From Solirubrobacterales bacterium (GTDB lineage Bacteria > Actinomycetota > Thermoleophilia > Solirubrobacterales > 70-9): a DNA stretch of 49,082 nt. Of the stretch, positions 1 to 49,082 are shown one piece after another. The notes beneath the pieces are model-generated. The model was given only the letters and a program-made list of their open reading frames with translations, was not told the DNA's origin and made no database searches. The translations under genes and the position numbers were made by a program. The DNA lies in assembly GCA_013821475.1 (NCBI GenBank), contig JACDGU010000002.1, positions 1 to 49,082 of the forward strand. Reading direction: 5' to 3'. Numbering within the stretch: the stretch's first letter is position 1; each line of letters opens with the position of its first letter.

Positions 1-50
1 GGGTGGACCCCACCTGCGCGAACTGCGGGGAGGCTTGGCGAGGTCCACCC
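1..50. repeat. Structured terminal repeat, copy A (9-bp stem gggtggacc/ggtccaccc around a 32-nt core)
   Basis: gggtggacc (1-9) is the exact reverse complement of ggtccaccc (42-50); the core cacctgcgcgaactgcggggaggcttggcgag (11-42) recurs inverted at 49046-49077 with one mismatch. Confidence 0.8.
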
Positions 51-170
51 GACTCCCCGGACCACATCCGCTCCCAGTCTCCGGGTCTTGGCGTTCCGTG
101 GTTACTTATCGACGCTATGGGTGCAAAAGGAACCGCGGGACGCGGCCGGCGCCGGATTTGCTGGCCCCTC

Positions 171-803
171 TTAGGCGACCGGGCTGATCAACGCCACCGG
201 TAGCGCCAGGCCGGCGGAGCGGCGCAGGGTCGCGATCCGGCGGCCGGGCTGGACCGCGGCGCGGGCCTCGCTGACGCGCTCGCCGAGCCCGGCGACGGTG
301 GCGTCGAGATCGGGGGCGAGGAAGGCGAGGCCCCAGAAGAAGGCCGACCGCTCGGCGCCGCCGCCGCGCTCGATCGCCTCGGGTGGCTCCTGGACCACCT
401 CGAGGATCGTCGCGCCGAGGCGGAAGAATGCCTGCCGCGGGGCGCCGGCGGGGGTCGGCTCCTCGCGGATCCGGCGCAAATCGAGGCCGGCGGCGCTCAG
501 AGCGGTGACGGTGCGGTCGAGCGCCGGGGTGATCGCCACCAGGTGATCGAGGCGAGTGACGCCGTTGGGGTGTTCGCCTTGCGGACTGGGCGGCGGACGC
601 TCGGAGCACCTCGTCGGCAAGCCGTCGAGCTCGGTCGCCTCCGCACCCCGCAGCGACCAGCCGACGAGCCCCTTGCCCGCGGCCGCGCCGAGGCGGATCC
701 GCAGCTCGCCGCAGACACAGGTATCGCCGTCCAGCTCGAACCCGAGCGCCGACCAGGGCGCCGGCGAGTCGGCCACCGTCAGCTCGTCGATCCTCACCGC
801 CAC
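171..803 (-). CDS. VOC/glyoxalase-like domain protein
   Basis: 210-aa ORF; LDHLVAITPALDRTVTALSAAGLDLRRIREE...RQAFFRLGATILEVVQEP is VOC-like. Confidence 0.8.
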   Translation of the reverse strand: MAVRIDELTVADSPAPWSALGFELDGDTCVCGELRIRLGAAAGKGLVGWSLRGAEATELDGLPTRCSERPPPSPQGEHPNGVTRLDHLVAITPALDRTVTALSAAGLDLRRIREEPTPAGAPRQAFFRLGATILEVVQEPPEAIERGGGAERSAFFWGLAFLAPDLDATVAGLGERVSEARAAVQPGRRIATLRRSAGLALPVALISPVA

Positions 804-839
804 CCGCGCAACCTATCCCCTCCCACTACAGTCGCGCCG

Positions 840-1772
840 ATGGTCTACTTCAGCCACCCGGCCTGCCTGGAGCACGATCCGCGGACCGAGCTGCCGGGGC
901 ACCCCGAGAACCCCGAGCGGCTGCGCGTGCTCGAGGCCCACCTCGAGCGGCTCGACTGGCTCGGCTGGGAGCGGCGGCCGGCGCCGGCAGCGGGTGAGGC
1001 GGAGCTGGAGCTCGTCCACAGCCGCGCCCACGTCGAGCGCATCCGCGAGCTCTGCGAGGCGGGCGGCGGGCCGATCGACGTCGACACCGCGGTCGGTTCG
1101 GCCTCCTACCAGGCTGCGCTGCACGCCGCCGGCGGTGCCTGCGAGATGACCCGCGCCCTGCTCGGCGGCGAGGCCAGGTGCGGCTTCTGCGCGGTGCGGC
1201 CCCCGGGCCACCACGCCGAACCGGAACAGGCGATGGGCTTCTGTCTCTTCAACACCGTCGCCGTCGCCGCGGCCCTGGCGATCGCCGAGCTCGGCGCCGG
1301 GCGGGTCTTCGTCTTCGACTGGGACGTCCACCACGGGAACGGCACCGAGGCGGCCTTCCGCGAGCGCGATGACGTCCTCTACGCGAGCATCCACCAGGCC
1401 GGAATCTTCCCCGGCACCGGGGCCCGCACCGAAACCGGCATCGGTCCCGGCGAGGGCTTCACGATCAACCTGCCGGTGCCGGCGGGGTCGGGCGAGGAGA
1501 CCTGGCTGCCGCTGGTCGAGGATGTCGTCGTCCCCGCCGCCGAGCGCTTCCGGCCCGACCTGGTGCTGATCTCCGCCGGCTACGACGCCCACACCGCCGA
1601 CCCGCTGGCCGGCTGCGAGCTGGCGACCGAGTCCTTCGCACGCATGAGTCGCCAGATGCGCGATTTCGCCACCAGCGCCGGCGCCCCGCTCGGCGTCGTC
1701 CTCGAGGGTGGTTACGAACCACAGGCGAGCGCCGAGTCGGTGGCGGCGACGCTGGCCGCGCTCGCCGAGTAG
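840..1772 (+). CDS. Histone deacetylase family protein (AcuC/HDAC-like)
   Basis: ATG at 840 inside the longer ORF; HPENPERL, RPPGHHAE, FDWDVHHGNGT, SAGYDAH, LEGGY motifs. Confidence 0.93.
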   Translation: MVYFSHPACLEHDPRTELPGHPENPERLRVLEAHLERLDWLGWERRPAPAAGEAELELVHSRAHVERIRELCEAGGGPIDVDTAVGSASYQAALHAAGGACEMTRALLGGEARCGFCAVRPPGHHAEPEQAMGFCLFNTVAVAAALAIAELGAGRVFVFDWDVHHGNGTEAAFRERDDVLYASIHQAGIFPGTGARTETGIGPGEGFTINLPVPAGSGEETWLPLVEDVVVPAAERFRPDLVLISAGYDAHTADPLAGCELATESFARMSRQMRDFATSAGAPLGVVLEGGYEPQASAESVAATLAALAE

Positions 1773-1785
1773 CCGCCGGTCCTCC

Positions 1786-2556
1786 CTATCCCGCAGCGAT
1801 CAGCTCCTCGAGCGTGCTGCCGCCGAGCACCGAGTGCGGCTGTTCGGCGACGACGTCGGTACCCGGCTGGGCCTCGTCGTCGCGGCGCTTGATCAGCAGC
1901 CACTGCGGCTTCTCGCCGGGGCGAGTGCGCTGCAGGGCGAAGCCGCCGCGCAGCTTCTCACCGTGGAGGACGAAGACGGCGTGGCCGCGCTCGAGCGCCT
2001 GCGGCCACGCCACCCGGCCGCCCTGCTCGTAGCCGCCGCGGTCCCAGACGATCACGCCGCCGCCCGCGGTCGGTCCCTCGAACTCGTTGTGGGAAACGTC
2101 GTGGTCGCCGACCTCGACCGCGAGGCGTTTGACCGCCGGGTCCATCGACGGGCCCTTGGGCACGGCCCAGGAGCGCATCGTGCCGTCGACCTCGAGCCGG
2201 AGATCGAAATGGTGCGCGGTGGCGGCGTGCTCCTGGACGACGAAGACGCCGGCGTCGACGCCGCGGACGGCGAACTGCTCGTGGCCCTCGGCCTTGACCG
2301 GCTCGACCGCGACCTCGTCGACCGCCGCCCCCGGCGGACCGTCGCCGAGGAAGGCAAGGAGCCCGTCGACCGCCGCCTGCGAGCCCTCGGCGTGGATGAG
2401 GACGCTGCCGTCTTCGGCATTGCGCACCCAGCCCAGGGCGCCGAGCTCACGCGCGCGACCCAGGGTCGCTTCGCGGAACCCGACTTCCTGGACCCGGCCG
2501 CGGACGGTGGCGCGGACCGCCGCCTCTGCCTTTGCCTTCTTCGCCGACCCGGCCAC
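1786..2556 (-). CDS. Acylphosphatase / LigD-type DNA 3'-phosphoesterase fusion protein
   Basis: N-term VRGRVQEVGFREATLGRARELGALGWVRNAEDGSV (acylphosphatase); C-term VVQEHAATAHHFDLRLEVDGTMRSWAVPKGPSMDPAVKRLAVEVGDH (LigD PE domain). Confidence 0.88.
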   Translation of the reverse strand: MAGSAKKAKAEAAVRATVRGRVQEVGFREATLGRARELGALGWVRNAEDGSVLIHAEGSQAAVDGLLAFLGDGPPGAAVDEVAVEPVKAEGHEQFAVRGVDAGVFVVQEHAATAHHFDLRLEVDGTMRSWAVPKGPSMDPAVKRLAVEVGDHDVSHNEFEGPTAGGGVIVWDRGGYEQGGRVAWPQALERGHAVFVLHGEKLRGGFALQRTRPGEKPQWLLIKRRDDEAQPGTDVVAEQPHSVLGGSTLEELIAAG

Positions 2557-2564
2557 CTCGCGCG

Positions 2565-2993
2565 CTAGCTCTTGCCGGTGCGGCCCAGGTACTCGTCGAG
2601 CTGCCGGCTCTTTTCGGTGTCCTCGTAGACCTCGTACTCACGCAGCTTGCCCCAGGCGATCCGGCCCCAGATCACATAGCGGTTGTCGTATACCCGCCCG
2701 TCTTCGGGATCGTCGAGATGGATGTAGCCGCGGACACAGATCGTCTGCCGCCAGGGGAACCCCTTGAGGACCACTTCCTCCGGGTAGATCTGCAGGTCGA
2801 GGCTGGCGAAGCGTTGGAGCCACTCGCGCAGCTCGCGCTTGTTGCTCGCGCCCGGCGCGAACGAGCTCTCGCCGGGGAAGCTGAAGCGGATGTCCTCGGC
2901 GTCCATCGCCAGCGTCGGCCCGACGTCACCCTCCCGCATCGAGCTCATGTTGCGGGCAATCATCTTTCCGGCCAGCCACGACAGCATCGGCAC
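2565..2993 (-). CDS. NTF2/SnoaL-like protein
   Basis: 142-aa ORF of NTF2-like character. Confidence 0.6.
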   Translation of the reverse strand: MPMLSWLAGKMIARNMSSMREGDVGPTLAMDAEDIRFSFPGESSFAPGASNKRELREWLQRFASLDLQIYPEEVVLKGFPWRQTICVRGYIHLDDPEDGRVYDNRYVIWGRIAWGKLREYEVYEDTEKSRQLDEYLGRTGKS

Positions 2994-3071
2994 TCCCTTC
3001 GTTGGTCTTCGCCCGCAAGGCTAGCTCGCGACCGGCCTTCGGACGCGAGCCCGAACCCGTACGCTGCGGCC

Positions 3072-3311
3072 GTGAGCGAACTGGACGAGGAGCAGGTCGG
3101 GCGGGAGGAGCCGTTTCCGAACCCGCCGGCGGCGCCGCCGAAACCGACGCTGCCCAAACAGCCTTCCCACGATCAGAAGCCCTCCGCGCCCTCACCCGGC
3201 TCGGCTCCCGCCGAACCGGTCCCCGGCGAGCCGGGTTCCGACGAGGATCCGGTCGAGCCCACCTCGCCGGCCGACGCCGGCGAACCCGACTCGCTCGGGC
3301 CTGGCATCTGA
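3072..3311 (+). CDS. Short Pro/Glu-rich low-complexity hypothetical protein
   Basis: GTG start, VSELDEEQVGREEPFPNPPAAPPKPT...; followed directly by a GC hairpin. Confidence 0.4.
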   Translation: MSELDEEQVGREEPFPNPPAAPPKPTLPKQPSHDQKPSAPSPGSAPAEPVPGEPGSDEDPVEPTSPADAGEPDSLGPGI

Positions 3312-3331
3312 GCCCCCGGCTCCGGGGGGGG
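3312..3331 (+). terminator. GC-rich stem-loop after the 3072 ORF
   Basis: gcccccggctccgggggggc; no T-tract. Confidence 0.5.
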
Positions 3332-3398
3332 CGAGGCACTTAGTTGCAAATGAGACTAATGTCCTCCGGGAGGATGGCACTAACGGGGGCGGCAACTC

Positions 3399-3680
3399 AT
3401 GCGTAGGTCCGATTTCGCGATCGGCGTCCGCTACCACGGGCCCGATAACGAGGCTGCGCCCTGGTTTCACCGCTCGCTGGCGGAGATCCGCAGACGCCGG
3501 GAGGGCGCCGTCTGGATCGAAATCGAGAACTCCGACGGCAGCGAGACCGGCTCGCTGGCGGCGGTCAGCGAGGGGCCGACGGTGCCGAGCTTCAATGGGA
3601 CCGTCGAACTGGTCGGCGGCCGGACCATCGGCTGCGACGGCATCACCGCCTTCAGGTTGCTGCCGCCTCGCCGTCCCTGA
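3399..3680 (+). CDS. Hypothetical protein
   Basis: 93-aa ORF preceded by an inverted-repeat leader. Confidence 0.55.
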   Translation: MRRSDFAIGVRYHGPDNEAAPWFHRSLAEIRRRREGAVWIEIENSDGSETGSLAAVSEGPTVPSFNGTVELVGGRTIGCDGITAFRLLPPRRP

Positions 3681-4248
3681 CCTCCTCGGAGATCTCCACT
3701 CCCAACGCCAGCTGACCCTCCGCCCGGCCCCCGACGGCGCTCTTACGCACGCCGCTCCAGCCCTCCAGCTCGAGCAGCACGCGCTTGCGCTCGAGGCCGC
3801 CGAAATAGCCGGTCAGCGAGCCGTCGGCGCCGATCACCCGGTGACAGGGGACGAGGACCGGGACCGGGTTGCGCCCGACCGCCTGGCCGACGACCCGCGC
3901 CCGCAGGTGGGGCTCGACGCCGGCCGGATAGAGGGACTCGTCAAGCGCCCGTGCGAGCCCGCCGTAGGTCGTCGTCTTCCCGTAGGGGATCTCGAGCAGC
4001 CGCTCCCAGACCGCTCGCTGCAGCGGTGCGCCGTGCAGATCGAGATCGAGATCGAAGCCCTGCATCTCGCCGCCGAAGTAGGCGTCGAGCTGGGCCGCCA
4101 CCTCGGGCAGCGGGCGCCTCGCCTCCTGCGGCAGTCGCGGGGCGGTGCCCGAGAAGTGGATGTTGGTGATCCCGCTCGCTGCCGCAACCACCGTCAGCGG
4201 CCCGATCGGGCCCTCGTGGATCGTCCAGCTGAGTCTTTCTTTGCCCAT
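3652..4248 (-). CDS. ogt: Methylated-DNA--[protein]-cysteine S-methyltransferase
   Basis: VGRNPVPVLVPCHRVIGADGSLTGYFGGLERKRVLLELEG, with PCHRV active site. Confidence 0.95.
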   Translation of the reverse strand: MGKERLSWTIHEGPIGPLTVVAAASGITNIHFSGTAPRLPQEARRPLPEVAAQLDAYFGGEMQGFDLDLDLHGAPLQRAVWERLLEIPYGKTTTYGGLARALDESLYPAGVEPHLRARVVGQAVGRNPVPVLVPCHRVIGADGSLTGYFGGLERKRVLLELEGWSGVRKSAVGGRAEGQLALGVEISEEVRDGEAAAT

Positions 4249-4431
4249 CGCGTCCTTCTGTCGGGGTCCTCACGTTGAAAACGGTGGCGGGGACGAGAAC
4301 GTGAGATGGCGCTCCCGGGTTTCCGCGGAGCGAGACGGGATCGTAGTTCCGCCGACATCCGCCCCGATGCAGCACCGATCGGCGGGGCGGGCCGTCACTG
4401 GCCGAAGGAGGGGCGCGACTAGCATGGCCAG

Positions 4432-5136
4432 ATGGCCGGGCCGATCGATCGCTGGCGGGAACGGCGAGCGTCGCAGGCAATTCCCGGCGCGATCCTCCAG
4501 ACGCCGACCGACGAGACCTCGCTCGACTCGGAGACCGGCGCGGTCACCTCGCGCCAGGGCGCCGAGATCATCCTCCCCGCCGCGGCGATCGAAGGCCTCT
4601 GGGATCCCGAGCATCTCGAGCGCGTCGCCCGCACCTACTGGATCACCCTGCGGCGCTTCACCCTCGGCCTGATGCACGTCGACTACACGGAGACCGAGCG
4701 CTCGGTCGTGCTGCTCACGCGCCGCTTGCCGCTGCTCACCTTCAAGGCGCCCGAATACGAGATGGACCGTGGCCGCGGCATCGTCCGTTGGCGGATCGCC
4801 CGGGGGCTGCTCGTCTCCGGCCGCGGCCGCGACGGCGACGGCTACCTGGAGATCGACATCCAGCGCCGCGACGAGCCCGAGAAGGAACGGGTTCGCCTGC
4901 TCATCTCGGTCGAGGTGGCGAACTACTACCCGGCGCTGACCGGCCTCTCGCGGCGGATCTACGTCCAGACCCAGTCGCGGATCCACGTCGTCGCCTGCAA
5001 CTTCTTCCTCCGCCGCCTGGTCAAGCGCGAACTCGCCCCCTCCCGGGTGGGGCAGTTCGCCGGCCCGCGCTCGGCCGAGCAGGCACCGGAGCCGAACCCC
5101 GTCCGCGAGCGCGACGCCTCCGAACGACCGAGCTGA
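4432..5136 (+). CDS. Conserved hypothetical protein
   Basis: 234-aa ORF, coherent codon usage. Confidence 0.7.
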   Translation: MAGPIDRWRERRASQAIPGAILQTPTDETSLDSETGAVTSRQGAEIILPAAAIEGLWDPEHLERVARTYWITLRRFTLGLMHVDYTETERSVVLLTRRLPLLTFKAPEYEMDRGRGIVRWRIARGLLVSGRGRDGDGYLEIDIQRRDEPEKERVRLLISVEVANYYPALTGLSRRIYVQTQSRIHVVACNFFLRRLVKRELAPSRVGQFAGPRSAEQAPEPNPVRERDASERPS

Positions 5137-5205
5137 CCCCTCCCGGGCGGCTGGGCCGCACGATGCAGGTCTCAACCGCCGTCTCCGGCGCCCGATGCAT
5201 CAAGG

Positions 5206-5769
5206 GTGAGGCAGCGAATCGCAACCACCCTGCTCGCCGCGGTCGTCCTTTTTGCCTGCTTCGGTTCCGGCGCCCTGCTCGGCAGCGCTCAGGCCGCCTC
5301 CGGAGGCTTTTCCTCGGCGAGCGAACCCGTCCCGGTGGAAACGCCGGCCGGCGAACCGGGCGTCTCGACCCTGGTCGGGGAAAAGGCGATCGCTCCGCCT
5401 GACGCTCCGCCGGCGGTCACTCAGGCAATCGCCGCCGCGAACCGGATCCGCAGCACCCCCTACGTCTGGGGCGGCGGCCACGGGCGCTGGTGGGACCGCG
5501 GCTACGACTGCTCCGGCTCGGTCAGCTACGCCCTTCACGGCGGCGGCCTGCTCGAAGCACCGCTGGTCTCCGGCTCGTTCACGACCTGGGGCGAACCCGG
5601 GCCGGGCACCTGGATCACGATCTACGCCAACCGCAAGCACGTCTACGCGGTGATCGCCGGGCTGCGCTGGGACACCGGCGGCGACCTCGCCGGCACCACC
5701 GGCCCCCGCTGGCATGCCGAACCGCCCTACCCCAAGGGCTTCGTCGTCCGTCACCCGGTCGGGTACTAG
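5206..5769 (+). CDS. Secreted NlpC/P60-like cell-wall peptidase
   Basis: N-terminal hydrophobic signal; STPYVWGGGHGRWWDRGYDCSGSVSYALHGGGLL; paralog of 23204-24067. Confidence 0.85.
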   Translation: MRQRIATTLLAAVVLFACFGSGALLGSAQAASGGFSSASEPVPVETPAGEPGVSTLVGEKAIAPPDAPPAVTQAIAAANRIRSTPYVWGGGHGRWWDRGYDCSGSVSYALHGGGLLEAPLVSGSFTTWGEPGPGTWITIYANRKHVYAVIAGLRWDTGGDLAGTTGPRWHAEPPYPKGFVVRHPVGY

Positions 5770-5946
5770 CGCGCTCCCAGGTGGAGGGACGTCCCTAGCC
5801 CGGCGAGGGTGCCAGCGCACGGATGACGGTGCGATTGCGGCCCCCGACCTTGCTCGCTTCGGGCGGCCGCCGGTTATGTAACTTCACCCTTCTGAATCGG
5901 CAGGAATCGCCCCGAGCCGTAGTCCGCCCTACCTGAGGAGCAACCG

Positions 5947-6987
5947 ATGACCTACGCCGCCCACCCGGAGCGCTACGACGGAAAGATGAAGTACCGCCGC
6001 TGCGGGCGCTCGGGACTCGACCTGCCGGTCCTCTCGCTCGGCTACTGGCACAACTTCGGCGACGACCGCCCCTTCGAGATTCAGCAGGCGATCTCGCGCC
6101 GGGCCTTCGACCTCGGTATCACCCATCACGACCTGGCCAACAACTACGGACCGCCATACGGGGCGGCGGAGATCAACTTCGGGCGCCTGATGCGCGAGGA
6201 CTTCGGCCCCTACCGCGACGAGATGGTGATCTCGACCAAGGCCGGTTGGGACATGTGGCCCGGCCCCTACGGCCAGGGCGGCGGCTCGCGCAAGTACCTG
6301 CTCGCCTCGCTCGACCAGTCGCTGACCCGGATGGGCCTCGACTACGTCGACGTCTTCTACTCGCACCGGCTCGATGCCTCGACGCCGCTGGAGGAGACGA
6401 TGGGCGCGCTCGACAGCGCCGTGCGCCAGGGCAAGGCGCTCTACGTCGGCATCTCCTCCTACGACGCCGAGCGCACCCGCCAGGCCGAGGCGATCCTGCG
6501 CGAGCTCGGCACGGCGCTGCTGATCCACCAGCCCTCCTACTCGATGCTGAACCGCTGGATCGAGGACGAGGGCCTGCTCGAGGCGGCAGGCGAGCTGCAG
6601 ATCGGCGTGATCGGCTTCACCGCCCTCGCCCAGGGCCTGCTGACCGGCCGCTACCTCGACGGGATCCCGGACGACTCGCGCGCCGCCCAGGACAAGACCT
6701 TGGACAGAGCCTGGCTCAGCGAGGAGATGATCGAGCGCCTGCGAACGCTGAACGAGATCGCGGCGCGGCGCGGCCAGAGCCTTGCCCAGCTGGCGCTGGC
6801 CTGGGCGCTGCGCGACGAGCGGATGACCTCGCTGGTGATCGGCGCCTCCTCGGTCGAGCAGCTCGAGCAGAACGTCGACGCCCTCGACAACCTCTCGCTC
6901 TCGGCGCAGGAGCTGGCGGAGATCGACCGGCTCGACGGCGGCGGCGAGGTCGACCTCTGGGACAAGGCGCGCGTCGGCGCCTGGTAG
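5947..6987 (+). CDS. Aldo/keto reductase (YghZ-like)
   Basis: MKYRRCGRSGLDLPVLSLGYWHNFGDD...LANNYGPPYGAAEINFGR; RBS gaggag upstream. Confidence 0.93.
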   Translation: MTYAAHPERYDGKMKYRRCGRSGLDLPVLSLGYWHNFGDDRPFEIQQAISRRAFDLGITHHDLANNYGPPYGAAEINFGRLMREDFGPYRDEMVISTKAGWDMWPGPYGQGGGSRKYLLASLDQSLTRMGLDYVDVFYSHRLDASTPLEETMGALDSAVRQGKALYVGISSYDAERTRQAEAILRELGTALLIHQPSYSMLNRWIEDEGLLEAAGELQIGVIGFTALAQGLLTGRYLDGIPDDSRAAQDKTLDRAWLSEEMIERLRTLNEIAARRGQSLAQLALAWALRDERMTSLVIGASSVEQLEQNVDALDNLSLSAQELAEIDRLDGGGEVDLWDKARVGAW

Positions 6988-6991
6988 CCAC

Positions 6992-8905
6992 TTGGCCGAC
7001 TCTCCACAGCCGAACAGCGACCGCACCGCCTGGAGCCGTAACCTGGCGACGCCGGTGCGCGACTTCCTCGGCACCGAGACCGGCAGCGCCGTCGTCCTCG
7101 TCGCCGCGGTGATGGCGGCTCTCGCCTGGGCGAACATCGACTTCAGTGGCTACCGCGAACTGTGGTCCACCCACCTGATGATCAGGGTCGGCTCGCACGG
7201 GATCAACGCCGACCTGCGGACCTGGGTCAACCAGGGCCTGATGACGCTGTTCTTCCTCGTCGTCGGCCTCGAGGCCAAACGCGAGCTCGACCTCGGCGAG
7301 CTGCGCGAGCGGACCCGGGTCTGGATCCCGGCGGCGGCGGCACTGGGCGGGATCGTCGCGGCGGTCGGCATCTACCTGGTGTTCAACGCCGGCGGCGACG
7401 GGGCCGGCGGCTGGGGAGTGGCGATGTCGACCGACACGGCGCTGGCGCTCGGAGTCCTCGCCCTCGCCGCGCCGACCGGCTCGACCCGGCTGCGGGTCTT
7501 CCTCCTCACCCTGGTCGTCGTCGACGATCTCGTCGCGCTGGCGATCATCGTCATCGCCTACACCGACTCGGTCGACACGATGGCGCTGGCGATCGCGATC
7601 GCCCTCTTCGCGGTCCTCGCCCTGTTGCGCTTCCTGCCCAGCAGGCGCGGCCCGGTCGCGGTCGTGGTCGGCACCGCGATCTGGGTCGCGATGTACGAGT
7701 CGGGGATCGACCCGGTGATCGCCGGCCTCGCGATCGGCCTCGTCACCACCGCCTACCCGCCCTCGCGCCACGAGCTCGAGCGGGCGACCGACCTGACCCG
7801 CGAGTTCCGCGAGCAGCCGACGCCCGGCCTCGCCTCCTCGGCGCGGCGCAGCCTGGCCGAGGCGATCTCGCCGAACGAGCGCCTGCAGTACTCCCTGCAT
7901 CCCTGGACCAGCTACGTGATCGTGCCCCTCTTCGCGCTCGCCAATGCCGGCATCCACCTCACCGGCGGCCTCGTCTCCGACGCGGTCTCCTCGCCGATCA
8001 CGATCGGGCTCGTCCTCGCCTACGTCGTCGGCAAGCCACTCGGCATCTTCGCCGCGCCCTGGATCTCGACCCGGCGGATCTTCGGCGGCGGCAAGCTGAC
8101 GATCACCTGGCCCGGCCTGCTCGGCACCGGCGCCGCCGCCGGCGTCGGCTTCACCGTCTCCTTCCTGATCGCCAGCCTCGCCTTCACCGGTGCCGAGCTG
8201 GAAGAGGCGAAGATCGGCATCCTCGTCGCCGCCCTGATCTCACCGCTGCTGGCGCTGGCGGTGTTCCGCGGCGCGGCGAAGATGATCCCCGCCAGCCGCC
8301 GCCTCGACCAGCTACGCCGCACCGCGGACGCGATCATCGACCTCTCCGACGACGTCGACTCCGAGCGCGACCACATCCGCGGCGACGCCGACGGCCCGGT
8401 GACCCTGGTCGAGTACGCCGACTTCGAGTGCCCCTACTGCGGCCGGGCCGAGCCGACGATCCGCGAGCTGCTGGCCCTGAACAAGGGCGACGGCCTGCGC
8501 TACGTCTTCCGCCACCTGCCGCTCAGCGACGTCCACCCGCACGCACAGCTGGCGGCCGAGGCCTCGGAGGCGGCCAGCGCGCAGGGCTCGTTCTGGGAGA
8601 TGCACGACACCCTGATGGAGCACCAGGGTGAGCTCGATCTCGATGACGTCAGCCGTTACGCCCAGGAGCTCGGCCTCGACTCCGCCCGGCTCGAAGAGGA
8701 CGTGCGCCGCCGCCACTACCGCGGCCGGGTCGCCGAGGACGTCGCCAGCGCCGACAGCAGCGGCGTCTCCGGAACGCCGACCTTCTTCATCAACGGACGC
8801 CGCCACCAGGGTGTTTACGACATCGGCACGCTGACCGAGTCGATCCGGCGGGCGAAGAAGATCGCCGACGCCGAAGCCCGGGAACTGGCCCACCCGAAGG
8901 GTTGA
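6992..8905 (+). CDS. nhaA: Na+/H+ antiporter NhaA with C-terminal DsbA/thioredoxin-like domain
   Basis: NhaA core (FFLVVGLEAKRELDLGEL, LTLVVVDDLVALAIIVIAYT) followed by DGPVTLVEYADFECPYCGRAEPTIREL (CPYC) and GVSGTPTFFINGRRHQG. Confidence 0.95.
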   Translation: MADSPQPNSDRTAWSRNLATPVRDFLGTETGSAVVLVAAVMAALAWANIDFSGYRELWSTHLMIRVGSHGINADLRTWVNQGLMTLFFLVVGLEAKRELDLGELRERTRVWIPAAAALGGIVAAVGIYLVFNAGGDGAGGWGVAMSTDTALALGVLALAAPTGSTRLRVFLLTLVVVDDLVALAIIVIAYTDSVDTMALAIAIALFAVLALLRFLPSRRGPVAVVVGTAIWVAMYESGIDPVIAGLAIGLVTTAYPPSRHELERATDLTREFREQPTPGLASSARRSLAEAISPNERLQYSLHPWTSYVIVPLFALANAGIHLTGGLVSDAVSSPITIGLVLAYVVGKPLGIFAAPWISTRRIFGGGKLTITWPGLLGTGAAAGVGFTVSFLIASLAFTGAELEEAKIGILVAALISPLLALAVFRGAAKMIPASRRLDQLRRTADAIIDLSDDVDSERDHIRGDADGPVTLVEYADFECPYCGRAEPTIRELLALNKGDGLRYVFRHLPLSDVHPHAQLAAEASEAASAQGSFWEMHDTLMEHQGELDLDDVSRYAQELGLDSARLEEDVRRRHYRGRVAEDVASADSSGVSGTPTFFINGRRHQGVYDIGTLTESIRRAKKIADAEARELAHPKG

Positions 8906-8923
8906 GCGCCCCTCACGCGACCC

Positions 8924-10477
8924 TCAGTGCTTGCCCTTCGCCGGCTTCACGTACACCTGGATCTTTTTCTTTTGCACGACCTTGGGGCTGCCGGGCACGG
9001 TGGTGGTGACGGTGACGTCGATCGTCAGCTTGCCGAGCTTTTTGAGCAGGCCGATCCCTTTCGCGGTCAGCTTCATCGTCAACGGACGCGTCGCGCCGCC
9101 CGGCACCGTCATCTTGCCGCGCCCGACGACGATCGGTTTCGGCTTGTTCTTGCCGTGCTTGGGCTTGGCCAGGAGGGCAAAGCCGGCGGCCCGCGGCAGG
9201 ATCGGCGCGGCGTACCGCGCCGTCCCCTGGGTCACGACCGCGCAGGTCAGGCCACCGCACCCGTAGCTGGCCATGAATATCGGGCGCCCGGGGGTCCAGG
9301 GGATCCGTTTCGTGATCCAGACGATCGTCGGCTTGCGGGTTGCTTCGGGGGTCGGTCCGGGACTCCCTGGAGCGGGAGCCGGCGAGTGGCAGACGATCGG
9401 CACGAAGGGGGTGCGCAGCGGATCGGGACGCCAGACCGCGTAATAGTTTCTCCCGCCCGTGGTGAGTTTCTGCAGCGAGCCGGACCCGTTCGTGTTCTCC
9501 ATATACACGTCCTCGCCTTCGTTGCCGGTACCTCCCGGACTCACGTACCAGTGCGCGCTGAAGACGACTCGCAAACCGTCCGGCGACCAGGACGGCGGCG
9601 TGGGCATCGCCACGCCGGTTGCGGTGGCGAGCGGCGTCGCGGCCCCGCCATAGCGGCCGATGACGCTGAGATTGCCGTCGTTGTCGGCGCGGTAGGCCAG
9701 CTTCGATCCGTCCGGAGACCATTCGGCGAAGCTGAACTGCGAGTAGCTCAACGGCACCGAGACCGGCGACGCGCCGCAGCCGCCGGCGACCATGCGCAGA
9801 TCGACGAACGGATCATGCTGTTCCGGATTGATCTGGTCGAAGGCGATCTGCACCCCGTCGGGCGACCAGTTCGGAGAGTGTCCGGTGCCACCTGGCAGCG
9901 GGGCCGTCCCAGTGCCGTCGGAGTTGACCAGGTAGACCTGCTGCCCTTTCGAGTAGGCGAGGCGCAGGCCGTCCGGTGCCCAGGTCGGGTGTTCGCCTTC
10001 AGCGGCGATCGTGCGCGGGGTCGCGCTGCTGCCGTCGGCCGCGGCGGTGAAGACGCCGTAGTCGGCGGGGTAGGAGATCTTGTGCGCGAACGCGATCCTC
10101 GTCCCATCTCGCGACCAGGCGAGGTCGGTGATCCCGCCGGTGGGTTCGGTGTAGTGCGTGACCTGCACGGCGAGGTTGCTCGCTTCACCGGAGTCGGGCC
10201 TCATCACGAAGATGTTCTGACTACCGGCGAAGGTGCTCTCGAACGCGAGCCTGCTGCCGTCAGGGGACCAGGTGGGATGTTCCTCGTAAGCCGCGCTCCC
10301 GTTATCGGTGAGGTTGGTAATCGCGCTCGGCGATTCGGGATTCATCAGGCAGATGTCGGCTTCGCCATCGCAGCGATAGGCGATCTCGTCGACTGCCAGC
10401 GCCGGCGCGGCGGTCACTGCGAGCGCGGCGACGCTCGTCGCAAGAGCAGCCGACATTCTGAGCTTGGACGAGCGCAT
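8924..10477 (-). CDS. Secreted TolB/PD40-type beta-propeller protein with Lys-rich C-terminal module
   Basis: Signal peptide plus repeated W(S/A)xDGxRxAF/Y motifs. Confidence 0.88.
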   Translation of the reverse strand: MRSSKLRMSAALATSVAALAVTAAPALAVDEIAYRCDGEADICLMNPESPSAITNLTDNGSAAYEEHPTWSPDGSRLAFESTFAGSQNIFVMRPDSGEASNLAVQVTHYTEPTGGITDLAWSRDGTRIAFAHKISYPADYGVFTAAADGSSATPRTIAAEGEHPTWAPDGLRLAYSKGQQVYLVNSDGTGTAPLPGGTGHSPNWSPDGVQIAFDQINPEQHDPFVDLRMVAGGCGASPVSVPLSYSQFSFAEWSPDGSKLAYRADNDGNLSVIGRYGGAATPLATATGVAMPTPPSWSPDGLRVVFSAHWYVSPGGTGNEGEDVYMENTNGSGSLQKLTTGGRNYYAVWRPDPLRTPFVPIVCHSPAPAPGSPGPTPEATRKPTIVWITKRIPWTPGRPIFMASYGCGGLTCAVVTQGTARYAAPILPRAAGFALLAKPKHGKNKPKPIVVGRGKMTVPGGATRPLTMKLTAKGIGLLKKLGKLTIDVTVTTTVPGSPKVVQKKKIQVYVKPAKGKH

Positions 10478-10503
10478 CGCGCCAGATTAGCCTAGATCTC
10501 GCA

Positions 10504-10701
10504 CTAGTCCTCGCGTGCCTCGAGGCCGTTGAAGAAGGTGACGATCCGGTCGCCGCCGTCGAGCCAGGCGTCGACGACGAAGCCGGGGACCAGGCGCTGG
10601 TGAATCGCACCCCGGTCGCGGAGCGCGTCCCAGGCGTCCGTGGGCGGGGCGTCGATAAGGATCTCCTTGCGGATCGAGGCCACGACAGGGGAGACTGTCA
10701 C
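10504..10701 (-). pseudogene. SRPBCC-family protein, C-terminally truncated
   Basis: IRKEILIDAPPTDAWDALRDRGAIHQRLVPGFVVDAWLDGGDRIVTFFNGLEARED* is only the N-terminal half of a typical SRPBCC domain. Confidence 0.65.
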
Positions 10702-11969
10702 GCGAGCGCCGGCGGCGAGCGCCGGGAGACCGCGGTCACCGCATCCTCGACCGCCTCGCCGAAGCGCCCGATCTGCTCCTCGGTGGCGGTGTAAGGCGGC
10801 GAGAACTGCAGCGCCCCGCAGGCGAGCAGGCGGGTGATCTGACCGCGCTCCCGGCAGCCGACGTTGACCTCGGCGCCGCTGGTGCCGCGGCGCTCGAGCT
10901 CGGCCGTGTCGAGTTGGATCGCCGCCAGCAGCCCGGCGGTGCGGACCTCGCTGACGCACTCGAGCTCGGCCAGCGGCCCGAGCAGGGACGGCAGCTTGGT
11001 CTCGAGCGCCGCGACCCGGTCGAACAGCGCCTCCTCCTCGATGATGTCGAGGTTCTCCATCGCCGCCGCACAGGCGGTGGCGTGCCCGGAGTAGGTGTAG
11101 CCGTGTTTGAGCCACTCGCCCTCGCCGGCGTAGAAGGGCTCGGCGACGGCGCCGGAGACGATGACCGCGCCGAGCGGCTGGTAGCCGGAGGTCAGCGCCT
11201 TGGCCATCACCATCAGGTCCGGGCGGACGCCGAAGCGCTCGCTCGCCGACCACTGGCCGAGCCGGCCGACGCCGGTCACGACCTCGTCGCAGACGAGCAG
11301 CACGCCGTGGCGGCGGCAGATCGCGGCCGCCTGGCGCAGGTAGCCTTCGGGCGGCGGGAAGATGCCGCCGGCGGCGATCACCGGCTCGGCGAAGAAGGCG
11401 GCAACCCGGTCGGCGCCGAGCTCGAGGATCGTCCGCTCCAGCGCCTCGAGGTCGAAGGCGCCGATCTGGGCGACTTCCGGGATCAGCGTCCCCCAGCCGT
11501 CGTGGTTGGCGGGGATCCCGGCCAGTGAGGTGCCGTAGGCATGCATCCCGTGGTAGGCGTTCTCGCGGGCGATCATCATCGTCTTCTGCGGCTGGTCGCG
11601 CAGGGTGAAGTGGCGGCGGATGATCTTGCCTGCGGTGTCGATGCTGTCGGAGCCGCCGCTGGTGAGGAAGACCCGGGGATCGTCGACCGGCGAGTTGTCG
11701 GCGATGCGGTCGGCGAGCCGCAGGGTGACGTCGCTGGCGTAGACGTCGAAGCAGGTGCAGGCGGCGAGCTCGGCGGCCTGGCGGCCGATCGCATCGGCGA
11801 TCCGCCGGCGACCGTGGCCGACGGCGCAGTACCAGAGGCCGGCGGTCGCATCGAAGTACTCGTTGCCCTCGACGTCGACGATCGTGCAGTCGCGACCGCG
11901 GGTGAAGACCACCCGGCCGTTACTCGTCGTCTCGGCCATGTTGGAGAAGGGGTGCCAGAACCGGCTCAT
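10698..11969 (-). CDS. Class III (PLP) aminotransferase
   Basis: LTSGGSDSIDTAGKIIRRH, LLVCDEVVTGVGRLG, MVMAKALTSGYQPLGAV. Confidence 0.95.
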   Translation of the reverse strand: MSRFWHPFSNMAETTSNGRVVFTRGRDCTIVDVEGNEYFDATAGLWYCAVGHGRRRIADAIGRQAAELAACTCFDVYASDVTLRLADRIADNSPVDDPRVFLTSGGSDSIDTAGKIIRRHFTLRDQPQKTMMIARENAYHGMHAYGTSLAGIPANHDGWGTLIPEVAQIGAFDLEALERTILELGADRVAAFFAEPVIAAGGIFPPPEGYLRQAAAICRRHGVLLVCDEVVTGVGRLGQWSASERFGVRPDLMVMAKALTSGYQPLGAVIVSGAVAEPFYAGEGEWLKHGYTYSGHATACAAAMENLDIIEEEALFDRVAALETKLPSLLGPLAELECVSEVRTAGLLAAIQLDTAELERRGTSGAEVNVGCRERGQITRLLACGALQFSPPYTATEEQIGRFGEAVEDAVTAVSRRSPPALA

Positions 11970-12018
11970 GCCGACCTCCTTTGGGATTGTCTGATCGTGC
12001 TACCCGGACGGCTCCAGG

Positions 12019-12474
12019 TCAAGCGGCGGAATCGCCGGACTCGCCCCAGGCCGTTGCCACCAGCGAGCGTGGGCCGCCATGGTCGCGATGCTCGCAGAGG
12101 TAGACCCCCTGCCAGGTCCCGAACGCGGGACGGCCGCCACTCAATGGCAGCGTCAGCGACGGGCCGAGCAGCGCCGCCTTGACGTGGGCCGGCATGTCGT
12201 CGTCGCCCTCGAGCGTGTGGGTCCAGTACGGGGCGCGTTCGGGCACCGCCTGGTCGAACCAGCTCTCGAAGTCCCGCCGCACTGCCGGCGAGGCGTTCTC
12301 ACTCAACGTCAGCGAGGCCGAGGTGTGCTGGATCAGCAACTGGAGGATCCCGACCGACACCTCGCGCAGCTCGGGGAGCGCCTCGAGCACCTCCGCGGTG
12401 ACGAGGTGGAAACCACGCGGGCGCGGCTCGAGGCGGATCGTCCGCTGGATCCAGATCGGTCCGTCGCCGGGCAT
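12019..12474 (-). CDS. YjbQ (UPF0047) family protein
   Basis: LLIQHTSASLTLSENASPAVRRDFE, FGTWQGVYLCEHRDH. Confidence 0.93.
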   Translation of the reverse strand: MPGDGPIWIQRTIRLEPRPRGFHLVTAEVLEALPELREVSVGILQLLIQHTSASLTLSENASPAVRRDFESWFDQAVPERAPYWTHTLEGDDDMPAHVKAALLGPSLTLPLSGGRPAFGTWQGVYLCEHRDHGGPRSLVATAWGESGDSAA

Positions 12475-12667
12475 GTCTCAGGATCGCATGAGCGGCTCGG
12501 GGGATGCCGGCGCCCGGCTAAGGCACCGTCCCGTGCCTGGGCCAGGCCGGACTGGGTAGTTCTCCCCTCCCGGCCAATGGAGAACCGCGGATGTGGCGAG
12601 TGGCGATCCCGACGACATTGGATGGACACACCCGTCAAACCGGCAGCGACGACTTCGAGGAGGAGCC

Positions 12668-13190
12668 ATGCCAGCCAACGAGCCCCGGAGTTCCGACCGC
12701 GGTTTCACCCTGTTCATCGCGACGCTTGCCCTGGATCTCGATCGGGGCCCTGCTCGCAGTCGCGTTCAAAGTCAGCGACAACAACGCGGCCTCCAACTCG
12801 ATGATGACGACGAGCGCCCAGATGGCGCCGACCTCGCAGCCGATCGAAAACGTGAAATTGGTGGTCAAAAGCGACGAAGAGCACGCCAGGATGGGCCCCG
12901 AAGGGACCTGGCACGACGCCTTCCTACCGGCCGACTTCTCGGTCAAGGCCGGCGCAGTCGTCAAGGTGACCGTCTACAACTACGACGAAGGCGAGCACTC
13001 CTTTACCGCCCCGGGTCTCGGCGCCAACGTCGCCATTGCCGCCGGCTCGAAGTCGAAGCCCGCGGTGACGACCTTCACCATTCACGCCCCGGCCAAGGCC
13101 GGCCTGTACGAATGGCTTTGCGCGATCCCCTGCGACCCATGGGCGATGAACCAGAACGGCTACATGCGGGGGAACGTTCGGGTCGTCTGA
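12668..13190 (+). pseudogene. Membrane-anchored cupredoxin-like protein with apparent +1 frameshift in the N-terminal anchor
   Basis: Strong RBS and ATG (gaggaggagccATG, 12668) open one frame (MPANEPRSSDRGFTLFIATLAL); TM and cupredoxin (ISIGALLAVAFKV...GEHSFTAPGLG...LCAIPCDPWAMNQNGYMRGNVRVV) lie in another frame; removing one G near 12733 joins them. Confidence 0.7.
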
Positions 13191-13269
13191 CACCCCCCGG
13201 CGCGCAGCTGACGGGTCCCGCCTGGGCGGCTCCTGCCCAAGCTCCTCTCCCCTGCTGGAGAATCGCCCG

Positions 13270-14520
13270 ATGGCGAGCGGCCCCGAGTTCGACCTCAGCT
13301 CGAAGCAGGCCCGGCGGCTGGCGGTCGCCGCGCAGGGCTTCGGCCGGCCGCGGCCGAGCGGGCGGGTGGACGCCAGGCACCTGCGGCGGGCGATCGACGA
13401 TGTCGGACTGCTGCAGCTCGACTCCGTCAACGTCTTCTGCCGCTCCCATTACATGCCTGTCTTCTCCCGGCTTGGTCCCTATCCGCGACAGGCGCTCGAC
13501 CGGCTGGCCTGGCACGAGAACCCGGGCGGGAAGAGCGGGCGGGCGGGGCAGCGCGACCTGATCGAGTACTGGGGGCACGAGGCCTCGCTGCTGCCGGTCG
13601 AGCTGCAGCCGCTGCTGCGCTGGCGGATGGAACGAGCGGGTGCGCTGGCCTGGAAAGGCGTGGCCCGGGTGGCCGCTGAGCAGCCGGAGCTGCTCGAGTT
13701 CGTGCTCGACATGGTCCGCAAGCGCGGGCCGCTCCGGGCTTCGGACCTGGCGAGGAAGGGACGTAAGCGGGAGCCGGGCGAGATGTGGAACTGGAGCGAA
13801 GAGAAGACGGCACTCGAGTACCTGTTCTTCGCGGGACGGGTCTGCGCGGCGCGGCGGGTCAACTTCGAGCGCCTCTACGACCTGCCCGAGCGGGTGCTGC
13901 CGCGGCAGGTCCTCGAGGCGCCGACGCCCTCGGAGGAGGAGGCGCAGCGGCAGCTGATCCTGATCGCGGCAAAGCGGCTGGGAGTGGCAACCGAGCCCGA
14001 TCTCGGGGACTACTTCCGTCTCCCCCGCGCCGAGTCGAAGGCCCGCGTCACCGAGCTGGCCGAGGACGGCGGCCTGGTCCCCGTGCGGGTCGAGGGTTGG
14101 CGCCAGCCCGCCTACCTCTCGGCCGAGCGGCCGCAGGGTATGCGCCGGACCGCGGCGGCGCGGGCGCTGCTGACCCCGTTCGACTCCCTCGTCTGGGCGC
14201 GCGAGCGAACCGAGCGCCTCTTCGGCTTCCGCTACCGGATCGAGATCTACGTGCCGGCGCCGAAACGCGTCTACGGCTACTACGTCCTCCCCTTCCTGCT
14301 CGGCAACCGCCTGGTCGCGCGGGTCGACCTCAAGAGCGACCGCCAGAAGGGCGTGCTGCGGGTGCGCGGCGCCTTCGCCGAGCCGGACGTCGACACCGGC
14401 CTCGTCGCGAAAGAGCTGGCCGAGGAGCTGCGACTGCTCAGCGACTGGCTCGAGCTCGGCAGCGTCTCGGTTGCTCGCAAAGGCGACCTCGCCCCGGCGC
14501 TGCGTCGCGCGCTCGCCTGA
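13270..14520 (+). CDS. Winged-helix DNA-binding protein, YcaQ/AlkX-like DNA glycosylase family
   Basis: LLQLDSVNVFCRSHYMPVFSRLGPY, IEYWGHEASLLP, LLTPFDSLVWARERTERLFGFRYRIEIYVPAPKRVYGYYVLPFLLG. Confidence 0.92.
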   Translation: MASGPEFDLSSKQARRLAVAAQGFGRPRPSGRVDARHLRRAIDDVGLLQLDSVNVFCRSHYMPVFSRLGPYPRQALDRLAWHENPGGKSGRAGQRDLIEYWGHEASLLPVELQPLLRWRMERAGALAWKGVARVAAEQPELLEFVLDMVRKRGPLRASDLARKGRKREPGEMWNWSEEKTALEYLFFAGRVCAARRVNFERLYDLPERVLPRQVLEAPTPSEEEAQRQLILIAAKRLGVATEPDLGDYFRLPRAESKARVTELAEDGGLVPVRVEGWRQPAYLSAERPQGMRRTAAARALLTPFDSLVWARERTERLFGFRYRIEIYVPAPKRVYGYYVLPFLLGNRLVARVDLKSDRQKGVLRVRGAFAEPDVDTGLVAKELAEELRLLSDWLELGSVSVARKGDLAPALRRALA

Positions 14521-14534
14521 GCCCCCGGCTCAGG
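14516..14534 (+). terminator. Perfect 8-bp hairpin overlapping the stop codon of the YcaQ-like gene
   Basis: cctgagcc-ccc-ggctcagg; stop TGA at 14518-14520 lies in the 5' arm. Confidence 0.6.
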
Positions 14535-14800
14535 AAGCGACTAAGGGCGAGCGGGTTGTCGGCAAACATCGCGCCGATCGTCCCCTCCTCGTGGGCGCCA
14601 TCCCAGTCGATCGCCAGCCGGTCGGCGTCGTCGGGGTCGACCAATACCTCGACGGTGCTGCCCGACCGCGTAGGGCTCGCCGGTCAGGGGCTCGACCCGC
14701 AACCGCACCTTGAGGCGCAGTGCTCGACGGTCGCGGTGCAGCGGATCCCGTCGCGGCTGAGGTCGGCGGCCGGCTTCGTCTTTTTGAAGAAGAGGCCCAT
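14530..14800 (-). pseudogene. Small conserved protein, multiply frameshifted
   Basis: MGLFFKKTKPAADLSRDGIRCTATVE (frame 1), LKVRLRVEPLTGEPYAV (frame 2), STVEVLVDPDDADRLAIDWDGAHEEGTIGAMFADNPLALSRF (frame 3) form one protein across three frames. Confidence 0.65.
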
Positions 14801-14937
14801 CAGCCGACCTCCGCCTGGGACGAGGTGGGATCCAGCAGGGAGATCAGCTCTAGCGACCAGGGATCGTCGGCGGTCGAACCGCCGACCAGGGTGGCCACGG
14901 CGCTGCCGTCAAGCGGCTCGATCCGCAGCGTCGACAT
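14800..14937 (-). CDS. Small hypothetical protein, stop overlapping the next start (TGATG)
   Basis: MSTLRIEPLDGSAVATLVGGSTADDPWSLELISLLDPTSSQAEVG*. Confidence 0.35.
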   Translation of the reverse strand: MSTLRIEPLDGSAVATLVGGSTADDPWSLELISLLDPTSSQAEVG

Positions 14938-15043
14938 CGCCCCGGACTTGCCGATCTCGATCTCGCCGGCAACAGCGCCATCGCCACCATCGCCACCAAT
15001 GCCGCTCTGAACAGACGCCTCACGGCGCGAACCATAGCCGCGC

Positions 15044-16594
15044 TCAGCCGAGGACCACGACCTTCGCCTTGATCGCCTTGCCGGAGGCCCCCTTGAAGAT
15101 GAACTTCAGCTTGTAGGAGCCGGGGTCAGCCGACGGCTTGACCTTCAGCTTCAGCGTCCCCCCTTTCTTCTTGGCTCCGACGATTTTGCCGAGCCTCCTG
15201 CACCGTGGCGCCTTCAGCGCTTTCTTCGAGGCACCGAGGAGCTTGACGCAGACCTGGGCGTTGACCGTCCCGAGGTCGCCCTGGTTGGCGGCATTGAGCT
15301 TGAAGGTCGCGAGCTTGCCGGCCTTCGCCCTGGCCACCTTCTTCGTCGTCAGCTTCAGCTTCGCCGCTTTGACGCTGAGCGGAGCGCTGATCTGAGCGGT
15401 GGAGCCCTCCTGGTTGGTCGCCGTAACCGTGCAGGAGTATTCGCCTGCCGATTTCGCCGTCAGGGTCGCCGCGGTGGCGCCGGCAATCGGGGCACCGTTG
15501 TTGCTCCATTGGTAAGCGAGGGAGCGCGGCGCCTGGTAGACGAAGGAGCCGGGGTAATCGGCGCCCCAGACCCCCGGCGAGCAGCTCAGCGCCACGCGGG
15601 AGGTTTTCGAGCGCGTCACCGCGGGCGCGCCGATGCCGCTCGGCGTTTTTAGGATCAGCGGATCCTGGGGTTCGCTAAGCGGCGCGGTGGCGATATTGAT
15701 TCCGCCTCCCCCTCCAGCCAGGTTGAGGAACCCGAACGCGCCTTTCGCTTCAGTCTTGTTTTCGTAATTGGCCCAGCGGATCTGGCCAATGGTGGGATCG
15801 AGCGTCAGGCCGTAGGGATCGTTGTAGGGAACGCTGCCGGCGGGGATATCGGCGCCGCCGCCGGATCCGTTGAGGTTCGCGTGGGACACGTCATTCGTGC
15901 TGGATTTCGGGATGTAATTGACCCAATAGATACGACCGCCGGCGGGATCGACGGCAATACCGGAGGCGAAGGTGTTCGGCGTCGCGCCGGCAGTGCTGAT
16001 CGAGCCGACGCCGCTGCCGTTCGTATTCGCGTACATGATTTCTTGGCCGGGGACCGTGCCCTGGAACCAGTAGACACGGCCGGCGGACGGGTCAATTGCC
16101 AGTCGGTAGGCTTCGACTTCAGTTCCCGCGGTGTTCAAGAGGCCGCCCGAGCTTCCATCGAGGTTCGCCCTTGAGATGGTCTTGGCAGTCGCGTTGATCC
16201 AGTAGATCATTCGAGTCGCGGGGTCGAGCGTCAGACCCTGCGGGCTTTCGACCGGCGCGCCAGGGGGCGCGAAGACGCTCGCACCGCTGCCGTCGAGATT
16301 GATGGCGGTGATCCCGTTGCTCCCGGCGACGAACAGGCGGTTGGTGACGCTGTCGTAGGCCATCCCTTCAGGTTCTTTCAGTGCCGCGCCGCTCAGGTTG
16401 AGGGAACCGCCGCCGCTGCCGTCGAGACCGGCGAATCCGATCGAAGGCGGAGTGGCTCCGTAGTTGTTCCAGTACATGGTTTCAGCCGCCTCCGAGCGCG
16501 CGGCGCCGGCCAAGCCGGCGAGGATGACGAGCAGGAGGCACGCGGCTCCCGTGAGTGAGCTGCGTCGAGGGCGGACAGACGGCTTGAGGAGCAA
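15044..16594 (-). CDS. Secreted YWTD/LDLR-like beta-propeller protein with Ig-like domain and basic C-terminal module
   Basis: Signal peptide; repeated IYWIN/RVYWF...NLDGSG motifs; YQWSNNGAPIAGATAATLTAKSAGEYSCTVTATNQEGSTA. Confidence 0.85.
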   Translation of the reverse strand: MLLKPSVRPRRSSLTGAACLLLVILAGLAGAARSEAAETMYWNNYGATPPSIGFAGLDGSGGGSLNLSGAALKEPEGMAYDSVTNRLFVAGSNGITAINLDGSGASVFAPPGAPVESPQGLTLDPATRMIYWINATAKTISRANLDGSSGGLLNTAGTEVEAYRLAIDPSAGRVYWFQGTVPGQEIMYANTNGSGVGSISTAGATPNTFASGIAVDPAGGRIYWVNYIPKSSTNDVSHANLNGSGGGADIPAGSVPYNDPYGLTLDPTIGQIRWANYENKTEAKGAFGFLNLAGGGGGINIATAPLSEPQDPLILKTPSGIGAPAVTRSKTSRVALSCSPGVWGADYPGSFVYQAPRSLAYQWSNNGAPIAGATAATLTAKSAGEYSCTVTATNQEGSTAQISAPLSVKAAKLKLTTKKVARAKAGKLATFKLNAANQGDLGTVNAQVCVKLLGASKKALKAPRCRRLGKIVGAKKKGGTLKLKVKPSADPGSYKLKFIFKGASGKAIKAKVVVLG

Positions 16595-16660
16595 CGGGTT
16601 CCTTCCGAGCGGGGACGAGGAGTGAGGCTACTTTTTACCAGTGCTTGGATCAAAGCGGAG

Positions 16661-16880
16661 TCAGGCGGGCTGCCACAGCTCGATCCGATTGCCCTCGGGG
16701 TCGGTGACCCAGCCGAATCGGCCGACACCCTCCATGTCCTGCGTCTCCTCAGCCACGTCCGCTCCTTGGTTTGGTGCGCCGTCGGCCCGTCTTCCTGACC
16801 CCACAGCCGCTCTCATCGGCGTCGAGGCCGAGGCAATCGCGGTACCACGCCCCCAGGGCTACCGGGTCAGTTGCCGAAAA
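16661..16880 (-). pseudogene. VOC family protein remnant
   Basis: DPVALGAWYRDCLGLDADES in one frame and RADGAPNQGADVAEETQDMEGVGRFGWVTDPEGNRIELWQPA* in another, middle missing. Confidence 0.75.
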
Positions 16881-16966
16881 GCTGGGTGCAGATGATCGCC
16901 AAGTCTCGTAACCCGCTCAAGGGCTCGGCTGATTGCCTGGCTGCGCGGCGGGCGCCGTCGGCCGGT

Positions 16967-17554
16967 TCACCGATCCGAGGGCGGTCGCAGCACCTGGGCG
17001 ACGGAGCCGTCCGGGTAGACGGTGCTGCTGACCAGCTCAAAGCGCTGCGGCTCCGGGAGGCCGTGCATCAGCGGCAGCCCCTCGCCGAGCGCGACCGGGT
17101 GGATGGTCAGCCGGTACTCGTCGACGAGGCGCTCGCGGATCAGGCTGTTGGCGATGCGCGCGCCACCGAAGACGACGATGTCCTTGCCGCCTTCGGCCTT
17201 ACGCTCGGGGATCTCCTCCTCGACCGGGAGCCGGGACAGCCTCGCGTTGTTCCACTCGACTGCCGAAAGGCTCTGCGAGAAGACGAGCTTGGGAAGCGAG
17301 TTCATGAGTTGGGCCATCGGGTTTTCCGAGTCCGACCAGCCTTTGAACATGTCCTCGTAACCGCGGCGGCCGAGCACGATGAGGCCGATCTGGCTGAGCA
17401 GCTCGAGGTTGACGCGGTGGCGCTGGTCGCCATGCTCTGGCAGCAGGCCCCCGTCGGGGGTGAGCCAATCGATCTCATGGTCGCGGCGGGCGACGAAGCC
17501 GTCCAGGGAGACCGACATGTGAAGGATCAGCCGGCGGCCCGTATCCCCGCTCAT
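16967..17554 (-). CDS. RibD C-terminal/dihydrofolate-reductase-like protein
   Basis: MSVSLDGFVARRDHEIDWL..., IVVFGGARIANSLIRERLVDEYRLTIHPVALGEG. Confidence 0.9.
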   Translation of the reverse strand: MSGDTGRRLILHMSVSLDGFVARRDHEIDWLTPDGGLLPEHGDQRHRVNLELLSQIGLIVLGRRGYEDMFKGWSDSENPMAQLMNSLPKLVFSQSLSAVEWNNARLSRLPVEEEIPERKAEGGKDIVVFGGARIANSLIRERLVDEYRLTIHPVALGEGLPLMHGLPEPQRFELVSSTVYPDGSVAQVLRPPSDR

Positions 17555-18147
17555 GACAACACCCGGTAGCGCAGGTGAGTGACGCCCGCACCCTCGACGA
17601 TCCGGGTCGGCTCGAGCTCGATGTGGTCGGCACCGAGGTGCTCGAAGAGGCGCCTGCCTTCGCCGAGCAGGACCGGGACCAGGTGGATCTGCAGCTCGTC
17701 GAGGACACCGGCGGCGAGCGCCAGCTGGGCGGTGCCCGCACCATGAACCAGCACCTCCTTCTCGCCCGCGGCCTCCTTCGCGGCGGCCATCGCCTCCTCG
17801 ACGTCGCTGACGTAGGTCATCAGCGGCCATTGCGCCTCCTCGGCCTCGGGGCGGCGGCTGAGGATGAAGATCGGCACCCCGTCGTGATGGTCTCCCTCCC
17901 AGCCGCCCGCGGGCTCGAAGGTCCCGCGGCCGGCGACCACGGCCCCGGTCGCCATCAGCTCGTCCATCATCGTCCCATTGGCACCCGAGGGGCGGCCCGG
18001 AACTCCTGAGTGCTCGGTGGGGGCGCCGCCCAGGATCCAGTCGTGCAGCCGGTGCCCGGCGTCCCCGAGGCCGTTGCCCGGCCCCTGGTTGGGCCCGGCG
18101 ATGAACCCATCGAGGGACATCGACATATAGAGAACGGTTGCGGACAT
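17551..18147 (-). CDS. RibD C-terminal/dihydrofolate-reductase-like protein (tandem paralog)
   Basis: MSMSLDGFIAGPNQGPGNGLGD..., VLVHGAGTAQLALAAGVLDELQIHLVPVLLGEG; ATGA overlap with the next gene. Confidence 0.92.
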   Translation of the reverse strand: MSATVLYMSMSLDGFIAGPNQGPGNGLGDAGHRLHDWILGGAPTEHSGVPGRPSGANGTMMDELMATGAVVAGRGTFEPAGGWEGDHHDGVPIFILSRRPEAEEAQWPLMTYVSDVEEAMAAAKEAAGEKEVLVHGAGTAQLALAAGVLDELQIHLVPVLLGEGRRLFEHLGADHIELEPTRIVEGAGVTHLRYRVLS

Positions 18148-18326
18148 CGTTCTTCTCCTTCTTTCATCGACACGGCTCGTTAGCCGCGCGTTTACCCAGA
18201 CGACGAACGAGCAACGCCGGAATCGACATCGACAGCGCGAGGCTGTCCACGCGGCCGTAGTCGAGGACGGGCAAGAGCCAACGGGACGCGGTTGCCGACG
18301 CCGTTACAGCGAGTCGAGGTCGCGCA

Positions 18327-18683
18327 TCAGCGGGTCCTCACCGGGCGGCGTCCGGCCTGTGCGTCGCCCCGGGCGACGGCACGTTCCTTGATGGCCGCGA
18401 AGTCGGCGTCGCGACCTGCGGTCAGCGCGGGCTCGTCGATCTCGATCTTCGAGCTGTCTGTCGGGTCGTATCGCATCGGCAGCACGGCCCCCACGCGGTG
18501 CTCGCCGCAAGAGAGATGTAGCCGCCGCTCGACCTCGACCGTCCCACCGTCGTCCAATTGCACGCGCACCGTGACCTTGTATCGCCCGCGCATGTCGGTG
18601 CTGCCGCGGAAAAACTCCGGCGCCTCAATGATGACGCCATTCACCCGGGCGCCGCCGTCGACCAGCTTGTCGCTACCGAACAT
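18327..18683 (-). CDS. Hypothetical protein
   Basis: 118-aa ORF, coherent sequence. Confidence 0.55.
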   Translation of the reverse strand: MFGSDKLVDGGARVNGVIIEAPEFFRGSTDMRGRYKVTVRVQLDDGGTVEVERRLHLSCGEHRVGAVLPMRYDPTDSSKIEIDEPALTAGRDADFAAIKERAVARGDAQAGRRPVRTR

Positions 18684-18860
18684 GCCCGGAGGTTATTCCC
18701 AGGCCATGAGGCTGTCCAGCGGTCCGCGCTCGATCCTGAACGTCTTCATGACCTGCGGCCCGCGAACTCCGGCCGACGTCCGTCGCGCCGGACGAACAGG
18801 AGCAGCACGCGGGGTTGTGCGCTCGGCTCATCGAAAAGCTCAAACGGTCGATAGACGCCT

Positions 18861-19937
18861 ATGAGGCTGACAGCACCCTCAGCCGGCACCGCGGTGCTCG
18901 GCGAGACTCTGGCCGACCTGCGCGCCGAGGGCAGGCGTGAACGCGTGCTCGACATGGAGCGGCGCCTGCGGCCCTACCGACTCGCCTGCTACGGCGTCCT
19001 CGCGGCGGCCCTGCTGGCGATGACGCCGACGATCAACGGTGGCTGGGTCTGGATCGTGCCCCTGAGTCTCGGCTTGGGTGGCTTCGCGGTGGCCGACCAC
19101 TTCATGGTCTCGAGCAGCCGGCCGGCGGCCTGGGTCGCCGCGGCGTGGGGAATCCTGCCGCTGCTGCTCGGCGGCGCCGTCCTTGCGAGCGGCGGCCCGG
19201 CGAGCCCGCTGGTCATCTGGTTCACGGTCCCGGCAGTGACCCTCGGTGCCCGCTTTGACCCCCGCGGCACGGTGATCGGCAGCGTCTACCTGACCGCGAT
19301 CTTCCTGGCGAGCACGGTGCTGCCCCATCCCTCCCAGGCGGCAGACGAGCGCCAGCTGCTGATCGCGACCGCCGCGCTGATCATCAGCACGGTGATCCTC
19401 TCCGGCGCCCTCGCCAACTCGGAGCGCCTTCATCGCCGGCGCTCGACGCTTGACCCGCTGACCGGGCTCTTCAACCGCAATGCGCTGGAGCAGCGCCTGG
19501 CCGAACTGCACGGGCAGCGCAGTGGCGTGACAGAGGGTCTCTCCCACGCACTGCTGATCTGCGACCTCGATCATTTCAAGGCGGTCAACGACCGCCTCGG
19601 CCACAGCGCGGGCGATGCGGTCCTGCAGGACGTCGCCTACGTGATGCGCTCGACTCTGCGGGCCGGCGATTCGATCTTCCGGGTCGGCGGCGAGGAGATC
19701 CTGATCCTGCTTCCGGGCGCCCCGCGACGCGACGCCGTCGAGATCGCCGAACGGCTCCGCGAGGAGGTCCGCGAGCGGCGCCCGATCGGGGTCACCGTTA
19801 CGGTCAGCATCGGGGTCGCGATCTGCGAATCAGCGACGGTCGACACCGACGACCTGATCGCCCGCGCCGACCTCGCCCTGTATGCGGCCAAGGACGCCGG
19901 GCGCGACGCCGTGGTGGTCGCCGAAGCCAAGGTCTGA
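18861..19937 (+). CDS. Membrane-bound GGDEF-domain diguanylate cyclase (GGEEI active-site variant)
   Basis: N-terminal TM region; LDPLTGLFNRNALEQRL, CDLDHFKAVNDRLGHSAGDAVL, RAGDSIFRVGGEEILILL. Confidence 0.93.
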   Translation: MRLTAPSAGTAVLGETLADLRAEGRRERVLDMERRLRPYRLACYGVLAAALLAMTPTINGGWVWIVPLSLGLGGFAVADHFMVSSSRPAAWVAAAWGILPLLLGGAVLASGGPASPLVIWFTVPAVTLGARFDPRGTVIGSVYLTAIFLASTVLPHPSQAADERQLLIATAALIISTVILSGALANSERLHRRRSTLDPLTGLFNRNALEQRLAELHGQRSGVTEGLSHALLICDLDHFKAVNDRLGHSAGDAVLQDVAYVMRSTLRAGDSIFRVGGEEILILLPGAPRRDAVEIAERLREEVRERRPIGVTVTVSIGVAICESATVDTDDLIARADLALYAAKDAGRDAVVVAEAKV

Positions 19938-20031
19938 TGGGAAACGCGGCACTACTCCCGAACCCCCGCCGGTTGCGAGCTCCCGATCTCGGCCCGCCGC
20001 AATCGCCGCCCATCTGCAGGGCTTTCTGGAG

Positions 20032-20105
20032 GGTGGCTGACCGGGCTCGAACCGGCGACCGCCTGGACCACAACCAGGAGCTCTACCAACTGAGCTACAG
20101 CCACC
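20032..20105 (-). tRNA. tRNA-His(GTG)
   Basis: Reverse strand GGTGGCTGTAGCTCAGTTGGTAGAGC..CCTGGTTGTGGTCCAGG..GGTTCGAGCCCGGTCAGCCACC; G-1:C73 present, CCA not encoded. Confidence 0.95.
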
Positions 20106-20135
20106 ACGCCCGGCTAAATCTAGCGGGCGGGCAGG

Positions 20136-20408
20136 TTAGACGTGGCCGGCGATGGCGTGCGGGGGCATAGGGCTGCTCCAGGGCCTCGACGTCGGCCGGG
20201 TCGAGCCCGAGGTCGACGGCGGCCGAGTAGACGTTCGCGTGTCGAAGAAGTTGATCCCCGCATCGAGCGCCCGGCGGATGATCCCGCGGCTCGCCTCCTA
20301 GTCCAGCGACCAGGCGTGGGTGCCGCTGGCGGAGTCGCCGAAGCTCATCCAGTCGAGACAGATCACGGAGACGTCGAGCCCGGTCGCGCCGAGCTTGGTG
20401 AAGCGCAT
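20136..20408 (-). pseudogene. Aldo/keto reductase remnant (in-frame stop plus large internal deletion)
   Basis: MRFTKLGATGLDVSVICLDWMSFGDSASGTHAWSLD*EASRGIIRRALDAGINFFDT, then another frame NVYSAAVDLGLDPADVEALEQPYAP..; barrel middle absent. Confidence 0.85.
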
Positions 20409-20409
20409 C

Positions 20410-20956
20410 TCAGCTCGCTTCCATCGCGGGGATTATCTGGCGGCCCATCAGCGCCACCGCGTCGAGATCGCGATGCAGCAGGTGCTGCCCCATGATCCGC
20501 GCCAGCCCCGCCCGCTGCCGCCGAGGATCAGCGGCGGGTGCGGCACCTGCAGCGGCTTGGGCAGCGCGTCGAGCTCGACCGCCCGGTAGTGCTCGCCATC
20601 GAAGCTGAACGGGCCCCTGCCCCAGTGGCCGCGGATCACCTGCAGCTGCTCCTCGAGCGAGTCCAACCGCGGGCCGACCGCGGGCAGGTCGAAGCCGTAG
20701 GCCTCGTGCTCGTTCTCCCACCAGCCGGCGGCGATCCCGAGCTCGACCCGGCCGCCGGAGACGTGGTCGGCGGTGACCACCGCCTTCGCCAGCACCGCCG
20801 GGTGGCGGAAGGTCGCCGGCGAGACCATCGTCCCCAGAGGTAGTGGTCGGAGCGAAAGAGCGTCCCCACGCCGTGTGTTTCGCAGGCCGAGGCCAGCGCC
20901 AGCCAGTCGTCCCAGCTGACGTCCTCCTGGCCCTCGATCATCAAGCAGACTTCCAC
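20410..20956 (-). pseudogene. LLM/F420-dependent oxidoreductase remnant, multiple frameshifts and deletions
   Basis: VEVCLMIEGQEDVSWDDWLALASACETHGVGTLFRSDHY and MVSPATFRHPAVLAKAVVTADHVSGGRVELGIAAGWWENEHEAYGF..PPLILGGSG in different frames. Confidence 0.85.
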
Positions 20957-20999
20957 GGCGCTCCTCCTGGTTGGTTTCGGCTCTCCATCACTCTGCCCG

Positions 21000-21621
21000 T
21001 TACTCGCCGGAGTTGAACTCCTTGATCGCGCTCGGCGCTTCGGAGGCGTTGGCGACGACCAGCGCGGCGGGCTCCGGCAGCGCCGCACAGCCCTCGTCGC
21101 CGAGCGCCTCCAGCGCCTCCTCGATCATCTCCGGCGTTCCCAGCCAGGCCTCGACCAGGGCGAGGTCGGCCTCGGGATGGAAGAGCACTCCCCAGGCATT
21201 GGCGACGCGGAAGGCCTGGTTCTCGGTCTTCTCCGAGGAGGCAAGGTGCTGGGCGCCGTCGGGGAGGTCGAAGACGTCGCCGTGCCAGTGCAGGGCCTCG
21301 ACGCCTGGGGCGAGGAAGCCGAGGATCGGGTCCTCCGGCGCTGAGATCTCGACCGGCGCGAACCCGATCTTCTTGCTCTCCCCCGGCCTCACCTCGGCCC
21401 CGAGCGCCCGCGCCAGCAACCGGGCGCCGAGGCAGAGGCCGAGAACCAGCAGCGCCCATCACCACCGCGCCGGCGACCTCGCCGTGGTCGGGGAGCGGGT
21501 GGCCGGCCAGCGGCTTGACGGTGTGGACCTGGAGCTTGCCGCAGGCGTCGAGGATCGGGTGCTGGGTCTCCCACGGCACGTGCTGGATCGCCAGCAGGGT
21601 TGGACGCTCGTCCAGGCTCAT
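21000..21621 (-). pseudogene. Class I glutamine amidotransferase with internal deletion and frameshift
   Basis: MSLDERPTLLAIQHVPWETQ..GEVAGAVVMG, then LLVLGLCLGARLLARALGAEVRPGESKKIGFAPV in another frame; spacer segment missing. Confidence 0.82.
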
Positions 21622-21656
21622 CGGCCGCCAAGGCTAACCGCGCTACGGTAGTCGCG

Positions 21657-21968
21657 ATGGCCAAGTCCCGCGGCATCGCCCGCTTGCGGCCGGAGTGCCT
21701 CCGGCCTGAGCTCCGCCCCGCCACGATCATCGGCGCGCAGATGCGCGGCTCGATCGCGATCGGCGCCCTCGCCGTCGGCGCGGCGGCGGTCGGCGGCTTC
21801 GCGATCGGCCGGCTTTCGGTCGGCCGCCTGGCGATCGGCCGGGCGACGATCGGCAAGCTGGCGGTCAAGCAGCTGCAGATCGAGGAGCTCGAGATCGGCA
21901 GGCTGACCGTCCGCGAGGGCTGGCCGCAGGCCGCGTCCCCGCCTGACGACGCACCGCGACGTGTCTGA
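21657..21968 (+). CDS. Pentapeptide-like repeat protein
   Basis: GSIAIGALAVGAAAVGGFAIGRLSVGRLAIGRATIGKLAVKQLQIEELEIGRLTV. Confidence 0.75.
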   Translation: MAKSRGIARLRPECLRPELRPATIIGAQMRGSIAIGALAVGAAAVGGFAIGRLSVGRLAIGRATIGKLAVKQLQIEELEIGRLTVREGWPQAASPPDDAPRRV

Positions 21969-22004
21969 GCTTTCGGGGTCATATGGACCCCAAAGCTCAG
22001 ACAC
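21961..22004. terminator. Long perfect-type stem-loop at gene junction
   Basis: gtgtctgagctttcggggtcatatggaccccaaagctcagacac: 13-bp arm, one bulge, 6-bp arm. Confidence 0.65.
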
Positions 22005-22011
22005 CCCCCCT

Positions 22012-22992
22012 GTGGCGCTGCTCCTTTCACTGTTTCTCCTGCTCACCGCAGTCGTCCTCGCCCTCTCGCCCGCCTCGGCCGCCGCCGAACCCGGCCTGGG
22101 CTCCTGCCAGGTCTTCCCAGACCCGCCGGCCTCGCTCTCGCCGCGGGCGCCGTCGCTGCCGAACGAGGCGGCCTGGAACCAGGACATCTCCAAGGCCCCA
22201 CGGGACCCGCGCTCGGCCGCCTACATCTCCTACATCGACTCCCACGGCGGCGACCACCTTCACCCGGACTTCGGCTCGCCGCGCGCCTACGGCTTCCCCT
22301 TCGCCAGCGTCGGCGCCGGCCAGCGCCGGCTGCCGATCCACTACACCGCCTACGGCTCCGAAAGCAGCCCCGGTCCGTTCCCGGTGCCGGCGGGCGCCCC
22401 GGTCGAGGGCGGCAACGTCAGCGACGGCGACCGCCACGTGCTCGTCGTCGACCGCTCCTCCTGCAAGCTCTACGAGCTCTACCGGGCGTTCTTCGAAGCC
22501 AAGCCGAAGCCGCACTGGAACGCCGACGCCGGCGTCGCCTGGGACCTCAACTCGAGCGCGCTGCGGCCCGACGGCTGGACCTCGGCCGACGCCGCCGGGC
22601 TACCGATCTTCCCCGGCCTCGTCCGCTACGACGAAGTCGCCGCCGGCCACCTCGACCACGCGATCCGGCTGACCGTCGACAGCACCCGCAACGCCTGGGT
22701 CCACCCCGCCTCCCACTGCGCCGGGGACACCTCCAGCGCTGCCGCGCCGCCGATGGGCCTGCGCCTGCGGCTGAAGGCGGGCTACGGGATCGACCACTTC
22801 AGCGGCGCCGCCAAGACGATCGCCGAAGCGATGCAACACTACGGGCTGATCGTCGCCGACAACGGCTCTAACTGGTACTTCAGCGGCAGCAGCGACCGTC
22901 GCTGGGACGACGAAAACCTCGATCAGCTGAAGGGGATTCCCGGCAGCGCCTTCGAAGTCGTCAAGAGCTCGGCTGCCGTCCACTCCTGCTGA
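22012..22992 (+). CDS. Secreted conserved protein of unknown function
   Basis: VALLLSLFLLLTAVVLALSPASAAA signal; ORF open from 21961 but that start lies in the hairpin. Confidence 0.72.
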   Translation: MALLLSLFLLLTAVVLALSPASAAAEPGLGSCQVFPDPPASLSPRAPSLPNEAAWNQDISKAPRDPRSAAYISYIDSHGGDHLHPDFGSPRAYGFPFASVGAGQRRLPIHYTAYGSESSPGPFPVPAGAPVEGGNVSDGDRHVLVVDRSSCKLYELYRAFFEAKPKPHWNADAGVAWDLNSSALRPDGWTSADAAGLPIFPGLVRYDEVAAGHLDHAIRLTVDSTRNAWVHPASHCAGDTSSAAAPPMGLRLRLKAGYGIDHFSGAAKTIAEAMQHYGLIVADNGSNWYFSGSSDRRWDDENLDQLKGIPGSAFEVVKSSAAVHSC

Positions 22993-23116
22993 CCAGGCGC
23001 CAGAGCTTGCCGAAAAAGGCGAGCACGGCAAAGGCGATCCCCAGCCCGATTGCGCCCAGCAGGATCAGGAAGAGGACGAAGGCGATGATCGCCATTGGCA
23101 GCAGCAGGATTTTCAC
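22961..23116 (-). CDS. Small membrane protein
   Basis: VKILLLPMAIIAFVLFLILLGAIGLGIAFAVLAFFGKLWRLVSRSGRQPSS. Confidence 0.5.
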   Translation of the reverse strand: MKILLLPMAIIAFVLFLILLGAIGLGIAFAVLAFFGKLWRLVSRSGRQPSS

Positions 23117-23203
23117 GCGTCCGAAGCCTTCTCGAGATTTGTAACGGCAAGATGAACTCAACAACCGGCTACTAAGGTGTCCCGCAGGGGGACAGGTTCA
23201 GCT

Positions 23204-24067
23204 ATGGCGCTTACTTCTACATGCTCGCGGCACGCCGGCGCAGGGGCCCGGCGCTCGCTGCACGCCTTCGTTGCAGCCCTGCTCTGCGCGCTCGCGCTCC
23301 TGGCGCTGCCCGGCTCCGCGGCCCTCGCCTCCCAACCGGCCGGCGGCGAAAGCGCCGCCCTGCGGGTGATCGGCCACGCTCTCCTCGCCGCGATCGGGAC
23401 CAAGCGGGCGAACACGGCGGTCGACTCGCTCGGCAACAGCCTCGCCCTGCTCGATGCTCGCTACCGGATCGAAGGCGAAGCTGCGAAGGCCGCCGCCGGT
23501 GCGCCACACGAACAACAACCGGCGGTCGATGAAGCGGTAAGTGACCCCTCGAAGCTGGCGCCCGCCTCGGCCGGCACCAACGGGACCAAGGTCCCGCACA
23601 CCTCGAAGCTGGCCCGCGGCGAAATCTTCGCCCACAGCCGCGTCGGCGTCGACGGCGAATCGACGGCGATCCTGCTCAGCGGCGTCGCCCTGGCGCCGCC
23701 CGACGCTCCCGAAGCAGTCAAGAACGTGATCAACAACGCCAACACGATCGTCGGCCGCCCCTACGTCTGGGGCGGCGGCCACGCCTCCTTCTACTCCTAC
23801 GGCTACGACTGCTCGGGCTCGGTCAGCTTCGCCCTCTTCGGCGGCGGCCTGATCCCCGAACCGCTCACCTCCGGCTCGCTCGAGGGCTGGGGCGCCCCCG
23901 GGCCTGGAAAATGGATCACCGTCTACGCCAACGCCGGCCACACCTTCGCCGAGATCGCCGGCCTGCGTTGGGACACCGTCGGCGACGCCCAGGGCACCGG
24001 CCCCCGCTGGCACCTGGCACCAAACTCGAGCGCCGGCTTCGTCGTCCGGCACCCGCCGGGGCTGTAG
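23204..24067 (+). CDS. Secreted NlpC/P60-like cell-wall peptidase (paralog)
   Basis: VGRPYVWGGGHASFYSYGYDCSGSVSFALFGGGL...GHTFAEIAGLRWDT. Confidence 0.85.
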   Translation: MALTSTCSRHAGAGARRSLHAFVAALLCALALLALPGSAALASQPAGGESAALRVIGHALLAAIGTKRANTAVDSLGNSLALLDARYRIEGEAAKAAAGAPHEQQPAVDEAVSDPSKLAPASAGTNGTKVPHTSKLARGEIFAHSRVGVDGESTAILLSGVALAPPDAPEAVKNVINNANTIVGRPYVWGGGHASFYSYGYDCSGSVSFALFGGGLIPEPLTSGSLEGWGAPGPGKWITVYANAGHTFAEIAGLRWDTVGDAQGTGPRWHLAPNSSAGFVVRHPPGL

Positions 24068-24112
24068 GCGGGCGCGAGCCCCACGGCCGCGGGTCGATAA
24101 CGTCGCCGCGCC

Positions 24113-24514
24113 TTGCCCGCGCCCGAGCCGCCAGCCGCCGTAGCCGCCGAGGCGATCCGCATGTCCGGCGTCCGCGTCTGGCGCTGGGTCGCTTCCGAGT
24201 CGCGGCGCGCGGTGCGGCTGGATGAGATCGACTGGACGGTGCGGGCCGGCGAGCACTGGGTCCTGATCGGGCCCAACCGCGCCGGCCTCGAGGAGATCCC
24301 CGCCAGCGCCAGCCACGCCCTGCTGCTCTCCGCCGGCCGGATCGTCACCGCCGGCCCGATCGAGCAGGCGCTCAGCGCCGATTCGGTCTCAACAGCCTTC
24401 GGGATCGAAGCCTCGCTGGCGCGCCGCAAAGGCCGCTGGAGCGCGACCGTCGACCACGCCGACGCCTGGCGACTACGCCCCCGGTTGGATTCGAACCAAC
24501 GGCCGTCGGATTAG
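24113..24514 (+). pseudogene. ABC transporter ATPase with in-frame deletion of the catalytic core
   Basis: EHWVLIGPNRAG (broken Walker A) joined directly to LEEIPASASHALLLSAGRIVTAGPIEQALS; ORF runs into tRNA-Arg. Confidence 0.85.
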
Positions 24515-24548
24515 AAGTCCGGTGCTCTGTCCACTGAGCTACGGGGGC
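24476..24548 (-). tRNA. tRNA-Arg(TCT)
   Basis: Reverse strand GCCCCCGTAGCTCAGTGGACAGAGCACCGGACTTCTAATCCGACGGCCGTTGGTTCGAATCCAACCGGGGGCG. Confidence 0.95.
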
Positions 24549-24621
24549 CGAGCCATAGCGTAGAGCCGATCGCGGTTGCAGCCGCCCCGATGGGGCTCGT
24601 CGTTTCGCGTACGATCGCCCG

Positions 24622-25425
24622 GTGCCGAACGTGAGGGTCGCGGGAGCCGAGCTTCATTACGAGCGCGCCGGGAGCGGCGAGCCGCTGCTGGCGATCCAGG
24701 GAATGAGCGGCACCCACATGTCGTGGGGATCGCCGTTTCGCTCGCTGCTCGAGCAGCACTTCGACTGCATCGTCTTCGACAACCGCGGCATCGGCCTCTC
24801 GCCACGGATCACCGAGCCGTTCACGATCGCGGAGATGGCCGCGGATTCGGCCCAGCTGCTCGACGCCCTGGAGGTCGAGAGCGCGCATGTGCTGGGGATC
24901 TCGATGGGCGGGATGATCGCCCAGGAGCTGGCCCTCGCCCACCCCGAGAGGCTGCGCTCGCTGACCATCGGCTGCAGCTACTGCGGCGGTCCCGGCTCGC
25001 AGCTGATGGACCCGGCCGACTTCCAGGGCCTGGCCGAAGCGATGGCATCGGGTAGCCAGGATCGGGTCTTCCGGGCGATGTACGAGCTCAATCTCTCCCC
25101 CGCATTCCGCACCGAGGAGGACCGCTACGCCGAGTTCACGGCGATGGCCGAGGCGCTGCCGGTCGCCCAGCGCACGGTCCAGCTGCAGTTGCAGGCGATA
25201 ACCGGCCATGACACCAGCGCCCGGCTGCCCGGGCTCGCGACTCCGACCCTGGTCGTCCACGGCACCGTCGACCGCGTGCTCGGCTACCCGAACGGCCCGT
25301 TGATCGCCGCGCTCATCCCCGGCGCCCGCCTCGAGCCGCTCGAGGACGTCGGCCACATGTTCTGGTGGGAGCAGCCCGAGGGCGCCGCCGAGCTGGTCCG
25401 CGAGCACGCGCTCGCCTCGGCCTGA
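24622..25425 (+). CDS. Alpha/beta hydrolase
   Basis: FDNRGIGLS, GISMGGMIAQELALAHPERLRSL, VGHMFWWEQP. Confidence 0.93.
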   Translation: MPNVRVAGAELHYERAGSGEPLLAIQGMSGTHMSWGSPFRSLLEQHFDCIVFDNRGIGLSPRITEPFTIAEMAADSAQLLDALEVESAHVLGISMGGMIAQELALAHPERLRSLTIGCSYCGGPGSQLMDPADFQGLAEAMASGSQDRVFRAMYELNLSPAFRTEEDRYAEFTAMAEALPVAQRTVQLQLQAITGHDTSARLPGLATPTLVVHGTVDRVLGYPNGPLIAALIPGARLEPLEDVGHMFWWEQPEGAAELVREHALASA

Positions 25426-25446
25426 GCCCGCCCGCCCCGTCCCGGC

Positions 25447-27618
25447 CTACTTGCCGAGGCTGGCGCAGCCCGTCGGGTCGAGCGTGCCTTCGACCTTGAA
25501 GACGTAGTCGGGCTGGGGAACGATCGTCGGCTCGGCGACGACCAGCTTCAGCGCCGGATCCGATTTGACCCAGGCGTAGACCGGATAGAAGTATTCGGCC
25601 GTCGGCAGATCCTGGGTGTACTTGCTCATCACCAGGTAGTCGTATTCGCCGACGTTGATCAGGTGGCGGAACTGGCGGCAGGTGGTCGGCAGGCGATGGG
25701 TGCCATGCGGTCCTTCGACGCCGATGAAGTCGACGTGGTTGGAGGCGTCGTTGCCGTAGAAGCCGTACTGGCCGAAGATGATCTCGCTGGAGCCGATGAT
25801 CCCGATCTTCTGGTCGTGCAGTTTCTGGGTGTACGCGTACGCTTCCTGCGGCCCGCCTTCGCCCAGGAAGAGGGTCGTTTTCGTGTAGTGGTGGTCGGCG
25901 TACTGGACCTGCTGGGCGCGGCCGAAGACCATCGCCAAGAGGACGACGATGATCGTCGCGGCGGCAGCGATCGGGCGCGTCACCCTGCCCCGCACCCGTC
26001 CCAGCCCCAGCCCGGCCGGGATCCAGACCAGCGCCAGGACGATGAAGAAGGTACCGAAGACGTAGCCCGGGTACCAGCGCGGCGTCGTCAGCACCGTGAT
26101 CGCGTAGACCGCGGTGACGAAGAGCAGCGTCTGCCAGGCGCGCTTGTCGGGAGCGCGCAGCGGTCGCGCGATCGGCAGCAGCGCCAGGGCCAGGACCAGG
26201 CCCGGGATCAGGTAGCGGGTGTTGGTGAAGAACCCGGTCGGCGAGCCCTCCTGCCCGGCCGCGGTCAGCGGCGTGAAGACGTAGACGAGCGCGGTCAGCA
26301 GCGCCGCGACGGCGATCACCCGCAGGATCTTGTTGCGCGAGCGCACCGCGATGAAGACCGCGGCGGCGACGGCGACGATCAGGATCAGCGGCCAGATCGG
26401 GCCCAGCGCGTTGTCGAGCTGGGGGAAGAACCAGCGGCGATAGATCGTCGGGTTGAAGAGGTAGTGGGCCACGGCGAAGCGCGGCCGCGGGTCGAGCGGC
26501 ATCTGGTCGGGTGTCGGCAGGTGCAGGGGTCCGAGGCCGCTTTGGGGGATCGGGTTGCCGCCGCTCTTGATCGCCGCCCGCACGTACCAGTAGCCGCCGA
26601 CCACAAACATCGTCAGGCCCATCACCCAGGCCGTCGTCAGCCGCCTGCCCTTACCGCTGAAGAGGACGACGCCGATCGCAATCGCCGCCACCGGGATCAG
26701 GAAAGTGAGCTTGACCGAGGCCGCCAGCCCGGCGGCGATCCCCGCCATCAGCAGCGGTCCCCTGTCGAGCAGAGGTGCGTTGGTCTCCGGGGTGTCCTGC
26801 ACCGCCCCGGCTTTCGGCGCCCGGCGCTGGTGGCCGTTGATCAGGAAGGCGGCGAAGGCGATCAGGAAGGCGAGGCCCATGATGTCGTTGCGCGCTTCGC
26901 CCGGCTGGGTTTCGATCATCACCCCCGAGTCGAGGACGATCGCCGCCGCGACCAGGGTCGCCGGCCCGACCTTGTAGGGGCGGCCGACGCACCAGGCGGC
27001 GAGCACGGCGATCGCCAGCCAGAAGAGGTTGATCAGCGGCGAGAGCCAGTCGCTCTTGAAGAGGACGATGCCGGCCGCGTGGACCAGCTCCGAGCTCTGC
27101 GGGTAGAACCAGGCCGCCAAGCGCAGCGGGTCGGTGAAGTGGAGATGGACCGTCGAGTGTTCCTGGGCCATCGTCGCCGCGAACGGCATGTGGTACCAGG
27201 TCGTGTCGCCGCCGAACATGCCCAGATCGAGGTTGAGCTGGGACGGGAAGGTCCACTCGGCCATCGTGAAGGAGGCGACGCCGACCGCGATCAGCAGCGC
27301 AATCGTCCCCACCATCGGCGCCGGAACTTCCTGCCCGTCGCGCGGCGCCCTGTGCCGGCCGAGCGCCGCCGCCCCCAGCCCGATCGCGATCGTGACGATG
27401 ATGATCCAGCCCAGCCGCAGCTGGCTCAGGGTGCCGAGCAGCTCGAGCGAGAGGATCAGCAGGGCGACGGCGATCGTGACGTCGGCGAGCCGCGCCAGCG
27501 CCCCCGAGAATTCGGGCACGATCCAGCGGCGCAGCCAGTAGCCGCCGAGGCCGAGCGCCGCGACGATCCCGATCGCGGCGAGGCAGCCGCCTATGTAAGA
27601 ACCGAAGGAGGGGGCCAC
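25447..27618 (-). CDS. Large polytopic membrane protein (possible GT-C-like glycosyltransferase)
   Basis: 723 aa, many hydrophobic segments; NLDLGMFGGDTTWYHMPFAATMAQ loop. Confidence 0.7.
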   Translation of the reverse strand: MAPSFGSYIGGCLAAIGIVAALGLGGYWLRRWIVPEFSGALARLADVTIAVALLILSLELLGTLSQLRLGWIIIVTIAIGLGAAALGRHRAPRDGQEVPAPMVGTIALLIAVGVASFTMAEWTFPSQLNLDLGMFGGDTTWYHMPFAATMAQEHSTVHLHFTDPLRLAAWFYPQSSELVHAAGIVLFKSDWLSPLINLFWLAIAVLAAWCVGRPYKVGPATLVAAAIVLDSGVMIETQPGEARNDIMGLAFLIAFAAFLINGHQRRAPKAGAVQDTPETNAPLLDRGPLLMAGIAAGLAASVKLTFLIPVAAIAIGVVLFSGKGRRLTTAWVMGLTMFVVGGYWYVRAAIKSGGNPIPQSGLGPLHLPTPDQMPLDPRPRFAVAHYLFNPTIYRRWFFPQLDNALGPIWPLILIVAVAAAVFIAVRSRNKILRVIAVAALLTALVYVFTPLTAAGQEGSPTGFFTNTRYLIPGLVLALALLPIARPLRAPDKRAWQTLLFVTAVYAITVLTTPRWYPGYVFGTFFIVLALVWIPAGLGLGRVRGRVTRPIAAAATIIVVLLAMVFGRAQQVQYADHHYTKTTLFLGEGGPQEAYAYTQKLHDQKIGIIGSSEIIFGQYGFYGNDASNHVDFIGVEGPHGTHRLPTTCRQFRHLINVGEYDYLVMSKYTQDLPTAEYFYPVYAWVKSDPALKLVVAEPTIVPQPDYVFKVEGTLDPTGCASLGK

Positions 27619-27662
27619 GAGCGCGGGATGCTATTCGCCCGCGCCCGGGCCTAGGGCCGCGG

Positions 27663-28340
27663 CTATGCCGCGGCGGCTGGGATGCGGCAGGAGACGCCGG
27701 TTCCGGCCAGTCCGCAGTAGCCGTTGGGGACCTTTTGCAGGTACTGCTGGTGGTAGTCCTCGGCGTAGTAGAAGGTCTCGGCGGGCTCGACCTCGGTCGT
27801 GATCGGCTTGTGCCCGGCGGCCTTCAGCGACTCGTCGTAGGCGGCGAGCGCCATCGCCGCCGTCGCTCGCTGAGAATCGCCGGCGGTGTAGATGCCGGAC
27901 CGGTACTGGGTGCCGACGTCGTTGCCCTGGCGCATGCCCTGGGTCGGGTTGTGCTCCTCGAAGAAGACCTTGAGCAGGTCGGCGTAGGAGATCTTCTCCG
28001 GGTCGAAAGCGACCAACACCGCCTCGGCGTGCCCGGTCCGCGCCGAGCAGACCTCGTCGTAGGTCGGGTTCGGCGTCGTCCCGTTCATGTAGCCGACCGC
28101 GGTCGTGTAGACGCCGTCGAGGTCCCAGAACAAGCGCTCTGCACCCCAGAAGCAGCCGAGCGCAAAGTACGCGGTCTCGATCCCCTCGGGGAAGGGCGGC
28201 TTGATCGGCGTTCCGAGCACCGCGTGGGTCTCGGGGACGGTGAATGCGGGCTCGCTGCGACCGGGCAGCGCGTCCTCGGGTGAGGGCATCCGGGTCTTCT
28301 CGGGATTCAGCATCCTCATCAGCTTTCCAAGTCTGTTCAT
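27663..28340 (-). CDS. msrA: Peptide-methionine (S)-S-oxide reductase
   Basis: [51 protein letters not shown]. Confidence 0.97.
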
Positions 28341-28437
28341 GTGTGTTTCCTCCTGCTGAATACGTTACGGCAGAGACCTGACAGGCCGGTGAACTCGAAG
28401 GTTGAAGCCTTGTGTGCCCTAGATCCCCCACAACCCT

Positions 28438-29232
28438 TCAACCTTTGCCGGCCGCGACGCCGAATGCGTAGCGAACGCCGGTCAGCTCTTCGGACACCGT
28501 CCACAGGCGTTCCGCGTTCGCCCGGTCGCGGCCGCGGCCGACCGGCGAGACGACCTTCGGGTAGCCGCGCTGTTCGTCGAAGCCGTCGGGACCGATGAAG
28601 AGGCCGCCGTCGAGGTAGGGCCGGGTCGCCGCGTAGAGCTCGGGCAGGGCGCCCATCTCGGCGCTCTGGGCGAAGAGGCGGTTGGTCACCGCCATCACCG
28701 CGCGGTCGACCAGCGGCGGTGCCGCGGTCTGCAGGTTGGTGTCGGCATAACCGGGATGGGCGGCGAGGCTGGAGACGGTCGAGCCCGCCTCGCGCAGCCG
28801 GCGGTCGAGCTCGCGGGCGAAGAGGACGTTGGCGATCTTCGACTGCGCGTAGGCGCTCCAGCGGAAGTAGTGGCGCTCGCCGCGGAGGTTGTCGAAGCTG
28901 ATCCGGCCGAACCGGTGGGCGGTGCTGCTCGTCGTCACCACCCTGGCGTCCTCGCGGCCCTGCATCTCGCCGAGCAGCAGGCCGGTGAGGGCGAAGTGAC
29001 CGAGATGATTCGTGCCGAGCTGCAACTCGAAGCCATCGGCGGTCTCGCGGCGCGGCGGCGCCATCACGCCGGCGTTGTTGATCAGCAGGTCGAGCCCCTC
29101 GCGCTCGCTCGCAAGGCGAATCGCGAAGGCGCGGAAGCCCAGCCCGCTGTTGGCACCCGTGACCACGGCGGTCCGTCCCGCCTGGTCCGGCATGTCCGCT
29201 GCGGTCCACTTCTCAGCCAACGAGGCCTCCAT
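28438..29232 (-). CDS. SDR oxidoreductase with apparent in-frame internal deletion (likely non-functional)
   Basis: VVTGANSGLGF joined directly to RAFAIRLASEREGLDLLINNAGVM; YAQSK catalytic motif intact. Confidence 0.8.
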   Translation of the reverse strand: MEASLAEKWTAADMPDQAGRTAVVTGANSGLGFRAFAIRLASEREGLDLLINNAGVMAPPRRETADGFELQLGTNHLGHFALTGLLLGEMQGREDARVVTTSSTAHRFGRISFDNLRGERHYFRWSAYAQSKIANVLFARELDRRLREAGSTVSSLAAHPGYADTNLQTAAPPLVDRAVMAVTNRLFAQSAEMGALPELYAATRPYLDGGLFIGPDGFDEQRGYPKVVSPVGRGRDRANAERLWTVSEELTGVRYAFGVAAGKG

Positions 29233-29251
29233 TATCCGACCTGCGGTTCGC

Positions 29252-29294
29252 GAGTCTGCGATTACCCGAGCTTTGTGCGGGCTGACGCAGACTC
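29252..29294. terminator. Intergenic two-step stem-loop
   Basis: gagtctgcg / cgcagactc (9 bp) enclosing cccg...cggg. Confidence 0.55.
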
Positions 29295-29688
29295 ACGCCT
29301 CGAGCTGGTGCAGGATCCCGCCGGAGTCCATCTCGTCCCAGGCCTGGGCGATCAGGCCGTCGCGGATCCGCAGCACTGCGGTCGAGGTGAACTCGACCCG
29401 GCGCCCGGTTGCGGCGGCACCGAGGAACTCGCCGGCGTGGGTCCCGCTCCAGCGCTGGTGGGCGGCGACGAGGTCGTCCTCGGCGAGGAGCAGCTCGATC
29501 TCGTGGTCGAGGTCGGGGAAGGCGGCGAGGAAGTACTCGACCGCCTGGCGCCGGCCGACCCGCCCGCGCGGCTCGCCGTTGTGGACGAAGTCGGCGCTCA
29601 GCAGTCGTTCGCAGGCGCGGGCGTCGCGCTCGACGATCGCCTCGCGGTAGAAGCGCCGGACCAGATCCTTGTTCGCATCCCCGGGCAC
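29293..29688 (-). CDS. SnoaL/ester-cyclase-like NTF2-fold protein
   Basis: NKDLVRRFYREAIVERD...LLSADFVHNGEP..DLDHEIELLLAEDDLVAAHQRWSGTHAGEF. Confidence 0.85.
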   Translation of the reverse strand: MPGDANKDLVRRFYREAIVERDARACERLLSADFVHNGEPRGRVGRRQAVEYFLAAFPDLDHEIELLLAEDDLVAAHQRWSGTHAGEFLGAAATGRRVEFTSTAVLRIRDGLIAQAWDEMDSGGILHQLEA

Positions 29689-29795
29689 TGCCCCGAAGCT
29701 AGACGATCGCCGTCGGCGCCGGGCGATACGGTCCGGGGATCGGCTGCCTCCTCGTCCTCTTCGCCTTCATCTCGCCACGGCTGGCGCTGTTTGCC

Positions 29796-30014
29796 GTGTT
29801 CCTCTTCAGCGACCTGCTGAGCCGCGCCTTCGATAGCTGGTTCGTCCCCTTCATCGGCTTCTTCCTGCTGCCCTGGACGACGCTCGCCTACGCGGTGATG
29901 TGGAGCAGCTCCAACCGCGTCCACGGCTTCGAGTGGTTCATCGTCGGGCTAGCCTTCCTCGCCGACCTCGCCTCATACGCCAGTCGCAACCGCGCCCGCT
30001 CGGCGCGTTCCTGA
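29796..30014 (+). CDS. Small membrane protein (true start probably upstream)
   Basis: Hydrophobic ORF; frame open upstream: GIGCLLVLFAFISPRLALFAVFLFSDLLSRAFDSWFVP. Confidence 0.55.
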   Translation: MFLFSDLLSRAFDSWFVPFIGFFLLPWTTLAYAVMWSSSNRVHGFEWFIVGLAFLADLASYASRNRARSARS

Positions 30015-30022
30015 CGACCGGG

Positions 30023-30304
30023 TCAGGACGAGCCGGCGCCGGTGCGGGGGACCGGGTAGGCGATCCGCACGTGGCTCTTGGACATCACGGTGAACGGGCG
30101 GATGCTGACTTTGCCGTCCACCAGTGAGGTGATTTCGACGTTGGTGAGGGCGATGAACTCGACCTCGACCCGGTTGAGCGAGTCCGAGAAGCGGCTCTGG
30201 TAGCCGGCCGGCGGCAACGTCACGTCGCCGACGATCAACTGCCGGTCGGTTTCGAACGCGGCGCGTTCAACTCGACGTTCGCCGGATTCGCCTTCTTCGA
30301 TCAT
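30023..30304 (-). CDS. Conserved hypothetical protein
   Basis: MIEEGESGERRVERAAFETDRQLIVGDVTLPPAGYQSRFSDSLNR..., probable ATG at 30304. Confidence 0.65.
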   Translation of the reverse strand: MIEEGESGERRVERAAFETDRQLIVGDVTLPPAGYQSRFSDSLNRVEVEFIALTNVEITSLVDGKVSIRPFTVMSKSHVRIAYPVPRTGAGSS

Positions 30305-30424
30305 CGCTCTCTCAATCGGCAGATTTCGCGCAATACCTAATGGACAAACGTCCACTGACAGGTTGTACCCGGAGGAGGTTCGGAGTGACCTGCGCCGACC
30401 AGGCGCTTCCTCGGCGCTACTTGA

Positions 30425-30498
30425 TCGGGGCGCCCGGATTCGAACCGAGGACCTCGGCCACCCAAAGGCCGCGCGCTACCAGGCTGCGCCACACCCCG
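30425..30498 (-). tRNA. tRNA-Pro(TGG)
   Basis: Reverse strand CGGGGTGTGGCGCAGCCTGGTAGCGCGCGGCCTTTGGGTGGCCGAGGTCCTCGGTTCGAATCCGGGCGCCCCGA. Confidence 0.95.
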
Positions 30499-30572
30499 AC
30501 CGGCCCAGTCTAGAGCGGGCTCCGGAGTCTCGCCGCAGCCTCGCCGCAAGCACCCGTTAGCGTTCCTCGCCG

Positions 30573-31856
30573 ATGGCCGACGTGCGTCCCCTCAAAGCCC
30601 TGCACTACGACCTCGGCAAGGTCGGGTCGCTGGACGCCGTCGCCTCCCCTCCCTACGACGTGATCGACGCGGCCGGGCGAGCCCGCTTGCTCGCCCGCTC
30701 CCCATACAACGCGGTCGCCGTCGACCTGCCGAAACCGTTCGACCCGGCCGACCCCGACCACGAACCGAAGGGCGACCCCTACGAGAAGGCGGCGAGGACG
30801 ATCAACTCCTGGCGCGCCGACGGGGCGCTGGTCGCCGACGCCGAGCCCGCGGTCTGGGCGCTGACCCAGGACTACACCGCGCCCGACGGCAGCTCCCACC
30901 GCCGCCACGGCATCCTCGCCAGGGTCCGCGTCGAGGACTACGAGACCGGCGCCGTGCGCCCGCACGAGCGCACCCACCCGGGGCCGCTGCTCGACCGGCT
31001 GGAGCTGACCCGGGCGACGCTGCTCAACCTCTCGCCGATCTTCTCGCTCAGCACCGCCGACGCTTGGCCGCTGGTCGAGCCGGCGGTCCAGGGCGAGCCG
31101 TGGGGCGAGGCGACCGACGAGGACGGCACCGTCAACCGCGTCTGGCGAATCGGCGACCCGGCGATCCTGGTCGCCGTCAGCGAGCGCCTCGCCGACGCCC
31201 AGCTGCTGATCGCCGACGGTCACCACCGCTACGAGACCGCGCGCGCCTACCGCGACGAGGTCGGCGGCGAGGGACCGCAGAACTACACGCTGATGTCGCT
31301 GACCGGCCTCGACGACCCCGGCCTCACCGTCTTCCCCACCCACCGGCTGCTCTCGGGCTTCGCCGCCGATCCCGAGCGGATGCGCAAGCTCGGCGGCGGC
31401 CTGCGCGAGCTGTTCGACAGCGAGGAGGTCGAGATCGACGCGATCGACCCCGCCGGCACCGAGGGGGTCGGGGTCTTCGGCCTCTACGACTCCTTCCACA
31501 AGCAGGCCTACCGGCTGCGCCTCAAGGACACTGCCGCACTGGACCGGCAGCTGCAGGGGAAGCCCGAGGCCTACCGCCGCCTCGACTCGGCGATCCTCGA
31601 GACGCTGGTGCTGAAGGGCCTGGCCGGGATCAGCGACGAGGACATCGACCACCGCCGCGGGCTCGAGTACGCGAAGAGCGTCCCCGACGCCCTCGCCCAG
31701 GTCGACGCGGGCGATTACGACGTCGCCTTTATCCTGCGGTCGGTTCCGGTCGAGCAGGTCAAGGCAATCGCCGAGACCGAGGAGAACATGCCGCCGAAGT
31801 CGACCTACTTCTTCCCCAAGGTGATGACCGGAATCGTCTTCAACCCGGTCGGCTGA
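30573..31856 (+). CDS. DUF1015 family protein
   Basis: VRPLKALHYD...ASPPYDVID, HERTHPGPLLDRLELTRATLLNLSPIFSL, LLIADGHHRYETA. Confidence 0.93.
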   Translation: MADVRPLKALHYDLGKVGSLDAVASPPYDVIDAAGRARLLARSPYNAVAVDLPKPFDPADPDHEPKGDPYEKAARTINSWRADGALVADAEPAVWALTQDYTAPDGSSHRRHGILARVRVEDYETGAVRPHERTHPGPLLDRLELTRATLLNLSPIFSLSTADAWPLVEPAVQGEPWGEATDEDGTVNRVWRIGDPAILVAVSERLADAQLLIADGHHRYETARAYRDEVGGEGPQNYTLMSLTGLDDPGLTVFPTHRLLSGFAADPERMRKLGGGLRELFDSEEVEIDAIDPAGTEGVGVFGLYDSFHKQAYRLRLKDTAALDRQLQGKPEAYRRLDSAILETLVLKGLAGISDEDIDHRRGLEYAKSVPDALAQVDAGDYDVAFILRSVPVEQVKAIAETEENMPPKSTYFFPKVMTGIVFNPVG

Positions 31857-31902
31857 AGCGGGCGCGCTTGCACAGCAACTCAGCCGCATAGACTGAGCTC
31901 CA

Positions 31903-32469
31903 GTGGTCAAGATCTACACCAAGAAGGGCGACGACGGCTCGACGTCGCTCTGGTACGGCGGCCGGGTCCCCAAGCACCACGGCCGCACCGAAGCCTACGG
32001 CTCGCTCGACGAGGCCTGTTCGGAGCTCGGCGTCGCCCGCGCCCTCTGCGGTCCCGACGAGGCCGAGCTGGCGGCCGATGTCCTCCGCCTCCAGGACGAC
32101 CTCTTCGTCGCCGGCGCCGAGCTGGCGACCGCGCCCGAGGCCGCCGGCCGGCTCGAAGACGGGGTCAGCCGCACCACCGAGGCGATGGTCGCCGAGCTCG
32201 AGCGCCTGATCGACCGCTACATGGCCGAGGTCAACCTCCCTCCCAAGTTCGTCATCCCCGGCGGCAACCAGCTCTCTGCCCAGCTCGACGTCGCCCGCAC
32301 CTCGATCCGCCGCGCCGAGCGCCACATCTCCGCCCTCGCCGAAGCCGGCGAGCTGAGCAGTGAGATCGTGATCCACTTCGTCAACCGCGCCTCCGACCTC
32401 GCCTACGCGATGGCCCGCTTCGCCGACGTCGACGACCCGGCCCTGTTCGAGGGCCGGGGCAAAAGTTGA
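31903..32469 (+). CDS. Cob(I)yrinic acid a,c-diamide adenosyltransferase (PduO-type)
   Basis: VKIYTKKGDDGSTSLWYGGRVPKHHGRTEAYGSLDEACSELG, CARTSIRRAER-like region. Confidence 0.95.
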   Translation: MVKIYTKKGDDGSTSLWYGGRVPKHHGRTEAYGSLDEACSELGVARALCGPDEAELAADVLRLQDDLFVAGAELATAPEAAGRLEDGVSRTTEAMVAELERLIDRYMAEVNLPPKFVIPGGNQLSAQLDVARTSIRRAERHISALAEAGELSSEIVIHFVNRASDLAYAMARFADVDDPALFEGRGKS

Positions 32470-32476
32470 TGGCGCG

Positions 32477-32875
32477 ATGAAGGTCGTCGCCCGCCGGATC
32501 GAAGGCTTCGCCCACGAGGTCGACCTCGACGAAGGCTTCGAGATGGTCGTCGACGAGCCGGCCGACCGCGGCGGCTCCGACACCGGGCCGCGGCCGACCC
32601 AGCTGCTGGGCGCAAGCCTCGCCGGCTGCACCGCGATCACGATCGAGATGTACGCCGACCGCAAGGGCTGGGATGTCAGCGCGATCGAGGTCAGCGTCGA
32701 GATCGAGTACGACGGCGAGGCGCCCGCCTCGTTCGCGGTCTCGCTGAAGCTGCCGGAGGCGCTCGACGAGGACCAGCGCCGACGGCTGGTCCAGATCGCC
32801 CGCAAGTGTCCCGTCCACAAGGTGCTCGCCGGTCCGACCGAGGTCACCGTGTCGGAGCGGGTGGAGAGCCTGTAG
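32477..32875 (+). CDS. OsmC family protein
   Basis: GPRPTQLLGASLAGCTAITIEMYADRKGWDVSAIEVSVEIEYD. Confidence 0.95.
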   Translation: MKVVARRIEGFAHEVDLDEGFEMVVDEPADRGGSDTGPRPTQLLGASLAGCTAITIEMYADRKGWDVSAIEVSVEIEYDGEAPASFAVSLKLPEALDEDQRRRLVQIARKCPVHKVLAGPTEVTVSERVESL

Positions 32876-33688
32876 ATGGACCTCGGTCTCGCCGGGCGCG
32901 GCTGTCTGGTCACCGGCGCCAGCCGTGGCATCGGGCGCGAGACGGCTCTCGCGCTCTGCGCCGAGGGTGCCAACGTGCTGCTGGTCGCCCGCGACGAGGG
33001 GCGACTGAGGGAGGTCCAGGAAGAGGCCGACGCGACCGGCTCGAAGGCCGGCGGCCGCGCCGCCGTGCTCGCCCTCGACGTCACCGCCGAGGACGCGGGC
33101 GAGCGCATGCTCGCCGCCGCCGGCGCCAGCTTCGACGGTCTCGACGTGCTCGTCAACAACGCCGGCTTCGCCAGCTGGCGGGACCTCGACGAGGTCCCTG
33201 ACGCCGATTGGCGGGCCCAGTACGAGATCAACGTGATGGCGCCGCTGCGGGCGATGCGCGCCGCCGCCCCGGCGATGGCCGAGCGCGGTTGGGGACGGAT
33301 CGTCAACGTCTGCTCGACCGCCGCCAAGCGACCCTCGGCCTCGGTGCCGGAGTACTCGGTCGCCAAGGCAGCCGAGCTCTCGCTCTCGCGCCTGTTCGCC
33401 GACCGCTACGCCGGCAGCGGCGTCCTCGTCAACGCGATCTGCCCGGGCCCGACCGAATCGGAGATGTGGATGGGAGTGGGTGGCCTGCTCGACCAGTCCC
33501 AGCAGATGTCGGGCGCCGCCAGCCGCGCCGAGGCGCTCGAGGAGGCCGGCTCCAAGCGCCCGATCGGCCGCCTCGCCGAAGCCGGCGAGATCGCCGCCGC
33601 GATCGTCTTCCTCTGCTCCGAGCGCGCCTCCTACGTGAGTGGGGCGGCGTGGTCGGTGGACGGCGGCACCGTCCAGGTGATCATCTGA
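32876..33688 (+). CDS. SDR family oxidoreductase
   Basis: GCLVTGASRGIGRETALAL, VNNAGFASW, YSVAKAAELSLSR. Confidence 0.95.
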   Translation: MDLGLAGRGCLVTGASRGIGRETALALCAEGANVLLVARDEGRLREVQEEADATGSKAGGRAAVLALDVTAEDAGERMLAAAGASFDGLDVLVNNAGFASWRDLDEVPDADWRAQYEINVMAPLRAMRAAAPAMAERGWGRIVNVCSTAAKRPSASVPEYSVAKAAELSLSRLFADRYAGSGVLVNAICPGPTESEMWMGVGGLLDQSQQMSGAASRAEALEEAGSKRPIGRLAEAGEIAAAIVFLCSERASYVSGAAWSVDGGTVQVII

Positions 33689-34875
33689 GCGGCGCCCTCG
33701 CGCTGCTTCGCCGCCGCCGCCAGTTTCGCTCGCTCTGGTCGGCGCTGGCGCTCTCCTACGTCGGCTCCGGGGCGGCGACGGTCGCGCTCGTCCTCTACGT
33801 GCAGCAGACCCGCGGCACCGGCACCGCGGTGGCGGCGCTGCTGGTCGCCGAGGGCGCGCCGCGCCTGCTTGGCCCGCTCGCCGGCGGGCTCGCCGACCGC
33901 ATCGACCTGCGGCAGATGATGATCGGCGCCGACCTCGGCCAGGCGGCGCTCTTCGCGCTGATGGCGCTGCTGCCGCCGTTCGCGATCCTGCTGGCGCTGA
34001 GCGCGCTGACTTCGCTGCTGCAGACCGCCTACAGCCCGGCCCGCACCTCCGCCGTCCCGGTCCTGGTCGAGGAGGACGAGCTGCTGACCGCCAACGCCCT
34101 CACCGGGGCCGCCTCCAACCTCTACGTCGCGATCGGGCCGCTGGTCGGAGCGCTGCTCTTCGTCGCCGGCGGCGCCTCCCTGGTCCTGGTGATCAACGCG
34201 GTCAGCTTCATCGGCTCGGCCCAGCTGACCCGGGGCATCCCGAGCCTGCCGCCGCCACCGCGTGGGGACGGCGACGAGAACTTCCTGGCCGCGGTGCGGA
34301 CCGCCCTGCGATTCGCGATGGCGGATCGGCTGACCCGCACGGTGATGCTCTCGATCTTCGCGGTGTTCGCCTTCATCGCCGTCGACAACGTCGCCCTCGT
34401 CTTCCTCGTCCGCGACACGCTCGGCGCCAGCGCCGGCGCCTACGGGATCGTCTCCGCCGTCTTCGGCATCGGCATGCTGACCGCGTCGCTGGCGATCGCC
34501 AGCGGCACCACACTCCCCGCCCCCCTGCTCTATCTGCTCAGCCTCCTGCTCAGCTCGGTCGGCACCCTGCTCACCGGCATCGCCCCGGTGATCGCGGTCG
34601 TCGCGCTCTTCCAGCTCGTCGCCGGCAGCGGCAACGGGATGGAGATCGTCGCCAGCGAAACGATCCTCCACCAGCGCGTGCCCAGGCATCTGCTCGGCCG
34701 CGTCGCCGGCCTGCTGACGACGGCAATCGCGGCCGGGCTGGCCGTGGCGATGGCCGCCGGCGGCCTGCTCGTCGACGCCACCTCTCCCCGCTTCGTCCTG
34801 ATCGCAGCCGGGGCGGGCTGCCTCATCGTCACCGCCGCCGCGGCGCCGACGCTGCTCGCCGCGCGTCAAGGATGA
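33685..34875 (+). CDS. MFS transporter (possible CTG start, CTGA overlap with SDR stop)
   Basis: RRRRQFRSLWSALALSYVGSGAATVALVLYVQQTRGTGTAVAALLVAEGAPRLLGPLAGGLADR; AGGTGA 5 nt upstream of CTG. Confidence 0.88.
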   Translation: MSGALALLRRRRQFRSLWSALALSYVGSGAATVALVLYVQQTRGTGTAVAALLVAEGAPRLLGPLAGGLADRIDLRQMMIGADLGQAALFALMALLPPFAILLALSALTSLLQTAYSPARTSAVPVLVEEDELLTANALTGAASNLYVAIGPLVGALLFVAGGASLVLVINAVSFIGSAQLTRGIPSLPPPPRGDGDENFLAAVRTALRFAMADRLTRTVMLSIFAVFAFIAVDNVALVFLVRDTLGASAGAYGIVSAVFGIGMLTASLAIASGTTLPAPLLYLLSLLLSSVGTLLTGIAPVIAVVALFQLVAGSGNGMEIVASETILHQRVPRHLLGRVAGLLTTAIAAGLAVAMAAGGLLVDATSPRFVLIAAGAGCLIVTAAAAPTLLAARQG

Positions 34876-34882
34876 TGGCGGC

Positions 34883-35455
34883 GTGAATGGCGCCCAAGAC
34901 CTCCCCCGGCGACTGCTGACCCCAGTGGACGCGCTCGCGATCGAGTCTCGCGGCGGCACTGACGCGGCCGTGCTGCTGGCGCTCTATGGCTGGCCCGAGG
35001 AGCCGGGGCTGATCTTCACCGAGCGCCGAGCGGACCTGCGAAGCCACGCCGGCGAGATCTCCTTCCCCGGCGGCCGCCATGACGAGGCCGACGCCGACCT
35101 GGTCGCCACGGCGCTGCGCGAGGCGGAGGAGGAGATCGCCCTGGCTCCGGCCGCGGTGGAGTTGGCGGGGGCGCTGCCGCCGGTCTCGACCTTCGTCACC
35201 GGCTACCGGGTCCACCCGTTCGTCGGCCTCGTCCCCGAGCCGGGGGAGCTGGGCCTGGAGCCCAACCCGAGCGAGGTGGAGACGGTGCTGACCTTCTCGC
35301 TGCAGGTGCTGCAGGAGAACTACGAGATGCGCCGCCTCGTCCGCCGCGGCACCGCGATCCACACCCCCACCTACGAGGTCGAGGGCAACTTCATCTGGGG
35401 GGCTACCGCAAGGATCCTCGGAGACTTACTCAGCCGCCTGCAAATCGGCGCCTGA
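34883..35455 (+). CDS. NUDIX hydrolase (CoA pyrophosphatase-like)
   Basis: AGEISFPGGRHDEADADLVATALREAEEEIAL. Confidence 0.93.
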   Translation: MNGAQDLPRRLLTPVDALAIESRGGTDAAVLLALYGWPEEPGLIFTERRADLRSHAGEISFPGGRHDEADADLVATALREAEEEIALAPAAVELAGALPPVSTFVTGYRVHPFVGLVPEPGELGLEPNPSEVETVLTFSLQVLQENYEMRRLVRRGTAIHTPTYEVEGNFIWGATARILGDLLSRLQIGA

Positions 35456-35480
35456 CGGCGTCTCGGTCGGCTCCCTCGGG

Positions 35481-35984
35481 TCAGGCACCGGTCCGGGGAG
35501 CGAGCACTCGCAGGGCCAGATCCCGCATCTGCGATGCCCAGGCGTCGAAGTCCTCGGAGTCCGGCGCGGCGATCTCGTAGGGGATGCGCCAGGTGGCCCC
35601 GGCGCTGCGGACGAGCTCGGCACCGGCCTCGAGAACGCCCGCGTCGACGCTGCCGACCGCCTCGTAGACCACGCCGCGTACCGGCGTGTCGACGAGCTTT
35701 TCCAGCAGCCGTTCCAGCCGCGGGCCGTGGACCTCCGCCAATGCCCCCGGCTCGCCGGCGGCGGAACCCAGCAGGTGGAAGACGACGGCGACGTCGCCGA
35801 CCAGCTCCAGCACCGTCCCGACCCGATCGGGATCGGCCGGCGCCGGCTCGATTCCGGCGGCGTCGATCGCCGCCAGGCCCGCCTCGGTGCGGCTGGTCCC
35901 GCGCACGGCCCAGCCCGCCGCCAGCAGGCTCTCGCCCAGCAGCCTGCCGCGGCAACCGCAGCCGATGATCAGCGCCCGCGCCAT
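35481..35984 (-). CDS. NAD(P)-binding Rossmann-fold protein
   Basis: MARALIIGCGCRGRLLGESLLAAGWAVRGTSRTEAGL. Confidence 0.82.
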   Translation of the reverse strand: MARALIIGCGCRGRLLGESLLAAGWAVRGTSRTEAGLAAIDAAGIEPAPADPDRVGTVLELVGDVAVVFHLLGSAAGEPGALAEVHGPRLERLLEKLVDTPVRGVVYEAVGSVDAGVLEAGAELVRSAGATWRIPYEIAAPDSEDFDAWASQMRDLALRVLAPRTGA

Positions 35985-36100
35985 CGCCCGAGTCTAGGAC
36001 GCGGCCCGGGGCCACGCCGCCGCACTCGAGCAGGTCGGGCGATGTGGAAGGCGTGGCCGCAATCGGTGTGGACCGTCTCCAGTGGCGGTGCCGGCGGCGT

Positions 36101-36418
36101 CTACCTAGCTTCGAAGTCGCCGCGGGCGCGCAGGCGCAGGCGTTCGTCTTCGGCGACGCTCGCCTCGAGGTCCGCTTCGCTGATCTCGGGGGCGCCGCGG
36201 CGGCGGCGCATCTCGTTCTGCGCCTCGAGCATCTGACGGACGTCGTCGATCTCGTTCTGGACCTCGACCTCGGGCGAGCGCGTCGGCTTCCAGTCGATCA
36301 ACTCGGCCGACGAGCCCGGGTAGAAGTGGCCGACGAGCAGCAGCGCGCCGACGATAAAGGCCAAGACCCCGAGCGTCCCCAAGACGAACAGCACCCAACC
36401 AGGATACGGTCCAGGCAT
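36101..36418 (-). CDS. Small membrane-anchored protein with charged tail
   Basis: MPGPYPGWVLFVLGTLGVLAFIVGALLLVGHFYPGSSAEL... Confidence 0.65.
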   Translation of the reverse strand: MPGPYPGWVLFVLGTLGVLAFIVGALLLVGHFYPGSSAELIDWKPTRSPEVEVQNEIDDVRQMLEAQNEMRRRRGAPEISEADLEASVAEDERLRLRARGDFEAR

Positions 36419-37208
36419 GGACGATGCATTCATCGAGCTGGCCAGCGTCGACGGCGAGATCACGCCGACCGGGGTGGCGACGATCGGCCTCAAAGACGAC
36501 GGCCTCTACCGCGGCGACGGCGCCTTCGAGGTGATCCGCGTCTACGCCGGGAAGCCGTTCGCCCTCGTCGACCACCTCGACCGCCTCGGCCGCTCCTCGG
36601 CCTCGATCTCGCTCGAGTTCGACCGCGCCGCGCTGACCCGCGAGATCGACATGCTGCTCGCCGAGGCCGGCGAGATCGAAGGCCAGCTGCGCCTGATCGT
36701 CACCCGCGGCGGCCGGCGGATCGTCGCCACCGAGCCGATCCCGACCCATGCCGAGAGCGTCAGCGTCGCCAGCATCACCTACCAGCCGACCGTGATCCTG
36801 ACCGGGGTCAAGTCGCTCTCCTACGCGGCCAACATGGAGGCGACCCGGCTGGCGAGAGCGCGCGGCGCCGACGAGGCGGTCCTCGTCCGCCCCGATGGCA
36901 CCGTGCTCGAGCCGCCGACCTCGACGATCTTCTGGGCCACCCGCGACGGCGTCCTGAGGACCACGGCGCTGGAGGCGGGGGTGCTCGACTCGATCACCCG
37001 CGATCGCCTGGTCGAGGCGCTCGAGGTCGAGGAGGGCGCCTGGCGGATCGAGGAGCTGCACGCCGCCGCGGAGGCGTTCCTCGCCTCGACCACGCGGGAG
37101 ATCCAGGCGGTCTCCTCGATCGACGGCGAGGAGCTGCCGGCGGTGGCCGGTCCGCGAACCCGCGAAGCCCAGGAGGCGTTCGCGGCTACGCTGGCGCGGG
37201 AGCTTTGA
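36417..37208 (+). CDS. Class IV (branched-chain/D-amino-acid type) aminotransferase
   Basis: GLYRGDGAFEVIRVYAGKPFALVDHLDRL, SLSYAANMEATRLARARGADEAVLVRPDGTVLEPPTSTIFW. Confidence 0.92.
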   Translation: MDDAFIELASVDGEITPTGVATIGLKDDGLYRGDGAFEVIRVYAGKPFALVDHLDRLGRSSASISLEFDRAALTREIDMLLAEAGEIEGQLRLIVTRGGRRIVATEPIPTHAESVSVASITYQPTVILTGVKSLSYAANMEATRLARARGADEAVLVRPDGTVLEPPTSTIFWATRDGVLRTTALEAGVLDSITRDRLVEALEVEEGAWRIEELHAAAEAFLASTTREIQAVSSIDGEELPAVAGPRTREAQEAFAATLAREL

Positions 37209-37236
37209 CGGAGACCAAGGGAAGGGGCGGGGACTG

Positions 37237-38406
37237 ATGGACCTTCGGCTCAGCGACGAGCAGAGGCTGATCGTGGAGTCGACGCGCGAATTCGCCGAGC
37301 GCGAGATCCTGCCCTACGTCCGCGACAACGATCGCGCCGGGCGCTTCAACCGCGAGCTGGCATCGAAGATGGGAGAGGTCGGCTACCTCGGCGCGCCGAT
37401 CGCCGAAAAGTACGGCGGCCGCGACCTCGACTACATCGGCTACGGGCTGATCGCGGCGGAGATCGGCCGCGCCGACTCCTCGGCCCGCACCGTCGTCTCG
37501 GTCCAGACCTCGCTGGTCGGCGGCTCGATCGAGCGCTGGGGCAGCGAGGAGCAGAAGCTGAAGTGGCTGCCGGGGATCTGCTCCGGCGAGGGGCTCGGCT
37601 GCTTCGGGCTGACCGAGCCCGACACCGGCTCCGACGCCGCCAACCTCCGCACCCGCGCGACCAGGACCGACTCCGGTTGGTCGATCAGCGGCCAGAAGAT
37701 GTGGATCTCGCTCGCCGGCGTCTCCGAGGTGGCGCTGATCTTCGCCCAGACCGACCCGTCGCTGAAGCACCGCGGGCTCGCCTGCTTCCTGGTCCCGACC
37801 GCCAGCGAGGGGTTCACCACGCAGGAGATCCACGGCAAGCTCGGGCTGCGCTCCTCCGACACGGCGGAGATCTCGCTCGACGAGGTCGAGGTCGGCGAGG
37901 ACGCGATGCTCGGTGAGATCGGCGACGGCTTCAAGGTCGCGATGAGCGCCCTCGACAACGGCCGCTACAGCGTCGCCGCCGGCTGCGTCGGGATCTGCGA
38001 CGGCTGCGTCGACGCCTCGATCGCCTACTCCAAGGAGCGCAAGCAGTTCGGCGTGCCGCTGGCCCGCTTCCAGCTGGTCCAGGAGATGATCGCCGACATG
38101 ATCCTCAAGCGCGACGCCAGCCGGATGCTGGTCTACCGCGCCGGCATGCTCAAGGACGAAGGCGTGCCGAACACGATGGAGACCTCGGTCGCCAAGCTCT
38201 ACGCGACCGAGGCGGCGGTCGAGTGTGCCAACCTCGCGATCCAGGTCCACGGCGGCTCCGGCTACGTCGACGACTACCCGGTCGAGCGCTACCTGCGCGA
38301 CGCCCGGGTGACGACGCTCTACGAGGGGACCTCGCAGATCCAGAAGCTGATCATCGGCCGCGCCGCGACCGGGATCAACGCGATGCTGCCGTTCGAGGAG
38401 AGCTGA
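37237..38406 (+). CDS. Acyl-CoA dehydrogenase
   Basis: LGCFGLTEPDTGSDAANL, YSKERKQFGVPLARFQ, QVHGGSGYVDDYPVERYLRDARVTTLYEGTSQIQ. Confidence 0.97.
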   Translation: MDLRLSDEQRLIVESTREFAEREILPYVRDNDRAGRFNRELASKMGEVGYLGAPIAEKYGGRDLDYIGYGLIAAEIGRADSSARTVVSVQTSLVGGSIERWGSEEQKLKWLPGICSGEGLGCFGLTEPDTGSDAANLRTRATRTDSGWSISGQKMWISLAGVSEVALIFAQTDPSLKHRGLACFLVPTASEGFTTQEIHGKLGLRSSDTAEISLDEVEVGEDAMLGEIGDGFKVAMSALDNGRYSVAAGCVGICDGCVDASIAYSKERKQFGVPLARFQLVQEMIADMILKRDASRMLVYRAGMLKDEGVPNTMETSVAKLYATEAAVECANLAIQVHGGSGYVDDYPVERYLRDARVTTLYEGTSQIQKLIIGRAATGINAMLPFEES

Positions 38407-38408
38407 GG

Positions 38409-39182
38409 ATGGCCGGGGTCCTCGTCGCCTCGGTCGACGACTCGGGGGTCGGCCTGCTCCGCCTCGACGATCCCGACACCCGCAACTCCCTCTCGGTGGC
38501 GATGCGCGAGGCGCTGCTCGAGGGCCTTGAGCGTTTCGACCCCGACCCCGAGGTGCGCTGCATCGTCCTCGCCGGCTCGGAGCAGGTCTTCGCCGCCGGC
38601 GCCGACATCCGGGCGATGGCGGAGCCCGGGATGCCGGCGCCGAGCGAGCGCACCGGCCCCGCCTTCTGGCAGCGGATCGCTGCGGTGAAGACACCGATCC
38701 TCGCCGCCGTCTGCGGCTACGCGCTCGGCGGGGGCTGCGAGTTGGCGCTGGCCTGCGACATGATCGTCGCCGACGAGGGCGCGGTCTTCGGCCAGCCGGA
38801 GATAAGGCTGGGGATCATTCCCGGCGGCGGTGGCACCCAGCGGCTGACCCGGGCGATCGGCAAGCAGCGGGCGATGGAGTACGTACTCACCGGCCGCCGC
38901 TTCGATGCCGCCACGGCCCACGCCTGGGGTCTGGTCAACAAGGTTGCCGAGCGGGGAAGCTGTCTCGACGAGGCGCAGGAGCTGGCGCGGATCGTCGCCG
39001 AGCGGCCCTCGGTCGCCGCCCGCCTCGCCAAGCGGGCGGTGCTCGGGTCCGAGGAGCTGGGGATGACGGCAGGACTCGCGGCCGAGCGGGAGCTGTTCGA
39101 CGAAGCGATGGCGACCGAGGATCGGGTCGAGGGCATGCGCGCCTTCCTCGAGAAGCGCGAGCCGAACTTCAGGGGGCGGTGA
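38409..39182 (+). CDS. Enoyl-CoA hydratase/isomerase
   Basis: AAGADIRAMAE, GYALGGGCELALACDMIVADEGAVFGQPEIRLGIIPGGGGTQRL. Confidence 0.96.
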   Translation: MAGVLVASVDDSGVGLLRLDDPDTRNSLSVAMREALLEGLERFDPDPEVRCIVLAGSEQVFAAGADIRAMAEPGMPAPSERTGPAFWQRIAAVKTPILAAVCGYALGGGCELALACDMIVADEGAVFGQPEIRLGIIPGGGGTQRLTRAIGKQRAMEYVLTGRRFDAATAHAWGLVNKVAERGSCLDEAQELARIVAERPSVAARLAKRAVLGSEELGMTAGLAAERELFDEAMATEDRVEGMRAFLEKREPNFRGR

Positions 39183-40396
39183 GGGTGGCCGAGGTCGGGG
39201 TCCTCGGCGCCGGCACGATGGGCACCGGCATCGCCCAGATCGCCGCGCTCGGCGGTTACGAGACCCGCCTCTACGACCCCGATCCCGCGGCGGCGGAGGG
39301 CGCCGCGATCCGGCTCGGCGAAGCGCTCGCCAAGGGCCTCCAGCACGCTCGCTGGACCGAGCTCGAAGCAGAAGAAGCGCTCGACCGGGTCGCGACCACC
39401 AACGAGTTCGGCGAGCTCGCCGAGTGCGAGCTGTTGATCGAGGCGGCGCCAGAGCGGGTCGAGCTGAAGCGCGACCTGTTCGCCAGGGTGGCAGCGATCT
39501 GCGCTCCCGACGCCGTCCTCGCGACCAACACCTCCTCGCTGCGGGTCGCCGACATCGCCGCTGGCATTCCCCACCCCGAGCGGGTCCTCGGCATGCACTT
39601 CTTCAACCCGCCGGCGCTGATGAAGCTGGTCGAGGTGGTCGCCACCGACCGCTCCTCGGAGGTGGCGCTGGCGGCGACCGAAGAGGTGGCGCTGCGGATG
39701 GGACGGACGCCGATCCGGGCCAAGGACTCGCCCGGCTTCGTCGCCAACCGACTCGCCCGCCCCTTCGCCCTGGAGTCGCTGCGGATGCTCGGCGACGGCC
39801 TCGCCGAGGCGGAGCGGATCGACCGCATCGTCCGCCTCGGCGGCGGCTTCCGGATGGGCCCGTTCCAGCTGATCGACCTGATCGGGCTCGACGTCAACCT
39901 CGAGATCGCCCGCTCCTTCTTCGACCAGGGCGGCGAGCCCGAGCGCTGGCGCCCGAGCCCGATCCAGGAACGGCTGGTCGCCGAGGGCAAGCTCGGCCGC
40001 AAGAGCGGCGAGGGCTATTACCGCTACGGGGAGGGCGTCGAGCGCGAGCTCGATCCCGAGCTGGGGATCCTGGCGCCGACCCTCGACCCCGAGAAGCTGG
40101 AGCGGATCGACCCCGTGGCGACGGCGGTGCTGAGCCGGCTCTTCGCCCAGATCGCCAACGAGACCGCCTTCGCCCTCGAAGAGGGCATCGCCTCGCCCGC
40201 GGACATGGACACGGCGATGCAGCTGGGGCTGAACTGGCCATCAGGGCCGCTCAGCCTGGCCGAGAAGATCGGCGCCGGGCCGGCGGTGGAGCTGCTGGAG
40301 CGGCTCGAGAGCGAGCAGGGCGGCGCCTACGCGCAGGCGCCGCTGCTCCGCTTCGCCGCCGAGCGCGGCGAGACGCTGCGCGACACCCAGCTATAG
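39179..40396 (+). CDS. 3-hydroxyacyl-CoA dehydrogenase
   Basis: GVLGAGTMGTGIAQIAALGGYETRLYD, TNTSSL, GMHFFNPPALMKLVEVV; 4-nt overlap with ECH. Confidence 0.96.
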   Translation: MRVAEVGVLGAGTMGTGIAQIAALGGYETRLYDPDPAAAEGAAIRLGEALAKGLQHARWTELEAEEALDRVATTNEFGELAECELLIEAAPERVELKRDLFARVAAICAPDAVLATNTSSLRVADIAAGIPHPERVLGMHFFNPPALMKLVEVVATDRSSEVALAATEEVALRMGRTPIRAKDSPGFVANRLARPFALESLRMLGDGLAEAERIDRIVRLGGGFRMGPFQLIDLIGLDVNLEIARSFFDQGGEPERWRPSPIQERLVAEGKLGRKSGEGYYRYGEGVERELDPELGILAPTLDPEKLERIDPVATAVLSRLFAQIANETAFALEEGIASPADMDTAMQLGLNWPSGPLSLAEKIGAGPAVELLERLESEQGGAYAQAPLLRFAAERGETLRDTQL

Positions 40397-40422
40397 GCGA
40401 GCCGCCGGCAGCGAGGAAAGGC

Positions 40423-41436
40423 CTAGGAGCCGGTGGCGATCTCGGCCGGCTCGCCGCCGGGCATCCAGTGGGCCTCGACCGGCGGCGGCGCGTCGCGCAG
40501 GAACCGCTCGGCGTCGAGGGCGCCCATGCAGCCGGTGCCGGCCGCGGTGACGGCCTGGCGGTAGGTGTGGTCGACGACGTCGCCGACGGCGAAGACGCCG
40601 CCGAGGTTGGTCCGGGTCGAGCCGGCCTCGGTGACGATGTAGCCGTCCTCGTCGGTGTCGACCTGGCCCTTGACGACCTCCGAGCGTGGGATGTGGCCGA
40701 TCGCGACGAAGGCACCGGTCGCCTCGAGCTCCTCGGTCTCGCCGGTCTCGGCGTTGCGCAGGCGGATCTTCTCCAGCTTGCCGTCCTCGCCGGAGACGAA
40801 CTCCTCCGGGATGAACGGCGTCTTGAAGTCGATGTTCTCCTTCTCGCGGGTGCGGTCGAGCATGATCTTCGAGGCGCGGAACTCGTCGCGACGGTTGATC
40901 ACGGTCAGCTCCTCGGCGTACTTGGAGATGAAGATCGAGTCCTCCATCGCCGAGTCGCCGCCGCCGACGACGATCACCCGGTGGCCCTTGAAGAAGGCGC
41001 CGTCGCAGACGCCGCAGGTCGAGACGCCGCGACCTCCGAGCTCCATCTCGCCGGGGATGCCGAGCCTTTTCGGCTCCGCCCCCATCGCCAGGATGATGCT
41101 CTTGGCGTGGTACTCCTCGTCGCCGAGGAAGACCTTCTGCACGCCGCCGTCGGAGAGCTCGACCCGGTCGACGTCGTCGGGGACGAAGCGGGTCCCGAAG
41201 CGCTCGGCCTGGGCGCGGAACCGGGTCATCATCTCCGGGCCCATGATCCCCTCGGGATAGCCCGGGTAGTTCTCCACGTCGGTGGTGTTCTGCAGCTGCC
41301 CACCCCACTGGAACCCCTCGAAGAGGAGCGGCTCGAGGTTGGCGCGCGCGGTGTAGAGCGCGGCCGTGTAACCGGCCGGTCCACCGCCGATGATGATTAC
41401 GTTCTCGACCTTCATGTTCTCAGTCATATCCGCCAT
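40423..41436 (-). CDS. trxB: Thioredoxin-disulfide reductase
   Basis: IIGGGPAGYTAALYTARA, VSTCGVCDGAFFKGHRVIVVGGGDSAMEDSIFIS, GVFAVGDVVDHTYRQAVTAAGTG. Confidence 0.96.
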   Translation of the reverse strand: MADMTENMKVENVIIIGGGPAGYTAALYTARANLEPLLFEGFQWGGQLQNTTDVENYPGYPEGIMGPEMMTRFRAQAERFGTRFVPDDVDRVELSDGGVQKVFLGDEEYHAKSIILAMGAEPKRLGIPGEMELGGRGVSTCGVCDGAFFKGHRVIVVGGGDSAMEDSIFISKYAEELTVINRRDEFRASKIMLDRTREKENIDFKTPFIPEEFVSGEDGKLEKIRLRNAETGETEELEATGAFVAIGHIPRSEVVKGQVDTDEDGYIVTEAGSTRTNLGGVFAVGDVVDHTYRQAVTAAGTGCMGALDAERFLRDAPPPVEAHWMPGGEPAEIATGS

Positions 41437-41584
41437 TTTCGCTGGCTAGAGGCTATTACTTTACTTTTTATAGTACTCCCCTCGGAGGGGGCTGTGGGGC
41501 CGGTGCGATCGGGGTGGCCGATCCGGCTCCGACGGGGCAGCGATACGCTGATCGCGGGTCGGGACCAAGGGAAGGGGATGCCTG

Positions 41585-42352
41585 TTGAGCATGGAAGACG
41601 CCAGGGGCGCATACGACAAGTTCGCGCCGATCTACGACCAGTTCAACCACCTCAACGACTACGAGCTCTGGACCAGCGTGCTGCTCGCCGAGCTGGAGAA
41701 GCACGGCATCCGAAAGGGCCGGCTGCTCGACGTCGGCTGCGGCACCGGCCGGGCCTTCGAGCCGATGCTGAACCGGGGCTGGGAGGTCCAGGGCTGCGAC
41801 CTCTCGGAGGGGATGCTGGCTGAGGCAGGGCGAAAATTCGGCGAAACGGTCGAGCTCGCCGTCGCCGACGTCCGCGATCTGCCCGTCTTCGGCGAGTTCG
41901 AGCTGGTCTGGGCGCTGAACGACGTCGTCAACTACCTGACCGGGGAGGGCGAGCTCGAGCGGGCGCTGACCGGGATGTGCGCAAACCTGGCACCCGGCGG
42001 ACTGCTGCTCTTCGACGCCAACTCGCTCGGCCTTTTCCAATCGAGCTTCTCGAGCGGGATCTCGGAGGCGATGAGCTCAGGTCCCTGGAGCTGGCACGGC
42101 CTGGCCGAGGAGGTCGTGCCCGGGGGCACCTACGAAGCGCAGGTCTCCGGCGACGGGGTCGAGATGCACGTCCACCGACAGCGCCACTTCCCGGTCACGG
42201 AGATGGTGGCGAAGATGGAAGCCGCGGGGCTCGAGCCGGTAGCGACGGTGGGCCAGCAGGAGGTCGACTCCCAGATCCTGCTCACATCCCCGCCCGATGA
42301 AATGCGCGACTACAAGGTCGTCTACATAGGCAGGCAGTCCAGCGAGAAGTAA
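41585..42352 (+). CDS. Class I SAM-dependent methyltransferase
   Basis: LLDVGCGTGRAFEPMLNRGWEVQGCDLSEGMLAEA; start TTG 41585 or ATG 41591. Confidence 0.92.
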   Translation: MSMEDARGAYDKFAPIYDQFNHLNDYELWTSVLLAELEKHGIRKGRLLDVGCGTGRAFEPMLNRGWEVQGCDLSEGMLAEAGRKFGETVELAVADVRDLPVFGEFELVWALNDVVNYLTGEGELERALTGMCANLAPGGLLLFDANSLGLFQSSFSSGISEAMSSGPWSWHGLAEEVVPGGTYEAQVSGDGVEMHVHRQRHFPVTEMVAKMEAAGLEPVATVGQQEVDSQILLTSPPDEMRDYKVVYIGRQSSEK

Positions 42353-42353
42353 T

Positions 42354-42394
42354 GCGGGCCGGCCTCCTTCCTGGATGGAGGAGGGCCGGCCCGC
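42354..42394. terminator. Strong stem-loop, plausibly bidirectional terminator
   Basis: gcgggccggcctcct...aggagggccggcccgc; 11 bp + bulge + 4 bp between convergent methyltransferase and mini-ORF. Confidence 0.7.
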
Positions 42395-42407
42395 TAAGCA
42401 CTGCTAG

Positions 42408-42470
42408 CTAGACGCCCTTGCTCGTTGCGATCGACGGAATGACCTGCTTGCTGCTGGTGATGATCTTCAC
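42408..42470 (-). CDS. 20-aa mini-protein (V/M)KIITSSKQVIPSIATSKGV
   Basis: GTG AAG ATC ATC ACC AGC AGC AAG CAG GTC ATT CCG TCG ATC GCA ACG AGC AAG GGC GTC TAG; purine-rich gggagggggtga upstream; in-frame TGA just upstream of GTG; 18/20 codons end in G/C. Confidence 0.55.
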   Translation of the reverse strand: MKIITSSKQVIPSIATSKGV

Positions 42471-42480
42471 AGCTGCTCAC

Positions 42481-42600
42481 CCCCTCCCATAATCAGCTAA
42501 CCCGGCCGGGAAAACCGGCCCCGTTGACCGATTTAATCGACTCCAGCGGTCGGATTAATTCCGGTATGACTGGAATCAAGTGGTCAGGATGTGCGCTACG
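42481..42600. promoter_or_regulatory. Divergent regulatory region with hairpin and operator-like repeats
   Basis: ggccgg-gaaaa-ccggcc hairpin; related motifs ccgatttaatcg and tcggattaattcc; gaccg...cggtc inverted pair. Confidence 0.5.
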
Positions 42601-42635
42601 GTTCACCCCTCAAATGTGTTCGAGAGGAGAAACCA

Positions 42636-43229
42636 ATGCCAGCAGTTAAGAGTCGTGGTGCGATCAAGTCGACTCTCGCGGCGATCGCCGCGCACCCGAC
42701 GAGGGTGACCTGCTTCATGGTCTTCGCCGAACGCACCGCAAGCCCGAACGAAATCGCCCGGGAGCTAGGTCAGGACGTCACCCACGTCAGTTATCACGTC
42801 AAGAAACTGCTCGAACTGCAGGCGATCGAGAAGGTCTCCGAGCAGCCTGTGAGAGGCGCGATCGAGCACTTCTACCGCGCGATCGAGCGGCCCATTGTCA
42901 GCGGAGAAGACTGGGCAGGCCTCTCCCGGGAGGAACGTGCCGTGATCAGCCAGGAAATCCTTCAGCGGCACGTCGCCGATCTCTGTCAGGCCCTCGAGTC
43001 CGGCACCTTCGACGACCGAATCGACCGCAGCGTGATCCGGGTACCAGTGCTGCTCGACGAGGAGGGTTTTCGCGAGCTCCGCGACCTGCACGACGAGACC
43101 TACGAGCGCACGCTGGAGATCCAGGCCAAGAGCGCGGAACGGATGGCCAGCGATTCCGAGGTCGAGCAGATCCAGACGATGTCGACGACGATGTTCTACC
43201 AGCGAGCCAAACGGCCCAACCGCCGCTAG
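42636..43229 (+). CDS. ArsR-like winged helix-turn-helix regulator
   Basis: RBS gagaggag before ATG 42636; HPTRVTCFMVFAERTASPNEIARELGQDVTHVSYHVKKLLELQAIEKVSEQPVRGAIEHFYRA. Confidence 0.88.
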   Translation: MPAVKSRGAIKSTLAAIAAHPTRVTCFMVFAERTASPNEIARELGQDVTHVSYHVKKLLELQAIEKVSEQPVRGAIEHFYRAIERPIVSGEDWAGLSREERAVISQEILQRHVADLCQALESGTFDDRIDRSVIRVPVLLDEEGFRELRDLHDETYERTLEIQAKSAERMASDSEVEQIQTMSTTMFYQRAKRPNRR

Positions 43230-43254
43230 ACAGGCTGTCGAGCTCCGGTCGGGC

Positions 43255-44385
43255 TCAGCCGACGACGGGCTCGAGATCCGACTTGGCGCTGCCGCCGCGG
43301 TCGATGGGCAGCTCGCTCGTCTCCCAGCGGTGGACCGTCTTGCGGAGCTGGAAGAAAGCGACGATCCCCGCCGGGATCGGCAGCCAGAAGGCGACCAGGC
43401 GGTAGATCAGGATCGCCGGGAAGACGGTCTCCTCGGGTAGGCCGAAGAGCACGAAGGCGCCGATCATCCCGGCGTCGACCGCGCCGACCCCGGCCGGCGC
43501 CAGCGGAAAGAGGTTGGCGACCATGCCGAGGAAGAAGCCCTGGACGACGACCGCGAGCGGGATGTGAACGCCGAAGGCGTGGAAGGAGGCCCAGAGCACG
43601 CCGATGCTCGCCGCCCAGAAGCCGGCGGCGCTTATCACCGCGAGGCCGCCGCGCGAGGGATGGGCGAAGAGGCCGACGGCGAAGCGGAACCCTTCGCCGA
43701 GCGTGGCCGGGATCTTCGCCGCCGTACTGAGGAAGGCCTTGGCTTTCTCGCCTTGGGCGAACGGCGCCAGCCGCCGCTCGACGTCGGCGGGGATAAGGGC
43801 GATCAGGACGCCCAGCGCCAGCAGCCCGCCGGCGACCCCGGCCGGGATGACAGTCAGCTCGACGTCGTCGGCGCCGTTGAGCACGTGGGTCCTCAGCAGG
43901 ACCCCGAAGAGGATCAGCGCCAGCGGATAGAAGGCGTAGTGGAGGCTGACGAAGGCGACCATCCGCCGGGCGACGTCGCGGCGGGCCATGCCGGCTTTGC
44001 GCAGCGCCCAGTAGGTGAGCGCGACGCCGCCGGCGCCGCCGGCCGAGAAGAGCAGCGTCGCCGCCACCCCGGCCATGTTGATCTCGTAGGTCTCAAGCCA
44101 GGTCAGCCGCAGCGCATCGCCGCCGACCACGGCTTTGAAGAGGGCGATGTAGGTGGCGTAGGCAAGGATGTTGAAGCCGATCGCGACCGCGATCCAGACC
44201 GGGTCGGCGTCGCCGAGCTTGCTCATCGCGCCGCTGAGACCGACCAACTTGGGGAAGAGGAAGTAGATGCTGCCGAGCAGCACCAGGACGACTACGACCG
44301 TCTGTACCAGCCGCCGCATGGTGAACAGCGGCATCTCGACGGCCCGGTCTCCGTTCGCCGAGTTCCCCGAGTCTTCCTGAGACAC
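43255..44385 (-). CDS. Lysylphosphatidylglycerol synthase TM-region (UPF0104) family membrane protein
   Basis: Multi-TM; LVGLSGAMSKLGDADPVWIAVAIGFNILAYATYIALFKAVVG, PLAPAGVGAVDAGMIGAFVLFG. Confidence 0.87.
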   Translation of the reverse strand: MSQEDSGNSANGDRAVEMPLFTMRRLVQTVVVVLVLLGSIYFLFPKLVGLSGAMSKLGDADPVWIAVAIGFNILAYATYIALFKAVVGGDALRLTWLETYEINMAGVAATLLFSAGGAGGVALTYWALRKAGMARRDVARRMVAFVSLHYAFYPLALILFGVLLRTHVLNGADDVELTVIPAGVAGGLLALGVLIALIPADVERRLAPFAQGEKAKAFLSTAAKIPATLGEGFRFAVGLFAHPSRGGLAVISAAGFWAASIGVLWASFHAFGVHIPLAVVVQGFFLGMVANLFPLAPAGVGAVDAGMIGAFVLFGLPEETVFPAILIYRLVAFWLPIPAGIVAFFQLRKTVHRWETSELPIDRGGSAKSDLEPVVG

Positions 44386-44395
44386 CCCTGGGAAG

Positions 44396-45340
44396 CTACC
44401 CGCTTGCGATTCTCTCCAGGCGCTGCAGGGTCTCGCTGACTGTGCGAACCAACGGCTCGACCAGGGGCTCGCCGCGCCTGACGACCGCAACCAGCAGCGC
44501 TCCGGCGGCGAGATCGGTGACGTAGTGCTCGCCCAGGTAGACGAGGCCGAAGCCGAGCGTCGAGGCGTAGGCCCAGCCCAGCGTCCCCTCGACCTTGCCG
44601 GCTTCCGAGAGCGAGATCGCGGCCGAGACCGAGGTCGCGAAGTGGAGCGAGGGCATCGCCGCCCAGGGGTTGCCGCCGAGCGCGTCGTACATCTTCGGCC
44701 AGGCCGAACCCCAGGTTTCCTCGCCGACCTCGACCATGATCCGGCGCACCTCTTCGCCGGTCAGGCCCTGCTCGGAGGCCCACCAGGGCGGCGCCGTCGG
44801 CACCGCGAAGTAGACGGCGCAGCCGATGTCGAAGATCGCCGCCAGCTGGCGGGCGGATTTCGGGAAGCGGCGGTTGTGGCGGAGCATGATCGTCGCCAGG
44901 GCGACGTAGGGCTCGAAAAACCAGAGCCAGTGGGTCCAGGTGATGACGCGGTTGAAGACGGCGACTCCCGGCATCCGGGCGAGCCGGCGCTGCAGGCGGG
45001 TGCTGGGGAGCGAGCCGGCGCCGATGATGCGGTCGGTGACGATCGGGTAGCCGCTGCGCAGGCGACTGCGCAGGCGCTCGGGATTGTCGAAGGGAAGCTC
45101 GTGGACCATGATGAAGCCCCACATCTGGAGGGCGAACATGGCGACGTCGCGCTTCCTCGACCGCGGTGCCAAAACCGCGATCCCGAGCGGCCCACAGGCG
45201 CAGGCGGCGACCGTCACCGGGGCCGGAATCCGCAGCCGCTTGCGGATCAGCGGGACCGCGACCGCGGCGCCGATCGCGGCACCGGCACCGGCCCTGACGG
45301 CAAGGCGAAGCGCGGGTGATGGCCGGGGGCGCCTCTTCAT
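44396..45340 (-). CDS. PAP2/inositolphosphotransferase-like membrane protein
   Basis: MPSLHFATSVSAAISLSEAG, LGEHYVTDLAAGALL. Confidence 0.88.
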   Translation of the reverse strand: MKRRPRPSPALRLAVRAGAGAAIGAAVAVPLIRKRLRIPAPVTVAACACGPLGIAVLAPRSRKRDVAMFALQMWGFIMVHELPFDNPERLRSRLRSGYPIVTDRIIGAGSLPSTRLQRRLARMPGVAVFNRVITWTHWLWFFEPYVALATIMLRHNRRFPKSARQLAAIFDIGCAVYFAVPTAPPWWASEQGLTGEEVRRIMVEVGEETWGSAWPKMYDALGGNPWAAMPSLHFATSVSAAISLSEAGKVEGTLGWAYASTLGFGLVYLGEHYVTDLAAGALLVAVVRRGEPLVEPLVRTVSETLQRLERIASG

Positions 45341-45416
45341 AGGGGCGGCGAGTATAGGTAGGCCGCGGGAACCGGAGCACCGCTGCGCCGCCCCGCGTGA
45401 ATAGAATGGCCGCGCT

Positions 45417-46115
45417 TTGGCACCGCACTCCCCCGGCACCCACCAGATCGACACGCTCCTGTGGATCGGCTTCCTCGCCGCCGCGATAGTCGTCGTCGCG
45501 GTCAACGTCGCGCTGTTCTACGCGGTACGTCGCTACCGCGTCGAGCGCGGGGCCAAGCCGCGCCAGGCAACCGGCGGCGGCCGGGTCCAGTTCCAGGTCG
45601 CCGGCGCCCTCACCCTCTTCGCCGTCGTGATCTTCGTCGTCAGCATCGTCTACACCGAAAAGGCACGCGAGACGCCGGCAACCGGCTCGGCCGGGCTGGT
45701 CTCGGCGAAGTCGAAACCGCTGACGATCGAAGCGACCGGCCAGCAGTGGCTGTGGCGCTACGACTATCCGAACGGGGCCTTCAGCTATTACAAACTCGTC
45801 GTCCCGGTCGACACCGCCGTGGTCCTCAACCTGATCTCGACCGACGTCGTCCACACCTGGAACGTGCCCGACCTCTCCGGCAAGCGCGACGCCGTTCCCG
45901 GCAAGGTCAACCACGTCATCTTCCGCGCCGAAGAGGAAGGCAACTTCGTCGGCCAGTCGGCGACGCTGTCCGGGCAGGCCTACACGGCGATGCGGACCGA
46001 AGTCGAAGTCGTCTCGGAAGACGAATACAAAGCCTTCGTCGCCAAGCAGAAATCCGAGATCGAAGCCGCCCAGAAGCGGGTCGTCGGTGTGATCCAGAAC
46101 GGGGAAGTGCCATGA
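45417..46115 (+). CDS. Cytochrome c oxidase subunit II homolog lacking the CuA ligand set
   Basis: EATGQQWLWRYDYPNG, DVVHTWNVPDLSGKRDAVPGKVN; CuA region reads GNFVGQSATLSGQAYTAM. Confidence 0.92.
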   Translation: MAPHSPGTHQIDTLLWIGFLAAAIVVVAVNVALFYAVRRYRVERGAKPRQATGGGRVQFQVAGALTLFAVVIFVVSIVYTEKARETPATGSAGLVSAKSKPLTIEATGQQWLWRYDYPNGAFSYYKLVVPVDTAVVLNLISTDVVHTWNVPDLSGKRDAVPGKVNHVIFRAEEEGNFVGQSATLSGQAYTAMRTEVEVVSEDEYKAFVAKQKSEIEAAQKRVVGVIQNGEVP

Positions 46116-47797
46116 GCGAGACGCCGCATCCGGAGCTGGTCGTCGACGGCTTCCCGAAAAAGGGCCGGCCGCGCTGGATCGAGCTCGCGACCAGCGCCGA
46201 CCACAAGGACATCGGCCGCGTCCTGATCTGCGGCTCGCTCGGCTTCCTCTTCCTCGCCGCGGTCGAGATGATCCTGATGCGACTGCAGCTGGCGGCCCCG
46301 GAGAACAGCTTCCTCTCGCCCGTCGGCTTCAACCGGCTGCTCTCCGAGTACGGCGCCACCGCCATCTTCTTCTTCGCGCTGCCGCTGGTGCTCGGCCTCT
46401 TCTACTACGTGGCGCCGCTGCAGATCGGCGCCCGTGGCACCGCCCTGCCGCGCCTCGGCCAGATCGGCATGGGGCTCTGGGTGGCCGGAGCCACCGCCCT
46501 CTACGCCAGCTTTCTCTTCACCCCGTCCGAGGCCGGGATCAACCCGCTGGCGCCGCTGACCGAGCTCGCCTTCCTCTCCAACAACGGCGTCGACGCCTGG
46601 GCCACGGCCACCGGCCTGGCGACCCTCGGCTTCGTCTTCATCGCGATCGACCTGCTGACCACGATCCGCAACATGCGGGCGCCCGGGATGGCCTGGCGGC
46701 GGGTGCCGATCTTCGCCTGGGCCGCGGCGGTCGGCTCCTGGCTGATGCTCTTCATCGGCCCGGTCCTGCTGGCGGCGCTGACGATGCTGATGATCGACCG
46801 CAATTACGACGGCGTCTTCTTCGCCGACGGTTCCGGCGGCGCGCCGCTCCTGTGGCAGCACCTGAGCTGGATCTTCTACTCCGGCGCCTACATGCTGATC
46901 CTGATCTTCGCCCTCGCCGCGATCGCCGAAATCGTCTCCGTCTTCGCCGCCAGGCCGCTCTTCAACCGCGGCGTCGTCATGGGCTCGCTGGCGGCGATCG
47001 CCGTGCTCGGCACCCTGGCCTGGATGCAGAACATGCTGACCGCGCCGATCGGGATCGGCTGGATGTACTTCGCGATGCTGATGTCGCTGGCGCTGATCGT
47101 CCCCTTCGGCCTGATCTTCTTCAACCTGATCGCGACGATGCTCGGCGGCGCGCTGCGGATGCGGGCGCCACTGCTGTTCGCGATCGGCGCGATCTCGGCG
47201 ATCTCGATCGGCCTCGCCGGCGAGATCGAGCAGTCGATGGTCGGTGCCGCCTGGCAGCTGAAGAACACCACGGACGCCACCGCCTCGACCCACTTCGCCC
47301 TGGTCGGCGGCGCCGTCTTCGGCGGCTTCGCCGCGCTCCACTACTGGTTCCCGAAGATGACCGGGCGGACGATGGGCGAGAGCCTGGCGCGGATCTCCTT
47401 CTGGACGATGGCCGTCGGAGTCGTCGTCACCTTCGTGCCCCTGTTCTTCGCCGGCGCCGAAGAGGGCCAGGTGATCGACGCCTACAAGTTCTTCGGCCAC
47501 ACCGGCGTCAACGCCTACAACCTGATCGCGACGATCGGGGCATTCGTCCTCTTCGCCGGGATCGTGATGACGCTGGTCAACGCGATCGCCAGCCGCGAGG
47601 GCGGGCCGGACGCCGGCCATGACCCTTGGGGCGGGGAGACGCTCGAGTGGTTCACCCTTTCGCCTCCCGAGCCGCACAACTTCGACGTCCTGCCGGACGT
47701 CCGCAGCGCTCGCCCGATGCGCGACATCCGCGCGGCGATCGCCTATCGCAGCGCCCGCGCCGAGGCGCCGGCCCGCGAGTCGCAGCCGGTAGCCTGA
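46112..47797 (+). CDS. Heme-copper oxidase subunit I homolog lacking most heme/Cu ligands
   Basis: TSADHKDIGRV, PLQIGARGTALPRL, MRAPGMAWRRVPIFAWA, LHYWFPKMTGRTMGE, DPWGGETLEWFTLSPPEPHNF; ATGA overlap with COX2. Confidence 0.93.
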   Translation: MSETPHPELVVDGFPKKGRPRWIELATSADHKDIGRVLICGSLGFLFLAAVEMILMRLQLAAPENSFLSPVGFNRLLSEYGATAIFFFALPLVLGLFYYVAPLQIGARGTALPRLGQIGMGLWVAGATALYASFLFTPSEAGINPLAPLTELAFLSNNGVDAWATATGLATLGFVFIAIDLLTTIRNMRAPGMAWRRVPIFAWAAAVGSWLMLFIGPVLLAALTMLMIDRNYDGVFFADGSGGAPLLWQHLSWIFYSGAYMLILIFALAAIAEIVSVFAARPLFNRGVVMGSLAAIAVLGTLAWMQNMLTAPIGIGWMYFAMLMSLALIVPFGLIFFNLIATMLGGALRMRAPLLFAIGAISAISIGLAGEIEQSMVGAAWQLKNTTDATASTHFALVGGAVFGGFAALHYWFPKMTGRTMGESLARISFWTMAVGVVVTFVPLFFAGAEEGQVIDAYKFFGHTGVNAYNLIATIGAFVLFAGIVMTLVNAIASREGGPDAGHDPWGGETLEWFTLSPPEPHNFDVLPDVRSARPMRDIRAAIAYRSARAEAPARESQPVA

Positions 47798-47801
47798 GCG
47801 C

Positions 47802-48725
47802 ATGAACGTTGGCGTCGGCGCGCAGACCGCGCCCAACCCGACGGCAGCCGGGCCCGCCCCGCGCTCTGCCGCATCGATCGTGGTCCGCGACTACCTGACG
47901 CTGACCAAGCCGAAGGTGCAGTCCCTACTGCTGTTCACGACGGTGACGACGATGTACGTCGCCGGCAGCCCCTCGCTCGGCCTGATCTTCCTCACCTGCC
48001 TCGGCGGCGCCCTCTCGGCCGGCGGCGCCGGCGCGATCAACCACGCCGTCGACCGCGATGTCGACCTGCTGATGGCGCGGACCGCCGACCGCCCGGTCGC
48101 CTCGGGCCGGGTCTCCCCCGCCGCCGCGATCGCCTTTGGCACCGCGCTCGGCTGCGCCTCCTTCGCGCTGCTGGCGCTTACGGTCAACCCCCTGGCGGCG
48201 GCGCTCTCGCTCTCTGGGCTGCTCGGCTACGTCTTCGTCTACACCCTCTGGCTGAAGCGGACGACGCCGCAGAACATCGTCATCGGCGGCGCCGCCGGCG
48301 CGGTGCCGCCCCTGGTCGCCTGGGCGGCCGTCACCGGCGGCCTCAGCGGCATGGCCTTCTACCTCTTCGCGATCGTCTTCTTCTGGACCCCGCCCCACTT
48401 CTGGGCGCTCTCGCTGCTGATGAAGGACGAGTACGCGAAGGCCAAGATCCCGATGCTGCCGGTGGTCGCCGGCGAGGACGAGACCCGCCGCCAGATCGTC
48501 CTCTACGCGGTATTGCTCTACGCGGTGACCCAGCTGCCGTTCTGCGCCGGCGGCCTGGGCGTCGCCTACCTGGTTCCTTCGATGCTGCTCGGCGGCGCCT
48601 TCGTCGCCTTCGCCGTGGTCCTGCTGAAGAAGGCCGACCGTCGCTGGGCCCTGCGCACGTATCTCTTCTCGCTGGCCTACCTGGCCCTGCTGTTTCTCTC
48701 GATGGCCATTGCGGCGAACGTCTGA
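47802..48725 (+). CDS. ctaB: Protoheme IX farnesyltransferase (heme O synthase)
   Basis: LTKPKVQSLLLFTTVTTMYVAG, GAINHAVDRDVDLLMARTADRPVASGRVSP, WTPPHFWALSLLMKDEYAKAKIPMLPVVAG. Confidence 0.96.
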   Translation: MNVGVGAQTAPNPTAAGPAPRSAASIVVRDYLTLTKPKVQSLLLFTTVTTMYVAGSPSLGLIFLTCLGGALSAGGAGAINHAVDRDVDLLMARTADRPVASGRVSPAAAIAFGTALGCASFALLALTVNPLAAALSLSGLLGYVFVYTLWLKRTTPQNIVIGGAAGAVPPLVAWAAVTGGLSGMAFYLFAIVFFWTPPHFWALSLLMKDEYAKAKIPMLPVVAGEDETRRQIVLYAVLLYAVTQLPFCAGGLGVAYLVPSMLLGGAFVAFAVVLLKKADRRWALRTYLFSLAYLALLFLSMAIAANV

Positions 48726-48757
48726 CCCGGGGGGCTCGGGTCGGGGGGATTTGGCGG

Positions 48758-48878
48758 GGAGGGGTTGGGGTGTTCCCTCCGCTTGCTGGGATTTTCGCCG
48801 GGAGCCTCGCCTCTCTCGTCAAGTTGAAGGGGCGAAAATCAGGGACGCCGCGCGCTCCGGGGACACCCCAACCCCTCC
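48758..48878. repeat. Nested long palindrome (16 + 5 + 10 bp stems)
   Basis: ggaggggttggggtgt (48758-48773)/acaccccaacccctcc (48863-48878); tccct/aggga; gattttcgcc (48790-48799)/ggcgaaaatc (48831-48840). Confidence 0.8.
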
Positions 48879-49039
48879 TCACGAATCCCCACCCTCACTC
48901 CCAGGGTGAACAGCTTCGTGGAGCTAAGAGATTCCCAGGGACGGGAGCCTCGCGGTAACTAGAGAACGCAGGGCCGACAGAAGCTTCCCGTGAATCAGGC
49001 CGTCCTGAGGCGAGAGCTCGGACTGGGTCGGAGGTCCGG

Positions 49040-49082
49040 GTGGGACTCGCCAAGCCTCCCCGCTGTTCGCGCAGGTGAGTCC
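49040..49082. repeat. Structured terminal repeat, copy B (inverted relative to copy A, cut by window end)
   Basis: ctcgccaagcctccccgctgttcgcgcaggtg (49046-49077) is the reverse complement of 11-42 with one mismatch; flanked by ggactc/gagtcc. Confidence 0.8.

Follow-up and report, generated by a model that had tools for sequence, protein, structure and literature searches.

A family of 17–20-residue peptides encoded divergently from ArsR-like winged-helix regulators in uncultured Solirubrobacterales and some phages

Introduction

A 49,082-nt stretch of DNA from a Solirubrobacterales bacterium (contig JACDGU010000002.1, positions 1 to 49,082; hereafter the window) carries a 20-codon open reading frame (ORF) divergent from a gene for a winged-helix regulator. 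Is this ORF a gene, and what would its product have to do with the regulator? Genes of this kind are missed by routine annotation, being far too small. ArsR-like proteins are best known as metal sensors and, to our knowledge, it is nearly always in Bacillota and their phages that peptide signals with intracellular receptors have been found. The signals of Actinomycetota are typically small molecules (PMC10075063).

Results

The peptide gene and its surroundings

The following features were identified in the window.

40423-41436, minus strand: thioredoxin-reductase-like protein, assigned by eye from the sequence
41585-42352, plus strand: SAM methyltransferase (Pfam)
42354..42394, no strand assigned: strong GC-rich hairpin without a T-run, 3' of the peptide stop (RNA fold z -4.5 for 42350-42540)
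42408..42470, minus strand: peptide gene of 20 codons, GTG start at 42470, TAG stop at 42408; one of a family of peptides 17-20 aa long
42477..42488, minus strand: Shine-Dalgarno element GGGAGGGGGTGA of the peptide gene; the same element precedes family members
about 42504..42520, minus strand: GC hairpin GGCCGG-TTTTCC-CGGCC in the peptide 5' leader (GAAAA loop on the plus strand), found by RNA folding
42530..42577, no strand assigned: putative operator block GATTCCAGTCATACCGGAATTAATCCGACCGCTGGAGTCGATTAAATC, TTCCAG...CCGGAAT...GCTGGA, with inverted TTCCAG/CTGGAA-type elements, aligned and conserved at orthologous loci
42636..43229, plus strand: winged-helix regulator of 197 aa, with an ArsR-like DNA-binding domain (about residues 1-88) and a C-terminal domain of two long helices (about 89-197)
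43255-44490, minus strand: LPG_synthase_TM protein (Pfam)

The peptide gene reads GTG AAG ATC ... GTC TAG and specifies (M/V)KIITSSKQVIPSIATSKGV; its start lies 165 nt from the ATG of the divergent regulator gene. An in-frame TGA is situated nine bases 5' of the start, within the Shine-Dalgarno element, so that the frame has no upstream extension, and G or C occupies 18 of the 20 third codon positions. The minus-strand GTG...TAG frame had been proposed in a first-pass annotation together with its purine-rich Shine-Dalgarno element, the in-frame stop, the third-position bias and the downstream hairpin, all of which were recovered on the sequence. Since the convergent methyltransferase gene (41585-42352) also ends at this hairpin (42394-42354), it may serve both genes and is likely their common terminator. 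Two further features described at the same time fared less well: the weak repeat within the peptide is a coincidence, as relatives do not keep it, and the GAAAA-loop hairpin of the leader, although present, is not conserved in orthologues and is probably incidental. A search against Rfam returned no RNA family at the locus and only three tRNAs across the window.

A peptide family divergent from regulator homologues

Comparisons were made on assembled genomes, mostly metagenome bins (assembly names: uncultured Solirubrobacterales, isolate 70-9, SZAS, RYN, Chersky). A divergent ORF of 17-20 codons was found beside 67 of 124 distinct full-length regulator homologues from uncultured Solirubrobacterales, starting about 180-420 nt from the regulator and showing the same anatomy, with a near-perfect Shine-Dalgarno element. 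Scores over the 124 loci were bimodal, with a clear gap between peptide-positive and peptide-negative loci; weak-score calls were retained only where Shine-Dalgarno element, length and position agreed. The 67 peptides share the motif M-[KRT]-[IL]-(variable)-P-x-x-[SA]-[IVT]-x-K-[GA]-x-stop and comprise 19 aa (n=57), 18 aa (n=8), 20 aa (n=1) or 17 aa (n=1), with Lys at position -3 in 67/67 and Pro 8th or 9th from the end in nearly all. A peptide is also seen at locus L038, where the leader is partly a run of N.

A position-specific scan of 110 loci yielded 58 ORFs with a score of at least 8 and none on reversed sequences; all 53 peptide ORFs lying no more than 400 nt from a regulator were divergent from it (0 on the reversed-sequence null). 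Since Lys or Arg at -3 was rewarded by the scoring, ORFs were chosen a second time on Shine-Dalgarno strength alone. At loci whose best ORF had a Shine-Dalgarno score of at least 9, Lys was found at -3 in 50/50 and a length of 18-20 aa in 49/50, against Lys at -3 in 16/63 of the weaker-scoring picks. Between pairs of similar peptides, pS was 0.33 and pN 0.12, with all four codons used at the conserved Pro; judged by this pattern, the peptide codons are under purifying selection. Perfect-stem hairpins (at least 8 bp, within 80 nt of the stop) follow the gene at 25 of the 67 loci, with 2 expected.

Loss of the codons in relatives with conserved flanks, named in the first-pass annotation as a refutation, is the opposite of what was found: codons and length are kept over dozens of loci with different genes on either side. 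By this conservation in relatives the 20-codon ORF goes beyond chance; it is, on comparative grounds, a genuine gene, and the peptides form a coding gene family. A chance ORF with a good Shine-Dalgarno element, an idea that owes what appeal it has to a length of 20 codons that is by itself too short to judge, is refuted by family-wide conservation on chromosomes and virus contigs and has a negligible probability.

About half of the regulator homologues, in whole clades, are without a peptide, and the regulator fold thus does not require one. On the regulator tree, loci with a peptide group together (10 changes, 41 when shuffled). At L073, two peptide genes stand in tandem beside one regulator (2299-2358 and 2433-2492, both on the plus strand; MTIKPCPTVIPSLSLLKNR and MTIKPCSIVAPLMSSFKSR). 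At L074, L076, L080, L084 and L089, the peptide gene is placed between two regulator genes and is divergent from one of them; the second lies just 3', in the same direction as the peptide gene, and belongs to a clade without a divergent peptide of its own.

Distribution in genomes searched without regard to the regulator

Whole genomes were searched, blind to regulator position, with a profile of 47 peptides (A1); for the contig scan, alignment A2 was too diverse and was replaced by A3. Among 201 genomes of the order, matches at E <= 0.05 occurred in 17 genomes: all 12 of the same genus as the window, two from a sister genus of that family, G047, and a further two (G021 and G083) whose weak matches fell in long frames away from any regulator and were rejected as false. 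Among 299 genomes of the class, every match at E <= 0.01 fell within these two genera. A phylum-wide search gave 0 matches at E <= 0.005, in a sample in which no positive control rang either. Over the hundreds of genomes searched, the family peptide was found almost exclusively beside the regulator.

Matches outside the profile-building set were again divergent from regulators (G001:C30, G004:C66, G007:C320, G008:C6 and G009:C36). The peptides at G008:C6 (MKIVVVAQTVPAVSTVKNG) and G009:C36 (MKIGTIQTAVPAVSTHKNG) face regulators that are tandem fusions of two copies. Fused regulators of two full copies (about 420 aa), all accompanied by a divergent peptide, were noted at L203:243-1520(-), L204:1833-3116(+) and L096:1512-2768(+); being natural single-chain dimers, they are of use in structure work. 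One exception was met at L202 (G002:C146:45663-45716), where the peptide VLQINGKQPTMPTAAIGKGS has a Shine-Dalgarno element and no regulator in the surrounding 3.4 kb; it looks genuine despite the missing regulator. A similar peptide at G047:C130:9919 is 1.4 kb away from a regulator.

Copies on phage contigs

In a virus collection (IMG/VR contigs G756-G759), a full-length regulator is encoded on four contigs, each of which also has the peptide behind a near-perfect Shine-Dalgarno element (L209 VQMTEIKTIWPSIRVTKPA, L210 MIIHKTPTTIPAVQIGKQG, L211 VTIKPCPTVAPLLSSFKTR, L230 VKITISEQIVPSTQIAKSV). The contigs encode terminases (G758, G759), an integrase (G757), portal and major head proteins (among G757/G758 proteins), and RecT, exonucleases and an endolysin (G756). 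The phage peptide at L211 is similar to the chromosomal peptides at L069 and L073, and that at L230 to the peptide at L003, a locus orthologous to the pair in the window. On G757, the integrase is about 2 kb away from the regulator-peptide module; the vicinity of a phage integrase is a typical site of lysis-lysogeny control. A plasmid collection held no match to the regulator.

The regulator

Pfam detected only weak winged-helix domains in the regulator (HTH_20/HTH_24/MarR_2). A structure prediction (mean pLDDT 88) showed a winged helix of the ArsR-like type and, after it, two long helices that make up a C-terminal domain. Profile matches were obtained with 4g6q, 1uly, 2jsc and 1y0u, and the nearest solved structure by both profile and fold is Kfla_6221 (4g6q; Foldseek E 1.9e-6), whose alignment extends across most of the C-terminal domain. 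On its winged-helix fold and sequence similarity, the protein belongs to the ArsR/SmtB winged-helix superfamily; assignment as an ArsR/SmtB metalloregulator was rejected at 23.5 bits, against an NCBIfam cut-off of 55. Its DNA-binding domain resembles, by fold and profile, those of ArsR/SmtB proteins with a C-terminal extension (4g6q Kfla_6221, 2cwe/1uly PH1932 and 2p4w), for which we know of no partner peptide. Within its genus, each genome has 8-19 regulator homologues.

Joint divergence of peptide and C-terminal domain

Over 95 orthologue-like pairs, chosen for at least 60% identity of the regulators, identity is 90% for the DNA-binding domain, 63% for the C-terminal domain and 48% for the peptide, in which residues 4-10 are the most variable. 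Over 126 related pairs, peptide identity tracks the C-terminal domain at constant DNA-binding domain (partial correlation 0.63), the converse value for the DNA-binding domain being -0.21; these pairs share ancestry and are non-independent, so that the correlations are support for, not proof of, a C-terminal partner. Over all paralogue pairs, peptide and regulator identity are almost uncorrelated below 45% regulator identity. ArsR-like relatives that lack the C-terminal domain (virus contigs L212, L216 and L227-L229, and others in genomes) have no clear peptide. This absence, the identity gradient and the partial correlations point to the C-terminal domain, the presumed receptor, as the likely partner of the peptide.

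The divergent promoter region and neighbouring genes

Six orthologous loci retain the TTCCAGC/GCTGGAA block between the two genes, where it is better conserved than the peptide coding DNA. The AT-rich motif copies of the first-pass annotation correspond to this block (42577-42530), which aligns with the conserved block of the orthologues. A clear conserved block is limited to the window's orthologue group; as a universal operator motif, TTCCA/TGGAA is only moderately enriched across all 67 divergent regions. A third partner gene (transporter, protease or maturase) was sought around the 67 loci and none recurs, the clusters found being orthologue-specific neighbours, shadow ORFs or further HTH genes. 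The methyltransferase is found beside a peptide gene elsewhere at L040 only.

Discussion

The earlier idea of a peptide-regulator module is upheld in its main form by the pairing and the amino-acid conservation at dozens of loci. Pairing, divergent orientation, common motif and length, purifying selection, phage carriage and the joint divergence of peptide and C-terminal domain are shown by these comparisons, and from them we infer peptide binding by the regulator and autoregulation. It is probable, in our judgement, that these peptides are a new family forming a two-gene module with the divergent regulator, and that each would bind, as cognate ligand, to the C-terminal domain of its regulator, with autoregulation at a promoter common to both genes. 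A regulator dimer would bind the conserved inverted elements between the genes and control both promoters; the peptide, or a processed product of it, would bind the C-terminal domain and alter DNA binding, which would complete a feedback loop. The conserved peptide ends (M-K-I and P..S..K) may engage parts that all the receptors share, while the variable middle (residues 4-10) would set the specificity of each pair.

The arrangement recalls the RRNPP(A) systems (Rap/Phr, PlcR/PapR, Rgg/SHP and AimR/AimP arbitrium), in which tiny peptide genes likewise adjoin genes for cytosolic regulators, many paralogous pairs occur per genome and temperate phages carry copies. Such multiplicity has been described in Paenibacillus (PMC7425212), and receptors are by definition TPR proteins with 250-500 aa (PMC10075063). 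The peptide gene does adjoin the receptor gene here, as a divergent neighbour in 53/53. However, the regulator is a 197-aa ArsR-like winged-helix protein with no TPR in the model, and the peptides lack, by hydropathy, the export signal (Sec or PptAB) of RRNPP(A) propeptides; moreover, RRNPP(A) systems are those of Bacillota, whereas the present module is from Actinomycetota. Membership of RRNPP(A) was rejected on receptor and export signal, and that of arbitrium (AimR/AimP/AimX), despite the phage-borne copies, on a receptor that is not a TPR protein. Leaderless signals are known as well (PMC10518010): the communication peptides of the SIP/LCP type, acting with RopB, likewise have no leader, a strong Shine-Dalgarno element and a gene often divergent from that of the receptor (PMC10518010). 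An LCP such as that of S. salivarius, however, is a hydrophobic peptide of 8 aa whose receptor is an Rgg-family TPR protein, whereas the peptides described here have 17-20 aa, are mostly polar, contain a Lys that never varies and a Pro that hardly does, and accompany an unrelated receptor; lacking both the hydrophobic peptide of about 8 aa and the Rgg/RopB receptor, the module was not placed with LCP/RopB. It is a separate family, outside RRNPP, arbitrium and LCP, and may by analogy have a similar way of working.

Within the favoured reading of a cognate ligand, an exported and re-imported leaderless pheromone with paralogue-specific codes and a purely intracellular effector carry about equal weight. 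The first of these leads to a broader proposal, which we offer tentatively: a cell-to-cell peptide communication of Actinomycetota unrelated to RRNPP, in which leaderless 17-20-aa peptides would act on ArsR-like receptors, with many parallel codes per genome and temperate-phage copies that are perhaps arbitrium-like. In the second, itself a version of the favoured reading, the peptide would stay inside the cell as a feedback effector of its own regulator, a micro-antirepressor or co-repressor. Hydropathy revealed no export signal or hydrophobic segment in the peptides (mean about 0.12; mean best 11-residue window 0.85; one maximum of 2.1), no exporter or peptidase is nearby, and the two genes form a self-contained loop with the operator-like block in between, all of which suits such an effector. 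Yet the many paralogous pairs per genome, the fast-changing middle segment and the closely similar peptides at phage and chromosome loci fit intercellular signalling better, and taken by itself the intracellular version is less likely than not.

It is improbable that the peptide is not the ligand of the regulator but an output under its control, be it a RiPP precursor, an antimicrobial or another effector. Regulator-adjacent peptide genes are common in RiPP clusters, and the invariant Lys at -3 could serve as a modification or cleavage site. Against this, no recurrent maturase, protease, immunity or transport gene was seen at the loci, Cys and aromatic residues are few, and peptide divergence tracks the C-terminal domain of the regulator. 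A RiPP precursor locus was rejected on the same ground, no modifying enzyme, protease or transporter being recurrent around the 67 loci, whose neighbours vary by orthologue group.

The leader-peptide attenuator and the small RNA with an incidental mini-ORF, both entertained in the first-pass annotation, draw on the strong hairpins that flank the ORF in the window, but are very improbable given conservation at the amino-acid level with synonymous change, a protein motif better conserved than the coding DNA, a transcript that often terminates at its own hairpin and the lack of a consistent same-strand downstream gene.

In a search of open-access papers, no description of such a peptide-regulator module was found, nor of a peptide signal of this kind for Actinomycetota; the family is large, occurs in soil actinobacteria and some phages, and is apparently undescribed. 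Its features suggest a peptide switch, possibly one for cell-to-cell signalling. If this is true, signalling by peptides with intracellular receptors would have been invented independently here, in several copies per genome and on phages, and ArsR-like proteins would have a new kind of ligand. The module offers a clear experimental starting point in little-known soil bacteria.
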